From NCBI RefSeq assembly GCF_007679345.1, contig NZ_VEGH01000004.1, positions 62,001 to 126,000 of the forward strand: a DNA stretch of 64,000 bases, in the 5' to 3' direction. The notes below the pieces were generated by a model. It was not told where the DNA came from, did no database searches, and worked only from the letters and a program-made list of their open reading frames with translations. Shown piece by piece: positions 1 through 64,000 of the stretch. The DNA is from Cellulosimicrobium cellulans. GTDB taxonomy: Bacteria > Actinomycetota > Actinomycetes > Actinomycetales > Cellulomonadaceae. The translations under genes and the position numbers were made by a program. Each line of letters starts with the position of its first letter. Position 1 is the stretch's first letter.

Positions 1-722
1 TACGCCGCGCGGGAGAACACCACCATCGGCATCGCGAGGCCGAGCGCGGCGGGGGCGACGAGCCCCCACCACGGACCGGCGAGGCGCCGGGCGACCGCGT
101 AGACCGCGACCAGGCCGACCGCGCCGATCAGCAGGTTGCCCGCGAGGACCCCGTCGAGCCCGCCCGTCCACCCCGCGACGCCGAGCAGCGCCGGCAGCAG
201 CTTGGCGCCCTGCGCGACGAGCGAGCCCTCGAGGCCCGTGTACGCGAGCGGCGTCGCGATCACGTCGTCGTAGGCCTCCGCGAGCGCGCGTGCCTCGTCG
301 GGGACGCCGATCCGCGGCCCGGTGTGCTCGCTCAGCCACGCACCGCCCAGCGTGAGGAAGCCGGGGTCGCGCGTCACCGTGAGGAACTCGGACGCGTACG
401 GGGCGTTGAGCAGCACCCAGGCCGTGACCGAGCCGAGCACGACGAGCGTGGCCGCAGCCGCCCGCGCGGTCCCGGCCGGTGCCGCCGGGGCCAGCCGCCA
501 GGTGCCGAGCACGAGGAGCGCAGCCGCCGGGAGCACGACGGCCGGGCGCAGCTCCTCGACGAGGACCGCGACGGACGCCGCGAGCGCGAGGCAGAACAGC
601 GCGATCGGCAGCCGGTCCGGCATCGAGGCGACGAGGCGGAGCGCTCCGCGGCCGACAGCCCCTGCCCGCTCCGGGGACCGGGCGGGGGGCGGGGAGCGGT
701 CGGCCGTGTCGCGCTGGCTCAT
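1..722 (-). CDS. Polytopic membrane protein, GT-C-like (partial, C-terminus off window)
   Basis: An open minus-strand frame starts at ATG 722 and runs off the left edge, giving about 240 residues. After a basic, Pro-rich N-terminus come several hydrophobic segments separated by a loop with the motif RDPGFLTL, then AQGAKLLPALL and a further membrane segment ending ...FSRAAY. The sequence is clearly paralogous to the 684-aa protein at 50159-52213: the same motifs occur in the same order. Architecture fits a GT-C-type glycosyltransferase that uses polyprenyl-phosphate sugars at the outer face of the membrane. That function is inferred; no catalytic residue is demonstrated. It lies 15 bp upstream of rmlB's 3' end, in the same direction. 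Confidence 0.75.
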   Translation of the reverse strand, partial: MSQRDTADRSPPPARSPERAGAVGRGALRLVASMPDRLPIALFCLALAASVAVLVEELRPAVVLPAAALLVLGTWRLAPAAPAGTARAAAATLVVLGSVTAWVLLNAPYASEFLTVTRDPGFLTLGGAWLSEHTGPRIGVPDEARALAEAYDDVIATPLAYTGLEGSLVAQGAKLLPALLGVAGWTGGLDGVLAGNLLIGAVGLVAVYAVARRLAGPWWGLVAPAALGLAMPMVVFSRAA

Positions 723-737
723 CGTCCGGGCACGGTC

Positions 738-1772
<1,035 letters not shown>

Positions 1773-1928
1773 TCGCGGGACCGGCAGCGCCGGTGCGCCC
1801 GGGCCCTTCGTCTCGCGCCCCCGCGGACTGCTGCTTGGTAAGGTGCCGACGCGCCTCGCGTGGCAGTCGCCGCGGTCCGCGCGCCGGGATCCGGCGAGCG
1901 GGAGGCCACCTGCCGTGGAGAGGGAACC

Positions 1929-2525
1929 GTGGAGCGCCCGAACGAGCCGATCGCCGATGTCTCGCCCGACGCCCGGGTCGGTGCGCGCACCCGGATCTGG
2001 CACCTCGCGCAGGTCCGCGAGGGCGCCGTGATCGGGGACGACTGCATCGTGGGCCGCGGCGCCTACATCGGGTCCGGGGTGCGGATCGGCGCGCGGACCA
2101 AGATCCAGAACCACGCGCTGGTGTACGAGCCGGCCGAGATCGAGGACGGCGTCTTCATCGGGCCGGCCGTGGTGCTGACCAACGACGAGTACCCGCGGGC
2201 CGTCACGCCCGAGGGAGACCTGAAGTCCGCCAGCGACTGGCACGCCGTCGGCGTCACGGTGCGGCACGGCGCGTCGATCGGCGCCCGGTCCGTCTGCGTC
2301 GCCCCGGTCGAGATCGGGCGCTGGGCGCTGGTCGCGGCCGGTGCGGTCGTGGTGCACGACGTACCCGACCACGCGCTGGTCGCGGGGGTCCCCGCCCGAC
2401 GCATCGGCTGGGTGGGCCGGGCCGGCCGGCCGCTCGTGGCGGACGGCGAGCTGTGGCGTTGCCCGGAGACGGGTGACCTCTACCGAGAGAACGAGGACGG
2501 GACGTTGCACGAGGTGACGAAGTGA
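1929..2525 (+). CDS. WbpD-like sugar N-acetyltransferase (left-handed beta-helix)
   Basis: A 198-aa hexapeptide-repeat acetyltransferase. Imperfect [LIV]-G-x-x repeats run from about residue 15 to 150 and carry the motif IQNHALVYEPAEI, characteristic of WbpD/WlbB enzymes that N-acetylate the 3-amino group of UDP-2-acetamido-3-amino uronic acids. GTG 1929 was chosen because AGAGGG sits just upstream; the frame is open further 5' but has no better signal. The GTGA stop overlaps the next start. The C-terminal tail (GWVGRAGRPL ... WRCPETGDLY) resembles a zinc ribbon that has lost all but one cysteine. Acetyl acceptor is inferred from the two following genes; a dTDP-sugar substrate is possible. 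Confidence 0.8.
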   Translation: MERPNEPIADVSPDARVGARTRIWHLAQVREGAVIGDDCIVGRGAYIGSGVRIGARTKIQNHALVYEPAEIEDGVFIGPAVVLTNDEYPRAVTPEGDLKSASDWHAVGVTVRHGASIGARSVCVAPVEIGRWALVAAGAVVVHDVPDHALVAGVPARRIGWVGRAGRPLVADGELWRCPETGDLYRENEDGTLHEVTK

Positions 2526-3616
2526 CGGGGCAGGAGTTCATCCCGGCGGCCAAGCCGATCATCGGGGACGAGGAGCGCGCCGCGGTCGACGCCGTCCTGC
2601 GGTCGGGGCAGCTCGCCCAGGGCGCGGAGGTCGCGGCGTTCGAGGAGGAGTTCGGCGCCGAGCTGCTCGAGGGCAGGGCGGCGGTGGCGGTCAACTCCGG
2701 CACGTCCGGCCTGCACCTGGGCCTGCTCGCGTGCGGCATCGGCCCGGGTGACGAGGTGATCGTGCCCTCGTTCACGTTCGCCGCCACCGCCAACGCCGTC
2801 GCCCTCACCGGCGCCACGCCGGTGTTCGCCGACATCGAGGCGGACTCCTACTGCCTCGACCCGCGCGACGTGCGGGCGCGGGTCACGGACCGCACCCGCG
2901 GGATCATGCCCGTGCACCTGTACGGCCACGCCGCAGACGTCGCCGGGTTGCGCGCGGTCGCCGACGAGCACGGGCTCTCCCTGTTCGAGGACGCCGCCCA
3001 GGCGCACGGAGCGAGCCGGGACGGGCACCTCGTCGGGACGTTCGGCGACTTCGCCATGTTCTCGCTGTACCCGACCAAGAACATGACCTCGGGGGAGGGC
3101 GGCATGGTGGCCGCGGCGACCCCGGAGATCGCGCGCACGCTCCGCCTGCTCCGCAACCAGGGCATGGAGCGCCAGTACGAGAACGAGATCGTCGGGTTCA
3201 ACGCCCGGATGACCAACCTGCACGCCGCGATCGGCCGGGTGCAGCTGCGCAGGCTCGCCGGCTGGACCGCGCAGCGCCAGGCCAACGCGGCGTTCCTGGA
3301 CGCGCACCTCGAGGGCGTGGTCACGCCGACGGTGGCCGAGGGCAGCACGCACGTCTACCACCAGTACACCGTGCGCGTCCCGGGTGACCGGGACGCGTTC
3401 GCGGCCGCGCTCCGCGAGGAGCACGCCGTCGGCTGCGGGGTCTACTACCCCATCCCCAACCACCGGCTGCCGTCCTTCGGGCTCGAGCTGGACCTGCCCG
3501 AGACGGAGCGCGCCGCGCGCGAGGTGCTGTCGCTGCCCGTGCACCCCTCGTTGTCCGAGGGCGACCTCGAGCGCGTGGTCACCGCGGTCAACACGCTCGC
3601 GAAGGCCGGCGCCTGA
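2522..3616 (+). CDS. DegT/DnrJ/EryC1/StrS aminotransferase, WbpE-like
   Basis: A 364-aa PLP-dependent sugar aminotransferase of normal length. The Schiff-base lysine is K186 in SLYPTKNMTSGEGG and the PLP-pyridine aspartate is D157 in LFEDAAQ. In Wbp-type pathways this enzyme converts a 3-keto nucleotide sugar to the 3-amino sugar, with glutamate as donor. The GTG start overlaps the acetyltransferase stop by four bases and its own stop overlaps the ATG of the Gfo/Idh gene, so the three genes are translationally coupled and form a dehydrogenase-aminotransferase-acetyltransferase set. Exact nucleotide sugar is not determined by sequence alone. Confidence 0.88.
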   Translation: MTGQEFIPAAKPIIGDEERAAVDAVLRSGQLAQGAEVAAFEEEFGAELLEGRAAVAVNSGTSGLHLGLLACGIGPGDEVIVPSFTFAATANAVALTGATPVFADIEADSYCLDPRDVRARVTDRTRGIMPVHLYGHAADVAGLRAVADEHGLSLFEDAAQAHGASRDGHLVGTFGDFAMFSLYPTKNMTSGEGGMVAAATPEIARTLRLLRNQGMERQYENEIVGFNARMTNLHAAIGRVQLRRLAGWTAQRQANAAFLDAHLEGVVTPTVAEGSTHVYHQYTVRVPGDRDAFAAALREEHAVGCGVYYPIPNHRLPSFGLELDLPETERAAREVLSLPVHPSLSEGDLERVVTAVNTLAKAGA

Positions 3617-4611
3617 TGGCCGCCGAGCTGCGGGCGGGGCTGGTCGGGCTCGGCTCGATGGGCCGGCACCACGCCCGGGTCCTCCGCGAGATGCCCGGGG
3701 TGGAGCTGGTCGGCGCCGTCGACCCGACCGGTGACCCCTACGGCGTCGCCGCTGACGTCCCGGTCTACCGCGAGGTCGCCGAGCTGATCGCTGCGGGCGT
3801 CGACATGGCTGTCGTCGCCGCCCCCACGGTCACGCACGAGCCGGTGGGCCTCGAGCTCGCGGCCGCCGGTGTGCACACCATGGTGGAGAAGCCGATCGCC
3901 GCGGACGTCGCGGGGGCGCAGCGGCTGGTGGACGCCTTCGACGCCGCCGGACTGGTCGGCGCGGTGGGCCACATCGAGCGGTTCAACCCGGCGCTGCAGG
4001 CGCTGCGCTCGCGGGTGCTGTCGGGCGAGCTGGGCGACGTCTACCAGATCGTGACGCGGCGGCAGGGCCCGTTCCCGCAGCGGATCGCCGACGTCGGCGT
4101 CGTCAAGGACCTCGCCACCCACGACATCGACCTGACGGCCTGGATCGCGGGCAGCCCGTACACGACTGTCGCGGCGCAGGTGGCGGCCCGCAGCGGACGC
4201 GAGCACGAGGACCTGGTCGCGGCGACGGGCCGGCTGGCGAACGGCACGGTCGTGAACCACCTGGTGAACTGGCTGTCGCCGATGAAGGAGCGCCTCACGA
4301 TGGTGACCGGCGAGCGCGGGGCGTTCGTCGCGGACACCATCGGCGTCGACCTGACCTACTACGCGAACGGCACGTTCGCCACGGAGTGGGACTCCGTGGC
4401 GAACTTCCGCGGGGTCACCGAGGGCGACGTCACGCGGTTCGCGCTGGCCAAGCGCGAGCCGCTCCGGCTCGAGCACGAGGCCTTCCGGGACGCGGTGCTG
4501 GGCGTGCGGGACGAGGTCGTGTCGCTGCGCGAGGGCCTGGCGACGCTGCGCGTCGCCGAGAGCCTCCTGGAGGCGTCGGACACCGGCCGGACCGTGACGC
4601 TGCCGGCGTGA
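3616..4611 (+). CDS. Gfo/Idh/MocA oxidoreductase, WbpB-like sugar 3-dehydrogenase
   Basis: A 331-aa NAD(P)-dependent oxidoreductase. The Rossmann motif GLGSMGRHHA lies at residues 11-20 and the conserved EKP motif follows in MVEKPIAADV. The C-terminal alpha/beta domain contains GHIERFNP and HDIDLTAWI as in WbpB/WlbA. In the Wbp pathway it oxidises C3 of UDP-GlcNAc-uronic acid to give the aminotransferase substrate. The TGATG overlap with the upstream gene and GTGA overlap with the downstream membrane gene place it inside one operon. WbpA (the 6-dehydrogenase that would make the uronic acid) is not in this window, so the substrate is an inference. Confidence 0.85.
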   Translation: MAAELRAGLVGLGSMGRHHARVLREMPGVELVGAVDPTGDPYGVAADVPVYREVAELIAAGVDMAVVAAPTVTHEPVGLELAAAGVHTMVEKPIAADVAGAQRLVDAFDAAGLVGAVGHIERFNPALQALRSRVLSGELGDVYQIVTRRQGPFPQRIADVGVVKDLATHDIDLTAWIAGSPYTTVAAQVAARSGREHEDLVAATGRLANGTVVNHLVNWLSPMKERLTMVTGERGAFVADTIGVDLTYYANGTFATEWDSVANFRGVTEGDVTRFALAKREPLRLEHEAFRDAVLGVRDEVVSLREGLATLRVAESLLEASDTGRTVTLPA

Positions 4612-6389
4612 CGGCCGCGGCCGAGACCGACGCGGCACGGGGGCGGCGGCCGCGCGCCGTGCTGGCACGCGTGGCCGGGGCCCGCGGCACGCGCCGCGTC
4701 GCGCGGATCGCCGCGGTCGCGCTCGTCATCGTCCTCGCGACCCAGGCCGTGGCGGCCGGGTACGAGTACGGGTTCGGCGAGCAGGTGCTGCTGTCGATCA
4801 AGGGCATCTCGTGGGCCGACCCCACGGCGTACGTCAACGACTGGTTCAACACGGACGCGCCCCAGCCGCACATCCTGTTCGACGCGATCACCGCGGTGGC
4901 TGAGCGCGCCGGGCTCCGCGCGCCCGTGTACTTCCTGTACTGGCTCGCGTCCGTGGTCGTGACGGCCACGGGGGTGGTCCTGCTCGCGGACGCGTGGCTG
5001 CCCCGGCGCGCCCGGGGCCTGGAGCTCCTGGCCGGCGCGATGCTGGTCACCGGCCCGTACTTCGCGCTCGGCACGTTCCTGGTGATCCACCGGGAGGCGG
5101 TGCCCAACGGCCTGGGCGGGGCGCTGGGGTTCCTGACGGTGGTCCTCCTGGTGACGCGCCGGGACCGCGCGGCCCTCGTGCTGGCCGGGCTCACGACGGT
5201 GGTGCACGTCCAGCACGGCACCGTGGTCGCCGGCGCCCTCCTGGTCGCCTGGCTGGTGCAGCGGGACCGGTTCCGGGACCGGGTCGTGCGGTGGTTCCCG
5301 GTCGCGGTCGTGCTCATCCTCGGCGCGGTGTACGGCGTCGGCGTGCTCCGCGGCCTCGTGGCGGGCTCGCAGGACGTGGTGGACATCTGCGCGACCGCGT
5401 CCCCCGGGCACTGCGCGCCGGACACCTGGCCCACGCAGGTGGTGCGTGACGGCGTGCTCGTCGTGCTGCTCGGGGTCGCCGCGACGCTCGTGACCCGTCG
5501 GCGGTCGCTGCGCGCGGTCGCGCTGCTGGTCGCCCCGGCGGTCGTGGTGCTGGTGGCGCTCGTCACCGACCTCGCGGACATCGAGCCGTTCCAGACGCTC
5601 GGCGAGCAGTTCTTCCTGTACCGGTTCGTCATGGGGATCGCGCCGTTCGCTCCCTTCGCCTGCGTGCTCCTGCTCGCCCGGGCGACCGACGTGCGCCGTC
5701 GCTGGCTCGGCCTGCTGTGCGCCGGTGCGGGGGTGGGCGTCTTCGTGCTGTGGCACGCGCTGTTCTACGCCAACCTCACCCGCTTCCGGGTGCACCCCGA
5801 GAACGTGCCCAGGGCGACGTTCCTCGTCGCGGCCGCGCTGGTGGCGGGGATGGCGGTCGCGACGCTCCTGCTCGGCCCGAGGCGGCCCCGGCTGCTGCCG
5901 CTCGCCGTCCGGTCGGGTGCGGCGCTGGCCGTCGTCGTCCTGCTGGTCTTCGGTTCCAAGGCGACCGGATTCGTGCCGCTCCGCATCGACTACCGCCCGG
6001 ACGACGGGGCCGTGGCCCTCGGGCAGCGCATCGAGGACCTGACCCCGCCGGGTTCTGTCATCGCGGCGCGGCCGGACTACACCTGGCTCCGGCTGATGAG
6101 CCGGCGCGCCGTGGTCGTCGACTGCAAGAGCGTGCCGTACGGCGGCGAGCCGTGGGCGGAGTACAACGAGCGGCTGCAGGCCCTCGGTGCGCCCACGCCG
6201 CTGGAGTGCGGGACGGGCGGGTACCACCGGCTGGAGCCGGACGGGCTGCTGGCTCTGCGCGACGAGTACGGCGCCACCCACGTGCTGCTCGAGCCCGGTG
6301 ACGCCTCGCTCGAGTACGCCCAGCAGCACTGGCAGCCCGCGGGTGACCTCGGTGGCGCGATGCAGCTCTTCGAGCTGCCGGCGGACTGA
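4608..6389 (+). CDS. Large polytopic membrane protein, GT-C-like, unknown specificity
   Basis: A 593-aa protein with about eleven hydrophobic segments. A loop near residue 60-90 (WADPTAYVNDWFNTDAPQPH) is acidic and the last ~110 residues form a soluble domain (PGSVIAARPDYTWLRLMS ... FELPAD). GTG 4608 overlaps the previous stop by four bases, which fixes the start; an upstream extension would run through the Gfo/Idh gene. I do not recognise a named enzyme. Layout and context suggest a GT-C-type transferase or glycan-modifying membrane protein acting with the 3-acetamido-sugar genes just upstream. It could instead be an acceptor-side accessory protein. Confidence 0.7.
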   Translation: MTAAAETDAARGRRPRAVLARVAGARGTRRVARIAAVALVIVLATQAVAAGYEYGFGEQVLLSIKGISWADPTAYVNDWFNTDAPQPHILFDAITAVAERAGLRAPVYFLYWLASVVVTATGVVLLADAWLPRRARGLELLAGAMLVTGPYFALGTFLVIHREAVPNGLGGALGFLTVVLLVTRRDRAALVLAGLTTVVHVQHGTVVAGALLVAWLVQRDRFRDRVVRWFPVAVVLILGAVYGVGVLRGLVAGSQDVVDICATASPGHCAPDTWPTQVVRDGVLVVLLGVAATLVTRRRSLRAVALLVAPAVVVLVALVTDLADIEPFQTLGEQFFLYRFVMGIAPFAPFACVLLLARATDVRRRWLGLLCAGAGVGVFVLWHALFYANLTRFRVHPENVPRATFLVAAALVAGMAVATLLLGPRRPRLLPLAVRSGAALAVVVLLVFGSKATGFVPLRIDYRPDDGAVALGQRIEDLTPPGSVIAARPDYTWLRLMSRRAVVVDCKSVPYGGEPWAEYNERLQALGAPTPLECGTGGYHRLEPDGLLALRDEYGATHVLLEPGDASLEYAQQHWQPAGDLGGAMQLFELPAD

Positions 6390-6417
6390 CCGGCCGGCAG
6401 CGCCGGAGTCAGTCCGC
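6381..6417. terminator. Bidirectional hairpin between convergent genes
   Basis: A perfect 10-bp stem (6381-6390 with 6408-6417) encloses a 17-nt loop. The stem contains the stop codons of both convergent genes (TGA 6387-6389 and, on minus, 6409-6411). No T-tract follows on either side. Confidence 0.6.
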
Positions 6418-7437
6418 GGCGGTCGGAGCGGAGGACGACCGGTCGCGGCGGTGCCGCAGCACGGCGGGGAGCTCCGGCGCGAGGCTCACCCCCATCGTGA
6501 GCAGCTCCGCCACGGTGAACATCGCCCGGGACACGACCGCGAACGCCAGCGCGACGCCGGACGGCATCACGGTGGCCAGCGCGGCGACGAGCACGGCTTC
6601 GCGGGCGCCCAGGCCGGACGGCAGCAGGAACGCGAGCACACCCACGGTCATGCCGAGCGCGAGCGCCCCGGTGAGGAACGCGGCGTTCTCCACGCCGATG
6701 CCACCCCGGGACCGCACCAGCAGCCACAGGTGGACGCCGTAGACGCAGTACATGGCGACGGCGTAGAGGAACGAGACGACGATCGAGCGAGCAGTGATCG
6801 GGCGCTCGAGACGCGGGCGGCGGACGAGGCGGAGGACGAGGTCGACGGCCCAGGTCACGATCCGCGGGTGCATGCTCAGGAGGAGGAGCGGCAGGGCGAG
6901 GTAGAGCCAGCGCATCCAGGGGTGGGTCGGCGCCAGCTGGGGGATCGCGAGCAGGCCCACGACGAGGGACGCCGCGACGCTGACCCCGGTGCTCACGAGG
7001 GCCGCGACCAGGACCTGCGGCCGCGGGAGGTTGTTCTTGCGACCGATCTCCATCTGGAGGACGACGGCCCACACCGACCCCGGCAGGTACTTGCCGAGCT
7101 GCCCCACGAGGTACACCTGGCCCAGGCGGCGGCCGGGCCCCGGGTGCGCGATGCCGATGACGACGGCGCGCCAGGAGAGCATCCCGAGGTAGATGCCGAT
7201 CACGGTGACCACCAGGGTGGCGGCGAGCTGCCACGGCGCGATGTCGTCGACGGTGGCCGCGATCGTGCTGCGCTGGCGCACGAGGGCGTAGACCGCCGCG
7301 GCGACCACGAGGGCGACGAGCCCGCGGCGCGCCCAGTCGACGAGCCGCTGGCGGCGGGTCGGCACCGGCGCCACGGCGGTCCCGGAGATCACCGGGCCGT
7401 CACCCGCGGGCGGGGGGACCGGCACCGGCGCGGTCAC
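6409..7437 (-). CDS. YbhN/UPF0104-type membrane protein (LPG-synthase TM domain)
   Basis: A 342-aa integral membrane protein with about eight hydrophobic segments. The motif GQLGKYLPGSVW, followed near the C-terminus by a PSGLGAREA turn, is typical of the YbhN/AglD family related to the flippase domain of MprF. Such proteins often accompany polyprenyl-phosphate sugar synthases, and here GTG 7437 overlaps the stop of a GT2 gene by four bases. The specific cargo is unknown; lipid-linked sugar handling is inference. A paralogue at 47074-48009 carries the same GKYVPGGVW motif and is also next to a GT2. Confidence 0.8.
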   Translation of the reverse strand: MTAPVPVPPPAGDGPVISGTAVAPVPTRRQRLVDWARRGLVALVVAAAVYALVRQRSTIAATVDDIAPWQLAATLVVTVIGIYLGMLSWRAVVIGIAHPGPGRRLGQVYLVGQLGKYLPGSVWAVVLQMEIGRKNNLPRPQVLVAALVSTGVSVAASLVVGLLAIPQLAPTHPWMRWLYLALPLLLLSMHPRIVTWAVDLVLRLVRRPRLERPITARSIVVSFLYAVAMYCVYGVHLWLLVRSRGGIGVENAAFLTGALALGMTVGVLAFLLPSGLGAREAVLVAALATVMPSGVALAFAVVSRAMFTVAELLTMGVSLAPELPAVLRHRRDRSSSAPTAAD

Positions 7438-8192
7438 GGGCGGGCCACCGTGCTGAGGGGCGCGGACAGCGTGCGCCGGCGCCGGCGGAGGCGCAGCAGG
7501 CCCGCACCCATCAGCCACACGTCGCGCAGGCGGACCGTCGACGCCTTCGGGGCGTGGTCGGCCGACAGCCGGACGGGCACCTCGACGACCTCGGCACCCT
7601 GGAGCTCGGCGGCGTAGGTCAGCTCGGTGGAGAACAGGAACCCGGGCGCCTCGATGCGGGGGAGGACCTCTCGCAGCCACCGGCCGTCGGCGAGGATCGT
7701 CCCCTGCGAGTCCCCCACACGCGAGGCGAGCAGGACGCGGCGCAGCGTGCGGAACCCCCAGGTCGACAGCGAGCGGACCGAGCCCCGGTCGACCACCGAG
7801 TCCCGGTGCGCCTTGGAACCGATCACGACGGTCGGCTCGCGCCCGAGCTCCGCGGCCCGGTCGAGGTCGTCGAAGCCGAAGGGGAGGTCGTCGGCGGTCA
7901 GCAGGACCCGCCGACCGGCGGAGGCGCGGATGCCGGCGCGCAGCGCCTCACCCATGCCCTGCGGGCTGGTCAGGGCGCGTACCAGGGGGAGGTCGTCGGA
8001 CTCGAGCTCGCGTGCCAGGTCGGCGGTGCCGTCCGTGGACCCGTTCTCGACGACCAGCACCTCGGCGGGCACCCCCGCGAGCCGTTCGACGAGTCGCTCC
8101 ACCGTCTGCCGGAGCACGAGGGCGCTGTTGTGCGCCGGGACGACCACGGAGAGCTCCAGGTCGGGTCGCGGTCGTGCTTCGGTCACGCTCAT
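7434..8192 (-). CDS. GT2 glycosyltransferase, polyprenyl-phosphate-sugar-synthase-like
   Basis: A 252-aa GT-A fold enzyme. It begins with a short lead, then SVVVPAHNSALVL, VVENGSTDGTADLA and the metal-binding acidic region LLTADDLPFGFDD. Its length without a membrane anchor resembles DPM1-type synthases. ATG 8192 was preferred to the longer frame because upstream residues (MRRGPWPRR...) are atypical and the core starts at PDLELSVVVP. The downstream YbhN gene is translationally coupled. The likely role is making a lipid-phosphate sugar donor for a GT-C enzyme; sugar and lipid are not visible. Confidence 0.8.
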   Translation of the reverse strand: MSVTEARPRPDLELSVVVPAHNSALVLRQTVERLVERLAGVPAEVLVVENGSTDGTADLARELESDDLPLVRALTSPQGMGEALRAGIRASAGRRVLLTADDLPFGFDDLDRAAELGREPTVVIGSKAHRDSVVDRGSVRSLSTWGFRTLRRVLLASRVGDSQGTILADGRWLREVLPRIEAPGFLFSTELTYAAELQGAEVVEVPVRLSADHAPKASTVRLRDVWLMGAGLLRLRRRRRTLSAPLSTVARP

Positions 8193-8294
8193 CCCCAGGG
8201 TCGGTCGCCGTGGCCACGGGCCCCGTCGCACGCTCCGCAGCGGTCCGGCCCGTCAGGTGTCGGCGCGCTGCCGCGGGGGGCAGGCCGGACGGAG

Positions 8295-8300
8295 ACTCTA
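8295..8300 (-). promoter_or_regulatory. Putative -10 (TAGAGT) for the GT2-YbhN pair
   Basis: Minus-strand GGTAGAGT in the 133-bp gap between the 767-aa membrane gene and the GT2 gene. The same GGTAGAGT occurs upstream of wzm (15140-15145). No clear -35 was found. Confidence 0.35.
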
Positions 8301-8325
8301 CCAGCCGGGTCCCGACCTGCCTTCG

Positions 8326-10629
8326 TCACGGCGCGGCGTCGGGGTCGGCGCCGACCGACGCCAGGCACGCCGCAGCACTCGCGTCCAGCACGTCGGCGGT
8401 GAACCCGTAGGCGCGGACGCCGGCGGGGTCGTCGCCGGCGACCTCGACGCCGATGCGCGTCTCCGCCCCCTCGAGCGCCCCGCTCCAGCGCACCTGGTGC
8501 GCTCCGGGGGCCACCTCGGTCGTGGTGCCGTCCGGCCAGGCGAGGCGCACCCCGCCGGCGGGCGCCTCGATCGTGAACGCGAGGTCCGCCCGCGGCCAGC
8601 CGCCCTCCTGCAGGGTGAGGACACGGAGCTCGCCGCCGGCCGTGCCCTGGATCGTGTTGCCGATCGGGCCGAACCCGTCCCCCGGGTAGAGCAGCGGCGG
8701 GTGCAGGACGGCGTCGGCGAGCTCGGCGTCGTCCGCCGCGCACCGTGCCGAGCCCGGGTCCAGCAGGTAGGCCTCCCACCGGCCGCTCGCGCTCACCACG
8801 GCGGGGGAGCCGAGCGCGGCGCGCGCGGCCGCCAGGTCCTCCGGGGTGCTGGACGCCGCCGCGGTGTCCACGAGCACGGCGGCGAAGCCGGCGGCGGTGA
8901 GCAGCTCGCGCTGCTCCGCCGCGGGGCGCTGCCCGAGCGCCTGCTGCCAGTCGGCGGTCGGGTCGCCCTGGAGGCCGCCGTAGGACCAGTGCAGGTCGGA
9001 GGAGGAGTAGAGGTACGGCAGGAAGCCGTCGTACGCGGAGGCCGGGCTGGTGGTGCGCAGCGCGACGGGGAACGAGACGTCGGGGTACTGGTACACCATG
9101 GCCCCCTCGGGCAGCAGCTCCTCGAGCCGTCCCGTCAGGTCGGTCACCTCTGACTGCACCGCCCGTGCGGTGCCCGGATCCGGGCGGTACATGCCGCTGG
9201 TCTGGTCGAGCAGCGCCACCGCGACCAGGACCGCCACGACGCCGGACTGGAGCAGGGGACGGCGGCGGAGCCGGCCGAGCAACGTCCCGACGGCGAGGAG
9301 CCCGAGCAGGGCGATCACGACGTGCATCCGGCTCCACGCCCGCAGGCCGCCGCCGTCGAGCGCGAACGACCAGAGCTGGCCCAGGCCGCCCACGGTGTAC
9401 GCCAGCACCGAGACCCAGGTCAGTGCCGCGAGCGTCTGCAGCACCGGCCGCCGGCGCGCACCGGGACGGCTCCACAGGGTCACGACGGCCCACACGATCA
9501 GGAAGAGGAAGCCCGCGGCGGCGACGACGCCCACCGCGGGACCCTCCGCCGGGTTCGGGAACGTCGCGTCGTACTGCTGGCGCAGCTCCCTCAAGGCGGG
9601 GACGCGGTGGCCCGACCCCGGCAGCAGCATGGCGAGGATCTTGCCGCCGTAGACGTCGGCGTCGGCCGGTGAACGCGTGACGGCGATCGAGGCGAAGCCC
9701 AGCGGGGACGGTGTCCAGCGCGCGTCGAGCCACATCGTCACGGCCACCGGGAGCGCGAGGGCGACGACCCGCAGGACCGTGGGGACCAGGACCGCGCGGA
9801 ACCCGCGCAGCCGCCACGCACCGAGGGCCGCCGCAGCGACGAGGATCCCGACGAACACCGCGTAGTACGCGTTGACCAGCCCGATGCTCAGCAGACCGAC
9901 GAGTATCGCGACCTCCCGCAGCCGCCGGCGACGCGCGCGCCAGGGCGACCGGTGGACGAGGCTGACCGCCGCCACCGCCCCGATCGGCAGCACCCAGGTC
10001 TGGGCGAGCGCGATGTGGCCGCCGGACGCACGCAGGAAGTGGTCGGGCAGCACGGCGAACGCGACGCCCACGAGGACCGCGGGCACCCGGCCGACCCGCA
10101 GCGACCTCGCCAGCCCGACGGCGGTGATCGCCGCCAGCGGGAACGACGCCACGACGGCGGCGGTCACGGCGGCGCCCACGCTGCCGGTGAGGGGAACGAG
10201 CACCTTGCCGACGACGGCGAACAGCAGGTCGTCGGTCACCGAGTACGAGTGGCTGTTCTGGGCGAACGGTGCCGCGAGGCGCTGCCCGGTCTCGTACCAG
10301 CCGGACTCGACGATGTTCTGGATCCAGGCGTGGAACGCGAGGTTGTCCCCGCTGGGGTTGGCGATCGCCGCCCCGAACTTCCACGGCTGGTACGTCCAGA
10401 GCGCGGCCAGGAGCGCGAGCCCGGCTGCGACGAGGTACGGCAGGACGACCACCGCCGCCCGCACGGCACGCGCCGCGGGGCCGGTCGTCGGCAGGACGAC
10501 CGCGCCGCGCCGGCCGGCGCGACGCGGGGCCCCGCCCTCGGCGGGGTCCTCGGCGCGACCGTCCGCGGGGGAGGTCGCGGGCTCCCGTCCGGCGGCGGTG
10601 TCGGCGGGGCCGGAGGGGGTGGATGTCAC
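8326..10629 (-). CDS. Large GT-C-like membrane protein with C-terminal extracytoplasmic domain
   Basis: A 767-aa protein. The first ~45 residues are hydrophilic and charged (DTAAGREPATSPADG...), then come roughly twelve hydrophobic segments interrupted by an outside loop with NSHSYSVTDDLLFAVVG and by SGGHIALAQTW. The last ~250 residues are soluble and include beta-rich stretches such as GGVRLAWPDGTTTEVAPG. Overall it resembles large actinobacterial GT-C or YfhO/PTPS-related membrane proteins that transfer sugars outside the membrane; substrate is unknown. GTG 10629 was chosen because it opens the hydrophilic N-terminus; an ATG at 10779 would add low-complexity sequence and invade the amidase promoter region. 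Confidence 0.75.
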   Translation of the reverse strand: MTSTPSGPADTAAGREPATSPADGRAEDPAEGGAPRRAGRRGAVVLPTTGPAARAVRAAVVVLPYLVAAGLALLAALWTYQPWKFGAAIANPSGDNLAFHAWIQNIVESGWYETGQRLAAPFAQNSHSYSVTDDLLFAVVGKVLVPLTGSVGAAVTAAVVASFPLAAITAVGLARSLRVGRVPAVLVGVAFAVLPDHFLRASGGHIALAQTWVLPIGAVAAVSLVHRSPWRARRRRLREVAILVGLLSIGLVNAYYAVFVGILVAAAALGAWRLRGFRAVLVPTVLRVVALALPVAVTMWLDARWTPSPLGFASIAVTRSPADADVYGGKILAMLLPGSGHRVPALRELRQQYDATFPNPAEGPAVGVVAAAGFLFLIVWAVVTLWSRPGARRRPVLQTLAALTWVSVLAYTVGGLGQLWSFALDGGGLRAWSRMHVVIALLGLLAVGTLLGRLRRRPLLQSGVVAVLVAVALLDQTSGMYRPDPGTARAVQSEVTDLTGRLEELLPEGAMVYQYPDVSFPVALRTTSPASAYDGFLPYLYSSSDLHWSYGGLQGDPTADWQQALGQRPAAEQRELLTAAGFAAVLVDTAAASSTPEDLAAARAALGSPAVVSASGRWEAYLLDPGSARCAADDAELADAVLHPPLLYPGDGFGPIGNTIQGTAGGELRVLTLQEGGWPRADLAFTIEAPAGGVRLAWPDGTTTEVAPGAHQVRWSGALEGAETRIGVEVAGDDPAGVRAYGFTADVLDASAAACLASVGADPDAAP

Positions 10630-10742
10630 GACGCGGGAGCCTTCGGTCGACAGCGGGAGGCGCAGCCCAGGGTAGCGGCCGGGCCGCACCCCCCGTGCGC
10701 GCGGGCTCGCGGGTGAGGGGTGACGGCGCGCCGCGGCGAGGC

Positions 10743-10771
10743 TTGACCACCGGTCAACGGCACCTGAAACT
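10743..10771 (+). promoter_or_regulatory. Putative promoter of the amidase gene with an inverted repeat over the -35
   Basis: TTGACC at 10743-10748, a 17-nt spacer and GAAACT at 10766-10771. The -35 is one arm of a perfect inverted repeat, TTGACC-ACC-GGTCAA (10743-10757), which could be an operator. The start codon is 38 nt further on. Confidence 0.5.
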
Positions 10772-10808
10772 GCCAGCATCCCCCCGTCGTCGACGTCAGG
10801 ACCTCACC

Positions 10809-12878
10809 ATGTTCCCCCGGATCCTCCTGGCGGCCGCGCTGGTCGCCGGCCCCGGCCTCGCCGTGCCGGTCGCGGCGGGCGCCGACCGGGCGCCCACCAC
10901 CGTGACGGCTGCGACGGCGGCGGGTGATCCCGACGTGACGGTCTCCGACGTCCCGGTCGTGGTGCCGGCGACCGACGCCGCGGGCGTCGTCGTGACGCCG
11001 GACGACGTGCCGGCCGGGGCGGTCGTGGCGGAGCCGGCGGACGGGGGGACGGGAGACGCGCTGCGCGTGCCCGATCCCGTGGCGCCCGGCGACGCGGCCG
11101 AGCCCGGCCCCACCGCCAGCCCGGAGCCGTCCGCCAGCCCTGAGCCGTCCGCGAGCCCGGAGCCGTCCGCGGCGTCCGTCCCGCAGCCCGACGACGTCGC
11201 GGCCGACCGGCTCGTGACCGGGGAGATCCCGACGGACGAGGCGCAGACGCTCGGCCTGACGTGGCCCGCGGACGCGGTCGACGTCGCGGCGCTCGACGCG
11301 CAGGTGCGCACCCGAGACGGCGAGGTCTGGTCCGACTGGGAGGCGCTGCAGGTCGACGACGTCGCCCCCGACGCCGGCACCCCCGACGCCGAGTCCGCGG
11401 TCCGCGGCGGGACCGCGTCGCTGTGGTTCGGCGACGCCGAGGCCGTCCAGCTGTCGTTCGCGGCCACCGAGGAGGGCGGTCCGGACGATCTGCGGGTCGT
11501 GCTGGTGGGGTCGCAGGAGGACCCCGACGCGGCCGGGACGCCGGCACCGGCCGGACCGGTTGTGGCGGGCGCCTCGGCGACCGGTGAGCCCGTGCTCCGC
11601 ACCGCGGCGTTCAGCACGGGCGCCGCCTCCGTCCAGTCCGCCGCGGCGGCGCCCGCGATCTACCTGCGCGGCCAGTGGGGTGCGGCCGCGGCGAGCTGCA
11701 CGCCGGACAAGGCGAGCTCGCTGGTCGGCGCGGTCGTGCACCACACCGCTGGCTCGAACAGCTATGGCAGCGTGGCCGAGGCCATGCAGATGATCCGCAA
11801 CGACCAGCGGTACCACATGACCGGCCGGGGCTGGTGCGACCTGGGGTACAACTTCGTGGTCGACAAGTGGGGCAACGTCTACGAGGGGCGCGGCGGCAGC
11901 ATGACGAGCCCCGTGATCGGCGTGCACGCCGGCGGCTTCAACACCGGTACGGTCGGCGTGGCCATGCTGGGCACGTACGACGCCGCGCCGTCCGCGGGGA
12001 CCGTCTCCGGGGTCGCGGCCGTGATCGGCTGGCGGCTCGGTGCCTACAACGTCGACCCCGGCGGCTGGATGTCCTACCGGACGGGGGTCGGGGAGAACTC
12101 CCGGTACCAGAACACCACCGTGACGCTGCCGCGCGTCTTCGGGCACCGGGACGTGTCCTACACGGCGTGCCCCGGCAACGGCGGGTACTCGGTGCTCCAG
12201 GCGATCCGCGACCAGGCGCGCGCCGCCTACTTCGACCCGGCGGAGTACGCCGCCTCGCGCTCGGTGGTGACCGCGCTCTACACCGACCTCCTGGGCCGCG
12301 GCCCGGACCCGACCGGGCTGCAGGGCTGGTCCGCGGCGCTGCTGTCGGGGACCAGCCAGTCGGCGCTGGTCGACACCCTGACCCGCAGCGACGAGTACAT
12401 CTCGAAGCGCGTGGCGAAGGCCTACCGCGAGGTGCTCGGCCGCGAACCGGAGGGGGTCGGGGCCAACAACTGGCTCGTGGCCATCCGCAACGGCCAGGCG
12501 ACGGTCGACGACGTCCAGCGCCGGTTCTACGACTCCGACGAGTACTTCGCCGCCTCGGGCGGCACGATGCAGGGGTACGTCCAGCGCCTCTACACCACCA
12601 TGCTGCGGCGCGGCGCGGGCCCGGCGGAGGTGAACCAGTGGGTCACCCTGGCGAAGCAGCACGGGCGCGCGTGGGTCGTCGACTCGATCTGGTGGTCGGT
12701 GGAGGCCGCGTCGATCCGGTCGGGCGACTACTACCAGACGTTCCTGGGCCGTGGCCCCGACCCGACCGGCCAGGCCGCCTGGGCGCAGGTCCTGCTCCAG
12801 CGCGGGGAGGGGGCCGTGCGGACGGGCATCGCCGGCAGCCTCGAGTACCGCGGGCGGGCGATCGCGCGGTTCCCGTGA
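10809..12878 (+). CDS. Secreted N-acetylmuramoyl-L-alanine amidase (PGRP/Amidase_2) with DUF4214 tail
   Basis: A 689-aa exported protein predicted to cut the amide between MurNAc and the stem peptide. Residues 1-22 form a signal peptide (ILLAAALVAGPGLAVPVAAG). A Pro/Ala/Asp-rich region with three SPEPSA repeats (about 102-120) and a beta-rich prodomain follow. The PGRP catalytic domain spans about 283-470 with zinc-ligand candidates in VVHHTAG, the conserved YNFVVDKWGNVYEGRGG, and FGHRDVSYTACPG. Residues 483-689 are four DUF4214 repeats. ATG 10809 begins the signal peptide; the longer frame upstream is antisense to the neighbouring gene. The DUF4214 tail is nearly identical to that at 16494-17116. 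Confidence 0.9.
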   Translation: MFPRILLAAALVAGPGLAVPVAAGADRAPTTVTAATAAGDPDVTVSDVPVVVPATDAAGVVVTPDDVPAGAVVAEPADGGTGDALRVPDPVAPGDAAEPGPTASPEPSASPEPSASPEPSAASVPQPDDVAADRLVTGEIPTDEAQTLGLTWPADAVDVAALDAQVRTRDGEVWSDWEALQVDDVAPDAGTPDAESAVRGGTASLWFGDAEAVQLSFAATEEGGPDDLRVVLVGSQEDPDAAGTPAPAGPVVAGASATGEPVLRTAAFSTGAASVQSAAAAPAIYLRGQWGAAAASCTPDKASSLVGAVVHHTAGSNSYGSVAEAMQMIRNDQRYHMTGRGWCDLGYNFVVDKWGNVYEGRGGSMTSPVIGVHAGGFNTGTVGVAMLGTYDAAPSAGTVSGVAAVIGWRLGAYNVDPGGWMSYRTGVGENSRYQNTTVTLPRVFGHRDVSYTACPGNGGYSVLQAIRDQARAAYFDPAEYAASRSVVTALYTDLLGRGPDPTGLQGWSAALLSGTSQSALVDTLTRSDEYISKRVAKAYREVLGREPEGVGANNWLVAIRNGQATVDDVQRRFYDSDEYFAASGGTMQGYVQRLYTTMLRRGAGPAEVNQWVTLAKQHGRAWVVDSIWWSVEAASIRSGDYYQTFLGRGPDPTGQAAWAQVLLQRGEGAVRTGIAGSLEYRGRAIARFP
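11115..11168 (+). repeat. Three tandem 18-bp repeats inside the amidase gene
   Basis: Three copies of an 18-bp unit (11115-11132, 11133-11150, 11151-11168) differ only by single substitutions. They encode the hexapeptide A-S-P-E-P-S three times, a flexible linker typical of secreted actinobacterial proteins. Copy number may vary between strains. Confidence 0.8.
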
Positions 12879-12889
12879 ACCGGCGGTAG

Positions 12890-12941
12890 CGGCACGGCGG
12901 AGGGCCGGCACCCGAGCGGGTGCCGGCCCTCCGCCGTGCCG
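12890..12941. terminator. 52-nt perfect hairpin between amidase and wzt
   Basis: A 25-bp perfect stem (12890-12914 with 12917-12941) and a two-base apex (realistically a larger loop) lie between convergent genes. No T-run follows, so it would act as a bidirectional GC-rich terminator or a transcript-stabilising element. A related hairpin follows the other DUF4214 gene. Confidence 0.8.
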
Positions 12942-12969
12942 GGGACCCGCCCGGGCGCCAGGCGGGGCG

Positions 12970-14187
12970 TCAGCCCTGCACGCGGTCCAGCACCAGCTCC
13001 GGGGAGGCCCAGACGGGGCCGACCGTGGTCCCGTCGGACGTCACCGTGAAGCTCGCGGACTCCCGCAGCCGGGCGAGCTCGGCGCCGCTGGGGCCGGCGA
13101 CGGCCCCGTGGCACGTGTAGCTGCCCTCGCCCAGGCGCAGGTCGCGGAGTCGGATCTCGAAGCGCTGACGCCCGATCAGCGGCGGCAGCGTGAGGCCCAG
13201 CAGCGTGGTGTTGGTGCCGAGCACGTTGACCCCGAGCCCGGTCTCGATGCCGACGCCGATCGTGGGGTCGGCCACGGCCTCGGTCGCCTGGACCGTCACC
13301 GCGATCACGACGTCGGCGCCCGGCGTGATCGTCGAGGCGGGGGAGCCGTCCGCACCGAGCAGCTCGACGGACTCCACCGTGACGCGCGGCGCTGCGGGCT
13401 CCTCGATGCGCTCGGCGGTCTCGCGCCGGTGCTCGAGGTCCTCCTGGCGCTGCTGGTCGAACTCGTGCCGCAGGGTGCGCAGCGCGTCGCGGGTCTCGCC
13501 GTCCGCGATCACGCGACCGCTCTCGAGGACGACGGCCCGGTCGCAGACGTCGGCGACCTGGTCCAGCGAGTGGGTCACCAGCACGATGGTGCGACCGTCG
13601 TGCTGGAACTCCCGGATGCGGTCCATGCACTTGCGCTGGAACGGCTCGTCACCGACGGCCAGCACCTCGTCCACCAGCAGGATGTCCGGATCCACGTGCA
13701 CCGCGACGGCGAACGCGAGGCGGACGTACATCCCCGAGGAGTAGAACTTGACCTGCGTGTCGATGAACCGCTCGATGCCGGAGAAGTCGACGATGGCGTC
13801 GAAGTACTTGTCGGTCTGCGCGGTCGACAGGCCGAGGATCGAGGCGTTCAGGTAGACGTTCTCGCGCCCGGTGAGGTCCGGGTGGAACCCCGCGCCGAGC
13901 TCCAGGAGGGCCGCCATGCGGCCGCGCGTGCGGACGGTGCCGGACGTCGGCTGCAGGATGCCGCCGATCGCCTTCAGCAGGGTGCTCTTGCCGGACCCGT
14001 TGGGCCCGACCAGGCCGACGGTCGTCCCGGACTCGATCTCGAGGTCCACGTCGCGCAGCGCCCAGAAGTCCTCCTTGTGGAGGTTCGAGCGCCCGAAGTT
14101 GACGATGCGCTCCTTGAGCGACTTCTCCTTGCGGATCACGAACCGCTTGGACAGGCCGTGGACCTCGACAACGGTGGTGGTGGTCAT
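12970..14187 (-). CDS. wzt: Polysaccharide ABC exporter ATPase with C-terminal glycan-binding domain
   Basis: A 405-aa ATP-binding subunit of a teichoic acid/O-antigen type exporter. The ABC domain has Walker A GPNGSGKST at 61-69, the family-typical degenerate signature SSGM at 150-153, and Walker B with D173-E174. From about residue 275 a beta-sandwich extension (PRVTVESVELLGADG ... FTVTSDG) resembles the Wzt C-terminal domain that reads the finished end of the polymer in O9a-type systems. ATG 14187 overlaps the wzm stop. The carrier with this domain implies a length- or cap-controlled polymer. The methyltransferase at 20226-21182 could make such a cap (inference). Confidence 0.92.
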   Translation of the reverse strand: MTTTTVVEVHGLSKRFVIRKEKSLKERIVNFGRSNLHKEDFWALRDVDLEIESGTTVGLVGPNGSGKSTLLKAIGGILQPTSGTVRTRGRMAALLELGAGFHPDLTGRENVYLNASILGLSTAQTDKYFDAIVDFSGIERFIDTQVKFYSSGMYVRLAFAVAVHVDPDILLVDEVLAVGDEPFQRKCMDRIREFQHDGRTIVLVTHSLDQVADVCDRAVVLESGRVIADGETRDALRTLRHEFDQQRQEDLEHRRETAERIEEPAAPRVTVESVELLGADGSPASTITPGADVVIAVTVQATEAVADPTIGVGIETGLGVNVLGTNTTLLGLTLPPLIGRQRFEIRLRDLRLGEGSYTCHGAVAGPSGAELARLRESASFTVTSDGTTVGPVWASPELVLDRVQG

Positions 14188-15089
14188 CAGAGCTCCTGGG
14201 CGAAGTTGCCCTGCAGGCGCGCGAAGACGCGCTGGGCGACGAACGTGAACACGACACCGATCCCGAGCCAGGCCCAGAGCATCCCCGCGAGGCCGTCGGG
14301 GACGGGCTGGCCGTCGCCGGCCACCCAGAACGTCTGCTGGAAGCCCATGATCGCGGCGGTCATCGGGTTGGTGAGGTACAGCTTCTCGAGCGTGCCGCTG
14401 CCGAGGCCGTCCTGGACGAGCTGCCACGAGTAGACGATCGGCGACGCCCAGAACGCGATCATGATCGCGATCTCCACGAGGTACTGGATGTCGCGGAGGT
14501 AGACGTTGATCGCGGACAGCAGCAGCGACCACCCGAGGGCGGTCACCACGATGACCGCGAGCGACAGCGGGAGGTAGCCCCAGCGGGACCCGGTCGGGAA
14601 GTTCCCCACGGCGATGGTCGCGGCGACGAGGATCCCGAGCTGGATCACGAAGTTGAACAGCGCAGACCCCATGGACGCGAGCGGGAAGATCTCGCGGGGC
14701 AGGTACACCTTCTTCACCAGGCCGGCGTTCTGCACGATCGAGGCGGTCCCGGTGGACACCGCCTCGGAGAACAGCCCCCAGGCGGTCAGGCCGGTGTAGA
14801 TGAAGATCGCGAAGTCCGGGATGTTCCGGGCCGCGCCCAGGAACTTGCCCAGGGCGATGTAGTAGATGAGCAGCAGCGCCAGCGGGCGCATCAGGCTCCA
14901 CACGAAGCCGAGCGCGCTGTCCTTGTACCGGGCCTTGACCTCCCGCTTGACCAGCAGGTTCAGCAGCTCGCGGTGTGCCCAGATGTCCTGCACCGAGTGC
15001 CCGAAGCCGCGGAAGACGCCGGGTCGGGTGCCGGCGGTCCGCAGCGGCTGGGTGGCGAGCTCCAGAGCGCGGGCGTCGCGGAGGTCCAT
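14187..15089 (-). CDS. wzm: Polysaccharide ABC exporter permease
   Basis: A 300-aa ABC-2 type permease with six predicted membrane segments. The N-terminal cytoplasmic helix VQDIWAHRELLNLLVKREVK and the following KARYKDSALGFVW are hallmark sequences of TagG/Wzm proteins. It exports a lipid-linked polymer made in the cytoplasm, powered by Wzt, whose ATG overlaps its stop. A putative -10 TAGAGT lies 51 bp upstream (15140-15145). The pair is isolated between two secreted wall-enzyme genes transcribed in the opposite direction. Confidence 0.93.
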   Translation of the reverse strand: MDLRDARALELATQPLRTAGTRPGVFRGFGHSVQDIWAHRELLNLLVKREVKARYKDSALGFVWSLMRPLALLLIYYIALGKFLGAARNIPDFAIFIYTGLTAWGLFSEAVSTGTASIVQNAGLVKKVYLPREIFPLASMGSALFNFVIQLGILVAATIAVGNFPTGSRWGYLPLSLAVIVVTALGWSLLLSAINVYLRDIQYLVEIAIMIAFWASPIVYSWQLVQDGLGSGTLEKLYLTNPMTAAIMGFQQTFWVAGDGQPVPDGLAGMLWAWLGIGVVFTFVAQRVFARLQGNFAQEL

Positions 15090-15139
15090 CGTTCTCCTGG
15101 GGGTCGGCCGACGGTCGGGACTGCCCGACCGGCGCCGAC

Positions 15140-15145
15140 ACTCTA
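15140..15145 (-). promoter_or_regulatory. Putative -10 (TAGAGT) of wzm-wzt
   Basis: Minus-strand GGGTAGAGTGTC in the 161-bp divergent gap between wzm and the SpoIID-like gene. It matches the element at 8295-8300. No clear -35 is visible. Confidence 0.35.
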
Positions 15146-15250
15146 CCCGTCACCCGGACGCACCCCTCCGGATCCGCCCGCCGGCGGGACCGCGGCGGGG
15201 ATACTGGACCCGCCGGTCCGCGCCCGCGGGCCGCGGACGATCGGAGCACC

Positions 15251-17116
15251 ATGCCCGTCAGACTCGCCCGCGCGGTCGCGCGCCTCGCGGCGCTCGCCCT
15301 CGTGGCCGCGGTGGCCCTGGTGGCCGGCGCACCCGCCGAACGCGCCGAGGCAGCACCAGGCGACACGCTCACGGTCTCGGGCCACGGCTGGGGCCACGGC
15401 CGCGGCATGGGCCAGTACGGGGCCCTCGGCTACGCGGTCGACCACGGCTGGTCCGCCGCGCAGATCCTCGACCACTACTACGGCGGCACCGTCGCCGGGA
15501 ACGTGGGCAACCGGGAGCTGACGGTGGAGCTGACCGCGCTGACCGGCAGGGAGCTCGTCGCCATCGGACGCGACCTGCGGGTCAACGGCGCGGCCGTGGG
15601 CAGCGGGAACGTGGCGATCCTGGCCCGCGCGCAGTCCGACGGGTCGGTGCAGCTGTTCACGTCGACGACGTGCGCCGGGCCGACGTGGACGCCGCTGGCC
15701 GGGTCCTACCGGGCCGGCTCGCTGGAGATCGGGACCGCGAGCCAGGCGGGGTTCGACCGCCTGATCCGCGTCTGCGAGTCCGCCGGCGAGCGCGCCTACC
15801 GCGGGACGCTGTCCGTCCAGCGCGTCAACGGCAGCCAGATGACGTTCAACCGTCTCGGTTCGGAGGACTACCTGCGCGGCGTGGTGCCGCGGGAGTCGCC
15901 CGCCTCCTGGGGGTCGGCGGGCGCAGGGCGCGGGATGCAGGCCCTGATGGCGCAGTCCGTCGCGGCCCGGAGCTACGCGCTCTCCGGCACGCGCCCGTCG
16001 GGCGCGACCACGTGCGACACGACGGCGTGCCAGGTCTACTCCGGCGCCGCGTTCCAGGCCTGGAGCCAGGCGCAGACGGTGCTCGACGCCGCCGCGACGA
16101 ACCAGGCGATCGACGCCACCGCGGGGGTCGTGCGGCTCAAGCCCGGCACCGGGACGGTCGTGCGGACCGAGTTCAGCTCCTCGACCGGCGGCTACACCGC
16201 CGGCGGAGCCTTCCCCGCGGTCGTGGACGAGGGTGACGACACCGCCTCGAACCCGAACCACAGCTGGGTCACGAGCATCCCCGTCGCGACCGCGTCCGCC
16301 CAGCTCGGGGTCGGGACGATCCGGTCGATGGCCGTGACGCAGCGCAACGGCCTCGGTGCCGACGGCGGCCGGGTGCTCCAGGTGTCGGTGTCCGGCTCGT
16401 CCGGCTCGCGCACGATGACCGGCAACGAGGTACGCGTCGCGCTCGGCCTCAAGAGCGACTGGTTCAGCATCAGCTGGACGTCGCCCGCCGAGGCGGCGTC
16501 GGTCGTCACCGCGCTGTACGTCGACCTCCTCGGTCGCGGCCCCGACCCGACCGGCCTGCAGGGCTGGTCGGCCGCGCTGCTGTCCGGGACCAGCCAGTCC
16601 GTCCTGGTGGACACGCTCACCCGGAGCGACGAGTACATCGCGAAGCGGGTCGCCAAGGCCTACCGGGAGGTGCTGGGCCGCGAGCCGGACCCGGTCGGGG
16701 CGGAGGCGTGGCTGGTGGCGATCCGGGCCAGGCAGTCGACGGTCGACGACGTCCAGCGCCGGTTCTACGACTCGGACGAGTACTTCGCCGCGTCGGGCGG
16801 GACGTGGGAGGGGTACGTGCAGCGGCTCTACACCACGATGCTCCGCCGCGGCGCGGGTCAGGCGGAGGTGGCGCAGTGGGTCTCCCTGGTCGGTTCGCAG
16901 GGCCGCGCCTGGGTGGTCGACTCCATCTGGTGGTCGCAGGAGGCGGCGGCGATCCGCGCCGGCGACTACTACCAGACCTTCCTCGGCCGCGGGCCGGACC
17001 CGGCGGGCCAGGCCGCGTGGGCGCAGGTGCTGCTGCAGCACGGCGAGGGGGCGGTGCGCACCGGTATCGCGGGCAGCCTCGAGTACCGGGCGCGCGCCAT
17101 CGCGCGGTACCCGTGA
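15251..17116 (+). CDS. Secreted SpoIID/LytB-domain protein with DUF4214 tail
   Basis: A 621-aa exported protein. A signal peptide (LAALALVAAVALVAGAPAERAEA) ends near residue 34. The SpoIID/LytB domain spans about 40-410: it has GHGWGHGRGMGQYGALGYA at the N-terminal end and the typical YLRGVVPRESPASWG, AQSVAARSYAL and EFSSSTGGYTAGG motifs. SpoIID-family proteins are lytic transglycosylases acting on glycan strands lacking stem peptides, so it could follow the amidase at 10809. Residues 415-621 are a four-repeat DUF4214 tail almost identical to that amidase's. ATG 15251 starts the signal peptide; the longer frame is antisense to wzm. Confidence 0.88.
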   Translation: MPVRLARAVARLAALALVAAVALVAGAPAERAEAAPGDTLTVSGHGWGHGRGMGQYGALGYAVDHGWSAAQILDHYYGGTVAGNVGNRELTVELTALTGRELVAIGRDLRVNGAAVGSGNVAILARAQSDGSVQLFTSTTCAGPTWTPLAGSYRAGSLEIGTASQAGFDRLIRVCESAGERAYRGTLSVQRVNGSQMTFNRLGSEDYLRGVVPRESPASWGSAGAGRGMQALMAQSVAARSYALSGTRPSGATTCDTTACQVYSGAAFQAWSQAQTVLDAAATNQAIDATAGVVRLKPGTGTVVRTEFSSSTGGYTAGGAFPAVVDEGDDTASNPNHSWVTSIPVATASAQLGVGTIRSMAVTQRNGLGADGGRVLQVSVSGSSGSRTMTGNEVRVALGLKSDWFSISWTSPAEAASVVTALYVDLLGRGPDPTGLQGWSAALLSGTSQSVLVDTLTRSDEYIAKRVAKAYREVLGREPDPVGAEAWLVAIRARQSTVDDVQRRFYDSDEYFAASGGTWEGYVQRLYTTMLRRGAGQAEVAQWVSLVGSQGRAWVVDSIWWSQEAAAIRAGDYYQTFLGRGPDPAGQAAWAQVLLQHGEGAVRTGIAGSLEYRARAIARYP

Positions 17117-17139
17117 CGCGCTGACGGCCTGCGCGCCGC

Positions 17140-17176
17140 GACGGAGGGCAGGCACCCACGGTGCCGGCCCTCCGTC
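17140..17176. terminator. Hairpin after the SpoIID-DUF4214 gene
   Basis: A 17-bp stem (17140-17156 with 17160-17176) has one mismatch and a three-base apex. Its core (GGAGGGC-GGCACC and complement) matches the core of the hairpin at 12890-12941, suggesting the terminator was duplicated with the DUF4214 tail. Confidence 0.7.
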
Positions 17177-17221
17177 CTGGCGAGGCCCCGACGGGCGGTC
17201 GCGTGGTGCGCCGCTCGGCCG

Positions 17222-18718
17222 TCAGGACGTCAGCGAGGCCCAGGTCTCAGCGGCGTAGTCGTCCCAGGTCCGGACCGGGCGCGCGGCCGCCTCGGCGCGC
17301 AGGCGGCGCACCGTGCCCGGCTCCGTCAGCAGCCTGCGCATGGCGTCGGCGACGGAGGCGTCGTCGTGCGGGTCCACCAGCAGCGCACCGCCGCCGGCGG
17401 CGATCTCCTCCATGCTGCCGAAGCCCGACGTGATGGCCGGGGTGCCGACGGCCAGCGACTCCGCGACCGGTAGCCCGTAGCCCTCGTTGAAGGACGGGAA
17501 CACCGTGAACCGGGCGAGCCGGTAGGCGGCCCACAGGTGGGCGTCGGCGATCTTGCTGCCGGTCTCGACGGGCCGGCCGGCGGCCTGGGCGGCCGCGAGC
17601 CGGGCCTGGAAGGCCTCGCTGTCCCAGGCGTTGCCCCCCACGAAGCTCAGGCTGAACTCGTGACCCTCGCGCCAGAGCAGCTCGGCCGCCTGCAGCACCG
17701 CGGCGTGGTTCTTCCGCGGCTCGTGGCTGCCCACCACCAGCACGAGCGGCAGCCCGGGCACGACGAATCGCCGGCGCGCGGCGGCCAGGTCCTCGGCGGT
17801 CGACTCCGGGGCCTCGACCGGGAGCAGCACGGCCTCGACCTGCGGGCCGGTCAGGCCGATGGCGCCCAGCATGCGGGTCCACCCGGTGTACTCGGTCCGC
17901 GCCGCCTCGGAGATGGTCGCGACCCGGTCGAACCAGCGCACCGCGGCCAGGTTGCCGGCGAACACCCCGGCGAACCCGAGCTGCGTGGTCTCGGCGGAGG
18001 TGATCGGCACGCAGTCGAAGCCGATCACGCCGGTGCGGTTGCCGCTGAACCGGGCGAAGGCGCGGAGCCGGGCGGCGCGCCCGGGCTCGGCCGCGAGCTC
18101 GGGCAGCAGGTACCGCGAGCGCCAGGGGACCACCACGGTGCTCTGCTCGGACTCGCGGTCCTCCTCCGCGGCCCGGGCGCTCACGATCCGGTCGTGCTCG
18201 ACCGCGGTGAGCTCGCGCGGGGCCTCGAACCCCTGGGTCCAGGACACCGGCTCGCACGCGTGGTCGCGCAGCCAGCGTCGGGCCGTCTCCCGGGCCACGC
18301 GCTGGATGCCCGTGGTCAGGGTGGTCGAGGCGGTGTGGGCGACGTCCACCAGCGTGGCGCCCGTGGCGACGCGCACCGCCCAGCCGGCGCTCTGCGGGGT
18401 GGTGTGCGCCGCGACGGCGTCCGCGAGAGCGCCGGCGTCGAACTCCGCCGCGCGCGCGGTCTCGAGGACCGCGTCCTCCTCGGGCAGCCGGCCGGTGAGC
18501 ACCGCGAGCGCGAGCCACACCTGCGCACGGTCGGTCGGCTCGACCAGCGCGGCGAGCGCCTCGCCGAGCCGGCCGTCCGCGGCAGGGGTCCCCGTCAGCA
18601 CCGGCCGGTCCAGGGCGGCCGCCAGCAGCGGCAGCCGCCGGTCCCACGCCGCGACGGCACGCGCGGTGCCTGCCTCGTCCGTCTCGGCGGGAGCCGCCTG
18701 TCCGCGCAGCAGCCTCAC
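17222..18718 (-). CDS. GT4-type glycosyltransferase with N-terminal helical extension
   Basis: A 498-aa GT-B enzyme. The first ~130 residues are Ala-rich and helical; a segment with DVAHTASTTLTTGIQRVARE follows; the C-terminal nucleotide-binding half has VLVVGSHEPRKNH and the retaining-GT4 motif NEGYGLPVAESLAVGTP (E-x7-E). The GTG at 18718 overlaps the stop of the paralogous upstream gene by four bases; longer frames run antisense through that gene. The last gene of a GT-GT-methyltransferase operon. The sugar transferred is not evident. Confidence 0.85.
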   Translation of the reverse strand: MRLLRGQAAPAETDEAGTARAVAAWDRRLPLLAAALDRPVLTGTPAADGRLGEALAALVEPTDRAQVWLALAVLTGRLPEEDAVLETARAAEFDAGALADAVAAHTTPQSAGWAVRVATGATLVDVAHTASTTLTTGIQRVARETARRWLRDHACEPVSWTQGFEAPRELTAVEHDRIVSARAAEEDRESEQSTVVVPWRSRYLLPELAAEPGRAARLRAFARFSGNRTGVIGFDCVPITSAETTQLGFAGVFAGNLAAVRWFDRVATISEAARTEYTGWTRMLGAIGLTGPQVEAVLLPVEAPESTAEDLAAARRRFVVPGLPLVLVVGSHEPRKNHAAVLQAAELLWREGHEFSLSFVGGNAWDSEAFQARLAAAQAAGRPVETGSKIADAHLWAAYRLARFTVFPSFNEGYGLPVAESLAVGTPAITSGFGSMEEIAAGGGALLVDPHDDASVADAMRRLLTEPGTVRRLRAEAAARPVRTWDDYAAETWASLTS

Positions 18719-20229
18719 AGCCCCGTCCCTCCGTCCACGAGCACCTGCCACAGCTCGTCCGCGTACTCGTCCCAGGTGCGCCGGGGCCGGGCAAGTGCCT
18801 GGGCGCGCAGCTCCGCCAGCGTCGCCGGCTCGGTGAGCAGCCGTCGCATCGCGTCGGTGATCGCGTCGTCGTCCCGCGGGTCCACCGTGAGGCAGCCGCC
18901 GGCCTCCGCGATCTCGAGCTGGCTGCCGAAGTCGGACGTCACGACCGGGGTGCCGCAGGCGAGGGAGTCGGCCACGGGAAGGCCGTAGCCCTCGTGCAGC
19001 GACACGAACACCGTGAAGCTGGCACCGCGCAGGGCCGACCACAGGTAGTCGTCCGCGACACGCCCGCTGTCGATCAGCGGCCGGCCGGCCTCGCGCGCCC
19101 GGGCGATCGCCGGGGCGAGCAGCGCGTCGCTCCACCCGGGGCCGCCGATGAGCTCGAGCTCGAAGTCGAGCCCCTCACGCCACAGGCGCTCGGCAGCGTG
19201 CAGCACCGCGCGCTGGTTCTTGTGCGGCTCCCTGCTGGCGACGCACAGCACCCGGGGCCGGGGACCGGCGGGGCGCGCGGTCCCGACGGGTGGTGCGTCC
19301 TCCACCAGCCGGACCTCCCGCACGACGGGACCCGGCAGGTCCTGTGCGGCGAGCGCGTCGGCGAACCCCGCGAACTCGGTCGTCGCGGAGCGGCTGATGC
19401 CGGCCACGCGGTGGGCGTGCTTGACGACGGTCAGGTACTGCCCGAACACGACCGCGTCGTGCTGCGGGCGGGTCTCGGCGCTGGTGATGGGGATCATGTC
19501 GTAGCCGATGAGCGACAGGCGGTTGCCGGAGAACCGGGCCAGGGTCGCCAGGTGGTCGGACGCGTCGCCGTTCGGGACGTCCGGCAGCACCACGGTGCTG
19601 CGCCAGGGCACCACCAGGCGAGGGGCGTACCCGGACGCGTCGGACGGGGGCACGTCCTGCCCGAAGCGCAGGACGCGGTCGGCCTCGCGGGGGGCGAGCC
19701 GGCGGAACACGGAGTACTGGTCGACCCAGGCCACCGGCGTCACGTCGCGGCCCTGCCACCGCGGCACCGTCTCGCGCACGACGCGGTGGATGCCGGTGTG
19801 GGTGTCGTTCCGGGCGCTGAAGTCGACGTCGACGACGACGCCGCCGTCGACCAGGTCCATCGGCAGGTCGGCGCGCCCGAGGCCGGGCGCGCCGAGCACG
19901 TCGCGCAGCAGGGACGTGGCGATCTCGCGCGTGGGCGTCGTGGCGAGCGCTCGCCGCAGGTCGACCAGGTCGCGGGCGGTCGGGAAGGCGGCGCGCACGG
20001 CGGTCAGCAGCAGCCACCGGTCCGCGTCCCCGGCCGCGGCGGCGTGCTCCACGAGCGGGGGGAGCAGCTGCGCGCTCACGCTCCCCGGCTCGATGTCCGT
20101 GGCGGCGCTGGCGCGCTCGTGCCCCAGCAGCGCCACCGCAGCCGCGTGCACCCGCTGGTCGAGGGCCCGCAGCAGGACCTCCGGGTCGTCGGTCTCGCTG
20201 CCCCGCTCCCGGGCCGGCACCACGCTCAT
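18715..20229 (-). CDS. GT4-type glycosyltransferase, tandem paralogue of the next gene
   Basis: A 504-aa GT-B enzyme sharing architecture with the 498-aa enzyme just downstream: an N-terminal helical region, then ARNDTHTGIHRVVRETVPRW, SGNRLSLIGYDMIPITSAETR, VLCVASREPHKNQRAVLHA and HEGYGLPVADSLACGTP. In the E-x7-E motif the second glutamate is replaced by aspartate, unlike its neighbour. ATG 20229 overlaps the stop of the FkbM gene. The pair most likely arose by duplication and may add successive or alternative sugars to the same glycan. Confidence 0.85.
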   Translation of the reverse strand: MSVVPARERGSETDDPEVLLRALDQRVHAAAVALLGHERASAATDIEPGSVSAQLLPPLVEHAAAAGDADRWLLLTAVRAAFPTARDLVDLRRALATTPTREIATSLLRDVLGAPGLGRADLPMDLVDGGVVVDVDFSARNDTHTGIHRVVRETVPRWQGRDVTPVAWVDQYSVFRRLAPREADRVLRFGQDVPPSDASGYAPRLVVPWRSTVVLPDVPNGDASDHLATLARFSGNRLSLIGYDMIPITSAETRPQHDAVVFGQYLTVVKHAHRVAGISRSATTEFAGFADALAAQDLPGPVVREVRLVEDAPPVGTARPAGPRPRVLCVASREPHKNQRAVLHAAERLWREGLDFELELIGGPGWSDALLAPAIARAREAGRPLIDSGRVADDYLWSALRGASFTVFVSLHEGYGLPVADSLACGTPVVTSDFGSQLEIAEAGGCLTVDPRDDDAITDAMRRLLTEPATLAELRAQALARPRRTWDEYADELWQVLVDGGTGL

Positions 20230-21182
20230 CGGGCGGCCCGCACCGCCGCGAGCACCCGGCGGGCGCCGCGCAGCGGACGCGTCACGCGCCAGGACAGCGT
20301 CTGCCGGGTGGCGATGAGCTCCGCGCGCAGGCGCCCGACCTCCTCGTCGTCGGCGGGGGCCGGCGCGGCCGTCGACGCCAGCGACTCCGCCCATCCCACC
20401 AGGGCGCGGGTCCGCCAATGGACGGCGTCCCGGATCGCCTCGGCCCGCTCCTCCTCCAGCCGGACCGCGTGCCGGGTGACGTACTGGTCCAGCACGCACG
20501 CGGGGTAGGACAGCCGGGGGCGCAGCTCGTCGGCGTGCTCCTGCGCGACGTAGAACCGCGAGATCCCGTCGAAGAGGCAGAACACGTAGCCGGCCGCCAG
20601 CACGCCGGGCTCCCAGGCGCCGTGGGTCTGCTCGGTCGAGTTGGGTGCGGTGGACTCGACGACGAGCACCCAGGGGCGCCACCGGGTCAGGTCCACGGTC
20701 GCCAGGACGTCGCCCTCCGCCCCCTCCACGTCGACCAGGAGGAAGTGCACCGGGACGTCGGACAGGCCGGCCCGCTCGACGACCGCGTCCAGCCGCACCG
20801 CGGGGACCGTGACGTCCTGGGGCTCGAAGCCGTGCCGCGCGTGCTCCGCGCTGACGTCGTCGACGAGCGTGGACAGACCGCTGTCCGGGATGACGTGCAG
20901 CACGACGTCGCCCGCGCGGTCCGTCACCGCGGCCTGCACCAGGGTGTCGCGCGGGCGCTCCTGCCGGTGCAGCTCGGCGTAGACGGGGACGGGCTCGACC
21001 GTCACCCCGGACCAGCCGCGGTCGTAGAACGCCCGGCTCGCCGAGTCCTCGAGCGGGTGGTTCGCGCCGACCTCGACGTACGTCCCGGTTTGCAGGTGCC
21101 CCAGGGCCCGCCAGAGGACGACGTCCTCGCCGTTCTGCGCGTTCGACACGAAGGGAGGCTGCTGGTGCACGGCAGCCATCAT
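20226..21182 (-). CDS. FkbM-family methyltransferase
   Basis: A 318-aa S-adenosylmethionine-dependent O-methyltransferase. Motif I is TYVEVGANHPLEDSASRAFY, followed by VTVEPVPVY and the FkbM signature VPVHFLLVDVEGAEGDVLATV. Members methylate sugar hydroxyls. In a Wzm/Wzt locus this could be a terminal cap or a decoration of internal residues. Starts at 21182 and 21179 are both ATG, but a TATGAT hexamer overlaps them and lies seven bases before GTG 21170, so a leaderless start there (314 aa) is plausible. It leads the three-gene operon down to 17222. Confidence 0.85.
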   Translation of the reverse strand: MMAAVHQQPPFVSNAQNGEDVVLWRALGHLQTGTYVEVGANHPLEDSASRAFYDRGWSGVTVEPVPVYAELHRQERPRDTLVQAAVTDRAGDVVLHVIPDSGLSTLVDDVSAEHARHGFEPQDVTVPAVRLDAVVERAGLSDVPVHFLLVDVEGAEGDVLATVDLTRWRPWVLVVESTAPNSTEQTHGAWEPGVLAAGYVFCLFDGISRFYVAQEHADELRPRLSYPACVLDQYVTRHAVRLEEERAEAIRDAVHWRTRALVGWAESLASTAAPAPADDEEVGRLRAELIATRQTLSWRVTRPLRGARRVLAAVRAAR

Positions 21183-21183
21183 A
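21178..21183 (-). promoter_or_regulatory. TATGAT hexamer, possible leaderless -10 for the FkbM gene
   Basis: TATGAT on the minus strand at 21183-21178, seven bases before GTG 21170. It is the best consensus -10 match seen in the window. If used, transcription would begin at or within two bases of that GTG. Confidence 0.35.
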
Positions 21184-21292
21184 GGGGCGCGCCCCACCGC
21201 CGCCCGCGGGGGCGGCGGCGCCGCCGTGTACCCGCGGGAGCAGCGGAGTCGGTAGTCTCGGCACCCACTGTTCCCATACCCCACGAGGAATC

Positions 21293-22279
21293 ATGCCCCG
21301 CGCACTCATCACCGGTATCACGGGCCAGGACGGTCTCTACCTCTCCGAGCTCCTGCTGTCCAAGGGCTACGAGGTCTACGGCCTGATCCGCGGCCAGAAC
21401 AACCCGAAGCTCGACCTGGTCCGTGCGACGGTGCCGGACGTCAAGCTGGTGACCGGTGACCTCACGGACATGTCCAGCCTCATCCGGGCGCTCGAGGTGG
21501 CGCAGCCGGACGAGGTCTACAACCTGGGCGCGATCTCGTTCGTCGCGTACTCCTGGGAGAACGCGCTGCTCACCTCCGAGGTGACGGGCAAGGGTGTGCT
21601 GAACGTGCTCGAGGCGGTGCGCCTCTACTCGCACGACGACCCGACCCGGGTCCGCTTCTACCAGGCGTCCAGCTCCGAGATGTTCGGCAAGGTGCAGGAG
21701 GTGCCGCAGCGTGAGTCCACCCTGCTGTGGCCCCGCTCGCCGTACGGCGTCGCCAAGGTGTTCGGCCACTACATGACCATCAACTACCGCGAGTCGTACG
21801 GGATGCACGCGTCCTCCGGCATCCTGTTCAACCACGAGTCGCCCCGCCGCGGCCCGGAGTTCGTGACCCGGAAGGTGTCGCAGGCCGTCGCGCGCATCAA
21901 GCTCGGCCTGCAGGACGAGATCGTCATGGGCAACCTGGACGCCAAGCGCGACTGGGGCTTCGCCGGCGACTTCGTCGAGGCGATGTGGCGGATGCTGCAG
22001 CAGGACACGGCCGACGACTACGTGGTGGCGACGGGCGAGACCCACGCCATCGGCGAGCTGCTCGACATCGCGTTCTCCGCGGTCGGCATCGACGACTGGT
22101 CGGGCTACGTCCGCCAGGACCCGGCGTTCATGCGCCCGGCCGAGGTCGACCTGCTCATCGGCGACCCGACCAAGGCCCGTGAGGTCCTGGGCTGGGAGCC
22201 GAAGGTCGACTTCACGCAGCTGGTCACCATGATGGTCGAGAACGACCTGCGGGAGCAGCGCGCCCAGGCTGGGCTCTGA
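21293..22279 (+). CDS. gmd: GDP-mannose 4,6-dehydratase
   Basis: A 328-aa short-chain dehydrogenase/reductase that makes GDP-4-keto-6-deoxy-D-mannose from GDP-mannose. ITGITGQDGLYLSELLL is the NADP-binding loop. SSSEMFG, SPYGVAK (YxxxK) and the Gmd-specific NHESPRRG...FVTRK stretch are all present. CGAGGAA lies 8 bases before ATG 21293 and a TAGTCT -10 candidate is at 21253-21258. It is followed after three bases by a second Gmd homologue. GDP-mannose supply would need ManB/ManC, not in this window; manA is at 48892. Confidence 0.9.
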   Translation: MPRALITGITGQDGLYLSELLLSKGYEVYGLIRGQNNPKLDLVRATVPDVKLVTGDLTDMSSLIRALEVAQPDEVYNLGAISFVAYSWENALLTSEVTGKGVLNVLEAVRLYSHDDPTRVRFYQASSSEMFGKVQEVPQRESTLLWPRSPYGVAKVFGHYMTINYRESYGMHASSGILFNHESPRRGPEFVTRKVSQAVARIKLGLQDEIVMGNLDAKRDWGFAGDFVEAMWRMLQQDTADDYVVATGETHAIGELLDIAFSAVGIDDWSGYVRQDPAFMRPAEVDLLIGDPTKAREVLGWEPKVDFTQLVTMMVENDLREQRAQAGL

Positions 22280-22282
22280 CGC

Positions 22283-23260
22283 GTGGCACGTGTCCTCATC
22301 ACGGGCGTCACCGGGCAGGACGGGAGCTACCTCGCAGAGCGCCTCGTCGCCGAGGGTGCGGAGGTCCACGGCCTGGTGCGCGCGTCGGACGCCTCGGCGT
22401 CCGACGCGCGGGCCCGTGGCGTCGTGCTGCACGAGGGCGACCTCGGTGACGAGGACGGGCTCCGCCGGCTGGTCGACGAGGTCGAGCCCGACGAGGTGTA
22501 CAACCTCGCGGGCATCAGCTCGGTGGCCCAGTCGTGGCGCGAGCCCGTCCTGACCGGGCGGCTCAGCGGGCTCGCCGTCACGGTGCTGCTCGACGCCGCC
22601 GCCCGGCTGCAGGACCGGACCGGGCGGCGGGTGGCGTTCGTCCAGGCCAGCAGCTCCGAGATCTTCGGCGACGCGGCGGTCTCGCCCCAGGACGAGTCGA
22701 CCCCGGTGCGCCCGGTGTCGCCCTACGGGGCGGCGAAGGCGTTCGCGCACCACGCCGCCGCCGTCTACCGGGGCCGCGGGCTGCACGCCGCCACGTGCAT
22801 CCTGTTCAACCACGAGTCGCCGCGGCGGCCCACGACGTTCGTGACCCGGAAGATCACCTCGGCCGCCGCGCGGATCGCCCGGGAGGGCTCGGGCACGATC
22901 CGCCTGGGCAACCTCGAGGCGCGCCGGGACTGGGGGTGGGCGCCCGACTACGTGGACGCGATGGTCCGCGCGGCGCGGCACGACGTGCCGGACGACTTCG
23001 TGGTGGCCACCGGGACGACGCACACGGTGGCGCAGTTCGCCGAGGCGGCGCTGCGGCGGGCCGGGGTCGGGGACGACTGGGCGGCCCACGTCGAGAGCGA
23101 CCCCGAGTTCTTCCGGCCGGCCGACGCCTCGGTGATGGTGGGCGACGCGGGCAAGGCCCGCCGCGAGCTCGGGTGGACCCCGAGCGTGACGTTCGAGGAG
23201 GTCGTGGGACGCATGGTCGACCACGACCTGGAGCTGGGTGAGAGGGAGGCCGGGGCGTGA
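22283..23260 (+). CDS. Second GDP-mannose 4,6-dehydratase-like SDR
   Basis: A 325-aa paralogue of the preceding gene, with VLITGVTGQDGSYLAERLV, SSSEIFGDAAVSPQDE, SPYGAAKAF and NHESPRRPTTFVTRK. The Gmd hallmark NHESPRR is kept, so sequence alone says Gmd. No separate GDP-4-keto-6-deoxymannose reductase (Rmd or Fcl) or perosamine synthase is visible nearby, so one of the pair may have become a reductase or epimerase; this is inference. GTG 22283 is three bases after the first gene's stop and its own stop overlaps the next GTG. Confidence 0.82.
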   Translation: MARVLITGVTGQDGSYLAERLVAEGAEVHGLVRASDASASDARARGVVLHEGDLGDEDGLRRLVDEVEPDEVYNLAGISSVAQSWREPVLTGRLSGLAVTVLLDAAARLQDRTGRRVAFVQASSSEIFGDAAVSPQDESTPVRPVSPYGAAKAFAHHAAAVYRGRGLHAATCILFNHESPRRPTTFVTRKITSAAARIAREGSGTIRLGNLEARRDWGWAPDYVDAMVRAARHDVPDDFVVATGTTHTVAQFAEAALRRAGVGDDWAAHVESDPEFFRPADASVMVGDAGKARRELGWTPSVTFEEVVGRMVDHDLELGEREAGA

Positions 23261-25758
23261 GCGGCGGCGAGGAGAAGCGGCCGCGGGTGCGGCCGGGCGT
23301 GGTGTCGGTGGTCCTGGTGAACTACCGGGGTGCCGAGGACACGATCACGTGCCTGCGGGCGTTCGACGAGGTCGACTGGCCGGCGCAGGACCTCGAGCTG
23401 ATCGTCGTCGACAACGACTCCGGCGACGGCAGCGTGGAGCGGATCCGCGCGGCGGTCCCCGGGGCCCTCGTGGTGGACGCCGGCTCGAACACCGGGTTCG
23501 CGGGCGGGTGCAACCTCGGCGTCGCGCACGCGACCGGTGAGTTCGTCGCGTTCATCAACAACGACGCCCGGCCGGACCGCGGCTGGATCCGCGCCGCGGT
23601 CGACGCCATGCGCGCCGACCCGGAGGTGGGCTCGGTCGCGTCGAAGGTGCTCGACTGGGAGGGCGGCCTGATCGACTACGTCGACGGCTCGCTCACCTGG
23701 TTCGGCATGGGGTACAAGCGCGAGGTCGAGAAGCCCGACACGGGGCAGTGGGACGTCGCGCACGACGTGCTGTTCGGCACCGGCGCCGCCATGTTCGTGC
23801 GCGCGGAGCTGTACCGCGAGGTCGGCGGCTTCGACGAGCGGTTCTTCATGTTCTACGAGGACGTCGACCTGGGCTGGCGCCTGAACCTGCTGGGGCACCG
23901 CGTGCGGTACGTGCCCGGCTCCGTCGCGTTCCACAAGCACCACGTCACGATGAAGAAGTTCGGCAACTTCCGCGAGAGCTACCTGCTCGAGCGGAACGCC
24001 CTGCTCTCGATGTACAAGAACTACGACGACGAGTCCCTGGCGCGCGCCCTGCCGGCCGCGCTCGCGCTCGCCGTGCGCCGCTCGCTCGCGCGCGCCGACG
24101 TGGACGCGACCTCGCTCGACCTCCAGCGGTCGCCCGGCGGGGACGACGTCGGCACGCTCGAGCTGCCCAAGATGGCGCTGACGGGGACGTACGCGATCGA
24201 CTACCTGGTCGAGCAGATGCCGACCCTGCTGGAGTCCCGCCGCGAGCTCCAGGCGGCGCGCCGGCGCAGCGACCGCGAGCTGTTCCCGCTGTTCCGCAAG
24301 GCGCTCGAGCCGGCCTACGGGATGCCGTCCTACCTGGCGGCGCACGACGTCCTGGTCGAGGCTTTCGGCATCGCCGAGCACGTGAACAGCCGGCACCGGG
24401 TGCTCGTCGTCACGGGAGAGCCGCTCCTCGAGCGGATGGCCGGGCCCGCCATCCGGGCGTGGGAGATCGCGAGCGCGCTGGCGGGCGAGCACGACGTGCG
24501 GCTGCTGTCCACGGGCGGCGCCAAGCGCACGTCCCCCGACTTCTCGGTGGAGTACGCGCACGGCGCCGGCCTGCGCGAGCCCACCCGGTGGGCGGACGTC
24601 ATCATCTTCCAGGGCTTCCTGCTCGAGCAGGCGCCCTGGCTGAAGGACAGCCCCAAGGTCGTCGTCGCCGACATCTACGACCCGATGCACCTGGAGCAGC
24701 TCGAGCAGGCCAGGGACCTCGGCCCGGACGGCCGGGTCCGTGCCGTGCGCGCCACCACCGAGGTGCTGAACGAGCAGATCCGGCGTGCCGACCTGCTGCT
24801 GTGCGCGTCGGAGAAGCAGCGGGACTTCTGGCTCGGCCACCTGGCGAGCCAGGGCCGGGTGAACCCCGCCGTCTACGACGAGCAGGCGAACCTGGACAAC
24901 CTGCTCGCCGTCGTGCCCTTCGGGATCGCCGACGAGCCGCCCGTGCAGCACCGGCACGGCATCAAGGGCGCCGTCGAGGGGATCGGCCCCGACGACAAGG
25001 TGATCCTCTGGGGCGGTGGGATCTACAACTGGTTCGACCCGCTGACCCTGATCCGGGCCGTGGCGCGGCTGGCGGAGCGGCACCCGGACGTGCGGCTGTA
25101 CTTCCTCGGCCTCAAGCACCCCAACCCCGGCGTGCCGGAGATGGAGGTCGCGTGGCGGACCCAGGAGCTCGCGCGCGAGCTCGGTCTGACCGGCCGGCAC
25201 GTGTTCTTCAACGAGGGCTGGGTGCCGTACGAGGAGCGGGCGGACTACCTGCTCGACGCCGACCTCGGCGTCTCCACCCACTTCCAGCACGTGGAGACGG
25301 CGTTCAGCTTCCGGACCCGCATCCTCGACTACCTGTGGGCCTCGCTGCCGATCGTGGCGACCGACGGGGACACGTTCGGAGCGCTCATCCGCGAGCGAGG
25401 GCTCGGCCGGGTCGTGCCGGCCGAGGACGTCGCGGCGCTCGAGGCCGCGCTCGAGGAGATGCTGTACGACGCGGACGCCGCCGAGCGTGCCCGCGGCGCG
25501 GTGCGGGAGTTCGCCGGCGACTACGCGTGGTCGCGCGTGCTCCGGCCGCTGATCGAGTTCTGCCGGGACCCCCGCCGGGCGGCGGACGTCGCGCTGCGCG
25601 GCACGGCCGAGCAGGACAGGCGCGCGCCCGACGCGCGGCCGCGGCCGACCGTGCGCGGCGACCTGGCGCTCGCGCGGGACTACCTGCGTGCCGGCGGCGT
25701 CGGTGAGGTGGCCCGCCGGGCCGCCGGCCGGGTGCGCCGGATGACCGGCGGCGCCTGA
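23257..25758 (+). CDS. Two-domain glycosyltransferase (GT2 + GT4 fusion)
   Basis: An 833-aa cytoplasmic enzyme. The N-terminal GT2 domain (about 8-260) looks rhamnosyltransferase-like, with VVLVNYRGAEDT, VVDNDSGDGS, AFINNDARPDRGW and FMFYEDVDLGWRL. A helical linker (about 260-380) leads to a GT-B domain (about 385-790) with VIIFQGFLLEQ, ILWGGGIYNWFDP and DADLGVSTH. The GT4 half lacks an obvious E-x7-E motif. It could transfer two different sugars in sequence. GTG 23257 overlaps the second gmd stop, tying it to 6-deoxy-mannose-type donors. Last gene of the 21293-25758 operon. Confidence 0.85.
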   Translation: MSGGEEKRPRVRPGVVSVVLVNYRGAEDTITCLRAFDEVDWPAQDLELIVVDNDSGDGSVERIRAAVPGALVVDAGSNTGFAGGCNLGVAHATGEFVAFINNDARPDRGWIRAAVDAMRADPEVGSVASKVLDWEGGLIDYVDGSLTWFGMGYKREVEKPDTGQWDVAHDVLFGTGAAMFVRAELYREVGGFDERFFMFYEDVDLGWRLNLLGHRVRYVPGSVAFHKHHVTMKKFGNFRESYLLERNALLSMYKNYDDESLARALPAALALAVRRSLARADVDATSLDLQRSPGGDDVGTLELPKMALTGTYAIDYLVEQMPTLLESRRELQAARRRSDRELFPLFRKALEPAYGMPSYLAAHDVLVEAFGIAEHVNSRHRVLVVTGEPLLERMAGPAIRAWEIASALAGEHDVRLLSTGGAKRTSPDFSVEYAHGAGLREPTRWADVIIFQGFLLEQAPWLKDSPKVVVADIYDPMHLEQLEQARDLGPDGRVRAVRATTEVLNEQIRRADLLLCASEKQRDFWLGHLASQGRVNPAVYDEQANLDNLLAVVPFGIADEPPVQHRHGIKGAVEGIGPDDKVILWGGGIYNWFDPLTLIRAVARLAERHPDVRLYFLGLKHPNPGVPEMEVAWRTQELARELGLTGRHVFFNEGWVPYEERADYLLDADLGVSTHFQHVETAFSFRTRILDYLWASLPIVATDGDTFGALIRERGLGRVVPAEDVAALEAALEEMLYDADAAERARGAVREFAGDYAWSRVLRPLIEFCRDPRRAADVALRGTAEQDRRAPDARPRPTVRGDLALARDYLRAGGVGEVARRAAGRVRRMTGGA

Positions 25759-25774
25759 CCGGCGCGACCCCGGA

Positions 25775-28129
25775 TCACCCCCGGGCGGCGCCGCGCAGGC
25801 GGCCGAGCAGCCGCCGCCCGGGGGAGGCCGGCTCCTCCGAGGAGCCGGCGGACGCCGCGATCGCGGTGAGCCTGGCCGCGATCCGGCGCCCCGCGGCGGC
25901 GGGGGAGTGCAGCGTGGCGATGTCGGCCGCGGCCCGCTGCCCCCGGGCGCGGGCCTCCTCGGGCCGCTCGAGCACCTCGCGCATGAGGCGCGCGGCGTGG
26001 TCCGGATCGGGCTCCGCCCAGGTCGCGCCGGCGGGGTACGGCGCCGCGTCCTCGGGGATCGGCACCGGTGACCAGTCGACGAGGAAGCTGTTCTCGTCGG
26101 TCATGAACTGCAGGTTCCCGCTGTACCGGGTGGCGATGACCGGCTTGCCCCACGCCATCGCCTCGGCCATGGTCAGGCCGAGACCCTCGCTGCGGTGCAG
26201 CGAGACGTAGCAGTCGCACGCCGCCATGAGCGCGTCGCGCGCGTCCGCGTCCAGGTAGTCCTCCAGGAGCACGACGTGCGGCAGCCCTGCCACGCGCAGC
26301 CGCAGCCGCTCGGCGTCGGCGGGCCGCTGGTCGGCGTTGATCGACTTCACCACGAGCACGGGCCCGTCCTCGGGCGAGAAGGCCGCGCAGAACGCGTCGA
26401 CGAGCCCGAGCGGGTTCTTCCGCTCCGCCGTGCTGAGGAAGTCGAACGCGAACAGGAACAGCGGGCCGTCGGGCAGCCCGAGCTCCGCCCGGCCGAGCGT
26501 GACGTGGGCCGGCCGCTGGGGCAGGGGCGGCGTCACCGTCGTCACGGGCAGCGTCGTGTGCGGGGCGATCGCCGCCCGGATGAAGTCCGTGGCGACCCAC
26601 ACCTCCTCGACCGCCGCGAACCCGTCGTGCTGGCTGGCGGGGAAGTCCTCGACCTCCCAGTACCACATGCCGATGCGGTAGGTCCGGTCGAAGGCCACGG
26701 GCAGCCCGGCTGCGACCGTCGGCGTCAGGTCCGCGTTCACGCAGAGGAGGGTCGTCGCGAGCGGCGCGCTCCGCGCACCGGCTCCCGGACCCGCGGGGCG
26801 CTGCCTGCTGGTCAGGTGCGTCTCCACGGCGACGGCCGCCTGCGGCACGCCGGCGGCGTCGAGCGCGGCAACGAGCTGGCGGGCGGACTCGCCGATGCCG
26901 AGCTCGCCGCGCAGGAAGCCGACCACGTTGACGCCCGGCTCGTACGCGGCGGGCGGCGGGGGCGGGGCCGTCCACCGGCGCACCGCCTCGTCGACGAGGC
27001 CGGCGTCGTACCCCTCGGCCGCGGCGTGGTCCGCCGCCCAGGCCAGGAAGGCCTCCTCGTCGCGCCCGGGGACCCACCGGAACGCCGCGCGCAGGTCCGG
27101 CCGCGACGCGCGCACCGCGAGCAGGTACCGCCCGGGCGTCCCGGACGCGGACGGCTCGGTGAGCCAGTCCAGGAGCTCCTCGCGGCGGCCCGGGTCGAAC
27201 GGGTCCGGAGCCGACGGGTCGCCGCCGCCCGGACGGAAGAGGGTCCGCAATGCCGCGTCCAGGTCGGCGCCGACGCTGGTGCGGGTCAGGTCCGCGCCGG
27301 CGGGCCGGGCGGCCGCGGCGTCCGCGTCCAGGCCCGTCATGGCGACGGCCACGCGTGACGCGAGCGCGGGGTGGTCGCTCAGCCGCGCGCGCGGGTCGCC
27401 GTCGACCCGGGGGTCCAGCAGCCACGGGCACGCCGGATCCGTGACGGTCAGGTCGACGGCGACGACCGGACGGCCGTCGAGCACGAGCCGGCCGCCGGGG
27501 TCCTCGGCGAGGAGGTGCTCGGGCCGCAGGGACCACGGCGAGACCAGGGTGGCGGGGTCGTGGACCGCGGCGTGCGGGAGCGCGGCCAGGATGCCCGGCC
27601 AGGCGTGCCCCGGAACGCCGCCCTCCGCGTCCGCGAGCACCTCGCCCCACGCCGCCAGCACGTCGGCGCGGTCCGGGCGCAGCGCGACGAGCGCCGGGTC
27701 CACCGCGCCGGCCCGCACCAGGTCCCCGGCGTCGGGGCGGCGCCCGTCGTCGGCCGGGACCGCCCGGACGACCAGGGCGAGGCCGCGGTCGGCCGCGGCG
27801 TCCGCGAGCGCGTCCGGCGCAGCGACCAGGAGGACGCCCGGGGCTGCGAGCACCACGACGTCGCGCGCGTCCTGCGCGGCGCGTCCGGCGACCGCTCGGC
27901 GGGCGGCGAGCGACCGGACGACCGCCAGCGGGTGGTACGCCGCCCACGCGTGCAGCTCGGCCAGGTCGATGCCCGCGTCGGCGGGGGACAGCACCCGCTC
28001 GGCACCGACGGGCCGGTAGCTCCCGTCGAGGTCGAGGACCTGGGACTCGGTGCCGACGGCCGCGGCGGACCGTGCGGTCAGCCGGGCGTGCGCGGCCGTC
28101 GCGGACGTCGTGACGATCAGGAGGTGCAC
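25775..28129 (-). CDS. Large GT4-type glycosyltransferase with ~370-aa N-terminal extension
   Basis: A 784-aa protein. The C-terminal ~430 residues are a GT-B enzyme with VNVVGFLRGELGIGESARQ, MWYWEVEDFP, FDFLSTAERKNP, HRSEGLGLTMAEAMAWGKP (E-x7-E) and RYSGNLQFM. The N-terminal ~370 residues begin HLLIVTTSATAAHAR and are Ala/Asp-rich; I recognise no domain there, but the opening beta-strand and the later PGRYLLAVRASRPDLRAAF hint at a second, degenerate GT-B half or a helical scaffold. GTG 28129 was chosen because it starts the first beta-strand and follows GAGGTG-poor non-coding sequence. It is transcribed away from the gmd operon's 3' end. Confidence 0.8.
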   Translation of the reverse strand: MHLLIVTTSATAAHARLTARSAAAVGTESQVLDLDGSYRPVGAERVLSPADAGIDLAELHAWAAYHPLAVVRSLAARRAVAGRAAQDARDVVVLAAPGVLLVAAPDALADAAADRGLALVVRAVPADDGRRPDAGDLVRAGAVDPALVALRPDRADVLAAWGEVLADAEGGVPGHAWPGILAALPHAAVHDPATLVSPWSLRPEHLLAEDPGGRLVLDGRPVVAVDLTVTDPACPWLLDPRVDGDPRARLSDHPALASRVAVAMTGLDADAAAARPAGADLTRTSVGADLDAALRTLFRPGGGDPSAPDPFDPGRREELLDWLTEPSASGTPGRYLLAVRASRPDLRAAFRWVPGRDEEAFLAWAADHAAAEGYDAGLVDEAVRRWTAPPPPPAAYEPGVNVVGFLRGELGIGESARQLVAALDAAGVPQAAVAVETHLTSRQRPAGPGAGARSAPLATTLLCVNADLTPTVAAGLPVAFDRTYRIGMWYWEVEDFPASQHDGFAAVEEVWVATDFIRAAIAPHTTLPVTTVTPPLPQRPAHVTLGRAELGLPDGPLFLFAFDFLSTAERKNPLGLVDAFCAAFSPEDGPVLVVKSINADQRPADAERLRLRVAGLPHVVLLEDYLDADARDALMAACDCYVSLHRSEGLGLTMAEAMAWGKPVIATRYSGNLQFMTDENSFLVDWSPVPIPEDAAPYPAGATWAEPDPDHAARLMREVLERPEEARARGQRAAADIATLHSPAAAGRRIAARLTAIAASAGSSEEPASPGRRLLGRLRGAARG

Positions 28130-28197
28130 GCGGGCTCGCTTTCGGTGACGGGGGTGGTCCGAGGGTAGCGACCGGGGCGCCGGTGAGCCCCCGGGCG

Positions 28198-29310
28198 TCA
28201 GCCGCGCCCCGCGAGACCGCGGTACACGGCCGCGTGCGCCGCGGCGGCGTCGGACCAGCGGAACGCCGCGCTGCGCTCCCGGGCGGCGGCACCCAGGAGC
28301 GGGCCCTCGTCCGACAGCGCGCGCTCCAGCCCGGCGGAGAGGGCCTCCGGGTCGAGCGGGTCGACGAGGACTCCCGCGTCGCCGACCACCTCTGCCATCG
28401 AGGTGCCGCGGGAGGTGACGACCGGGGTGCCGACCGACATGGCCTCCAGGACCGGCAGGCCGAAACCCTCCCAGGTGGACGGGAAGCAGAACGCCGTCGC
28501 AGCGGCGTAGGTCGCGCGCAGGTCCGCGGCGGACAGCCGCCCGAGCTCGACGACGCGGCGCTCCCACGGTCCGGGGGCCGGTCGGGCCGGCAGCTCGCCC
28601 CACCCCGGCGGGCCGACGAGGACCAGCCGGATCTCGGGGTCGCGCTCCGCGAGCCGGGCGAACGCGGCGAGCAGCCCGCTCACGTTCTTGCGCGGCTCGA
28701 ACGTCCCGCACCACAGCACGAAGCGGTCCGGGAGGCCGAGCCGGGTGCGCGCCTCGGCGACGTCCGCGGCGGTCACCGACCAGCCCGGCGCACCGTGCGG
28801 GACGACGTGCAGCCGCTCGGGCCCGATCCCCGCCGCGACGCAGTCCTCCGCCGTCGCCTGCGACGGCACGACGACCGCCGCGGCCTCGTCGCGGGTGCGC
28901 TCCAGCGCGCGGGTGAAGAACCGCACGCCGCGCGGGGTGAAGTGCGACGCGTCGCGCAGGAACGCGACGTCGTGCACGGTCACCACGAGCGGGCGCGACG
29001 TCGGCGGGATCGCCCAGGTGGAGGCGTGCACCACCTCGAGGGACCGGTCGGCCCACTCGGGCCGCGGCACCGACAGCCTGTTCCACGCGCGGTACAGCGC
29101 GTAGCGCGGCAGGTGCAGCGACCGGACCGGCACGGGGACGCGGAGCTCCTCGGGCGCGTCGTGCCGGTGCGCGGCGGCGAGCCCCGTGGCGCGGACGTCG
29201 TCGCGCACGCGCAGCGCGTCCAGCAGCGCGAGCAGGTAGGCCGCGGAGCCACCCGGCACCCGCTGCCACGCCTGCTCGACCGTGACGCCGACGTGGACGG
29301 GACCGGTCAT
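28198..29310 (-). CDS. GT4-type glycosyltransferase
   Basis: A 370-aa GT-B enzyme of normal length. Motifs: VPGGSAAYLLALLDAL near the N-terminus, VVTVHDVAFL, FVLWCGTFEPRKNV and PSTWEGFGLPVLEAMSVGTP with E-x7-E, similar to mannosyl- and rhamnosyltransferases. ATG 29310 overlaps the stop of the upstream GT2 gene by four bases. It is the last gene of the seven-gene operon that starts at 35423. Confidence 0.87.
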   Translation of the reverse strand: MTGPVHVGVTVEQAWQRVPGGSAAYLLALLDALRVRDDVRATGLAAAHRHDAPEELRVPVPVRSLHLPRYALYRAWNRLSVPRPEWADRSLEVVHASTWAIPPTSRPLVVTVHDVAFLRDASHFTPRGVRFFTRALERTRDEAAAVVVPSQATAEDCVAAGIGPERLHVVPHGAPGWSVTAADVAEARTRLGLPDRFVLWCGTFEPRKNVSGLLAAFARLAERDPEIRLVLVGPPGWGELPARPAPGPWERRVVELGRLSAADLRATYAAATAFCFPSTWEGFGLPVLEAMSVGTPVVTSRGTSMAEVVGDAGVLVDPLDPEALSAGLERALSDEGPLLGAAARERSAAFRWSDAAAAHAAVYRGLAGRG

Positions 29311-30335
29311 CGCGGCGCCCCCTCGGGGACCAGCAGCGCGGCCACCGTCGAGCGGGGCACCCGGGCCGCGCGGTCGACCTCCCGGCGCCGGCGCAGCGCC
29401 CCGGGGGTGCGGCGGAGCGCCGCGAGCAGCGTCCTGGCACGTCGGCCGCGCTCCGGGCCGAGCAGCGTGCGCGCCCCCGTCCGCAGGAACGCCCGGGCGA
29501 CGACCGGCACCGGCGCGTGCACGAGCGCCACCACCAGGCGGTTGCGCTCGTTGTGGTCCCGGAAGAACGCAGACGACGCGTCCGACGAGCCCGCGTGGTC
29601 GTGCACCGTGCGGGCCGCGTGCACGTGCTCCACCGCCCAGCCGCGCCGGCGCAGCCGCCAGGAGAGCTCGGTGTCCTCGTAATACATGAACAGCGACTCG
29701 TCGAGCGGTCCGACGTCCGCCAGCGCGGCGCGGGACAGTGCGGCGCACCCCCCGTTGAACCCGAAGACGTCGACCGGGGCGGGCGGCCCGGCGGCGTCGG
29801 CGAGCCAGTCGCGGTCCCGGCCGTTCGCGGCGCGCGTGACCTCGTTGCCCGTGCTGTTCAGCCGGACGCCGCCGTCCTCGTCCGCACCGGCGCGGACCCA
29901 GGTCCGGCCGGCGTGGTCGACCAGACCGGTCTCGCCCGGGCGCGCCGCGCGGAAACGGCCTCGGAGCGCCACCCGGCCGGTGGTCGCGCCGAGACGGTCG
30001 GCCCCCGGCGCGTCGAACGGCGCGACGAGCTCCGCCACGAGGTCGGGCTCGGCGACGGCGTCGTTGTTGAGCAGCACGACGACGTCCCCGGACGAGGCGG
30101 CCACGCCCGCGTTCACCCCGCCGGCGAAGCCGGTGTTGCGGCCCAGCGGCACGAGGCGGACCCCCGGCCGTGCGCGCAGCGCCTCGACGGTCCCGTCGGT
30201 CGACCCGTTGTCCACGACGAGCACCTCCACCTCGCGGCCGGGCGTCTCCTGGCGGTCCAGGGAGTCGAGGCAGCGGAGCGTCAGGTCGAGGCCGTTCCAG
30301 GTGACGACGACCACGCTGACGGAGCGCGCCGTCAC
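29307..30335 (-). CDS. GT2 rhamnosyltransferase-like enzyme
   Basis: A 342-aa GT-A enzyme with VVVTWNGLDLT, VVDNGSTDGTVEAL, LLNNDAVAEPDLV (DxD-equivalent) and FMYYEDTELSWRL, the set typical of WbbL-type rhamnosyltransferases. The C-terminus is Arg-rich with a hydrophobic patch and may associate with the membrane. GTG 30335 overlaps the DUF2142 stop and the gene's own stop overlaps the next ATG. The donor is probably dTDP-L-rhamnose given the rml genes in the window (inference). Confidence 0.85.
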   Translation of the reverse strand: MTARSVSVVVVTWNGLDLTLRCLDSLDRQETPGREVEVLVVDNGSTDGTVEALRARPGVRLVPLGRNTGFAGGVNAGVAASSGDVVVLLNNDAVAEPDLVAELVAPFDAPGADRLGATTGRVALRGRFRAARPGETGLVDHAGRTWVRAGADEDGGVRLNSTGNEVTRAANGRDRDWLADAAGPPAPVDVFGFNGGCAALSRAALADVGPLDESLFMYYEDTELSWRLRRRGWAVEHVHAARTVHDHAGSSDASSAFFRDHNERNRLVVALVHAPVPVVARAFLRTGARTLLGPERGRRARTLLAALRRTPGALRRRREVDRAARVPRSTVAALLVPEGAPR

Positions 30336-31882
30336 ACCGCCGACCCGACGGCGGGCCGCTCCGTGGCGTCGAGCGCCTCGCCGCCCGTGTCGGCCGCGTC
30401 GTCCGCCCCGGCGCGGGCGGTGAGCGCCACCGCCGCGCCGAACGCCGCGGCGGCGACGACGGCGAGGAGCCCCAGCAGCGGCAGCGGGACCGGAGGGAGC
30501 CAGGCGTCCGGTGCCAGCGAGAACCACCCGCCGTCGTCGCCGTTGACGTACCGGTGCAGGTTCTGCGCGAACGCCACCAGCTGGACGACGGCGAGCAGCG
30601 AGCCCAGCACCACCGCGAGCGAGACCCCGATCCGCCGGACCCCGGGCAGCCAGGCCGCCGGGACCTCCTGCGACCGCCGGTGGACGACGAACGCCGCGAG
30701 CAGGGGGACGCCGATCGCGACCGGCAGGATGTACCGGCCCTGCCAGATGAACCCGAGGTAGTGGGCCTGCGACGCGTGGATCACCACCGGCACCACGTAC
30801 GTCGCCGCGGCGACGAGGCCGATCACTGCGCGCTCGCGCCAGCTCCCCACGGCGAGCGCGACCAGCACGACGAAGGCGGCGCCGGCGGCGTACGCCATCA
30901 GCACCCAGCCCTCGAGCGGCGTGTCCATCCAGCCGAACTGCCCGACCATGTTGAGCACGAAGCCGTCCCAGGCGTACACGGTCAGACGGGCCGCGTTCGG
31001 GAACGTCATGTCGGGGTGGTTCACCGCCGCGCCCGAGCCCAGGGAGTTGGTGCCGACCACCCAGGCGGCCGCGGCGAGGCAGGACAGGACGACGGCGGCG
31101 AGGGGCGGCCAGGAGGCGCGCCGGCGGACCACGTCGACGAACGACCGCCACGGCGAGATGAGCAGCACGGCCGCGACGAGGATCGCGCAGTAGAGCAGCG
31201 ACAGCCCCCGGGCGTTGACGAAGAACGCGGTCGACAGGGCGATCCACCACATGCGGCTGCGCACCAGGGCCGGGTCGGGGTGCCGGAGGAGGGCGAGCAG
31301 CTGGCACCAGAGCGCGAACGCTGCCGTGATCTCGATGGCCGCCGGGTTCACCGTCGACGTCAGGAACACGATCATCGGCGTCAGGGCGCCCGCCACCCCG
31401 GGCACCGCCCACGTCGGCGGACCGGTCTGGGCGAGCGCGCGCAGGCCGAGGGACACGAAGAAGGTGGTGAATGCGGCGGACAGGATCCGCATGCCGTAGA
31501 GCACGGGATCACCAGCCGGGAGCAGGCTCGGCAGACCCACGACCGCGTAGTAGAGCGGGTTGTACCGCCCGGCCGGGGTCACGGCGTCGGACGGTTCGTC
31601 CAGGTCCTCGGTGGGCGTCAGGTCGCACCCTGCGGGCTCGTCCGGGACGAACATGTAGCACGTGGGGTAGGCGGTGACGAACCGGTAGAAGTACGGCACG
31701 TCGACGGACGTGCCGCCGGTGGTGTCCGGACCGGTGAGCTGGCCGCGGACCACCGCAGCCGCCTTGACGGTGTGGGCGGGCTCGTCGGGCGACGCCATGA
31801 GGGGGTTGGCCACCGCCCACAGGGACGACAGCACGAAGAGCACCGCCCACCAGCCCCAGAACACCTTGTCGTGGGACCTCAC
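30332..31882 (-). CDS. DUF2142 polytopic membrane protein, GT-C-like
   Basis: A 516-aa membrane protein with about eleven segments. Just after the first segment it has SPDEPAHTVKAAAVVRGQ, the DE..H signature of DUF2142, positioned like the catalytic acidic pair of GT-C enzymes. GTG 31882 overlaps the DUF2304 stop. A gene order of polyprenyl-phosphate GT2, DUF2304 and DUF2142 (33050 down to 30332) recalls three-component decoration systems: the GT2 charges a lipid, DUF2304 may help flipping, and DUF2142 transfers the sugar outside. Roles of DUF2304 and DUF2142 here are inferred. Confidence 0.85.
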   Translation of the reverse strand: MRSHDKVFWGWWAVLFVLSSLWAVANPLMASPDEPAHTVKAAAVVRGQLTGPDTTGGTSVDVPYFYRFVTAYPTCYMFVPDEPAGCDLTPTEDLDEPSDAVTPAGRYNPLYYAVVGLPSLLPAGDPVLYGMRILSAAFTTFFVSLGLRALAQTGPPTWAVPGVAGALTPMIVFLTSTVNPAAIEITAAFALWCQLLALLRHPDPALVRSRMWWIALSTAFFVNARGLSLLYCAILVAAVLLISPWRSFVDVVRRRASWPPLAAVVLSCLAAAAWVVGTNSLGSGAAVNHPDMTFPNAARLTVYAWDGFVLNMVGQFGWMDTPLEGWVLMAYAAGAAFVVLVALAVGSWRERAVIGLVAAATYVVPVVIHASQAHYLGFIWQGRYILPVAIGVPLLAAFVVHRRSQEVPAAWLPGVRRIGVSLAVVLGSLLAVVQLVAFAQNLHRYVNGDDGGWFSLAPDAWLPPVPLPLLGLLAVVAAAAFGAAVALTARAGADDAADTGGEALDATERPAVGSAV

Positions 31883-32298
31883 CGGGCGTCCTCCTCGCTC
31901 GGGCGCGGCGCGCTGCTGGGCTGCTCGGGGTGCGGCGGGCCGGACGGGCCCTGGGCGTGGGTCAGGTGCTGGCGCATCTCGAGCCGCAGCAGCGCGACCT
32001 CCTCGGCGAGCGTACGGCTCTCCTCCTCCAGGGTGGAGATCTCGGTGCTCAGCTGGATGCAGACGGCCAGCAGCACGAGGGAGGCCAGGGCGAACAGCAG
32101 GTTGGCGGGTGTCTGGACGCCGACCAGGTCCGAGAGCCAGAACGCCAGCCCGGGGAACACGCCGATCACGACGACCGCCAGCGTCAGCACGATCCAGACG
32201 GCGGCGTACTTCTCCCGGATCCGCCGGGTGCGCAGCAGGTGCAGCAGCGAGAGCACCAGTGCCAGGCACACGACGATGGAGATGATCGTGAGCCTCAT
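31879..32298 (-). CDS. DUF2304 membrane protein
   Basis: A 139-aa protein with three hydrophobic segments and the family motif LRTRRIREKYAAVWIV after the first. A coiled-coil stretch (STLEEESRTLAEEVALLRLE) and a disordered acidic tail follow. It lies between a DPM-like GT2 and a DUF2142 gene, with four-base overlaps on both sides, as in many actinobacterial glycan loci. Biochemical function is unknown; pairing suggests a partner subunit of the GT2. Confidence 0.85.
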   Translation of the reverse strand: MRLTIISIVVCLALVLSLLHLLRTRRIREKYAAVWIVLTLAVVVIGVFPGLAFWLSDLVGVQTPANLLFALASLVLLAVCIQLSTEISTLEEESRTLAEEVALLRLEMRQHLTHAQGPSGPPHPEQPSSAPRPSEEDAR

Positions 32299-33050
32299 GC
32301 GGTCCCCTCGATCTCGAGCGCCGGCTGGGCGGCGACGGTCGGCCGGGACAGCGCGATGACGAGCGCGAGCGCGGCGCGCCCGAGGAAGACGGCGGCGCGC
32401 ACGGGCGAGTGCGACGGCCGGCCGCCGGCGCGCGGCCGCATGGCGACCCCGACCTGGCGCACGACCAGCCCGGCGCGCGCGGCGATCACCAGCGACTCGA
32501 CGGTGTCCCCCAGGTACTCGGCGGGGTAGTTGCCGGAGAACAGCGTGATCGCCCGCCGGCCGCTCAGCTTGAACCCCGAGGTCGCGTCCGTGAGGGAGGT
32601 CCGGCACACCCGGGACAGCACGCCCGCCAGCATCCGCATCGACCAGCGGCGCGGACCGCGCGCCTCGTAGTCGCCGACGCCCGCGAACCGGGCGCCGATC
32701 ACGATGTCGGCGTGCTCGCGGTGCATGGTCTGGAGCAGCTGCGGGATCTCGGCGGGGTCGTGCTGCCCGTCGGCGTCGACCTGCACGGCGAGGTCGTAGC
32801 CCTTGCGCATCGCGTACGTGTAGCCGGCGCGCATGGCGCCGCCGACGCCCAGGTTGATCGGGAGCTCGAGGACGAGCGCGCCCGCCCGGGCGGCCTCCTC
32901 CGCGGTGCGGTCGGTGGAGCCGTCGTCGACGACGAGGACGTCCGCGTCGGGGACGGCGGAGAAGAGCTCGGACACCACGCCGGCGACGGTGTCCTGCTCG
33001 TTCCAGGCCGGTACGACGACGAGCATCCGCGCTCTGCTGGCGGAAGGCAT
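32295..33050 (-). CDS. GT2 polyprenyl-phosphate-sugar synthase, DPM1-like
   Basis: A 251-aa GT-A enzyme with [46 protein letters not shown] (DxD) and the Asn/Gly-rich LPINLGVGGAMRAG, matching dolichyl/polyprenyl-phosphate mannose or glucose synthases. ATG 33050 was preferred over 33059 because a TAGGA ribosome site ends 8 bases before it, whereas the site would overlap the other ATG. The stop overlaps the DUF2304 ATG. The product would be a lipid-phosphate sugar for DUF2142. Confidence 0.87.
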   Translation of the reverse strand: MPSASRARMLVVVPAWNEQDTVAGVVSELFSAVPDADVLVVDDGSTDRTAEEAARAGALVLELPINLGVGGAMRAGYTYAMRKGYDLAVQVDADGQHDPAEIPQLLQTMHREHADIVIGARFAGVGDYEARGPRRWSMRMLAGVLSRVCRTSLTDATSGFKLSGRRAITLFSGNYPAEYLGDTVESLVIAARAGLVVRQVGVAMRPRAGGRPSHSPVRAAVFLGRAALALVIALSRPTVAAQPALEIEGTA

Positions 33051-33060
33051 GGCGGCCATC

Positions 33061-34320
33061 CTACCGGCGCCCCGCGGTCGCCCGGCGCACCGCCGCGGCG
33101 TGGACGAGCACGCCGACGAGCGGACCGCACGAGAGGCTGAGCACCGCGCGGAGCTCGAGCGAGCCGGGCATGAGCAGCACGACGGCGGAGACCGCGGTCG
33201 CGACGACCCACCCCGCGGCGTACGCCCGGTGCCGGCCGAGGGCGAGCACGGCGGCACCCGTCAGCGTGAGCAGGCCGAGCGCGACGGCGGACGCCGTGAG
33301 GCCGGCCAGGACGCCTCCGGGGACGCGGTAGGCGGGGCCCAGCACCGCCGCCATGAGCCACGGGCCGACGAGCGCCGCGGCCGCGGCCCCGACCGCGCCG
33401 ACGGCGACGACCGCGCCGGCGATCTGCAGCAGGGGGCGGGCGCCCCGGTCCCGGTGCGCGAGGAAGTGCGTGATCGCGACGCCCTGGTACGCGTTCAGCG
33501 GGATGAGCAGCGGCGCGCGCGTCAGCTGCACCGCCATGAGCAGGGGCGCGGCCTGCGCGTAGGCGTCGGCCGGCGTGGTGACGCGCAGGAGCACGGGGAA
33601 CCCGACGACGAGCGCGGCACTCGCAGCCGTGCCGGCCATGGCCTGCGCGGTCGCCGTGGCGAACGCGCGGCCCGGCACCCCGGCCCGGCGCGTGCGCGCC
33701 GTCCGGACCGCGGGCGCAGCCGCGAAGCCCAGCCACGTCGCGGCCGCGAGGCCGGCGCCGGCGGCCATGCCGGCGCCGGCGAGCCCCGCGGCCGCCGCGG
33801 TGCCCGTCAGCACCAGGCGCACCACGGACTCCGCGCCCACCAGCCGAGCGTAGGTCGGCCAGGCGCCGCCGCCGGCGAGGGCGCCCGCGACCGAGGCGTG
33901 CCCCGAGAAGGCGACGACCGACACCGCGACCACCGCGAGGAGCAGCCAGGGGTCCGGCCCGAGGACCGCGCGGGCCCAGAGCGGGCCGGTCGCGAGCAGG
34001 AGGGCTGCCGCGCCCGCGCCGACGAGCAGCCCGGCCCGGAGCACCCGGGGGCCGGCGGTGCCGGGCATGCCGTCCCCCTCCAGGGCGACGTGCACCACCC
34101 GGGTCGTCTCGTTCTGGAGCCCGCCGAGCACGCCGAAGCAGAAGAACAGCAGCCCCCAGAACGCGAGGAAGTCCGCGTTGTCCGCCGGGTCGAGCACCCG
34201 GGCCGCGACGAGCAGCACGAGGTACCCGGCAGCCGCGGCGACCAGGGAGGCGACGCCCACCCCGCCGAACCGCGCGCCGTTCCCGGCCGGCGCCGCGGCG
34301 CGGTCCGCGCCGGCGGTCAC
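33061..34320 (-). CDS. Polysaccharide flippase, Wzx/MATE-like
   Basis: A 419-aa integral membrane protein with about twelve hydrophobic segments and no cytoplasmic domain. The N-terminus has VASLVAAAAGYLVLLVAARVLDPADNADF, the arrangement of oligosaccharide flippases (PST/Wzx superfamily). It would move lipid-linked repeat units across the membrane. GTG 34320 overlaps the upstream GT4 stop. This is a second export route beside Wzm/Wzt. No Wzy polymerase could be named nearby, although one of the GT-C-like proteins might serve. Confidence 0.78.
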   Translation of the reverse strand: MTAGADRAAAPAGNGARFGGVGVASLVAAAAGYLVLLVAARVLDPADNADFLAFWGLLFFCFGVLGGLQNETTRVVHVALEGDGMPGTAGPRVLRAGLLVGAGAAALLLATGPLWARAVLGPDPWLLLAVVAVSVVAFSGHASVAGALAGGGAWPTYARLVGAESVVRLVLTGTAAAAGLAGAGMAAGAGLAAATWLGFAAAPAVRTARTRRAGVPGRAFATATAQAMAGTAASAALVVGFPVLLRVTTPADAYAQAAPLLMAVQLTRAPLLIPLNAYQGVAITHFLAHRDRGARPLLQIAGAVVAVGAVGAAAAALVGPWLMAAVLGPAYRVPGGVLAGLTASAVALGLLTLTGAAVLALGRHRAYAAGWVVATAVSAVVLLMPGSLELRAVLSLSCGPLVGVLVHAAAVRRATAGRR

Positions 34321-35423
34321 GCCCGCTCCCCGGCGGAGTGAGCCGCGAGGTACGCCTCCTCGTGCGCGGCGGCGCACGCGGACCAGGTGAAGAGCCGCGC
34401 GCGCTCCAGCCCGCGCCTCTGCAGCCCCTCGGCGTCGGCCAGGGCCGCCCGGACGCCGTCGGCGATCGACCGGGCGTCGGTGGGGTCGAAGAGGGCGGCC
34501 GCGTCCCCGCACACCTCCGCGAGCGACCCCGCGGAGGACGACGCGACGGGGCAGCCGGAGGCCATCGCCTCGAGCGGCGGCATGCCGAAACCCTCGTACA
34601 GGCTCGGGAACACGAGGCAGGACGCGGTGCGGTAGAGCTCGAGCAGCTCGGCGCGCGGCACGTTCCCGCGGACGTCCACCCAGTCGGGCAGCTCCCCGAG
34701 GCCCTCGAGCCCGCCCCCGGTCAGGACCAGGCGCAGGGTCGGGTCGTCCTCCCGGAGCAGGCGGACCGCCTCCAGCAGCCGCTCGTGGTTCTTGTGCGCC
34801 CAGCCGCGAGCCGGGTACAGCAGGAAGTTCTCGCGCGGACCGAGCTGCGGCGTGAACGCCGCGGTGTCGACGGCCAGGTGGGCGACGGTGATCCGCTCCG
34901 GCGGGACGCCCAGGTGGTGCACGATCCGCTGCTTGGAGAACTCGCTGATCGTGATCACCCGGTCCGCGCGCCGCGCCGCGCGGTCGTAGTACAGGCGCCG
35001 GTACGCGAGCTCCGCCCGCGAGAACAGGTGCGGCATGTCGAGGTGCTGCACGTCGTGCAGCGTCTGCACGACGCGGTCGCCGTGGCGCGGGAGCGGCACG
35101 GTCGCCGTGAACGGGTAGTGCACGACGGCGCCGCGCGGCGCGCGCCCGAGCAGCCGGCCGCGGCGCAGCACCGAGGTCGCCACCGTCCGCAGGCGCGCCC
35201 CCGTGGAGGGTGCCGGCACGATCTCCGGGGCGAGCACCTCGGGCAGGTCGGGCACGAACCCCGCCGCCTGCGCCGGCAGCAGGACCGACGCGGACACCCG
35301 GCCGGACCTGGCCAGCTCGCGGCCGAGCTCGCGGGCGTACGTCTCGGTCCCGCCCATCCCCCCGGGGACCAGCGTCAGCATGGACAGCGCGACGCGGGGG
35401 AGGGCGCGGGACGGGACGTTCAC
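34317..35423 (-). CDS. GT4-type glycosyltransferase
   Basis: A 368-aa GT-B enzyme. LVPGGMGGTETYARELGRELA marks the acceptor-side loop; TLHDVQHLDMPHLFS and ISEFSKQRIVHHLGV follow; FLLYPARGWAHKNHERLLEA and PSLYEGFGMPPLEAMASGCP (E-x7-E) form the donor site. It starts at GTG 35423 and leads the large operon down to 28198, where every junction but one is a four-base overlap. It resembles mannosyltransferases of the PimB/RfaG group but the sugar cannot be fixed. Confidence 0.87.
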   Translation of the reverse strand: MNVPSRALPRVALSMLTLVPGGMGGTETYARELGRELARSGRVSASVLLPAQAAGFVPDLPEVLAPEIVPAPSTGARLRTVATSVLRRGRLLGRAPRGAVVHYPFTATVPLPRHGDRVVQTLHDVQHLDMPHLFSRAELAYRRLYYDRAARRADRVITISEFSKQRIVHHLGVPPERITVAHLAVDTAAFTPQLGPRENFLLYPARGWAHKNHERLLEAVRLLREDDPTLRLVLTGGGLEGLGELPDWVDVRGNVPRAELLELYRTASCLVFPSLYEGFGMPPLEAMASGCPVASSSAGSLAEVCGDAAALFDPTDARSIADGVRAALADAEGLQRRGLERARLFTWSACAAAHEEAYLAAHSAGERA

Positions 35424-35469
35424 AGGGGTTCTGCCTCCGGGTCGGGTGAGCCGCGGCGCGCGGCGCCCC

Positions 35470-35475
35470 TAGTCT
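35470..35475 (+). promoter_or_regulatory. Putative -10 (TAGTCT) for the 35514 gene
   Basis: TAGTCT 38 nt before ATG 35514 and only five bases before an in-frame ATG at 35481. Transcription would start after 35481, so it favours the 35514 start. The same hexamer lies 34 nt before gmd. Confidence 0.4.
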
Positions 35476-35513
35476 GGCCCATGTCACCCGCTCGATCCGG
35501 AAGGTCCTCCTGC

Positions 35514-36401
35514 ATGCCGCTCGACATCTTCGTCCCGTTCTGGGGCGACCCGGCCCTGCTCCGCGAGACGGTGGCGAGCGTGCTGGCCCAGCGCAACGGG
35601 GACTGGCTGCTCACGGTGGTGGACGACGCGTACCCGGACGAGAGCGTCCCGGCGTGGTTCGCCTCGATGGACGACCCACGCATCACGTACGTGCGCAAGG
35701 AGCAGAACGAGGGCATCACCGCGAACTACCGCACCTGCGTGTCGATGGCGACGCAGGAGTCGGTGGTCATCCTGGGCTGCGACGACGTGCTGCTGCCCGA
35801 CTTCGTGGACGTGGTGCTCGCGGCTCGGGCGAGGTTCCCGCGCGCCGCGATCGTCCAGCCGGGCGTGGAGGTGATCGACGAGCAGGGGCGGGTCGTGCGT
35901 CCGCTCGCCGACCGCGTGAAGCAGGACGTGGTCCGGCCGCGGGCGAGCGCGCCCCGGGTGCTGTCCGGCGAGCCGCTGGCCGCCAACCTCATGCACGGCG
36001 ACTGGCTGTACTGGCCGTCGCTCGTGTTCCGGCGCGACGTGCTCGCGCGGACCCCGTTCCTCGACGACCTGCCGCTGATCCAGGACCTGGCCCTCGTGAT
36101 GGACATGGTGCTCGACGGCGAGCAGCTGGTGCTCGAGCCCCGCGTCTGCTTCCGGTACCGCCGGCACAGCCACAGCGCCTCCTCGGCGTCGCTGCTGGAC
36201 GGCCGCCGGTTCAGCGGCGAGCGCGCCTACTTCGCGCACGTGGCCGAGCGCTGCGACGCCCAGGGGTGGCACCGCGCCGCGCGGGCCGCCAGGCTGGCGG
36301 TCACGTCGCGCCTGCACGCGCTGACCCTGCTCCCGCGGGCGGCCCGCTCGGGTGCCGCGGGCACGATGCTCCGGCACGCGTTCGGGCCGATGCGCCCGTG
36401 A
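35514..36401 (+). CDS. GT2 glycosyltransferase
   Basis: A 295-aa GT-A enzyme with LDIFVPFWGDPALLRETVAS, LTVVDDAYPDESVP and ILGCDDVLLPDFVD carrying the metal-binding acidic pair, followed by HGDWLYWPSLVFRRD. ATG 35514 has GGAAGG nine bases upstream; the in-frame ATG at 35481 would lie upstream of the predicted transcription start. The stop is close to the following epimerase (62 bases before its preferred start). Sugar specificity is unknown. Confidence 0.82.
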   Translation: MPLDIFVPFWGDPALLRETVASVLAQRNGDWLLTVVDDAYPDESVPAWFASMDDPRITYVRKEQNEGITANYRTCVSMATQESVVILGCDDVLLPDFVDVVLAARARFPRAAIVQPGVEVIDEQGRVVRPLADRVKQDVVRPRASAPRVLSGEPLAANLMHGDWLYWPSLVFRRDVLARTPFLDDLPLIQDLALVMDMVLDGEQLVLEPRVCFRYRRHSHSASSASLLDGRRFSGERAYFAHVAERCDAQGWHRAARAARLAVTSRLHALTLLPRAARSGAAGTMLRHAFGPMRP

Positions 36402-36463
36402 CCGGCGCCCCGACCCCGACCCACGGCGGACGCCCCGCCGGCACCGACGAGAGGACTCCCGCA

Positions 36464-37552
36464 GTGAACGCCCCCACGCCCACCCGCACGCCCCAGGAGG
36501 AGACCGTCCTCGTCACCGGCGGGGCGGGCTTCATCGGCACGACGATGTCCGCGGAGCTCGTGCGGACCTTCGCGCGGGTCGTCGCGCTCGACAACCTGCA
36601 CCCGCAGGTGCACGCCCGCCCGGAGCGGCCCGCCGAGCTCGCCGAGGGCGTCGAGCTGGTCGTCGGCGACGTCACCGACCCGGCCGCGTGGGACGCGCTG
36701 CTCGCCGACGTCCGTCCCGACGTCGTCATCCACCTCGCGGCCGAGACCGGCACCGGCCAGTCGCTCACCGAGTCCACCCGGCACGCCGAGGCGAACGTGG
36801 TCGGCACCACGCAGATGCTGGACGGCCTGCGGCGCGCCGGCGTCCGGCCGCGTCGCATCGTCCTGTCGAGCAGCCGCGCGGTCTACGGCGAGGGCGCGTG
36901 GCGCCGCGCCGACGGCACGCTGTTCCTGCCGGGCCAGCGGACGGCGGAGATCCTCGAGCGGCACGAGTGGGACTTCCCGGGCGCCGAGCCGGTCGCGATG
37001 TCCGCGGCGACGACCCGGCCGGCCCCGGTCAGCGTCTACGGCGCCACCAAGCTCGCCCAGGAGCACATCATCACGTCGTGGGCGAACTCCGAGGGGGTCG
37101 AGGCGGTCGTGCTGCGGCTGCAGAACGTCTACGGGCCTGGCCAGTCGCTGACCAACTCCTACACCGGGATCATGGCGCTCTTCTGCCGCCTGGCCCGCGA
37201 GGGCGCGTCCATCCCGCTGTACGAGGACGGGGCCGTGCGCCGGGACTTCGTGCTGGTCGACGACGTGGCGCGGGCGCTCCTCGCGGCCACGACCGCCGCC
37301 GATCCGGGCAGCGTCCCGATCGACATCGGCTCCGGTGAGCACCAGACGATCGCCGACGCCGCCCGGCTGATCGCCCGGTTCTACGGCGCGCCGGACCCGC
37401 ACGTCACCGGTCAGTACCGCCAGGGCGACGTCCGGCACGCGTGGGCCGACGTGACCCGGGCGCGGGAGGTGCTGGGCTGGTCCCCGCAGGTCTCGCTCGC
37501 CGAGGGCGTCGACCGCCTCGCGCGGTGGGTGGACGAGCAGCAGGGCGCCTGA
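36464..37552 (+). CDS. NAD-dependent epimerase/dehydratase, possibly dTDP-L-rhamnose 4-epimerase
   Basis: A 362-aa extended SDR. The Rossmann motif [10 protein letters not shown] is near residue 17, SSSRAVYGEG replaces the usual S-T, and YGATK (YxxxK) is present. An insert of about 45 residues (RRADGTLFLPGQRT ... PAPV) between the serine and tyrosine resembles WbiB-type dTDP-L-rhamnose 4-epimerases, which make 6-deoxy-L-talose. UDP-sugar epimerisation remains possible. GTG 36464 has GAGAGGA seven bases upstream; an alternative GTG at 36398 would overlap the previous stop. The rml pathway could supply the substrate. Confidence 0.78.
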   Translation: MNAPTPTRTPQEETVLVTGGAGFIGTTMSAELVRTFARVVALDNLHPQVHARPERPAELAEGVELVVGDVTDPAAWDALLADVRPDVVIHLAAETGTGQSLTESTRHAEANVVGTTQMLDGLRRAGVRPRRIVLSSSRAVYGEGAWRRADGTLFLPGQRTAEILERHEWDFPGAEPVAMSAATTRPAPVSVYGATKLAQEHIITSWANSEGVEAVVLRLQNVYGPGQSLTNSYTGIMALFCRLAREGASIPLYEDGAVRRDFVLVDDVARALLAATTAADPGSVPIDIGSGEHQTIADAARLIARFYGAPDPHVTGQYRQGDVRHAWADVTRAREVLGWSPQVSLAEGVDRLARWVDEQQGA

Positions 37553-37561
37553 CCGGGGTGG

Positions 37562-37599
37562 CGACGAGGGGGCGGACCGAAGCGTCCGCCCCCTCGTCG
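37562..37599. terminator. Bidirectional hairpin
   Basis: A 16-bp perfect stem (37562-37577 with 37584-37599) and a six-base loop fill the 49-bp gap between the convergent epimerase and acyltransferase genes. Confidence 0.8.
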
Positions 37600-37601
37600 T
37601 C

Positions 37602-38738
37602 TCAGGCGGGCCGGGCGGCGGTGGACCGCCGGGCCCACCGCATCGCCGGCCGCTCGACGACCAGCCAGCTCGCGACGGCCAGCGGCACGGTGACCGCGAG
37701 GGCGACGACGTCGTACGCCAGGATCGGCAGCTCGTGCGCGCCGGTCAGCACCAGCAGCTGCTGGACGGGGAACGCGTAGATGTAGATGCCGTACGACACG
37801 TCGTGGCGCCGCAGCAGGTCGGGGATCGGCAGCGCGGAGCCGACCCAGATCAGCGCGTAGGCGAGGAACGGCGCGGTCAGCTGCGCCCCCCACCCGTCGA
37901 GCAGCCACACCGCTCCGGCCACGACCGCCACGCTGCCGGCTGCGGCGGCCCAGTGCATCGGCAGGCGGTGCCGCAGCCGCTCGACGAGCGCGCCGCCGAG
38001 GAACAGGGGCAGCAGCTTCGCGAGCAGCTGGGCGTCGACGTTGCCGCCGAGCAGCGTCGCGACGCCGTGCGGCCAGCCCGCGTGGGCGGCCACCGACAGC
38101 AGGAAGGCCCCCACCAGGCCCCAGACGGAACGGCGCATGAAGCCGACCAGGGCGAGCAGCCCCACGACGAGGTAGCAGAGGAACTCGTAGTACAGGCTCC
38201 ACAGCGAGCCGTTCCAGGCGCCGGGGTACGGCACGTCGGCCGGCGTGCCCGCGATGTCGTAGGCGTTCACCCGCAGGAACAGGTTGCTCCACACGAAGTT
38301 CGCAGGGGTCGTGCTCGTCGTCAGGTAGCCCGAGAGGGTGCCGTGCAACCAGACGTACCCGATCGGGCCCACGACGGCCACCATGACCAGCAGGCAGACC
38401 ACGAACGCGGGGAAGATCCGGGCGACCCGGTGCACCAGGTACGTCGACAGCGGGTTGCGCCAGCGCGAGCCGGTGATCAGGTAGCCGCTGACCGCGAAGA
38501 ACCCGAACACGGCCCAGCCGCCGAGGTTCTCGCCGTCCAGGTGCGGCCCGACGCCGCGGCCCGAGATGTAGTACGCGTGGGCGTGCAGCACCAGCACCGC
38601 GAGAGCGAGGCGGACCACGTTGAGCCCGTTGCGCCGCGGGTCCATCTGGTGGCCGTGCCACCGGCCCAGCCGGGCCTCGGGGGCGGTGCGCACGTCGGGG
38701 CGCGCGGGCGCGAGCTCCTGCGGAGTGGCCGCCGTCAC
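37602..38738 (-). CDS. Acyltransferase 3 family membrane protein
   Basis: A 378-aa integral membrane O-acyltransferase with about ten segments. NVVRLALAVLVLHAHAYY holds the family's R...H catalytic-region signature; FFAVSGYLITGSRWRN and YYEFLCYLVVG are further conserved blocks. Such enzymes acetylate or succinylate sugar hydroxyls on cell-surface glycans, using a donor from the cytoplasm. The start is GTG 38738. It is a single-gene unit between two convergent/divergent neighbours, so the target glycan cannot be assigned by operon. Confidence 0.88.
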   Translation of the reverse strand: MTAATPQELAPARPDVRTAPEARLGRWHGHQMDPRRNGLNVVRLALAVLVLHAHAYYISGRGVGPHLDGENLGGWAVFGFFAVSGYLITGSRWRNPLSTYLVHRVARIFPAFVVCLLVMVAVVGPIGYVWLHGTLSGYLTTSTTPANFVWSNLFLRVNAYDIAGTPADVPYPGAWNGSLWSLYYEFLCYLVVGLLALVGFMRRSVWGLVGAFLLSVAAHAGWPHGVATLLGGNVDAQLLAKLLPLFLGGALVERLRHRLPMHWAAAAGSVAVVAGAVWLLDGWGAQLTAPFLAYALIWVGSALPIPDLLRRHDVSYGIYIYAFPVQQLLVLTGAHELPILAYDVVALAVTVPLAVASWLVVERPAMRWARRSTAARPA

Positions 38739-38806
38739 GGGGCGAGGCCCGGAAGGGAGGTGTCCATGCGCACAGTGTCGCGCACCGGCCCCTCCGGCCC
38801 CGCACC

Positions 38807-38812
38807 TACGAT
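38807..38812 (+). promoter_or_regulatory. Putative leaderless -10 (TACGAT) for the 38819 gene
   Basis: TACGAT ends six bases before GTG 38819, the spacing expected if transcription begins at the start codon. No ribosome site is visible upstream. Confidence 0.45.
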
Positions 38813-38818
38813 GGCGCG

Positions 38819-39946
38819 GTGCGAGTTCTGTTCGACGCGACGGCCATCCCTGCGGACCGCGGAGGTGTGGGCCGGTACGTCGACGCGCTGCTGCCCGCCC
38901 TCGAGGCGGAGGGGGTGGACCTGCGCGTCGTGTGCCAGGCGCGCGACGCGGACCAGACGGCTGCGCTCGTCCCGGGGGCCGACGTGCTCCCCGTGCACGG
39001 GCTCGTCGAGCGCCGTCCCGCCCGGCTCGCCTGGGAGCAGACGGCCCTGCCCCTGCTGGCCCGGCGCGGGGTCGACCTGCTGCACAGCCCGCACTACACC
39101 TTCCCGGTCGCGACGCCGGTGCCCCTGGTCGTCACGCTGCACGACGCCACGTTCTTCAGCCACCCGCAGCTGCACTCGCCGGTGAAGGCGCGGTTCTTCC
39201 GCACCGCCACCCGGCTCGCCGTGCGCCGCGCGGCAGGGCTGGTGGTGCCGTCCCGGGCCACCCGGGACGAGGTCGTGCGCTACGCGGGCGGGTCCCCGAG
39301 CCGGTTCACCGTCGCCTACCACGGAGTCGACACCGGGGTCTTCCACCCCGTGGACGCCGCGGAGCGCGCGCGTGTGCGCGCGGCGATCGGGCTCGGTGCC
39401 GACGAGCCCTACGTCGCGTTCCTCGGCACGCTGGAGCCGCGCAAGAACGTGCCCGCCCTGATCGAGGGCTGGGTCCGGGCGTGCGAGGGCGGTGGGCCGG
39501 CGCCGGCGCTCGTGCTCGCCGGCGGGTCCGGCTGGGACACCGCGGTCGACGCGGCGGTGTCGGCGGTGCCGGCCGGGCTCCGCCTGATCCGCACCGGCTA
39601 CCTGCCGCTGGGCGACCTCGCCGGGCTGCTCTCGGGGGCGACCGTGGTCGCGTACCCGAGCCTGGGCGAGGGCTTCGGCCTGCCGGTGCTGGAGGCGATG
39701 GCCTGCCGCGCGGCCGTGCTGACCACCCGGGAGCTGTCGCTTCCCGAGGTCGGCGGGGACGCCGTCGCGTACACCGGCACCGCGGCGGCGGACATCGCGG
39801 GCGCGCTGCGCTCGCTGCTGGACGACGCCCCGGAGCGGGCGCGGCTGGCGGCGGCCGCCGAGGAGCGGGCGGCGGGCTTCACCTGGCGCGAGGCCGCCCG
39901 TGCGCACGTCGCGGCGTACGAGGACGCCCTGGCCGCCCGGCGCTGA
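38819..39946 (+). CDS. GT4-type glycosyltransferase
   Basis: A 375-aa GT-B enzyme: RVLFDATAIPADRGGVGRYV, VVTLHDATFFSHPQLHS, VVPSRATRDEVVRYAG, AFLGTLEPRKNVPALIEGW and PSLGEGFGLPVLEAMACRA with E-x7-E. It resembles MshA/PimB-type and mannosyltransferase families. The GTG start probably lacks a leader: a TACGAT -10 lies six bases upstream. The stop codon sits in the loop of a long hairpin that separates it from convergent rmlC. Confidence 0.87.
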   Translation: MRVLFDATAIPADRGGVGRYVDALLPALEAEGVDLRVVCQARDADQTAALVPGADVLPVHGLVERRPARLAWEQTALPLLARRGVDLLHSPHYTFPVATPVPLVVTLHDATFFSHPQLHSPVKARFFRTATRLAVRRAAGLVVPSRATRDEVVRYAGGSPSRFTVAYHGVDTGVFHPVDAAERARVRAAIGLGADEPYVAFLGTLEPRKNVPALIEGWVRACEGGGPAPALVLAGGSGWDTAVDAAVSAVPAGLRLIRTGYLPLGDLAGLLSGATVVAYPSLGEGFGLPVLEAMACRAAVLTTRELSLPEVGGDAVAYTGTAAADIAGALRSLLDDAPERARLAAAAEERAAGFTWREAARAHVAAYEDALAARR

Positions 39947-39968
39947 GCCGGGCGGCCCGGGCGTCCTC
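39920..39968. terminator. Long hairpin with the GT4 stop codon in its loop
   Basis: A stem of 22 positions (39920-39941 with 39947-39968) has one mismatch and a five-base loop holding TGA 39944-39946. It covers the whole gap to rmlC's stop at 39977 and would serve both convergent genes. Confidence 0.75.
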
Positions 39969-39976
39969 GCGGCGTG

Positions 39977-40591
39977 TCAGGCCAGGCCGGCCACGTACCG
40001 CTGCACGGTGTCGTGGTCGGGCAGCAGCCCGGACGCGCGAGCCTCCGCGAGCGAGGGCGCCGCCAAGTCCTTCGCGGACAGCTGCGGCGTGATCGGCGAG
40101 CCGTCCCGGGCCTGGGTCGGCCAGTCGATGCCGACCTCCGGGTCCAGCGGGTGGATGCCGTGCTCGCGACCGGGCGAGTACCCCGTGGAGCAGAGGTACG
40201 TGACCGTGGAGCCGTCCTCCAGCGACAGGAACGCGTGCCCGAGGCCCTCGCCCAGGTAGATCGCCCGCCGGTCCACGTCGTCGAGCAGCACGGCGTCCCA
40301 GGTCCCGAAGGTCGGGGACCCCACGCGGATGTCGACCACGACGTCCAGCACCGCGCCCTTCGGGCAGGTCACGTACTTGGCCTGCCCCGGAGGGACGTCC
40401 GCGAAGTGGATGCCCCGGAGCACCCCGGCGGCGGACACGGAGATGTTCGCCTGCTGCAGGTCGAACCGGTGGCCGGTCGCCTCGGCGAACGGGCCGCCCT
40501 GGAACGCCTCCAGGAAGACGCCACGGGGGTCGCCGTGCTGCGTCGGCGTGATCTCCCAGGCGCCGGGGACGGCGAGCTCGCGGTAGGTCAT
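39977..40591 (-). CDS. rmlC: dTDP-4-dehydrorhamnose 3,5-epimerase
   Basis: A 204-aa cupin that epimerises C3 and C5 of dTDP-4-keto-6-deoxyglucose. VLRGIHFADV carries the catalytic H62; K72 and Y132 are in positions expected for the active site. The enzyme begins MTYRELAVPGAWEITP as typical RmlC. ATG 40591 has GAGAGGA eight bases upstream and a TAGGCT -10 candidate at 40625-40630. It is divergent from rmlD, sharing an 84-bp promoter region. Confidence 0.93.
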   Translation of the reverse strand: MTYRELAVPGAWEITPTQHGDPRGVFLEAFQGGPFAEATGHRFDLQQANISVSAAGVLRGIHFADVPPGQAKYVTCPKGAVLDVVVDIRVGSPTFGTWDAVLLDDVDRRAIYLGEGLGHAFLSLEDGSTVTYLCSTGYSPGREHGIHPLDPEVGIDWPTQARDGSPITPQLSAKDLAAPSLAEARASGLLPDHDTVQRYVAGLA

Positions 40592-40624
40592 TGGGGGGTC
40601 CTCTCGGGTCGAACGGCCGGGAAG

Positions 40625-40630
40625 AGCCTA
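40625..40630 (-). promoter_or_regulatory. Putative -10 element of rmlC
   Basis: TAGGCT in GGATAGGCTC on the minus strand, 33 nt before ATG 40591, the same spacing as at rmlB. No clear -35. Confidence 0.4.
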
Positions 40631-40675
40631 TCCGGGCCGGTACGCTGCGGGGGTTTGCCGACTGAAGGAGAAGAC

Positions 40676-41521
40676 GTGCGCTGGCTGGTGACGGGTGCCC
40701 ACGGCATGCTCGGTCAGGATCTCGTCGCGCTGCTGCGCGAGCGGGGCCACGACGTGACGGGGCTGGACCGCGCGGACCTCGACATCACGGACCCGGCGGC
40801 GACCGCGGACGCCGCTGCCGGGTACGACGTGCTCGCCAACGTCGCCGCCTACACGGCCGTCGACGCGGCGGAGGCCGACGAGCGGGCGGCGTTCGCGGTG
40901 AACGCCGCGGGACCGGCGCTGCTCGCCCGGGCCGCGCGCGGGGCCGGCGCCCGCCTCGTGCAGATCTCCACGGACTACGTGTTCGACGGCCACGCCGACC
41001 GCCCGTACGGCGAGGACGCCCCGATCCTGCCGCGCTCGGCCTACGGGCGGACCAAGGCAGCGGGGGAGTGGGCCGTGCGCGCCGAGGCGCCGGACCACCT
41101 GATCGTGCGGACCGCCTGGCTCTACGGCGCGCACGGAGCGTGCTTCCCGAAGACGATCGCGCGCGTCGCCGCAGAGAAGGGCGGGCTCGACGTGGTCGCC
41201 GACCAGGTCGGGCAGCCCACCTGGACGGTCGACCTCGCGGACCTCGTCGAGCGGCTCGTCGCGGCCGGCGCGCCCGCCGGGACCTACCACGGCACCTCGG
41301 GCGGACAGACCTCCTGGCACGGCTTCGCCCGGGCCGCCGTGGCCGCGGCGGGACTCGACCCGGCGATCGTCCGGGAGACGACCTCGGAGAAGTTCGAGCG
41401 GCCGGCGCCCCGGCCCGCGTACTCGGTCCTCGGGCACGACGCGCTGCGGGCGGCGGGCGTCGAGCCCATCGGGGAGTGGCAGGAGCGCTGGGACGCCGCC
41501 GCGGGAGCCGTGCTCGCGTGA
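40676..41521 (+). CDS. rmlD: dTDP-4-dehydrorhamnose reductase
   Basis: A 281-aa SDR catalysing the last step to dTDP-L-rhamnose with NAD(P)H. WLVTGAHGMLGQDL is the nucleotide-binding loop, QISTDYVFDG holds S98-T99-D100-Y101, and Y123-x3-K127 is the catalytic pair. VRTAWLYG and DQVGQPTWTVDLA are RmlD hallmarks. GTG 40676 has GAAGGAGA six bases upstream, so the long upstream open frame is not used. It is convergent with the fused acetyltransferase/ketoisomerase gene. Confidence 0.94.
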   Translation: MRWLVTGAHGMLGQDLVALLRERGHDVTGLDRADLDITDPAATADAAAGYDVLANVAAYTAVDAAEADERAAFAVNAAGPALLARAARGAGARLVQISTDYVFDGHADRPYGEDAPILPRSAYGRTKAAGEWAVRAEAPDHLIVRTAWLYGAHGACFPKTIARVAAEKGGLDVVADQVGQPTWTVDLADLVERLVAAGAPAGTYHGTSGGQTSWHGFARAAVAAAGLDPAIVRETTSEKFERPAPRPAYSVLGHDALRAAGVEPIGEWQERWDAAAGAVLA

Positions 41522-41527
41522 CCCCGG

Positions 41528-41565
41528 CCGGGCGCGCGACCGGCTCATCCCGGTCGCGCGTCCGG
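41528..41565. terminator. Bidirectional hairpin
   Basis: A 16-bp stem with one G-T pair (41528-41543 with 41550-41565) and a six-base loop fill the 45-bp gap between convergent rmlD and the fused gene. Confidence 0.75.
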
Positions 41566-41566
41566 C

Positions 41567-42487
41567 TCACGTGCGATCGGCCTCGCTGAGGAACTCCTCG
41601 TACGTCCGGATGTAGTCGTCCGCGTCGTACGGCAGCGAGGCGAAGACACCGAGCACCGCGTCCTCGGTGTACCGGTACTGCGTCCCCCAGGTCATGGCGG
41701 GCATGTACAGGCCGACGCCGGGCTGGTCGAGGACCACCTCGGTCCGCTGGGTCCCGTCGTCCACGATGCACGCGACCGAGCCGCGGAGGCAGACGAGGAC
41801 CTGCTCGCACGCGCGGTGGGCGTGCTCGCCGCGCACGTCCTTGGACGGGACGTCGAAGACGGCGAAGAACCGCGCGGGCTCGAACGGGAGGTCCTTGCCG
41901 AGCTCGATCGCGGCGAGTGACCCGCGCAGGTCGCTCGCGACCCGCAGCGGGATCAGCCGCGCGCCGCCCGTGAGCTCTCGCTCGCCGACCGCGTCGGCGG
42001 CCGTGACGGCGGGGGCCTTCTCCGCGCCGGCGTAGCCGGTGATCCTGGCCGGGTTGCCGACGACGACCGCGTTGGCGGGCACGTCCTTGGTCACGACGGC
42101 CCCGGCGCCGACCATGGCGTTCCGGCCGACCCGCACGCCCGGCAGGATCACGGCGCCGGCGCCGAGCGAGGCGCCGTCGGCGACGACCGTTTGCAGGAAC
42201 TCCTCGGGGTACTGCTTCGAGCGGGGGAACCGGTCGTTGGCGAACGTGACGTTCGGGCCCACGAACACGTCGTCGCCCAGTCGCACGCCGTCCCACAGCT
42301 GGACGCCCGACTTCACCGTGACCCGGTCCCCGACGACGACGTCGTTCTCCACGAGGACGTGGTCGCAGATGTTGCAGTCGACGCCGATGCGGGCGCCCGG
42401 CAGCACGTGCGCGAACGCCCAGATCCGGGTGAGGTCGCCGACGGTCTCGGACTCGCAGATGCCCTGCGGGTGCACGAACGGGCTCAC
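41567..42487 (-). CDS. Fused sugar N-acetyltransferase / dTDP-4-keto-6-deoxyglucose 3,4-ketoisomerase (FdtD/WxcM-like)
   Basis: A 306-aa bifunctional protein. Residues 1-150 are a left-handed beta-helix acetyltransferase of hexapeptide repeats, with FANDRFPRSKQYPEEFLQ as the loop and GAGAVVTKDVPANAVVVGNP at the end. Residues about 175-306 are a cupin ketoisomerase with RGEHAHRACEQVLVCLRGS (H-A-H at 222-224) and LPYDADDYIRTYEEFL. The order matches WxcM and FdtD, which isomerise dTDP-4-keto-6-deoxyglucose and later acetylate the 3-amino product. With the aminotransferase at 43903 it gives dTDP-Fuc3NAc or dTDP-Qui3NAc. GTG 42487 overlaps the GtrA stop. Confidence 0.9.
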   Translation of the reverse strand: MSPFVHPQGICESETVGDLTRIWAFAHVLPGARIGVDCNICDHVLVENDVVVGDRVTVKSGVQLWDGVRLGDDVFVGPNVTFANDRFPRSKQYPEEFLQTVVADGASLGAGAVILPGVRVGRNAMVGAGAVVTKDVPANAVVVGNPARITGYAGAEKAPAVTAADAVGERELTGGARLIPLRVASDLRGSLAAIELGKDLPFEPARFFAVFDVPSKDVRGEHAHRACEQVLVCLRGSVACIVDDGTQRTEVVLDQPGVGLYMPAMTWGTQYRYTEDAVLGVFASLPYDADDYIRTYEEFLSEADRT

Positions 42488-42909
42488 GGGGTCTCCAGGT
42501 GAGGGGTGTCGGGGGCACCGGCGGTGCGGGCCCGGTGCAGGCGGCCGGTGATGAGCCGGCCGCCGAGGAAGGTGAGGGGGGCGGTGACGACGACGACGAG
42601 GCTCGTCGCCGCCTCGGGGTACCCGGCGGTGGTCCACAGGTGGACCACCGCCAGGCCGATCAGGTAGACGACCAGGTAGAGGACCACGTAGGCGATCACC
42701 GCGGCGCGGTTCATCCGGACGCCGTAGACGAACCGGTCCGCCAGGAACGTCGACAGCACCAGCCCGCCGGCGAAGACCAGGGTGTACGCCAGCCGCGGGT
42801 CGATGACGAGCGACAGCAGCGCGAGCAGACCGGCCGTGATCAGGGTGTTGGCGCCCCCGGCCAGCAGGAACCGCCATGCCGACCCGCTGAGGCTGTGGCG
42901 CTCAGGCAT
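42484..42909 (-). CDS. GtrA-family membrane protein
   Basis: A 141-aa protein with four hydrophobic segments: WRFLLAGGANTLITAGLLAL is the characteristic GtrA opening and LADRFVYGVRMNR follows segment two. GtrA proteins are thought to flip polyprenyl-phosphate sugars. It overlaps the 3' end of the GT2 gene by eight bases, matching the gtrA-gtrB order of glycan-modification modules. Confidence 0.88.
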   Translation of the reverse strand: MPERHSLSGSAWRFLLAGGANTLITAGLLALLSLVIDPRLAYTLVFAGGLVLSTFLADRFVYGVRMNRAAVIAYVVLYLVVYLIGLAVVHLWTTAGYPEAATSLVVVVTAPLTFLGGRLITGRLHRARTAGAPDTPHLETP

Positions 42910-43906
42910 CGAGGTCGTACACCTGCCGCGACATCGCGACGGACACGGGCCTGGACTTGCTGTTCTCGTAGGTGCGCCAGACGTACGAGCCGACGACCCC
43001 GAGCCCGGACAGCAGCACGAAGGTGGAGAACAGCATGACGAGCATGAGCGGCGTGTAGCCGATCTCATCGATGTTCCCGGTGAGCCAGCTGAAGAACACC
43101 ACGACGCCCACGAGCGCCGTGGTGACTGCTCCCAGGAAGCCGACGGTGCTGAGCAGGCTGATCGGGATGTCAGTGAACGAGAAGACGCTGTCGAGCATGT
43201 AGCGGACCCGCTTGCGCAGGGTCCACCCCGAGCGTCCCTCGGTGCGCGGCACCCGGCTGTAGGGCACCTCGGTGCGGCGGAAGCCCACCCAGTACAGCAG
43301 CCCGACGAGGCTCGAGTGCGCCTCACCGAGGGAGAGGAGGTGCCCGGCGACCTCGCGGGTGCAGCCGAACACGTCGACGCCGCCGCGGGGGATGGCCGGG
43401 TTGATCAGGCGCCGGTAGAGGCCCCAGAACGTCCGGGACAGGAACGACGACACCGCGGGGTCGGCACGGGACTCGCGGCGACCGATCGCGATGTCGGTCT
43501 CCCCGGTGCGCAGGACGTCGAAGAACTCCTCCATGAGCTCGGGCGGCTCCTGGAGGTCGGCGGCCATCACGCCGATGTACTCGCCGCGCGCCGCCGCCAG
43601 CCCGGTGCGGATGGCGGGGAACGAGCCGAAGTTCCGCGAGTGCACGACGATCTGGCCGGCGATCTTCGCCTCGGGCAGCAGCCGCTCGAGGACGAGCAGC
43701 GAGCCGTCGGGGGAGCCGTCCACCACGAACACCGCCTCGAGCGGGCCGGGCAGCCGCGCGGCGACGCCCTCCAGCCGCTCGATGACGGCTCCGAGCGTGC
43801 TCTCGTTGCCGTAGACCGGGATCACCACGGAGAACTCGGGGACGACGGGGTGCACCGGAGCCGCCGCCGGGACCTCCGGTGCCGGGATCGCGGGGGGCTC
43901 GGTCAC
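42902..43906 (-). CDS. GtrB-like GT2 polyprenyl-phosphate-sugar synthase
   Basis: A 334-aa enzyme. After a Pro-rich lead, the GT-A domain has FSVVIPVYGNESTLG, FVVDGSPDGSLLVLE and VMAADLQEPPELMEEFFDVL (the D-L-Q-x-P-P motif of GtrB/DPM3-type synthases). Two C-terminal membrane segments (LLSTVGFLGAVTTALVGV and LMLVMLFSTFVLLSGLGVVG) match GtrB. It would load a sugar onto undecaprenyl/decaprenyl phosphate for GtrA to flip. GTG 43906 overlaps the aminotransferase stop; the operon suggests the 3-acetamido-3,6-dideoxyhexose as the cargo, but that is inference. Confidence 0.88.
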   Translation of the reverse strand: MTEPPAIPAPEVPAAAPVHPVVPEFSVVIPVYGNESTLGAVIERLEGVAARLPGPLEAVFVVDGSPDGSLLVLERLLPEAKIAGQIVVHSRNFGSFPAIRTGLAAARGEYIGVMAADLQEPPELMEEFFDVLRTGETDIAIGRRESRADPAVSSFLSRTFWGLYRRLINPAIPRGGVDVFGCTREVAGHLLSLGEAHSSLVGLLYWVGFRRTEVPYSRVPRTEGRSGWTLRKRVRYMLDSVFSFTDIPISLLSTVGFLGAVTTALVGVVVFFSWLTGNIDEIGYTPLMLVMLFSTFVLLSGLGVVGSYVWRTYENSKSRPVSVAMSRQVYDLDA

Positions 43907-45018
43907 GCGAAGCTCCCGAGGGCGGCGGCGACGCGCGCCACCTCGTCGTCCGTGAGCTCGGGGAACAGCGGGAGCGACAGGACGCTCGCCGCGAGCCGCT
44001 CGGTGACCGGGAGCCGCACGTCCGCGTGCTCGGCGGCGATCGCGGGCTGGCGGTGGTCAGGAACGGGGTAGTGGACGTCGGTGCGGACGCCGTGCGCGGT
44101 GAGGTGGGCGACGAGCTCGTCACGGCGCTCGGTCTCGACCACGGCGAGGTGCGCGGCGTGGCCCTCGTCCTCGGCCGGGAGGACACGCACGTCCGCCGGG
44201 GCGGCGTCCCCGTACACGGCGAGGATCGCCCGACGGCGGGCGTTGCCCGCGTCGAGCCGGGGCAGCCTGGTGCGCAGCACCGCGGCCTGGACCTCGTCGA
44301 GCCGGGAGTTCACGCCGCCGCTCCGGCCGATCGTGTACTTGCCCTGCCAGCCGTACTGCCGCAGCTCCCGGACGGCCTGCGCGACCTCGGCCGACGGCGT
44401 CGCCACCGCGCCGCCGTCGCCGAGCGCGCCGAGGTTCTTGGTCGGGTAGAACGAGAACGCCGCGACGTCGCCGAGCGACCCGACGCGCCCCTCGGGGCGG
44501 GTGGCGCCGAGGGCCTGGGCGCAGTCCTCGATCACCCTGATCCCCAGCGGCTCGCACGCCGCGCGGATCGCGCCGACGTCGGCGGACCGGCCGTACAGGT
44601 GCGTGACCACGACAGCGCCGACGTCCGCGCCCAGGACGGGTGCGAGGGTCTCCGGGGAGAGCAGGTGCGTACCCGGGTCGACGTCGGCGTACCGGACGTG
44701 GAACCCCGCCCGGCGGGCGGCGGTGGTGCTGTACCCGCCGCAGTTGGCCGCGGTCACGACGACCCGTCGGTCGGCGGGCACGACGGCACGCATGGCGAGC
44801 TCGAGCGCGTCGGTGCCGCTCGCGACGCCGAGGGCGTGCTCGACCCCGAGGAAGGTGGCGAGGTCCTGCTCGAACCCGGCGTGCTGCGGACCGTGCACGA
44901 GCCAGCCGGAGTCGACGGCACGCGCCATCGCGTCGAGGAGCTCGGCACGTTCCGCGCGCAGGGCGCGGGAGAGGTCGTTGAGCGGGACGGTGACCGGCGG
45001 GTCCTGGACGGCGCTCAC
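43903..45018 (-). CDS. DegT/DnrJ/EryC1/StrS aminotransferase, FdtB/QdtB-like
   Basis: A 371-aa PLP enzyme. The PLP lysine is K194 in FYPTKNLGALGDGG and the aspartate is D165 in VIEDCAQALGA. NDLSRALRAERAELLDAM and SRLDEVQAAVLRTRLPRLD are typical of dTDP-3-keto-6-deoxyhexose aminotransferases. It aminates C3 of the ketoisomerase product. GTG 45018 overlaps the stop of a 22-codon upstream open frame. First enzyme gene of the 41567-45018 operon. Confidence 0.9.
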   Translation of the reverse strand: MSAVQDPPVTVPLNDLSRALRAERAELLDAMARAVDSGWLVHGPQHAGFEQDLATFLGVEHALGVASGTDALELAMRAVVPADRRVVVTAANCGGYSTTAARRAGFHVRYADVDPGTHLLSPETLAPVLGADVGAVVVTHLYGRSADVGAIRAACEPLGIRVIEDCAQALGATRPEGRVGSLGDVAAFSFYPTKNLGALGDGGAVATPSAEVAQAVRELRQYGWQGKYTIGRSGGVNSRLDEVQAAVLRTRLPRLDAGNARRRAILAVYGDAAPADVRVLPAEDEGHAAHLAVVETERRDELVAHLTAHGVRTDVHYPVPDHRQPAIAAEHADVRLPVTERLAASVLSLPLFPELTDDEVARVAAALGSFA

Positions 45019-45083
45019 GCGGCGGCCCCGCGAGTCGGGACGAGACGGGCGGGCAGCAGCCCGGAAGTCAGTGCACCCTGCAT
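45015..45083 (-). CDS. Possible 22-codon leader ORF upstream of the aminotransferase gene
   Basis: ATG 45083 begins a 22-codon frame (MQGALTSGLLPARLV then PTRGAAA) whose TGA overlaps GTG 45018. The geometry would couple its translation to the aminotransferase. Only a weakly spaced GAGGAA precedes it and there is no known homologue, so it may be fortuitous. Confidence 0.25.
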   Translation of the reverse strand: MQGALTSGLLPARLVPTRGAAA

Positions 45084-45187
45084 GGGACCGGATTGTTCCT
45101 CATGTTGTGGCGATCGTGTGAATCCCGCAGGTGCGCATCGCGAGGTCCCCGCGCCGCCGCACCGCGAGCGGGTGGTGCCGCAGCTGG

Positions 45188-46060
45188 TCAGTCCCGTCGG
45201 TCGGCCAGCAGCGACAGCAGGTAGGTCCCGTAGCCCGACTTCACCAGCTTCTCCGCCCGCACCCGCAGCTCGTCGTCCGACAGGAACCCGCGGCGCCAGG
45301 CGACCTCCTCGGGCGCGCCGATCTTCAGCCCCTGCCGGGACTCGATGGTGCGGACGTAGTCCGAGGCCTCGAGCAGCGAGTCGAAGGTGCCGGTGTCCAG
45401 CCAGGCGGTCCCGCGGGGCAGCACCTCGACCTGCAGGCGGCCCTGCTCGAGGTAGTGCCGGTTGACGTCGGTGATCTCGTACTCGCCGCGCGCGGACGGC
45501 TGCAGGTCCTTCGCGATCGCCACGACGTCGTTGTCGTAGAAGTACAGGCCCGGCACGGCGTAGGAGGACTTCGGCTCGGCGGGCTTCTCCTCGAGCGAGA
45601 GGGCGCGGCCCTGCGCGTCGAACTCCACGACGCCGTAGGCGGTGGGGTCGGCGACCCGGTAGGCGAACACGGCGGCGCCGTCGATGTCCTCGAACCGGGT
45701 GAGCTGCGAGCCCAGGCCCGGGCCGTAGAAGATGTTGTCGCCGAGCACCAGGGCGGCGGAGTCGCCGCCGACGAAGTCGGCCCCCAGCACGAACGCCTGC
45801 GCGAGGCCGTTCGGCTCCGCCTGGACGGTGTAGCTGATCGAGATGCCGAACTGCGAGCCGTCGCCCAGCAGGCGCCGGAACTGCTCGGCGTCGTGCGGCG
45901 TCGTGATCACGAGCACGTCCCTGATGCCCGCGAGCATCAGCGTGGAGAGCGGGTAGTAGATCATCGGCTTGTCGTAGACCGGGACGAGCTGCTTGCTGAC
46001 GCCGAGGGTGATCGGGTGCAGCCGCGTGCCGGACCCGCCGGCCAGGATGATGCCTCGCAT
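45188..46060 (-). CDS. rmlA: Glucose-1-phosphate thymidylyltransferase
   Basis: A 290-aa nucleotidyltransferase making dTDP-glucose, the first committed step for both dTDP-rhamnose and the dTDP-3-acetamido sugar. [16 protein letters not shown] at residues 3-18, [30 protein letters not shown] and [21 protein letters not shown] are diagnostic. ATG 46060 begins at the conserved MRGIILAGG; a longer frame lacks homology. It is separated from the fdt-like operon by 169 bp and is divergent from a GT2 gene. Confidence 0.95.
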
Positions 46061-46112
46061 CGGGCCATTCTGACGCATCCGGGCCGGTCCTCGGTGTCGA
46101 ACGGGCGTGCAG

Positions 46113-46118
46113 TAGGGT
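46113..46118 (+). promoter_or_regulatory. Putative -10 (TAGGGT) for the 46155 gene
   Basis: TAGGGT 36 nt before ATG 46155, in the rmlA/GT2 divergent gap. Confidence 0.35.
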
Positions 46119-46154
46119 CGAGGGCCATCCGTGCCCTCCCGTGTCAGGAACCGC

Positions 46155-47111
46155 ATGAAGGTGTTCGTCCAGATCCCGTGCCTCGACGAGGAGGACACGC
46201 TCCCGGCCGTGCTGGAGTCGATCCCGCGTGCGATCGAGGGGGTCGACGAGCTCGAGATCCTGGTGATCGACGACGGGTCGACCGACCGGACGGTGGAGGT
46301 CGCGCGGGCGCTGGGCGTGCGGCACGTGGTCCGGCACTCCCGGAACCAGGGGCTGGCGCGCTCCTTCCGGGACGGCGTCGACTACGCGCTAGCGCACGGC
46401 GCGGACGTGGTGGTGAACACGGACGGCGACAACCAGTACCCGCAGGACCGCATCCCCGACCTGGTGCGACCGGTGATCGACGGCACCGCCGACATCGTCA
46501 TCGCGGACCGGCAGACGGCGACGATCGCGCACTTCTCCCCGTTCAAGAAGCTCATGCAGCGGGTGGGCAGCCGGGTCGTCAACTACGCCGCCGACACGCA
46601 GCTGCCGGACGCGGCGAGCGGCTTCCGCGCGTACTCGCGCGATGCGCTGCTGCGGCTGAACGTCGTGACCGAGTTCTCGTACACGATGGAGACGATCATC
46701 CAGGCGGGGCACAAGCGCCTGCGGATCGCGTCGTTGCCGGTGACGACCAACGCCAAGACCCGGGAGTCCCGGCTGTTCCGGAACATCTTCCACCACATGG
46801 CGAAGTCGGCCTCCGCCATCGTCCGCAGCTACCTGATGTTCAAGCCCTACGTCCTGTTCGCCTGGTTCGCGGCCGTCTTCGGCGTCCTCGCCCTGGTGCC
46901 GGCAGTGCGGTTCCTCGTGCTGTTCCTCGGGCCGTGGGACCACGACGGCAACGTCCAGTCGCTGATCTTCGCCGCGATCATGGCGGTGGCCGCGCTGCTG
47001 TCGGTCGCGCTCGGCATCCTGTCGGACCTGCTGCGCACGAACCGCACGCTGCTCGAGGAGCAGCTGGAGCGCATCAGGCGGATCCAGTACCCGCCGGCTC
47101 CTCCGCGGTGA
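46155..47111 (+). CDS. GT2 polyprenyl-phosphate-sugar synthase-like, two C-terminal TM segments
   Basis: A 318-aa enzyme with [53 protein letters not shown] (DxD) and the DPM/ArnC-like [16 protein letters not shown]. Two hydrophobic segments end the protein ([15 protein letters not shown] and [19 protein letters not shown]). ATG 46155 has AGGAA five bases upstream; MPSRVRNR before it is unlikely to be coding. Its last 38 bp overlap the 3' end of the opposite-strand YbhN gene. Probably makes a lipid-phosphate sugar. Confidence 0.87.
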
Positions 47112-48009
47112 CGGCGCGGCGGCCGACGGCCGCCGCGACCCCGGCCGCCGCCGCGTCCGCCACGACCATCACCACGCGGCTCACCAGCGCCACCAGCAGC
47201 GCGTCCGCGCTCCCGAGGACCGGCGCGAGAGCCAGCACGAGCGCCGCCTCGCGCGGGCCGGTGCCGGCCGGCGCGATCACCACCAGGAACCCGACGACCC
47301 AGGCCAGGGCGAACGCCCCGGTGCCGAGCAGCGCCGTCCGTCCCGGGGAAGCGGGCGCCAGGTCGTGCACGAGCACCGCGGCGTGCAGCCCGAACAGCAG
47401 CCACATCATCAGCGCCCAGCCGGCCGAGCGGGCCAGACCCGGTCCGCCGACGCGCACCTCCTGGTCGCCGCGGCGGGTGAGCCGCAGCCCGAGGGCCACC
47501 ACGCGGTCGAACACGGGTGGCAGCAGGCCCACGACGCCCAGCGGCACGACCGCGACCGCCCACCAGTACGTCGTCAGCGAGCCGGGTGAGCCGGCCGCGA
47601 GCCCGATCACCGCCACCGTGCCTCCCACCACCAGGAGCACGGCGAGCGCGCCGAGCGCGACGACCGCGCTGCGGGCGCGGCTGACGCGGTGCGCACGGCC
47701 GAGCTCCGCCTGCGCGACGACCGCCCACACGCCGCCCGGGACGTACTTGCCGAGCTGGCCGTGGAAGTAGATCCGCGCCGCCGCAGCCGGCGGTGGAGGG
47801 GCTCCGGTGGCGGCGAGCATGCTCCGCCACGACAGCATCTGCGCGACCAGACCCGCGCAGGCGAAGGCGAGCGACAGCACGACGCTCCCGGCGGTGAGCC
47901 GGGTCAGCGCGTCCGCGAGCTCCTCCCGGCGGTCCACGACCGACCACACCAGGAGCCCCGCCGCGAGGGCGAAGAACGCAGCACCGACCACTGCCCGTCT
48001 CGATCGCAC
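47074..48009 (-). CDS. YbhN/UPF0104-type membrane protein
   Basis: A 311-aa integral membrane protein with about eight segments. ARIYFHGQLGKYVPGGVWAV and VIAPAGTGPREAALVLAL match the first YbhN-like gene (GQLGKYLPGSVW and PSGLGAREA). Function is unknown; family members relate to the MprF flippase domain. It overlaps the convergent GT2 gene by 38 bp of antisense coding sequence and ends in [12 protein letters not shown]. Confidence 0.8.
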   Translation of the reverse strand: MRSRRAVVGAAFFALAAGLLVWSVVDRREELADALTRLTAGSVVLSLAFACAGLVAQMLSWRSMLAATGAPPPPAAAARIYFHGQLGKYVPGGVWAVVAQAELGRAHRVSRARSAVVALGALAVLLVVGGTVAVIGLAAGSPGSLTTYWWAVAVVPLGVVGLLPPVFDRVVALGLRLTRRGDQEVRVGGPGLARSAGWALMMWLLFGLHAAVLVHDLAPASPGRTALLGTGAFALAWVVGFLVVIAPAGTGPREAALVLALAPVLGSADALLVALVSRVVMVVADAAAAGVAAAVGRRAVTAEEPAGTGSA

Positions 48010-48041
48010 CCGCCCCAGGATAGGGGCGGCGCATCGTCACC

Positions 48042-48047
48042 TAGGCT
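48042..48047 (+). promoter_or_regulatory. Putative -10 (TAGGCT) for the 48085 gene
   Basis: TAGGCT 37 nt before GTG 48085, identical to the hexamers upstream of rmlB and rmlC. It lies in the 75-bp gap divergent from the YbhN gene. Confidence 0.4.
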
Positions 48048-48084
48048 GTTCGGACCCCAGCAGCGACCGCGAGGAGGACCCGGC

Positions 48085-48825
48085 GTGCCCGGAGTCGGAC
48101 AGATCGCCCGATCGGCCTACGTGGCGACGTCGCGCGCCGCGCGCGACGTCGCGCACCGCACGGGGGTGTACGAGCGGCTCGACCGCCGGCACCGCGAGGA
48201 CCCGCGCAGCGTCGCCGGCCACCTGCGGACGCTGTTCGCGATCCACGACGTCGAGGACCTCGTCGCGCTGGACCAGCCGTGGTGGACCTACGGCGCCATC
48301 GAGGCGGTCGAGGAGCACCTCGGCAGCCTGGGCGGGGCCGGCCGGGTGTTCGAGTACGGCTCGGGCGCCAGCTCCGTGTGGCTGGGCCGCCGCGCGGCCG
48401 AGGTGCACAGCGTCGAGCACCACGCGGGCTTCGCCGACGTCATGCGCCGGGTGCTCGGCGAGGCCGGCCTGACGGGGACCGTCACGCTGCACGAGGTCGG
48501 CCCCGACGACGACCCCGACCCGCGGGTGCCGTCGGGCCGCCGGGGCGAGCAGGGTCGCGACTACGCGCGCTACGTCGCCGCGATCGACGCGGTCCCCGGT
48601 GACTTCGACCTGGTCGTCGTCGACGGGCGCGCGCGGGTGGCGTGCCTTCAGGCGGCCGCCCGCCGGCTGGCGCCGGGCGGCATCGTGCTGTTCGACGACA
48701 CGCAGCGTCCCCGGTACGCGGCCGGGCTGGCCGGCAGCGGCATGCAGGTGCAGCGGTACCGGGGGTGGGTGCCGTCCCTGCCCTATCCCCGGGAGACGTC
48801 CGTCCTGCGGATCGCGCACGCCTGA
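48085..48825 (+). CDS. Class I SAM-dependent methyltransferase-like protein
   Basis: A 246-aa protein. VFEYGSGASSVWLGRRA is motif I of a Rossmann methyltransferase, VHSVEHHAGFADVM motif II, and FDLVVVDGRARVACLQAA plus LAPGGIVLFDDTQ the later strand motifs. Glycan O-methylation is a reasonable guess in this locus, but no specific family match is certain. GTG 48085 has GAGGAGGA six bases upstream. Confidence 0.75.
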   Translation: MPGVGQIARSAYVATSRAARDVAHRTGVYERLDRRHREDPRSVAGHLRTLFAIHDVEDLVALDQPWWTYGAIEAVEEHLGSLGGAGRVFEYGSGASSVWLGRRAAEVHSVEHHAGFADVMRRVLGEAGLTGTVTLHEVGPDDDPDPRVPSGRRGEQGRDYARYVAAIDAVPGDFDLVVVDGRARVACLQAAARRLAPGGIVLFDDTQRPRYAAGLAGSGMQVQRYRGWVPSLPYPRETSVLRIAHA

Positions 48826-48852
48826 TCGCGCACACGGCCGGGCCCCCGCCGG

Positions 48853-48858
48853 TAGCAT
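48853..48858 (+). promoter_or_regulatory. Putative -10 (TAGCAT) of manA
   Basis: TAGCAT 33 nt before GTG 48892. No clear -35. Confidence 0.35.
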
Positions 48859-48891
48859 CGGGGCGCCCACCGCCGCACGACGAGGAACGAC

Positions 48892-50094
48892 GTGTACCGC
48901 CTGACGAACTCGATCCAGCACTACGCCTGGGGCTCTCCGACCGCGATCCCCGACCTCCTGGGGACGGAGGCCACCGGCGAGCCGGTGGCCGAGGCGTGGT
49001 TCGGCGCGCACGCGAGCGCGCCCTCCCGCTGCGTCCGCGAGGACGGCAGCGCGGGGAGCCCGCTGCCGGAGGTCATCGCGGCGGACGCGGCGGCGGTGCT
49101 CGGGGCCGACGTCGAGGCGCGGTTCGGGGCCCAGCTCCCGTACCTGCTCAAGGTGATCGCCGCGGAGTCGCCGCTGTCGCTGCAGGTCCACCCGCACGTC
49201 CGGCGCGCCCGCGAGGGCTTCGACGAGGAGGAGGCCGCGGGCGTGCCGCTCGACGCGCCGCACCGCAGCTTCCGCGACCGGAACCACAAGCCCGAGCTCG
49301 TCTACGCACTCACCCGGTTCGAGGCGCTGTGCGGCTTCCGGGCGCCGCGTCGAGCGGCCGAGCTGCTCGACGGGCTCGACGCCCCGCTCGCCAAGGAGCT
49401 GCGGGCGATGCTCGACGCGCAGCCGTCCGCCGCCGGGATCAAGGCCGTGTTCGAGCGGCTGCTGCGCCCGGCGACGCGACCGAGCCCGCAGGAGGTGGCG
49501 GAGGTCGCGGCGGCGTGCGAGGCGCGGCTCGCGGCCGGCTCGCCGTCGCCGCGCGCCGACCGCACGGTGGTGCGGCTGCGCGAGGCGTACCCGGGTGATC
49601 CCGGGGTGGTCACGTCGCTGCTGCTCAACCCGGTGACGCTGCAGCCGGGCGACGCCCTGTTCGTCCCGGCGGGCGGCGTGCACGCGTACCTCAGCGGACT
49701 CGGCATCGAGGTCATGGCGAGCTCCGACAACGTGCTGCGAGCCGGCCTGACCCCGAAGCACGTGGACGTCGACGAGCTGCTGCGCAACGTGGACTACGTG
49801 GCTGCGCCGCCCATCCGCATCGCGCCGGAGACGTTCCACGGCGCCACCCGCGTGTACTACGCACCCGTCGACGACTTCGAGCTGTCGGTCACCCGGGTCG
49901 CCGACGGCGCGGCGCACCCGCTCCCCGGGCGGGGGCCGCGCGTGCTGCTGTGCCTCGAGGGCCGGCTCGTGGTCTCGTCGGTCCGCGACGGGGACCTCGA
50001 GCTCGTGCAGGGCGACGCCGCCTTCGTCCCCGCGTCCGACGGACCGCTGCGGGTCCACGGCGACGGCGTCCTGGTGCAGGCCGACGTCCCCTGA
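48892..50094 (+). CDS. manA: Mannose-6-phosphate isomerase, class I
   Basis: A 400-aa zinc cupin interconverting fructose-6-P and mannose-6-P, feeding GDP-mannose for mannans, PIMs and the Gmd pathway. It begins YRLTNSIQHYAWGS as in the family. Zinc ligands are in LQVHPH (Q98, H100) and HKPE (H132-E135), with GGVHAYLSGLGIEVM later. CGAGGAA lies about six bases before GTG 48892. In M. tuberculosis manA also lies near whiB2, supporting the core-locus reading of this end of the window. Confidence 0.95.
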   Translation: MYRLTNSIQHYAWGSPTAIPDLLGTEATGEPVAEAWFGAHASAPSRCVREDGSAGSPLPEVIAADAAAVLGADVEARFGAQLPYLLKVIAAESPLSLQVHPHVRRAREGFDEEEAAGVPLDAPHRSFRDRNHKPELVYALTRFEALCGFRAPRRAAELLDGLDAPLAKELRAMLDAQPSAAGIKAVFERLLRPATRPSPQEVAEVAAACEARLAAGSPSPRADRTVVRLREAYPGDPGVVTSLLLNPVTLQPGDALFVPAGGVHAYLSGLGIEVMASSDNVLRAGLTPKHVDVDELLRNVDYVAAPPIRIAPETFHGATRVYYAPVDDFELSVTRVADGAAHPLPGRGPRVLLCLEGRLVVSSVRDGDLELVQGDAAFVPASDGPLRVHGDGVLVQADVP

Positions 50095-50158
50095 CCGCCC
50101 GCCTGCGGCCTCGACGGCCCGGGCGCGGCACGCACGGCTGACCGACCTCGCGCTGGCG

Positions 50159-52213
50159 GTGCCGGACGTCGCGCCGGTGGTGCTGCTCGCGCTCGGGGTG
50201 GCGGCGGTCGCCGCGGTCCTCGCCGGGCAGCTCCGGCCCGCGGTCGTGCTGCCGGTCGCCCTGGCGCTGTCGCTCGTCGGGCTGCGCGTGCTGCCGGCGC
50301 CGCCGGGCCGCACCCGCGCCCAGGTCGCCGCGCTGCTGGCCGTGCTGGTGCTCGTCGCCGGCTGGGTCGTCGCGGGGCTGCGGACCGCGGGCGAGTACGT
50401 GGTGGTCAACCGGGATCCCGGGTTCCTCACCCTCCAGGCGGTCTGGCTCGTGGACCATCCCGCGGCGCCGGTGGAGGTCGGGTCGGCGGCCGGGGTCGAC
50501 GCCGCGGTCGGGTCGGCGGCCGCAGGGACCGAGGCGTTCTGGTTGCACGACGGGGCGCTGTACGCCCAGGGCAACAAGATGCTCCCCGCCCTGCTCGCGG
50601 TCCAGGGCTGGGTCGGCGGCGAGCGTGCCGTGCTGGCGGGCAACGTCGTGATCGGTGCCGTCGCGCTGCTCGCCGTGTTCGCGGCGGCACGTCGGTTCGC
50701 GGGGCCGCTCTGGGCGCTCGTGCCGACGACGGCGCTGGCGCTCAGCCTCCCGATGCTGACGTTCACCCGTGCCGCGTACACCGAGCCGCTCACCGTCGCC
50801 TTCCTGTGCGGTGCCCTCGCCGTCGCGCACGGGGCGTGGCACCCTGCCCGCCCTCCTGCGAGGACGGGTCGGGTCGCGACGCACGCCCTGGTGGGGGCGC
50901 TGGCCGGCGCGGTGGGCGCAGCCCGGATCGACGGTGCCGTGGCGATGGCGGGGCTCGCGCTCGGCTACCTGCTGGTCGGGGCGTCGCCTCTCGGGCGCCG
51001 AGACCGGCGGCAGTCCGTGCGGGGGGCGCTCGCGGCGATCGGCGGGAGCGCGGTGATGGTGGCGCTGGGGATGGTGGACGTGCTGCGTCTGAGCCCCGAG
51101 TACGTGCGCGAGCACGCGTCGCAGCTCGGCGCGCTGCTCGTGGCGACCGCGGTGCTGCTGGCGGCGGCGGTGGTGGTGCTCGTCCTGCCGGGCCGCTGGC
51201 TCGGGTGGCTGCGCCGGTGGCTGCACCGCCGCCGGGCCGTCCTCGGCTGGTGCGCGGCCGGTGCCGCGCTGCTGATGGGGGTGGCGCTGGCCTCCCGGCC
51301 CCTGTGGTGGCAGGGTCGGTTCACCGACCCCGCGTCCGGTTACGGCTACGCGGTCCAGGTGCTCCAGGCCGCGGCGGGGGAGCCGCTCGACGCCGCCCGC
51401 TCCTACGACGAGCGCACGCTCGCGTGGGTCGGCTGGTACCTCGGCGTCCCCGCGGTGGTGCTCGGGTTCACCGGGCTGGCGGTGCTCGCGCGCCGCTCGG
51501 TGACCGGGCGGGACCCGGCGTCGACGGTGCTCGTCGCGCTCCTGGGCGTGGCGGCCGTCTTCCCGCTGGTGCGGATCAGCATCACGCCCGACCAGATCTG
51601 GGCGGTGCGGCGGCTGCTGCCCGCGACCCTGCCGGGGCTGCTGCTGACGGCGGCCGTGGGACTCGCGGCTCTGGCAGGGCGGTGGCGAGGTCCCGGGTGG
51701 GCTGCTCGCCTCTCCACGGTCCGGTGGACCGCTGCCCGTCGCGCCGCCGCGGGCGTGCTCGCAGCCGCCGTGGTCGCGTTCCCGCTCACCACGTGGCGCC
51801 CCGGGGCGTCGGTGGTCGAGCTGTCCGGCCGAGCCACGCAGGCGCACGCCGTCTGCGACGCCCTGGACGACCTCGGCGTCGACCGCGTGGTCTGGACGCA
51901 CTCCAGCCCGTTCCGCTATCTCGCGACGCTCCGGGTGCTGTGCGACGTCGAGGTGGTCGAGTTCGTCGACCCGCCGACCTCGGCCGACCTCGCGGCGGTG
52001 CGCGCGGCGTGGGGCGGGGGACCGGTAGCCGCGCTCAGCTTCGACGCCGACGACTACGCGTGGACCTCGCCACCGCTCGCGCCGGTCGGCGGCGTCGCGT
52101 CGACCACCCTGGGTCGGACGCTCACGGGCGTGCCGCGCACGGTCGACACCACCTGGAGCGAGGTGTGGGTCGGGCTGGTGCAGGACGACGGGACGGTCGC
52201 CCCTGCGGGCTGA
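50159..52213 (+). CDS. Large polytopic membrane protein, GT-C-like; paralogue of the left-edge gene
   Basis: A 684-aa membrane protein with about twelve segments. VVNRDPGFLTLQAVWLVDH, AQGNKMLPALLAVQGWVGG and PMLTFTRAAYTEPL align with the partial protein at 1-722. The C-terminal ~120 residues are soluble (VCDALDDLGVDRVVWTHSS ... WVGLVQDDG). GTG 50159 is the first usual start codon, but similarity to the paralogue continues about ten residues upstream in the same frame (ARLTDLALAVPDV), where only CTG codons are available, so the start is uncertain. Probable extracytoplasmic sugar transferase; substrate unknown. Confidence 0.78.
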   Translation: MPDVAPVVLLALGVAAVAAVLAGQLRPAVVLPVALALSLVGLRVLPAPPGRTRAQVAALLAVLVLVAGWVVAGLRTAGEYVVVNRDPGFLTLQAVWLVDHPAAPVEVGSAAGVDAAVGSAAAGTEAFWLHDGALYAQGNKMLPALLAVQGWVGGERAVLAGNVVIGAVALLAVFAAARRFAGPLWALVPTTALALSLPMLTFTRAAYTEPLTVAFLCGALAVAHGAWHPARPPARTGRVATHALVGALAGAVGAARIDGAVAMAGLALGYLLVGASPLGRRDRRQSVRGALAAIGGSAVMVALGMVDVLRLSPEYVREHASQLGALLVATAVLLAAAVVVLVLPGRWLGWLRRWLHRRRAVLGWCAAGAALLMGVALASRPLWWQGRFTDPASGYGYAVQVLQAAAGEPLDAARSYDERTLAWVGWYLGVPAVVLGFTGLAVLARRSVTGRDPASTVLVALLGVAAVFPLVRISITPDQIWAVRRLLPATLPGLLLTAAVGLAALAGRWRGPGWAARLSTVRWTAARRAAAGVLAAAVVAFPLTTWRPGASVVELSGRATQAHAVCDALDDLGVDRVVWTHSSPFRYLATLRVLCDVEVVEFVDPPTSADLAAVRAAWGGGPVAALSFDADDYAWTSPPLAPVGGVASTTLGRTLTGVPRTVDTTWSEVWVGLVQDDGTVAPAG

Positions 52214-52222
52214 CCCGCCCGC
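52205..52222. terminator. Short hairpin between convergent genes
   Basis: A 6-bp GC stem (52205-52210 with 52217-52222) has the stop codon of the membrane gene (52211-52213) in its loop. Weak evidence. Confidence 0.35.
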
Positions 52223-52981
52223 TCAGAGCCTCGCGGTGACCCGCTCCGTCGCCGCGATCCGCTCGGCCCGGTCGGCCGCGTCGCCCGCCTCGGGCCGCAG
52301 CAGCACGACCGACCCGCCGCCGGCCAGCACCCCGAGCGTCGTGAGCAGCACGGACGCCGTGGCGCCGCGCTCGTCGGTGACCGGCAGCAGCGCGCGGGAG
52401 CCGGCCGGGACGGGGGCGGCCCCGGTCGCCGCGGCGACGAGACCGGCGTGCGGGACGGGTGTGCCGCCGACCTCGAGGGCGGGCTCGGCCGGCTCGACCG
52501 CCGGGGCCCAGCCGACGACGTCGCCGTAGGTCATCACGGACTGCGCCGCGTCGAGGGCGCCGGCGGGCAGGTCGCCGTCGAACCGCCGGGCGAGCGCGGG
52601 CAGCGCCACGGCGACGACGCCGGCGCCGCGGGGGAGGGCGATCGTCCCGGGGCGGTCCGAGACCACGACGTCGGCCGTGCCCGCGGCGGCGTGCGCGTCG
52701 GTGGCGACCGTCGCCCCGACCCGCCAGGCCGCCAGGGCCCAGACCACGGTGCGCCAGTGCGGCGGCAGGTCGAGCAGCACGCGCGTCCCGGGACCGGCGT
52801 CCAGCTCCTCGACGAGGAGGTTGGTGGTCTTGCTCACCCAGTTGTCGAGGACCGCCCCGGAGAGCTCGATCCGCTCGCCGGCGGGGCCGTACCAGGTCAG
52901 CCGGGGGCGGCCCGGCTCGCTGAGCAGGGCGGACAGGACGTCGGCGACGGAGGCGGCGGGGCGGGGAGTCGAGAGCGGCAC
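52223..52981 (-). CDS. TIGR03089 family protein
   Basis: A 252-aa protein resembling the N-terminal part of AMP-forming adenylating enzymes but lacking the C-terminal lid. LTWYGPAGERIELSGAVLDN, WVSKTTNLLVEELDAGPGTR and LDLPPHWRTVVWALAAWRVG are hallmark stretches of this actinobacteria-specific family. No ATP-binding P-loop equivalent (YTSGTTG) is seen, so it is unlikely to adenylate. Its role is unknown. It is divergent from whiB. Confidence 0.88.
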   Translation of the reverse strand: MPLSTPRPAASVADVLSALLSEPGRPRLTWYGPAGERIELSGAVLDNWVSKTTNLLVEELDAGPGTRVLLDLPPHWRTVVWALAAWRVGATVATDAHAAAGTADVVVSDRPGTIALPRGAGVVAVALPALARRFDGDLPAGALDAAQSVMTYGDVVGWAPAVEPAEPALEVGGTPVPHAGLVAAATGAAPVPAGSRALLPVTDERGATASVLLTTLGVLAGGGSVVLLRPEAGDAADRAERIAATERVTARL

Positions 52982-53051
52982 GGGAGCAGCCTAGGGGCCC
53001 GTGTTCACGCGGATCCGGACATATCGGCCAGGATGGGCTCCGATACCAGTC

Positions 53052-53095
53052 TTCCGCTTGACTACGCGGAACGACACGCGTGTAATTCCCTGGAA
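53052..53095 (+). promoter_or_regulatory. whiB promoter with nested inverted repeats
   Basis: TTGACT (53058-53063), a 17-nt spacer and TGTAAT (53081-53086) form a near-consensus promoter. Inverted repeats overlap it: TTCCGC-N8-GCGGAA (53052-53071) over the -35, a perfect ACACGCGTGT palindrome (53074-53083) extended to GGAA...TTCC (53068-53089) over the spacer and -10, and TTCC-CT-GGAA (53086-53095) just past the -10. Likely operators. Confidence 0.75.
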
Positions 53096-53162
53096 CGGGT
53101 GGCACGCGGAGGACCGCTGGCGCCGACGGACCATCGACACGAGCACGACGGGGGAGGCACAC

Positions 53163-53492
53163 ATGTGGAGTCTGCTCGACGACGAGGGACCCTTCCCGTC
53201 CGAGGCGCGCACCACCCAGCCCGAGGCGGTCGCGCCCGTGCTGCCGCTCTTCGGCGCGCCCGAGGACGACGGCATCATGGGCTGGCAGGAGCGCGCCCTG
53301 TGCGCCCAGACGGACCCGGAGGCGTTCTTCCCCGAGAAGGGCGGCTCGACCCGCGAGGCGAAGAAGGTCTGCACCGGCTGCGAAGTCCGGGCGGAGTGCC
53401 TCGAGTACGCGCTCGCCAACGACGAGCGCTTCGGCATCTGGGGCGGGCTGTCCGAGCGTGAGCGCCGCAAGCTCAAGCGGCGTGTGGTCTGA
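53163..53492 (+). CDS. whiB2: WhiB-family iron-sulfur regulator, WhiB2/WhmD-like
   Basis: A 109-aa [4Fe-4S] protein. The cluster cysteines are C47, C70, C73 and C79 (C-x22-C-x2-C-x5-C), followed by the G-I-W-G-G turn at 91-95 and the basic C-terminal tail RRKLKRRVV that contacts DNA with sigma factor. WhmD/WhiB2 controls septation and cell division genes in mycobacteria and streptomycetes. ATG 53163 follows GGGGGAGG seven bases upstream; the longer frame reads through the promoter. The transcript leader is about 70 nt. The neighbours (TIGR03089, DUF3499, zincin, WbbL, manA) match the whiB2 region rather than whiB1 or whiB7. Confidence 0.92.
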   Translation: MWSLLDDEGPFPSEARTTQPEAVAPVLPLFGAPEDDGIMGWQERALCAQTDPEAFFPEKGGSTREAKKVCTGCEVRAECLEYALANDERFGIWGGLSERERRKLKRRVV

Positions 53493-53518
53493 TCGCGCCC
53501 GCCGGGGCGCCTGACGTC

Positions 53519-56500
53519 GTGACCGCCAGCACGCTGCACCCCGGCGCGCCTGCCACGGGCTCCCAGCCCGCCGCCGCCCCGGTGACGGCGGTGGTGGTCG
53601 CCCGCGGCGTCACGCCGTTCCTCGCGACGACGCTCCGTGCGCTCGCCGCCCAGACCCGGGCGCCCTCCCGCGTCCTGCTGGTCGACGCGGGCGACCGCCC
53701 CGACCCGGGGCTCGCCGCGGTGCTGCGCGGGGCGGGCCTGCCCGCGGGCACCACGACGCTGCTGACGGCGCCCGGCGCACGCAGCTTCGGCGACGCCGTG
53801 CGCACCGCCGTGGCGGCCGAGGCGGACCTGCCCGGCGGTGGCGCCCCCTGGCTCTGGCTGCTGCACGACGACGCCGCCCCGGACCCGGCCGCGCTGGCCG
53901 AGCTGGTCCGCGCCGTGCAGGCCGCGCCCTCCGTCGGCCTGGCCGGCGTGAAGCAGCGCACCTGGACCGCCCCCGCCCGGCTGCTCGAGGTCGGCGTCCG
54001 CACCTCGCGGTCGGGTCGGCGGATGACCGACATGGAGCCCGGCGAGGTCGACCAGGGCCAGCACGACGGGCGCGAGGACGTGCTCGGCGTCGGCGTGGTC
54101 GGTGCGCTGGTGCGCCGCGACGTCTGGCAGGAGCTGGGCGGGACCGACCCGGCCCTCGGCCCGTTCGGCGACGGGCTCGACCTGTCCCGGCGCGCGCGCC
54201 TGGCCGGGCACCGGGTGCTCGTGGTGCCCTCCGCCGTCGTCCGGCACGCCCAGGCGGGGTACCACGGCCTGCGCGACCCGGGGACCGACCCGGCCTCGAT
54301 CGTCGACCTGGACGCCGACGGCGAGCCCGACGGCGCCGACCCGCGGCGCTCGTTCGCCGCGCGCCGGGCCGCCCTGCTGCACCAGCGCCTGGTCTGGGCG
54401 CCGCTGCCGCTGGTGCCGTTCGTCGCGGTCATGGCCGTGCTCGCGGGGCTGGTCCGCGTGCTCGTCAGGATCGCGACGAAGGAACCCGGGCTGGCCGCCG
54501 CCGAGGTGACCGCGCCCCTGCGTGCGCTCGGCCGACCCGCCGCCGTGGCCCGGGCGCGGGCGCAGGCCCGCCGCACCCGGACGGTCCCGCGCCGGACCCT
54601 GCGGCCGCTGCAGGCCGACGGCCGCACCGTGTGGCGCCAGTGGCGCGACCGGCGCCTGACGCGGGCCGAGGCCCGGCGGGTCGTCCGCGCGCCGAGCGAG
54701 CTGGAGCTGCGCGAGCTCGCCGCACTGGCCCTGCGCCGCCGCGCGGGGCTCGTCGCCGTCGCCGTCGTCCTGGTCGCCGTCACCGGGGCCGCGTTCGGCC
54801 CGCTCGTGCTCGGCACCCTGTCCGGGGAGCCGCTGGTCGGGGGCGCGCTGCTCGCGGCGTCCTCCGGCCTGGGCGACGTCTGGGCCGCCGCCACGAGCGG
54901 CTGGGTGTCAGGCGGCCTCGGCGCGCCCGGGCCCGCGGACGCGTTCGTCACGGCGCTGCTGCCCGGCACCGCGGTCGCCGGGGGCAGCCTGGGCGTCGCG
55001 CTCGCCGTCCTCGTGCTCGGGTCGGTGCTGCTGTCCGGGCTGGGCGCCTGGTTCGCCGCCGGCGCGGCGACGCGCTCCGTCGGGGTGCGGATGTGGGCAG
55101 CCGTCGTGTGGGCCGCGCTGCCGAGCCTGCTGCTCGCCGCGGGCCAGGGCCGCGCGGGGGCGGTGCTGGTGCACGCCGCGCTGCCCTGGCTCGTGCTCGC
55201 GCTGGCGCGGGCCGTCGGGGCGCAGCAGGTGGACGTCGTGCTCTCCGGTGTCGCCACCGCGGCGCGCGCCGAGGACGGCGCGGGGCTGCCCGCGCCGGAC
55301 CCCGGGGCGGAGGAGTGGCCCGACCCCGAGGCCTGGGCGCGGGCGGGCGAGCCCGCGCGCCGGCGGGGACGCCGGGCCGCGGGACGCGGGGACGCGGGCG
55401 CCACGGCGACCACCGAGGTCCCGGCCGAGCACGACGCCCCGGCGACCCACGACGCCCCGGCGACCGGGGAGGACCACGCCGAGCGGGCCCCCGACCGCGA
55501 CGAGGTCGCCGACGTGACGCCCGTCCGCGGGACCCGCGCGGTGCCCGCCACGGGGCCGACCGCTGCCGTGTCGGCACGGGTGGCCGACGGCGACGCGCCG
55601 GACGCTGCCGTGCCCGATGGCGACGAGCCCGATGGTGACGAGCCCGGCGCGCCCGCCGACCGGGCGGAGCCGCAGCACGGGCCGCCCGACGACGACGCCG
55701 CGGTCCCCGCCGCCCCCGTGCGCCGTCCCGGCTCGGTCGCCGCGGCCGCCGCCGCGTCCCTCGCGTTCGCCGCCGTGGCCGCCGGGGCGCCCGCCCTGCT
55801 GCTGCCCGGCGTCCTGGTGCTGCTCGTCGTCGCCGCCTGCGCCCCGCGCGGCCGCCGGCTGCGCGTCGCGCTCGCCGCGGTGCCGGCCCTGGTGCTGCTC
55901 GGCCCGCTGCTGGCGGAGGCGGTCTCCCGCGGCGGCGCCGGCGTGCGCCTGCTGCTCGCCGACCCGGGGGCGCCGCTGGCCTCGGACCCGGCCTCCCCGG
56001 TGGCGGTGCTGCTCGGCGTGCCCGTCGACGCCGCCGCGCTCGTCCCCTCGTGGCTGCCCGGCTGGGTGCCCGACGGCGTCGCCACGTGGTGGCCGGTGGC
56101 GACGGGCGGCGCCGTGCTGCTGCTCGCGCTGATCGCCCTGCTCCGTGGTGCGCCCGTCGCGCGCGCCGTCCGGCTCGGCTGGTTCGTCGCCGCCGTCGGC
56201 GTGGCCGTCGCCCTGATCGCCGGCCGGGTGGCCGTCGGCGCCGACGACGACGGCGCGGCCGTCGTCGGCTGGACCGGCTCCGGCGTCTCGCTCGCGATGG
56301 CCGGGCTGCTCACCGCCGCGGTGCTCAGCACCCGCGGGGCCCGGGCGTGGCTGGACCGCGCGTCCTTCGGCTGGCGCCAGCTGTCCGCCGCGGTCGTCAC
56401 CGTCCTGGTGGTGGCGCTGCCGCTGGTCGCCTGGGGCGGCTGGGCCTGGCAGGCGCGGGACGGCGCCGCCGCGGAGCTCACGACCCTGGCCCGCGCGGTC

Positions 56501-57400
56501 GTCCCGGCGATCGGCCGGCAGACCCAGCAGTCGGTGGACGCCCCCCGCGTGCTCGCTCTCACTCCGTCGGCCGGGCCGGACGGGGCCCTCGCCGGCGCGG
56601 CCGGTGCGGTCGACTGGCAGCTGCTCCGCGGCGACGGCCCGCAGGTGCTGGAGTCCGCCGCGGCACCGCGCGCGGCCGGGCTGGTCGGCGACCTGGCCGA
56701 CGCCGAGCCGGCCGAGCCGGACGCCGCGGACGCCGAGATCGCCGGGGTGGTGGGCACCCTCGCCGTCGGGTCGAGCACGGACGTCGCGGCCGACCTCGCC
56801 GCGCTCGCGGTCGCGGACGTGCTGGTGCCTCCGCTGCCCGCGGACGAGGACGACCTCACGCGGCAGCAGGCGCGCACCGCCCTGGTCGGCCGGCTGGACG
56901 CCACCCCCGGGCTGGAGCGGATCACCGAGGTCGAGTCGGGCGTGATCTGGCGCGTGCAGCCCACGGGCGGCGCGGTCGGCGAGGCGTCGACCGGGTCCGC
57001 CGGCTCCGCGGCGGTGACCGCCTGGGCCCGCCTGGTGCCGGATGCGCGCGCCACCCAGGACGCCGCCGGCCTCGCGTCCGCCGACGCGGTCGCGGTGGCC
57101 GCGGAGCCCGGGGCGGTGCCGCGGGTGGACACCCGGATCGAGCCGGGGGACACCGGCCGGCTGCTGGTGCTCGCCGAGCGCGCGGACGCGGGATGGCGCG
57201 CGACGCTCGACGGCCGGCCGCTGCGCGCGGTGACCGACGGCTGGCGGCAGACGTTCGAGGTCGGGGCGGAGGGTGGCCGGCTGGTCGTCACCCACCGGGC
57301 GCCCGACCGGACGGCGTGGACGGTCGCGCAGGGCACGGTGGGGCTGCTCGCCCTGCTCCTCGCGCTGCCCGTCCGGCGTCGTCGGGCTGGGAGGCGATGA
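53519..57400 (+). CDS. Giant GT2 glycosyltransferase-membrane protein
   Basis: A 1293-aa protein. Residues about 18-260 are a GT-A domain with VTAVVVARGVTPFLATTLRA and LLHDDAAPDPAALAEL (acidic metal site) and end at GYHGLRDPG. A membrane pair near 290-330, a basic connector and a first membrane block (390-575) follow. An acidic disordered segment spans about 575-740 with APATHDAPAT and DGDEPDGDEP repeats. A second membrane block (740-980) and an extracytoplasmic C-terminal domain end in a last helix. GTG 53519 lies 26 bp after whiB. The family sits by whiB2 in actinobacteria; its acceptor is unknown. Confidence 0.85.
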   Translation: MTASTLHPGAPATGSQPAAAPVTAVVVARGVTPFLATTLRALAAQTRAPSRVLLVDAGDRPDPGLAAVLRGAGLPAGTTTLLTAPGARSFGDAVRTAVAAEADLPGGGAPWLWLLHDDAAPDPAALAELVRAVQAAPSVGLAGVKQRTWTAPARLLEVGVRTSRSGRRMTDMEPGEVDQGQHDGREDVLGVGVVGALVRRDVWQELGGTDPALGPFGDGLDLSRRARLAGHRVLVVPSAVVRHAQAGYHGLRDPGTDPASIVDLDADGEPDGADPRRSFAARRAALLHQRLVWAPLPLVPFVAVMAVLAGLVRVLVRIATKEPGLAAAEVTAPLRALGRPAAVARARAQARRTRTVPRRTLRPLQADGRTVWRQWRDRRLTRAEARRVVRAPSELELRELAALALRRRAGLVAVAVVLVAVTGAAFGPLVLGTLSGEPLVGGALLAASSGLGDVWAAATSGWVSGGLGAPGPADAFVTALLPGTAVAGGSLGVALAVLVLGSVLLSGLGAWFAAGAATRSVGVRMWAAVVWAALPSLLLAAGQGRAGAVLVHAALPWLVLALARAVGAQQVDVVLSGVATAARAEDGAGLPAPDPGAEEWPDPEAWARAGEPARRRGRRAAGRGDAGATATTEVPAEHDAPATHDAPATGEDHAERAPDRDEVADVTPVRGTRAVPATGPTAAVSARVADGDAPDAAVPDGDEPDGDEPGAPADRAEPQHGPPDDDAAVPAAPVRRPGSVAAAAAASLAFAAVAAGAPALLLPGVLVLLVVAACAPRGRRLRVALAAVPALVLLGPLLAEAVSRGGAGVRLLLADPGAPLASDPASPVAVLLGVPVDAAALVPSWLPGWVPDGVATWWPVATGGAVLLLALIALLRGAPVARAVRLGWFVAAVGVAVALIAGRVAVGADDDGAAVVGWTGSGVSLAMAGLLTAAVLSTRGARAWLDRASFGWRQLSAAVVTVLVVALPLVAWGGWAWQARDGAAAELTTLARAVVPAIGRQTQQSVDAPRVLALTPSAGPDGALAGAAGAVDWQLLRGDGPQVLESAAAPRAAGLVGDLADAEPAEPDAADAEIAGVVGTLAVGSSTDVAADLAALAVADVLVPPLPADEDDLTRQQARTALVGRLDATPGLERITEVESGVIWRVQPTGGAVGEASTGSAGSAAVTAWARLVPDARATQDAAGLASADAVAVAAEPGAVPRVDTRIEPGDTGRLLVLAERADAGWRATLDGRPLRAVTDGWRQTFEVGAEGGRLVVTHRAPDRTAWTVAQGTVGLLALLLALPVRRRRAGRR

Positions 57401-57401
57401 C

Positions 57402-59036
57402 GTGACAGACCCGACCGCCGGGCGCCGGCGCCGGACCGGGCGTGCCGCGCGCGTCCTGTCCGGGGCGCTGGTGCTGGCCCTGACGGGCGGCGTGGTGGCG
57501 CTCGCGGTGGCGGCGCCGGCCGACGAGCCGGACCCGCTGCCGGCCGCGACCGTCGACGTCGCCCCGACCGCGTCGACCCTGGTCTGCCCGGGCCCGCTGC
57601 AGCTGCCGGACGACACCCTGTCCGGGGACTCGGCGTTCGACCGGGTGCCGGTCGCCCCGGTGGAGAAGGTCACCGGGTTCGACACCGTGGCCTCCGGCGC
57701 CGCGTCGCTCACCGTGCTCGGCTCCGAGCCCGTGGCGCTCGCCGACGGCACCGGATCCGTGTCCGCGCCGACCGCGGCGACGGTGCTGCGCGCGGAGCCG
57801 GCGGGTGACGAGCCCGCCCGGGTCGCCGGCGCCACGTCCTCGGTCGTCGTCGACGGCGACCTGCGCGGTCTCGCCGCCGCGTCGTGCGCGCGCCCGGCTG
57901 CGGACGTCTGGCTGGTGGGCGGCAGCACCGAGCTCGAGAGCACGGCGGACCTGGTGGTCGTGAACCCGGGTGCGACGCCCGCGGACGTGACCGTCGAGGC
58001 CTGGGGCCCCTCGGGCCAGGTGGACCTGGCGAACGGCGGCACGTTCCTCGTCGCGCCCGGAGCCCAGCGCGTGCTGTCCCTGCCCGGTGTCGCCGCCGAG
58101 CAGCGCCGGATCGCGGTCCGGGTCACCGCCGCCGGGGGGCAGGTGTCCGCCTACCTGCAGGACGCGCTGCTCGACGGGTTCACCCCGCGCGGCACCGACC
58201 TCGTCACCGCGGGCACCGGCCCGGCGACGACGCAGGTGGTGCCGGGGATCTCCGTGGTCGCCACCGAGGTGGACGCCGCGGACGCGGGCGCCCTGCGGCT
58301 GTTCGCCCCCGGCGACGAGGGCGCGACCGCCTCGGTGCGGCTCCTCGGGCCGGACGGCGACGTCGCGCTGCCCGGCGCCCAGGACCTCGACCTGCCGGCC
58401 GGCGTGGTGACCGACGTGTCCCTGGGCGGGCTCGCCGCGGGGAGCTACACCGCCGTCGTCGAGGCCACCGCCCCCGTCGTGGCCGGCGCGATGATCGCCC
58501 GCCAGGGGAAGGCCGGTGAGCTCGACGAGGGCCCGCGCCTCGAGCGCGCCTGGGCCGCGGCCACCGTTCCCGGCAGCGGGCTCGCCGCCGTCCCGGCGGG
58601 CGCCACGGCGAACATCACGCTGACGGCGGTCCCGGCGGGCGACGCCGACGCCGAGCCGGCACCCGCCGCCTCCGCCGCGCCCAGCCCCGAGCCCACCGAG
58701 GGCCAGCGGCCCGACCCCGAGGCGACCGCCGCCGCGCAGGGCCCGACGGTGACCGTGACGCTGCGTGCGTACGGCGCGGCCGGCGTCGTGGGCGAGGAGG
58801 AGGTCGAGGTGCCGGTCGGCTCGACCGTGGCCTACCCGACGAGCAACCTCGGCACCGGCGTCGCCGGCGTCGAGGTCGTGGCCCCGGACGACGCGTCGGT
58901 CGACCTGGCGTGGGCGCTCTACGCCGCGGTCGCCCGGCCGGACGGCCCGCTGGTGTCGGTGCTGTCGCCGGTCACGGACGCCGCCGCGGTGAGCACCGCG
59001 CAGGTGCGCGAGGCGTCCCGGGTCGGCCTGGGCTGA
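57402..59036 (+). CDS. DUF5719 family secreted or membrane-anchored protein
   Basis: A 544-aa exported protein. The N-terminus has RRRRTGRAARVLSGALVLAL, a signal/anchor segment. STLVCPGPLQLP starts the mature part, with beta-sandwich-like repeats such as DLVVVNPGATPADVTVEAWG and a C-terminal PPVSVLSP-type strand. Two cysteines (in LVCPG and AASCARP) may form a disulfide. A low-complexity stretch (PAPAASAAPSPEPTEGQ) lies near 420-440. GTG 57402 is one base after the GT2 stop, so the two are likely co-transcribed. Biochemical function is unknown. Confidence 0.85.
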   Translation: MTDPTAGRRRRTGRAARVLSGALVLALTGGVVALAVAAPADEPDPLPAATVDVAPTASTLVCPGPLQLPDDTLSGDSAFDRVPVAPVEKVTGFDTVASGAASLTVLGSEPVALADGTGSVSAPTAATVLRAEPAGDEPARVAGATSSVVVDGDLRGLAAASCARPAADVWLVGGSTELESTADLVVVNPGATPADVTVEAWGPSGQVDLANGGTFLVAPGAQRVLSLPGVAAEQRRIAVRVTAAGGQVSAYLQDALLDGFTPRGTDLVTAGTGPATTQVVPGISVVATEVDAADAGALRLFAPGDEGATASVRLLGPDGDVALPGAQDLDLPAGVVTDVSLGGLAAGSYTAVVEATAPVVAGAMIARQGKAGELDEGPRLERAWAAATVPGSGLAAVPAGATANITLTAVPAGDADAEPAPAASAAPSPEPTEGQRPDPEATAAAQGPTVTVTLRAYGAAGVVGEEEVEVPVGSTVAYPTSNLGTGVAGVEVVAPDDASVDLAWALYAAVARPDGPLVSVLSPVTDAAAVSTAQVREASRVGLG

Positions 59037-59054
59037 CCCGCCGGCGCGAGGGCC

Positions 59055-59960
59055 TCAGCGGGCCGCGCGCAGCTCCACGACCTCGCGCGCCCGCAGGCCC
59101 AGCGACACCGCCGCGCGCACCGGCCACTGGTACCACCGGTGGTACCGGCGGTGCAGGTAGCGCTCGGCCGACCGGTGGTGCGCCGTGATCATCGCGGCCG
59201 GCTTCGCCTTCCAGGACACCCCGCCGACGTGCGTCACCCGCGCCGCGGGCACGTACACGTTCGGTCGCCCGGCCAGCGCCAGGCGCTCGCCCAGGTCGAC
59301 GTCCTCGAAGAACATGAAGTAGTCGTCGTCGAACCCGCCGACCGCCTCGAACGCGTCCCGCCGCAGCAGCAGGCAGGCGCCGGAGAGCCACCCGGCGTAC
59401 CGCTCGGTGCCCGCGGTCTCCTGGCGGCGCTGGTACGCGCGGGTCCACGGGTTGCCCGGCCAGACCTTGCCGAGCACGGCGTGCCCGGCGCCCTGGGTCA
59501 GCGAGGGCAGCTCGCGCGCCGACGGGTAGACCGTGCCGTCCTCGTTCAGCAGCGCGGGCCCGAGCGCGCCGGCGTCCGGGTGCCGCGCGGCGGCGTCGAG
59601 CAGCGTGTCGAGCGAGCCGGGCTCCCAGACGACGTCCGGGTTCGCCACGACGAGGAACGGCTGCGTCGCCCCGCGCGCGCCGGCGTTCGCCCCGCCGCCG
59701 TAGCCGAGGTTCTCGCCCGTGCGGACCACCCGGCCGCCCGCCGCGGCGGCCACCTCGTCGGCGGTCCCGGGCTCCGTACCGTTGTCGACCAGCACCAGCT
59801 CGACCGGCGCGGTCGTCGCCTCCGCCAGGGAACGGGCGAAGTCGGCCAGCTCCGGCCCGGGGTGGTAGACGATCGTGACGACGCGGACGGCGGGGCGGTC
59901 CGCGGCCGGCTCCGGGGGCGGGGTGGTGGCGGCGCGGCGCGGCTCGGGGGTGGTCGTCAT
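59055..59960 (-). CDS. wbbL: WbbL-like rhamnosyltransferase (GT2)
   Basis: A 301-aa GT-A enzyme. VVTIVYHPGPELADFARSL, LVDNGTEPGTADEV, VVANPDVVWEPGSLDTLLD and DDDYFMFFEDVDLGERLALA match WbbL, which adds L-rhamnose from dTDP-Rha to polyprenyl-PP-GlcNAc to start the arabinogalactan or wall-polysaccharide linker. In M. tuberculosis wbbL1 lies in the same region as whiB2, manA and rmlD, so the neighbourhood supports this reading. A rhamnosyltransferase for another acceptor is possible. ATG 59960 starts it; the next minus-strand gene ends 12 bp upstream. Confidence 0.75.
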   Translation of the reverse strand: MTTTPEPRRAATTPPPEPAADRPAVRVVTIVYHPGPELADFARSLAEATTAPVELVLVDNGTEPGTADEVAAAAGGRVVRTGENLGYGGGANAGARGATQPFLVVANPDVVWEPGSLDTLLDAAARHPDAGALGPALLNEDGTVYPSARELPSLTQGAGHAVLGKVWPGNPWTRAYQRRQETAGTERYAGWLSGACLLLRRDAFEAVGGFDDDYFMFFEDVDLGERLALAGRPNVYVPAARVTHVGGVSWKAKPAAMITAHHRSAERYLHRRYHRWYQWPVRAAVSLGLRAREVVELRAAR

Positions 59961-59972
59961 GGCCGGGTCAGG

Positions 59973-60452
59973 CTACCGCCCGTCCCCGAGCTCCGGGTCG
60001 ACCTCCTCGGGCGACCGTCCCAGCAGGTGCGCGACCTGCTCGACGACGACCTCGTGCACGACGTCCGCCAGCTCGTCCGCGTCGACCGAGCGGGACTCCA
60101 CCGGCCGCCGGTACACCACGATCCGCGGCGGCAGGCCCGGCTGGGACGGGAACGACCGGCCGAGCGGCACGCCGCCGGACTCCCACGGCGCCGGGTCGGA
60201 CGGCGGCACGTCCTCCACGGCGAACTCCACCCCGTCGAGGTACTTGCCCCACCGGGCCTCCAGGCGCTCGACCGAGTCCAGCACCAGGTCGTCGAACCGC
60301 TCCGCCCGCGTGCGGTGCGCGGGCAGCGTCGGCGGGAGCAGCGGGCCGCGGATGCCGCGGCCCCGGCGGTCGCGGCGCCGGACCGCGCCGACGCGGGGGG
60401 CCGGTCCGCCGGGGGTGCCGGGGACGGCGGGGACGTGCCGTCGGGGTGCCAC
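59973..60452 (-). CDS. Zincin-like metallopeptidase family protein with altered motif
   Basis: A 159-aa protein of the small actinobacterial metallopeptidase family found beside DUF3499. The core FDDLVLDSVERLEARWGKYL and PPRIVVYRRPVE is conserved. The expected HExxH is replaced by HEVVVEQVAH, so the second histidine is displaced by five residues; zinc binding and peptidase activity are doubtful. The N-terminal ~45 residues are Arg/Pro-rich. GTG 60452 was chosen; a TTG at 60476 would add eight residues. Confidence 0.75.
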   Translation of the reverse strand: MAPRRHVPAVPGTPGGPAPRVGAVRRRDRRGRGIRGPLLPPTLPAHRTRAERFDDLVLDSVERLEARWGKYLDGVEFAVEDVPPSDPAPWESGGVPLGRSFPSQPGLPPRIVVYRRPVESRSVDADELADVVHEVVVEQVAHLLGRSPEEVDPELGDGR

Positions 60453-60512
60453 CCCGGCACTGTATCCGGGTGACAACGCGGGTCGCGCGCACGCTCCCGG
60501 GGCGCACGGCGG

Positions 60513-60518
60513 TAGGTT
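60513..60518 (+). promoter_or_regulatory. Putative leaderless -10 (TAGGTT) of the DUF3499 gene
   Basis: TAGGTT ends seven bases before GTG 60526, fitting a leaderless transcript. It lies in the 73-bp gap divergent from the zincin-like gene. Confidence 0.45.
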
Positions 60519-60525
60519 CTACCCC

Positions 60526-60906
60526 GTGAGACCCGTCCGCCAGTGCTCCCGCACCGCGTGCGGTCGTCCGGCGGTCGCGACCCTGACGTACGTGTACGCC
60601 GACTCGACGGCCGTCCTCGGTCCGCTCGCCACCCTCGCCGAGCCGCACTCCTACGACCTGTGCGCCGAGCACGCCTCGCGCCTCACCGCGCCGCGCGGGT
60701 GGGACGTCGTGCGGCTGACGCCCGAGTTCGTGGAGACCGGCCCGAGCCACGACGACCTGCTGGCGCTCGCCGACGCCGTGCGCGAGGCCGGCCGGCCTGC
60801 GCCCCGGCACGCGGCCGCGGTCCCGGACGGCCTGCCCCCGGTCGCCGAGCTCGACACCGAGCGCCGCCGCGGGCACCTCCGCGTCCTGCGCGGCGAGCAG
60901 GACTAG
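60526..60906 (+). CDS. DUF3499 family protein
   Basis: A 126-aa protein. The start QCSRTACGRPAVATLTYVYA has two cysteines and SYDLCAEHASRLTAPRGWDV a C-x2-H, a likely zinc site. The family is restricted to actinobacteria and next to the zincin-like and whiB2 genes. GTG 60526 follows a TAGGTT -10 by seven bases; the longer frame upstream is antisense to the zincin gene. Function unknown. Confidence 0.9.
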   Translation: MRPVRQCSRTACGRPAVATLTYVYADSTAVLGPLATLAEPHSYDLCAEHASRLTAPRGWDVVRLTPEFVETGPSHDDLLALADAVREAGRPAPRHAAAVPDGLPPVAELDTERRRGHLRVLRGEQD

Positions 60907-60912
60907 CCCGCG

Positions 60913-61206
60913 ATGGCCGGGGCGGGGGGCGGTGCGGCGGGACGCCGCAAGGGGCGGCGCGGGGAGCCCGAGCCGACGCCGCTGGGTTCGCTCAGCCAGG
61001 CCGGCTCGGAGCACGCGCCCGGCACCGAGGAGTGCGAGGCGTGCGGGTCGGCCCGCCTCACCCGGCTGCACCTCGCGCTGGCCGACGGGACGGACGTGAC
61101 GTTCGTGTCCTGCCACGAGTGCGAGCACCGGGCGTGGTTCCCGCTGGACGGCGACGGGACGTCGCTGAGCCGGGACGAGGTCGTGCGGCGGTCGAGCAGG
61201 GGCTGA
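60913..61206 (+). CDS. Small zinc-ribbon protein
   Basis: A 97-aa protein with a basic Gly-rich N-terminus (GRRKGRRGEPEP) and a treble-clef-like zinc ribbon: C-E-A-C-G, then VSCHECEHRAWFPL, i.e. two C-x2-C pairs about 24 residues apart. It starts six bases after the DUF3499 stop and is probably co-transcribed. A nucleic-acid or protein-binding role is possible; no family is recognised with certainty. Confidence 0.78.
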   Translation: MAGAGGGAAGRRKGRRGEPEPTPLGSLSQAGSEHAPGTEECEACGSARLTRLHLALADGTDVTFVSCHECEHRAWFPLDGDGTSLSRDEVVRRSSRG

Positions 61207-61221
61207 GCGCGGGGCGCGCCG

Positions 61222-62313
61222 TCACCGCACGAGCGCCGCCCCCGACCCAGCCTCGAACGCGTGCACCGACCCGGCCGCCACGTGCGCGGTCGTCCGGTCG
61301 CCCGGGCGCAGCGCCGACTCGGCGGCCACCTTCGCCACGATCCGGTGCGCGCCGGACCGGAGGGTCGCGTACGCCTCGTCGCCCCGCAGCTCGAGCAGCT
61401 CCACCTCGGCGGCGAGCTCGGCGTCGCCGTCGCGGGCCGCGGCAGCACCGACGCGGACGTGCTCCGGTCGGACGCCCAGGCTCAGGTCCTCGCCGTCCGG
61501 CACGCGCTCGCACCCTGCGGGTCGCCACCCCGGCGGGACGACGACGCCGGGCGCCCGCACCACGCCGCCGACGACGCGTGCGGGCAGCAGGTTGATCTCC
61601 GGCTCGCCGAGGAAGGTGGCGACGAACCGGTCGGCCGGCCGCACGTACAGCTCGCGCGGGCTGCCCTGCTGCCGGATGACCCCGTCGCGGAGCAGCACCA
61701 CCCGGTCCGCCATCGTCATGGCCTCCACCTGGTCGTGCGTGACGTAGACGGTGGTCACGCCGAGCGCGCGGTGCAGCGCGAGGATCTCGGCCCGCATGGT
61801 GCCGCGCAGCTTGGCGTCGAGGTTCGACAGCGGCTCGTCCATCAGGAAGATCCGGGACTCCTGGACCATCGCGCGCGCCAGCGCGACGCGCTGCCGCTGG
61901 CCGCCGGACAGCTCGGCCGGCGGACGGTCGAGGTAGGGCACGAGGCCGAGGGTCTCCGCGACCGCCCCCACCTTCTCCCGCACCACGGCGCGAGGGACGC
62001 GGCGCAGCCGCAGGCCGAACGAGATGTTCTGCGCCACGGACATGTGCGGGTAGAGGGCGTAGTTCTGGAACACCATCGACACGTCCCGGTCCTTGGGGTG
62101 CACGTCGTTCACCCGCCGGCCGTCGACCAGGACGTCCCCGGCCGTGACGTCCTCGAGCCCCGCGAGCATCCGGAGCAGCGTGGACTTGCCGCACCCGGAC
62201 GGGCCGATGAGCACGACGAACTCGCGGTCCTCGATCGTGAGGGAGACGTCGTCCACGGCGAGCGTGCTGGTGCCGTAGACCTTCGAGACGTGGGACAGCT
62301 CGATCGTGGGCAT
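61222..62313 (-). CDS. Sugar ABC transporter ATP-binding protein (MalK/UgpC/MsiK type)
   Basis: A 363-aa ATPase. Walker A GPSGCGKST at 37-45, Q-loop in VFQNYALYPHMSV, signature LSGGQ at 135-139, Walker B D159-E160, and H-loop THDQ. Residues about 240-363 are the OB-fold TOBE domain of CUT1 sugar importers, with LGVRPEHVRVG. Such a subunit energises oligosaccharide permeases and can be shared by several. It begins ATG 62313, ten bases after the membrane-protein gene. No permease or binding-protein gene is in the window. Confidence 0.93.
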   Translation of the reverse strand: MPTIELSHVSKVYGTSTLAVDDVSLTIEDREFVVLIGPSGCGKSTLLRMLAGLEDVTAGDVLVDGRRVNDVHPKDRDVSMVFQNYALYPHMSVAQNISFGLRLRRVPRAVVREKVGAVAETLGLVPYLDRPPAELSGGQRQRVALARAMVQESRIFLMDEPLSNLDAKLRGTMRAEILALHRALGVTTVYVTHDQVEAMTMADRVVLLRDGVIRQQGSPRELYVRPADRFVATFLGEPEINLLPARVVGGVVRAPGVVVPPGWRPAGCERVPDGEDLSLGVRPEHVRVGAAAARDGDAELAAEVELLELRGDEAYATLRSGAHRIVAKVAAESALRPGDRTTAHVAAGSVHAFEAGSGAALVR

Positions 62314-62323
62314 GGTGCTCCGT

Positions 62324-63304
62324 TCAGGAGGGGCCGCTCGCGGCGCCGGCGCGTCGGGTCGGGGCGGCGAGGGCGGTGGGTCTGGTGGGGGCGGCGACGG
62401 GGACCACGGCGGGGCTGGTGAGGGCGGCCGGGGCGGACGGTGGGTCGGGGGCCGTGCGGGCGGTCGCGGCGAGGAGGCAGACGCCGGTGGTGGCCGCCAC
62501 CAGGGTCGCGGCGAGCGTCGGCGTCCGGCCGGTCGCCCCGCCGGTGGCGAGGACGACGGCCGCGGCGGCGGTCGACGCGGCGGCGAGCGACGCCGCCCAC
62601 CAGGCGAGGGCGTCCCGCGGGGGGAGGGAGGGGCCCGCTCGCCGTGGGTCGGCGGTCTGCCGGCCGCGCGCGAGCCTGCCCGCATACCGCGCGCCGAGCG
62701 CGAGCACGGCGGTGGCGAGCGCCACGGTGAGCGCGCCGGTGAGCACCGCGGCCAGCAGGGCGGTGCCGCGCTGCGCCTCCTCCCACCCGGCGAGCAGCGC
62801 GTGCAGGTCGGCGGCGGTGAGCGAGCCCGCGTAGGCGACCGTCCACCGCTCGCCGCCGACGAGCAGGGCAAGACCGTCGCCGGCGAGCACCAGCGCGTCG
62901 CGGTCGCCGGGCGCGGGGACGGACGCGGCCTCGGCCGCGCGGTCGACCACGAGGGCGTGGGCGTCGGTGGCCAGCACGACGTCGTCCGCGACGAGCGCGC
63001 CGTCGGCGACGAGCGCCCGGTCGGCCAGCACCGCGCCGCGCGTCGCCGCCGCGCCGTCGGCGCCCGCCGTGCCGTCGGCCAGCGCCGTGCCGTCGGCCGG
63101 CGCCGTGCCGTCCGCGACCACCCGGGCGTCCGCGATGCCCGCCACGAGCGGCGCGATCCCGGTGGCCGCCTCGGCGGTGCGGGTGCCCGTGCCGGCGACG
63201 ACGACGGCGAGGTCGAGCGCCGCCACCACGAGCAGGACGGCCACCCATGCGCGCGGCATCCCGGTGAGCAGGGTGGCGAGGCGGCGGCGCGGTGCGGCGG
63301 GCAC
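62324..63304 (-). CDS. Unrecognised membrane protein with six-residue repeats
   Basis: A 326-aa protein. An N-terminal anchor (PRAWVAVLLVVAALDLAVVVAG) precedes an extracellular part where four A-D-G-T/A repeats (residues about 62-86) lead into a run of related ALVADG/LVADDV units, perhaps a short beta-solenoid. Three to four membrane segments follow (GTALLAAVLTGALTVALATA and two later), then a Pro/Ala/Thr tail. I do not recognise a family. It lies between the ABC ATPase and the beta-propeller protein in one operon, so a role in glycan uptake or sensing is possible. GTG 63304. Confidence 0.65.
   Translation of the reverse strand: MPAAPRRRLATLLTGMPRAWVAVLLVVAALDLAVVVAGTGTRTAEAATGIAPLVAGIADARVVADGTAPADGTALADGTAGADGAAATRGAVLADRALVADGALVADDVVLATDAHALVVDRAAEAASVPAPGDRDALVLAGDGLALLVGGERWTVAYAGSLTAADLHALLAGWEEAQRGTALLAAVLTGALTVALATAVLALGARYAGRLARGRQTADPRRAGPSLPPRDALAWWAASLAAASTAAAAVVLATGGATGRTPTLAATLVAATTGVCLLAATARTAPDPPSAPAALTSPAVVPVAAPTRPTALAAPTRRAGAASGPS
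63050..63115 (-). repeat. 18-bp tandem repeats in the membrane-protein gene
   Basis: GCCGTGCC recurs with an 18-base period at 63066, 63084 and 63102 and a partial fourth unit upstream; the minus strand encodes ADGTAx hexapeptides. Copies differ by one to three bases. Confidence 0.7.
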
Positions 63305-63308
63305 GGGC

Positions 63309-64000
63309 CTACACCCCGCCCAGCGTGGCGTGCACCGGGCCGAGGTCGACCTCGTACGCCTCGGCGTCGCCGACCCCGCAGTAGACGGTCACCCCGCCGT
63401 CGCGGGCGACCAGTGCCCCCGGGAACACCACGTCGACCAGGTCCGGGCGCTTCGCGGGGCCCGCGGGCAGGTCGCGCCGCTCGAACAGCATCCGGGGAAC
63501 CGTGTGCCGGGCGGTGAGCGGGTCGAGCGTCCAGGCGATCGGGTAGTAGTGCCGGTGCCCGGCGTCGTCGAACCGCGCGAGGTGGCCGAGCAGACCCAGG
63601 GTGCCGTCCGGCAGCGGCGTGGCCTGGTTGACCCCGCCCCACTCGGCGGGCAGGAACAGGTGCTCGAGCCGCGGCGCCGCGTCGACGTCGGCGACCGTGA
63701 GGTCGGCGAGCGACGGGACCACGGTGACGCCGATCCGCCCGCGCCCGTCCGCGCCGCCCTGCGGGCGGGTGAGCACGGCGAGCCGCCCGTCGGGAAGGTC
63801 CGCGAACCGGAGGTCCTTCATCCCCCAGGGCCCGGTGAACGCGGGCTCCGGGCGGGCCGGGTCCGCGAGCCGCAGCACGACGGTCCGGTACCGGAGCGCC
63901 GGCGAGCCGTCCGGGAGCGCGGCCTCGACGACCTCGACCCCGCCGAGGTGGGTGACGCCGCGGTGGTCGAAGGTGAACGGGTCCTGCAGCGCGGGCCGCG
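63309..64000 (-). CDS. DUF1861/GH130-like beta-propeller protein (partial, N-terminus off window)
   Basis: The minus frame is open from the right edge (64000) and ends at 63309, giving about 230 C-terminal residues. LQDPFTFDHRGVTHLGGVEV, FTGPWGMKDLRFADLPDGR, HRHYYPIAWTLDPLTARH and DVVFPGALVARDGGVTVYCG are blade-like repeats of a five-bladed beta-propeller. They resemble DUF1861 proteins and distantly GH130 mannoside phosphorylases/mannosidases. The edge removes the part where GH130 catalytic residues would lie, so activity cannot be judged. It precedes the repeat membrane protein and ABC ATPase on the same strand, suggesting a mannoside or oligosaccharide utilisation operon. Confidence 0.7.
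   Translation of the reverse strand, partial: RPALQDPFTFDHRGVTHLGGVEVVEAALPDGSPALRYRTVVLRLADPARPEPAFTGPWGMKDLRFADLPDGRLAVLTRPQGGADGRGRIGVTVVPSLADLTVADVDAAPRLEHLFLPAEWGGVNQATPLPDGTLGLLGHLARFDDAGHRHYYPIAWTLDPLTARHTVPRMLFERRDLPAGPAKRPDLVDVVFPGALVARDGGVTVYCGVGDAEAYEVDLGPVHATLGGV

Follow-up and report, generated by a model that had tools for sequence, protein, structure and literature searches.

A matched DUF4214 tail on two predicted wall-remodelling enzymes flanking a Wzm/Wzt exporter in Cellulosimicrobium cellulans: a candidate surface-targeting tag

In pneumococcal hydrolases several unrelated heads carry one type of polymer-binding tail, the choline-binding repeats, whose ligand is known; the locus described below resembles them in having one tail type on unrelated heads. 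Wzt_C (PF14524), a domain of O-antigen exporters, has its site of action in the cytoplasm. CWB2 repeats (PF04122) are found as repeat modules on many wall proteins of Clostridioides difficile and bind a polymer of the cell itself; attachment to the wall polymer PSII requires them (PMC4973711). DUF4214 (PF13946) is listed in Pfam as a domain of unknown function. One paper regards it as a probable surface anchor in segmented filamentous bacteria, naming no ligand (PMC12780176); another cites DUF4214 proteins for which assembly into an enzyme anchored to the S-layer has been suggested (PMC11970703). In the passages on the domain that we consulted, DUF4214 is not tied to a glycan.

The window analysed here, a 64-kb stretch of C. 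cellulans DNA, contains two genes for tailed proteins, both on the forward strand. The first (10809..12878) is an open reading frame for a probably secreted amidase of 689 aa, with a PGRP-like Amidase_2 head of predicted activity (PF01510 at residues 307-457, 52.4 bits against a Pfam cut-off of 26). The second (15251..17116) encodes a SpoIID/LytB-domain protein of 621 aa, also probably secreted, which matches SpoIID (PF08486; 64.4 bits against a cut-off of 23, E = 1.6e-17) and TIGR02669 (SpoIID/LytB; 109.5 bits against 83.3) and stays below the cut-off of the equivalog spore_II_D (67.6 against 234.75 bits). Judged by eye, the start of both genes looks like a Sec signal peptide. Each protein ends in a tail of 205 residues (12261..12875 and 16499..17113, both on the forward strand), in agreement with the length of about 206 given by a sequence-only reading of this DNA. 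The DUF4214 cut-off of 23.2 bits is far exceeded by the amidase (87.2 bits, E = 8e-25, three stretches in Pfam) and by the SpoIID protein (87.9 bits, E = 4.6e-25, four stretches). The two tails align without gaps and are identical at 179/205 amino acids and 517/618 nucleotides, stop codon included; they differ at 18, 15 and 68 first, second and third codon positions, respectively, and the NG86 estimates are dN 0.089 and dS 0.545. The two heads give a local score of 41, which we take to mean no meaningful similarity, and the earlier claim of near-identical tails on unrelated catalytic parts was borne out. Because the heads appear unrelated, a recent whole-gene duplication of the pair is ruled out.

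The exporter does lie between the tailed genes, on the opposite strand. It consists of the ATPase Wzt (12970..14187, reverse strand, 405 aa; ABC_tran, E = 1.4e-21), with a C-terminal Wzt_C domain (E = 5.3e-21), and the permease Wzm (14187..15089, reverse strand, 300 aa; ABC2_membrane, E = 7.1e-15), whose subtype we call Wzm-A. This is the combination by which we recognized a Wzm/Wzt system, an ABC2_membrane permease adjoining a Wzt_C-bearing ATPase, and transport is predicted accordingly; the scores fall short of the NCBIfam equivalog cut-offs for teichoic acid and galactan exporters (187.4/538, 180.1/320, 165.8/400 and 58.6/380 bits). Since the Wzt encoded here contains Wzt_C, as O-antigen exporters do, carbohydrate is likely recognized on the inside of the cell; this domain, however, is not DUF4214. 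Just 3' of the amidase gene lies a hairpin (12899..12932) that shares a 14-nt arm with another hairpin located 3' of the SpoIID gene (17143..17173). With at most one mismatch, the arm has four matches in the 64-kb window, where 0.37 are expected, and all are in these two hairpins; within the window it thus recurs only after the two tail genes.

In relatives, the same amidase and SpoIID heads carry other tails, namely CWB2, LGFP, FG-GAP and unnamed classes, such as X, Y and Z, that lack a Pfam match. CWB2 being one of the exchangeable classes on the enzyme pair speaks for a targeting tag. The DUF4214 tail differs from it in being modelled as helical repeats, and neither window protein has a CWB2 match at E 0.01. 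LGFP repeats (PF08310) occupy the same place on both enzymes in 10 genomes (confirmed by Pfam for a single representative), but are unrelated to DUF4214 in sequence. The tail class is identical on both proteins in 46/49 genomes with C-terminal tails on both, whereas 10000 shufflings of the classes gave a mean of 9.6 and a maximum of 21 agreeing genomes; of the 32 genomes whose pair had not been seen beforehand, 31 agree in class. Both counts favour a common tag. The former applies at E 1e-10; under the stricter cut-offs of 1e-15 and 1e-20 it becomes 45/49, the FG-GAP group being then divided and G057 no longer agreeing. Where a genome has two SpoIID or two amidase proteins, the longest-tailed one was used (a second SpoIID protein without a C-tail occurs in G009, G025, G032 and G413). 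SpoIID lacks a C-tail in 13/62 genomes, and in five of these 13 a class U module is found at its N-terminus. In G020 and G024 this module is that of the amidase tail, as expected of a tag, while in G002, G030 and G274 the amidase tail is of class W and does not match; inclusion of N-terminal modules brings the agreement to 48/54, which counts against a tag. In favour of it, amidase, SpoIID and a single tail are fused in one ORF in two genomes. Our literature search found no paper on combinations of SpoIID, amidase and tail, and among the matches listed none was on Cellulomonas walls by title.

The tail could, in principle, direct secretion or sorting, or stabilise the protein in a generic way, without any locus-specific target, as might be supposed from its C-terminal position in both proteins and its presence on several unrelated heads. 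We regard this as very improbable. DUF4214 is N-terminal to RCC1 repeats in two proteins (L063 and L055), and the tail classes differ in sequence and, for CWB2, LGFP and FG-GAP, also in fold, which is unexpected if a common sorting machinery were to read them.

The best AlphaFold2 model of the amidase tail (mean pLDDT 90.5) shows helical repeats, four by our reading. By sequence profile and fold, DUF4214 is related to the phycobilisome linker domain PF00427 (E = 7.5e-21 to ApcE), which argues against a polymer-directed tag; the linker domain is a protein-binding, protein-assembly fold. For this reason, the main rival explanation is that the tail binds a protein, be it a surface scaffold, an S-layer-like assembly or another copy of itself, so that the enzymes dock on a protein platform and not on a glycan. 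The window proteins do match PF00427, at 23.9 and 23.7 bits, but below its cut-off of 28.7 and, unlike the linkers, with the domain placed on wall enzymes; the surface anchoring (PMC12780176) and the S-layer-anchored enzyme (PMC11970703) mentioned above would also fit a protein partner. Against it, a polymer-binding class, CWB2, occupies the same place, and the single tail of the fused proteins serves both heads, which makes pairing of two tails with each other unnecessary. On balance, we consider protein binding unlikely, if still worth serious attention. Other heads bearing DUF4214 point both ways: metalloproteases, RCC1-repeat proteins and FkbM methyltransferases speak against a wall-directed tag, a polysaccharide deacetylase for it. 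None of 50,697 phage records contained a DUF4214-tail protein; 19 plasmid records, of genera that we take to be proteobacterial, match the tail with identity of at most 31.4%.

In 7/10 DUF4214 genomes with both tails, amidase and SpoIID tails represent separate old lineages, and simple local copying therefore fails as a general account of why the tails match. The window SpoIID tail, unlike those of the seven, belongs to the amidase-type lineage by alignment and tail comparison. Amidase and SpoIID tails are mutually nearest relatives in the window, Actinotalea C106 and G005, and in G026 the amidase tail pairs in this way with that of a third protein, indicating that tails have been homogenised within these genomes. 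Exchange is also seen in G084, where the amidase head clusters with those of its genus mates (91/80) yet has a DUF4214 tail attached; monophyly of all DUF4214 amidase heads is rejected (p-AU 0.0006), and the SpoIID head does not belong with those of the genus mates (p-AU 4.7e-7). Thus, G084 apparently combines a native amidase head and a DUF4214 tail with a SpoIID gene from the DUF4214 group. Comparison of the sequences gives good support to a tail module that is shared and can be exchanged.

Genes of a single locus can travel jointly without functional matching. The exporter, the SpoIID gene and the tail-encoding part of the amidase gene might accordingly form one block, in which inheritance and gene conversion would match the tails without a common ligand. 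The homogenised tails show that copying occurs, the amidase tail end adjoins the exporter in the window, and the SpoIID heads of DUF4214 genomes cluster across three families (97 SH-aLRT; 92/89 in a further tree), with G029 inside the cluster though its SpoIID tail is of class R. Such linkage, however, fits poorly with the old separate lineages, which are not recent copies, with the different ends at which class U resides in the two proteins of G020 and G024, and with a second amidase of G084, encoded on another contig, whose head is nearest to LGFP-tailed amidases and which nevertheless has a DUF4214 tail, as a targeting tag would predict. We therefore judge linkage alone to be a rather poor candidate.

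A further argument for a tag comes from the distribution of DUF4214, which is rare (5/396 genomes of an order-wide sample at E<=1e-7). All five genomes have the Wzm-A exporter, so that the search for DUF4214 tails lacking the exporter in relatives, suggested by the sequence-only reading, returned none. DUF4214-tailed amidases are in Wzm-A genomes in 11/11 cases, compared to 4/62 for other amidase tail classes, also in favour of a tag; four Wzm-A genomes with a class Y amidase tail count against it. So does the comparison over all classes, in which the tail class changes eight times on the Wzm tree and eight times on its own head tree; that tail class generally tracks the exporter better than the head is unsupported. 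The Wzm tree is better only for DUF4214 (2 vs 4 changes) and X (1 vs 2). Three independent contrasts all have the expected direction, a number too small for significance (sign test p 0.25), and intermixing of DUF4214- and X-tailed amidase heads is unsupported (p-AU 0.218). When genome contigs were scanned with a profile of the two window tails, three loci were recovered. The tailed genes likewise flank the exporter in Actinotalea sp. C106, where a further two genes lie between them, and, judging by contig ends, in Cellulomonas sp. URHE0023; the arrangement thus recurs beyond the window.

The tail is modular, its class is exchanged on both enzymes, and DUF4214 goes with a single exporter subtype and is also found on other heads. 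From this we propose, at about an even chance, that DUF4214 is a non-covalent surface-targeting tag on secreted wall-remodelling enzymes, most likely fitted to the polymer of Wzm/Wzt. A PGRP-type amidase and a SpoIID/LytB-type enzyme of one wall-polysaccharide locus would be secreted to the wall and act catalytically at the same place, each lineage having one tag common to both. A change of the surface polymer system would be accompanied by joint replacement of the tags on both enzymes. For the DUF4214 lineage, the target of the tag would most likely be the polymer that the adjacent Wzm/Wzt exports, or else a surface layer resting on this polymer, so that peptidoglycan cutting would be brought to the site of polymer insertion. 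The full statement, in which, across actinobacteria of this order, matched interchangeable tags of the locus's wall-cutting enzymes are replaced with the polymer system and DUF4214 is specific for the Wzm-A polymer, is more tentative, and we put it somewhat below an even chance. Of the earlier proposal of a glycan-binding or wall-anchoring targeting module, the shared exchangeable module stands; the exported glycan as its ligand is more conjectural, given that other classes take the same place, class Y occurs with Wzm-A and the linker fold binds proteins. To call it a new targeting system was too strong, as the principle of wall-binding tails is already known; the apparently new elements are that tails match across two enzymes and that DUF4214 would be one of the tags.

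These results touch on the open question of how bacteria co-localise peptidoglycan cutting with wall-polymer insertion. A matched tail on two unrelated enzymes, tied for DUF4214 to an exporter subtype, offers a testable handle on it, and proposes a role for a domain without a named function. Position on the enzyme pair, in turn, can be used to predict wall-binding classes among tails without Pfam match (X, Y, Z and others). If the proposal is true, the tag class would allow enzymes to be assigned to the wall polymers they serve by means of sequence only.

The window lies on contig C44 of a 4.58-Mb genome. Its surface-polysaccharide locus includes genes for glycosyltransferases and GDP-mannose-dehydratase-like proteins (Pfam) and, judged by eye, rhamnose genes. 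Two forward-strand genes, for an amidase (10809-12878; Pfam Amidase_2 and DUF4214) and a SpoIID protein (15251-17116; Pfam SpoIID and DUF4214), all with scores far above the cut-offs, flank those of Wzt and Wzm, both on the reverse strand. As the sequence-only reading had claimed, the catalytic heads of the two proteins are unrelated in alignment and the tails (12261-12875 and 16499-17113) nearly identical: 179/205 residues and 517/618 nt match in a gap-free alignment, with NG86 dN of 0.089 and dS of 0.545. With an alignment of 4 as input, the best tail model from AlphaFold2 (mean pLDDT 90.5; the other four 62.5-71.8) is all helical and may be read as four helical repeats.

Among relatives of the window's genome, the two enzymes usually share a tail class. 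The loci compared, a non-exhaustive sample chosen by eye among the matches listed, mostly with the two genes close to each other, yielded 77 amidases, 66 SpoIID proteins and 3 fused proteins; in genomes G011 and G050 the two genes are on different contigs. Both heads were present in 62 sampled genomes, in 13 of which the SpoIID protein lacks a C-terminal tail. In the 49 genomes with C-terminal tails of at least 50 residues on both proteins, sorted into 11 classes at phmmer E < 1e-10, the classes agree in 46, compared with a shuffled mean of 9.6 and a maximum of 21 in 10000 shuffles; these cases are non-independent because the genomes are related, the minimum number of class changes being 10 for the tree of amidase heads and 7 for that of SpoIID heads. 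Seventeen of the 49 pairs were already in view when the hypothesis took shape, and 15 of them agree. Among the 32 unseen as matched pairs when fetched, including five with at least one tail already known (G009, G032, G036, G047 and G057), agreement reaches 31/32. Over the whole sample, with SpoIID N-terminal modules counted, agreement is 48/54. The mismatched pairs are G029 (DUF4214/R), G051 and G332 (both LGFP/V); the SpoIID protein of G029 (L235:6908-9193) has a tail of YWLxASDGGVFAFG-type repeats in place of DUF4214. In G349 (L185:6878-10030) and G407 (L186:7487-10645) the two enzymes are naturally fused, a single predicted ORF holding the amidase, the SpoIID domain and one tail of the FG-GAP class. 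We found no paper on matched tails of wall enzymes in the limited literature collection and with the wording searched.

Pfam scans of class representatives recovered CWB2 (2/2), LGFP (1/1), DUF4214 by name and FG-GAP (2/3: G050 and G349). Since the third FG-GAP representative (G147) has no such match, this class is a linked group and not one family. Representatives of classes X, Y, Z, W, U, V and R gave no Pfam tail match over the cut-off. Class X tails (e.g. L227:15365-18349 in G028) have repeats of about 115 residues (by eye) with a RVLDTR motif, and for 9/14 class X genes the surrounding stretch has a Wzm of another subtype, with 32-37% identity to that of the window.

The clearest single case is G084, which belongs to another family than the window's host; its tree tests covered 33/62 genomes. 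The amidase head of its locus clusters with those of G052 and G069, two members of its genus with class Z tails (support 91/80, just a grouping below the starred level), and a constraint joining the 10 DUF4214 amidase heads was rejected (p-AU 0.0006). Its SpoIID head clusters with those of DUF4214 genomes (92/89), and grouping it with genus mates was rejected (p-AU 4.7e-7). A further amidase of G084, encoded on a different contig, is nearest to an LGFP-tailed amidase (66%) and bears a DUF4214 tail; the two amidase tails cluster together (96/93). A polysaccharide deacetylase of G084 has a DUF4214 tail as well. Therefore, the tail type in G084 goes with the genome, not the head.

There are two old DUF4214 tail lineages, one on amidases and the other on SpoIID proteins. 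The amidase type is also found on a second protein in four cases, the window, G005, G026 and Actinotalea sp. C106, where the tails group within each genome (support 99/95 for the window's two and 96/84 for those of C106); identity is 198/201 nt over the available stretch in G005 and 613/615 nt in G026. This pairing is best accounted for by within-genome copying or conversion, repeated per genome. The G005 contigs break off within the tails, as collapsed repeats would make them do. In G026, which yielded no SpoIID head at E ≤ 1e-10, the partner of the amidase has a head of a third kind that matches no Pfam family. Hairpins located 3' of the two window genes (12899-12932 and 17143-17173) have a common 14-nt arm, which differs at one position in one copy, occurs within the window only there and is absent from the stretches examined downstream in C106, G026 and G033; it may be a terminator carried along with the copied tail tract, or a dispersed element.

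The proposed link to the exporter stood as far as co-occurrence goes. Among 58 genomes (the window's own, 35 of the same genus and 22 others of the order), amidase heads occur in 47 and SpoIID heads in 28 (both E ≤ 1e-10), and the heads inspected in genomes without DUF4214 tails often bear other tails, some SpoIID proteins being tail-less. The tail protein matches in 14/58 at E ≤ 1e-3, ten of them at 1.3e-21 or better. Wzm-A, the permease subtype of the window, is present in 17/58, including all ten with a strong match; the others are G001, G007, G010, G015, G017, G019 and G031. Of the four genomes with weaker matches (G003, G006, G010 and G018), only G010 has Wzm-A. In an order-wide sample DUF4214 was detected at E ≤ 1e-7 in 5/396 genomes from three families, the window's own (G000), G014, G175, G044 and G084, all five belonging to the eight genomes whose Wzm match reaches 1e-100 or better, together with G010, G244 and G393. 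The G014 match falls in a metalloprotease-like protein, and the amidase gene of this genome is broken by a contig end; in G044 Wzm is on a different contig from the amidase and SpoIID genes.

When one amidase of known tail class is taken from each of 73 genomes, with a Wzm-A threshold of about E 1e-90 set by the analyst (G011, with the gene split over two contig ends, was added), 11/11 DUF4214-tailed amidases come from Wzm-A genomes, as do 4/62 with other tails, all of class Y. The link is thus good by co-occurrence, but few independent events stand behind it: there are three independent contrasts, all in one direction (p 0.25). On a Wzm tree of the 11 DUF4214 genomes and the 9/14 X genomes with an available Wzm the two classes split with 100/100 support, and their amidase-head similarities to the window's overlap (59-71% for these X genomes, 47-80% for DUF4214). 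Intermixing of DUF4214 and X amidase heads was unsupported (p-AU 0.218). Across all classes in 48 genomes, the idea that the tail follows Wzm better than the head found no support, with 8 changes on the Wzm tree vs 8 on the amidase-head tree. A second Wzm-A-type permease of the window's genome (G000:C33:147491-148384) is 58% identical.

A profile search of the window's genome gave 11 DUF4214 matches at E ≤ 1e-3 in four places. Two are the window genes, the third is a metalloprotease-like protein encoded on contig C22, and the fourth, 16 kb beyond the window, is an FkbM methyltransferase protein scoring 24.4 bits in one scan and 21.4 in another, under the cut-off of 23.2. With tail DNA as query (40/414 candidates scored), the matches were limited to the query, its counterpart in the window and a 40-base piece of C22. 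FkbM methyltransferases with DUF4214 lie among surface-polysaccharide genes at L020:5801-7348 (window's genome; match under the Pfam cut-off) and L068:7452-9092 (G013). Because no signal peptide was seen in either by eye, DUF4214 may also be present intracellularly, on these methyltransferases.

Searched against solved structures, a profile built from 16 tails matches linker proteins of the phycobilisome (ApcE, E 7.5e-21). In Foldseek the best 50 of 196 matches to the tail are phycobilisome entries (TM by target 0.51-0.65 for single-domain linker entries), with 1/196 at E 0.001 or better. The linker fold binds proteins in phycobilisomes, so a protein ligand for the DUF4214 tail is a real rival to a glycan. 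In the parts of the literature available to us, DUF4214 is described as a likely surface-anchoring domain (PMC12780176), suggested for an anchored extracellular enzyme with the S-layer idea cited (PMC11970703), and named in a peptide listing (PMC6034559). For the CWB2 class, the repeats are reported to be required in Clostridioides difficile for attachment to the wall polymer PSII (PMC4973711). The tail module is an exchangeable tag, and we infer that the DUF4214 version would bind a glycan.
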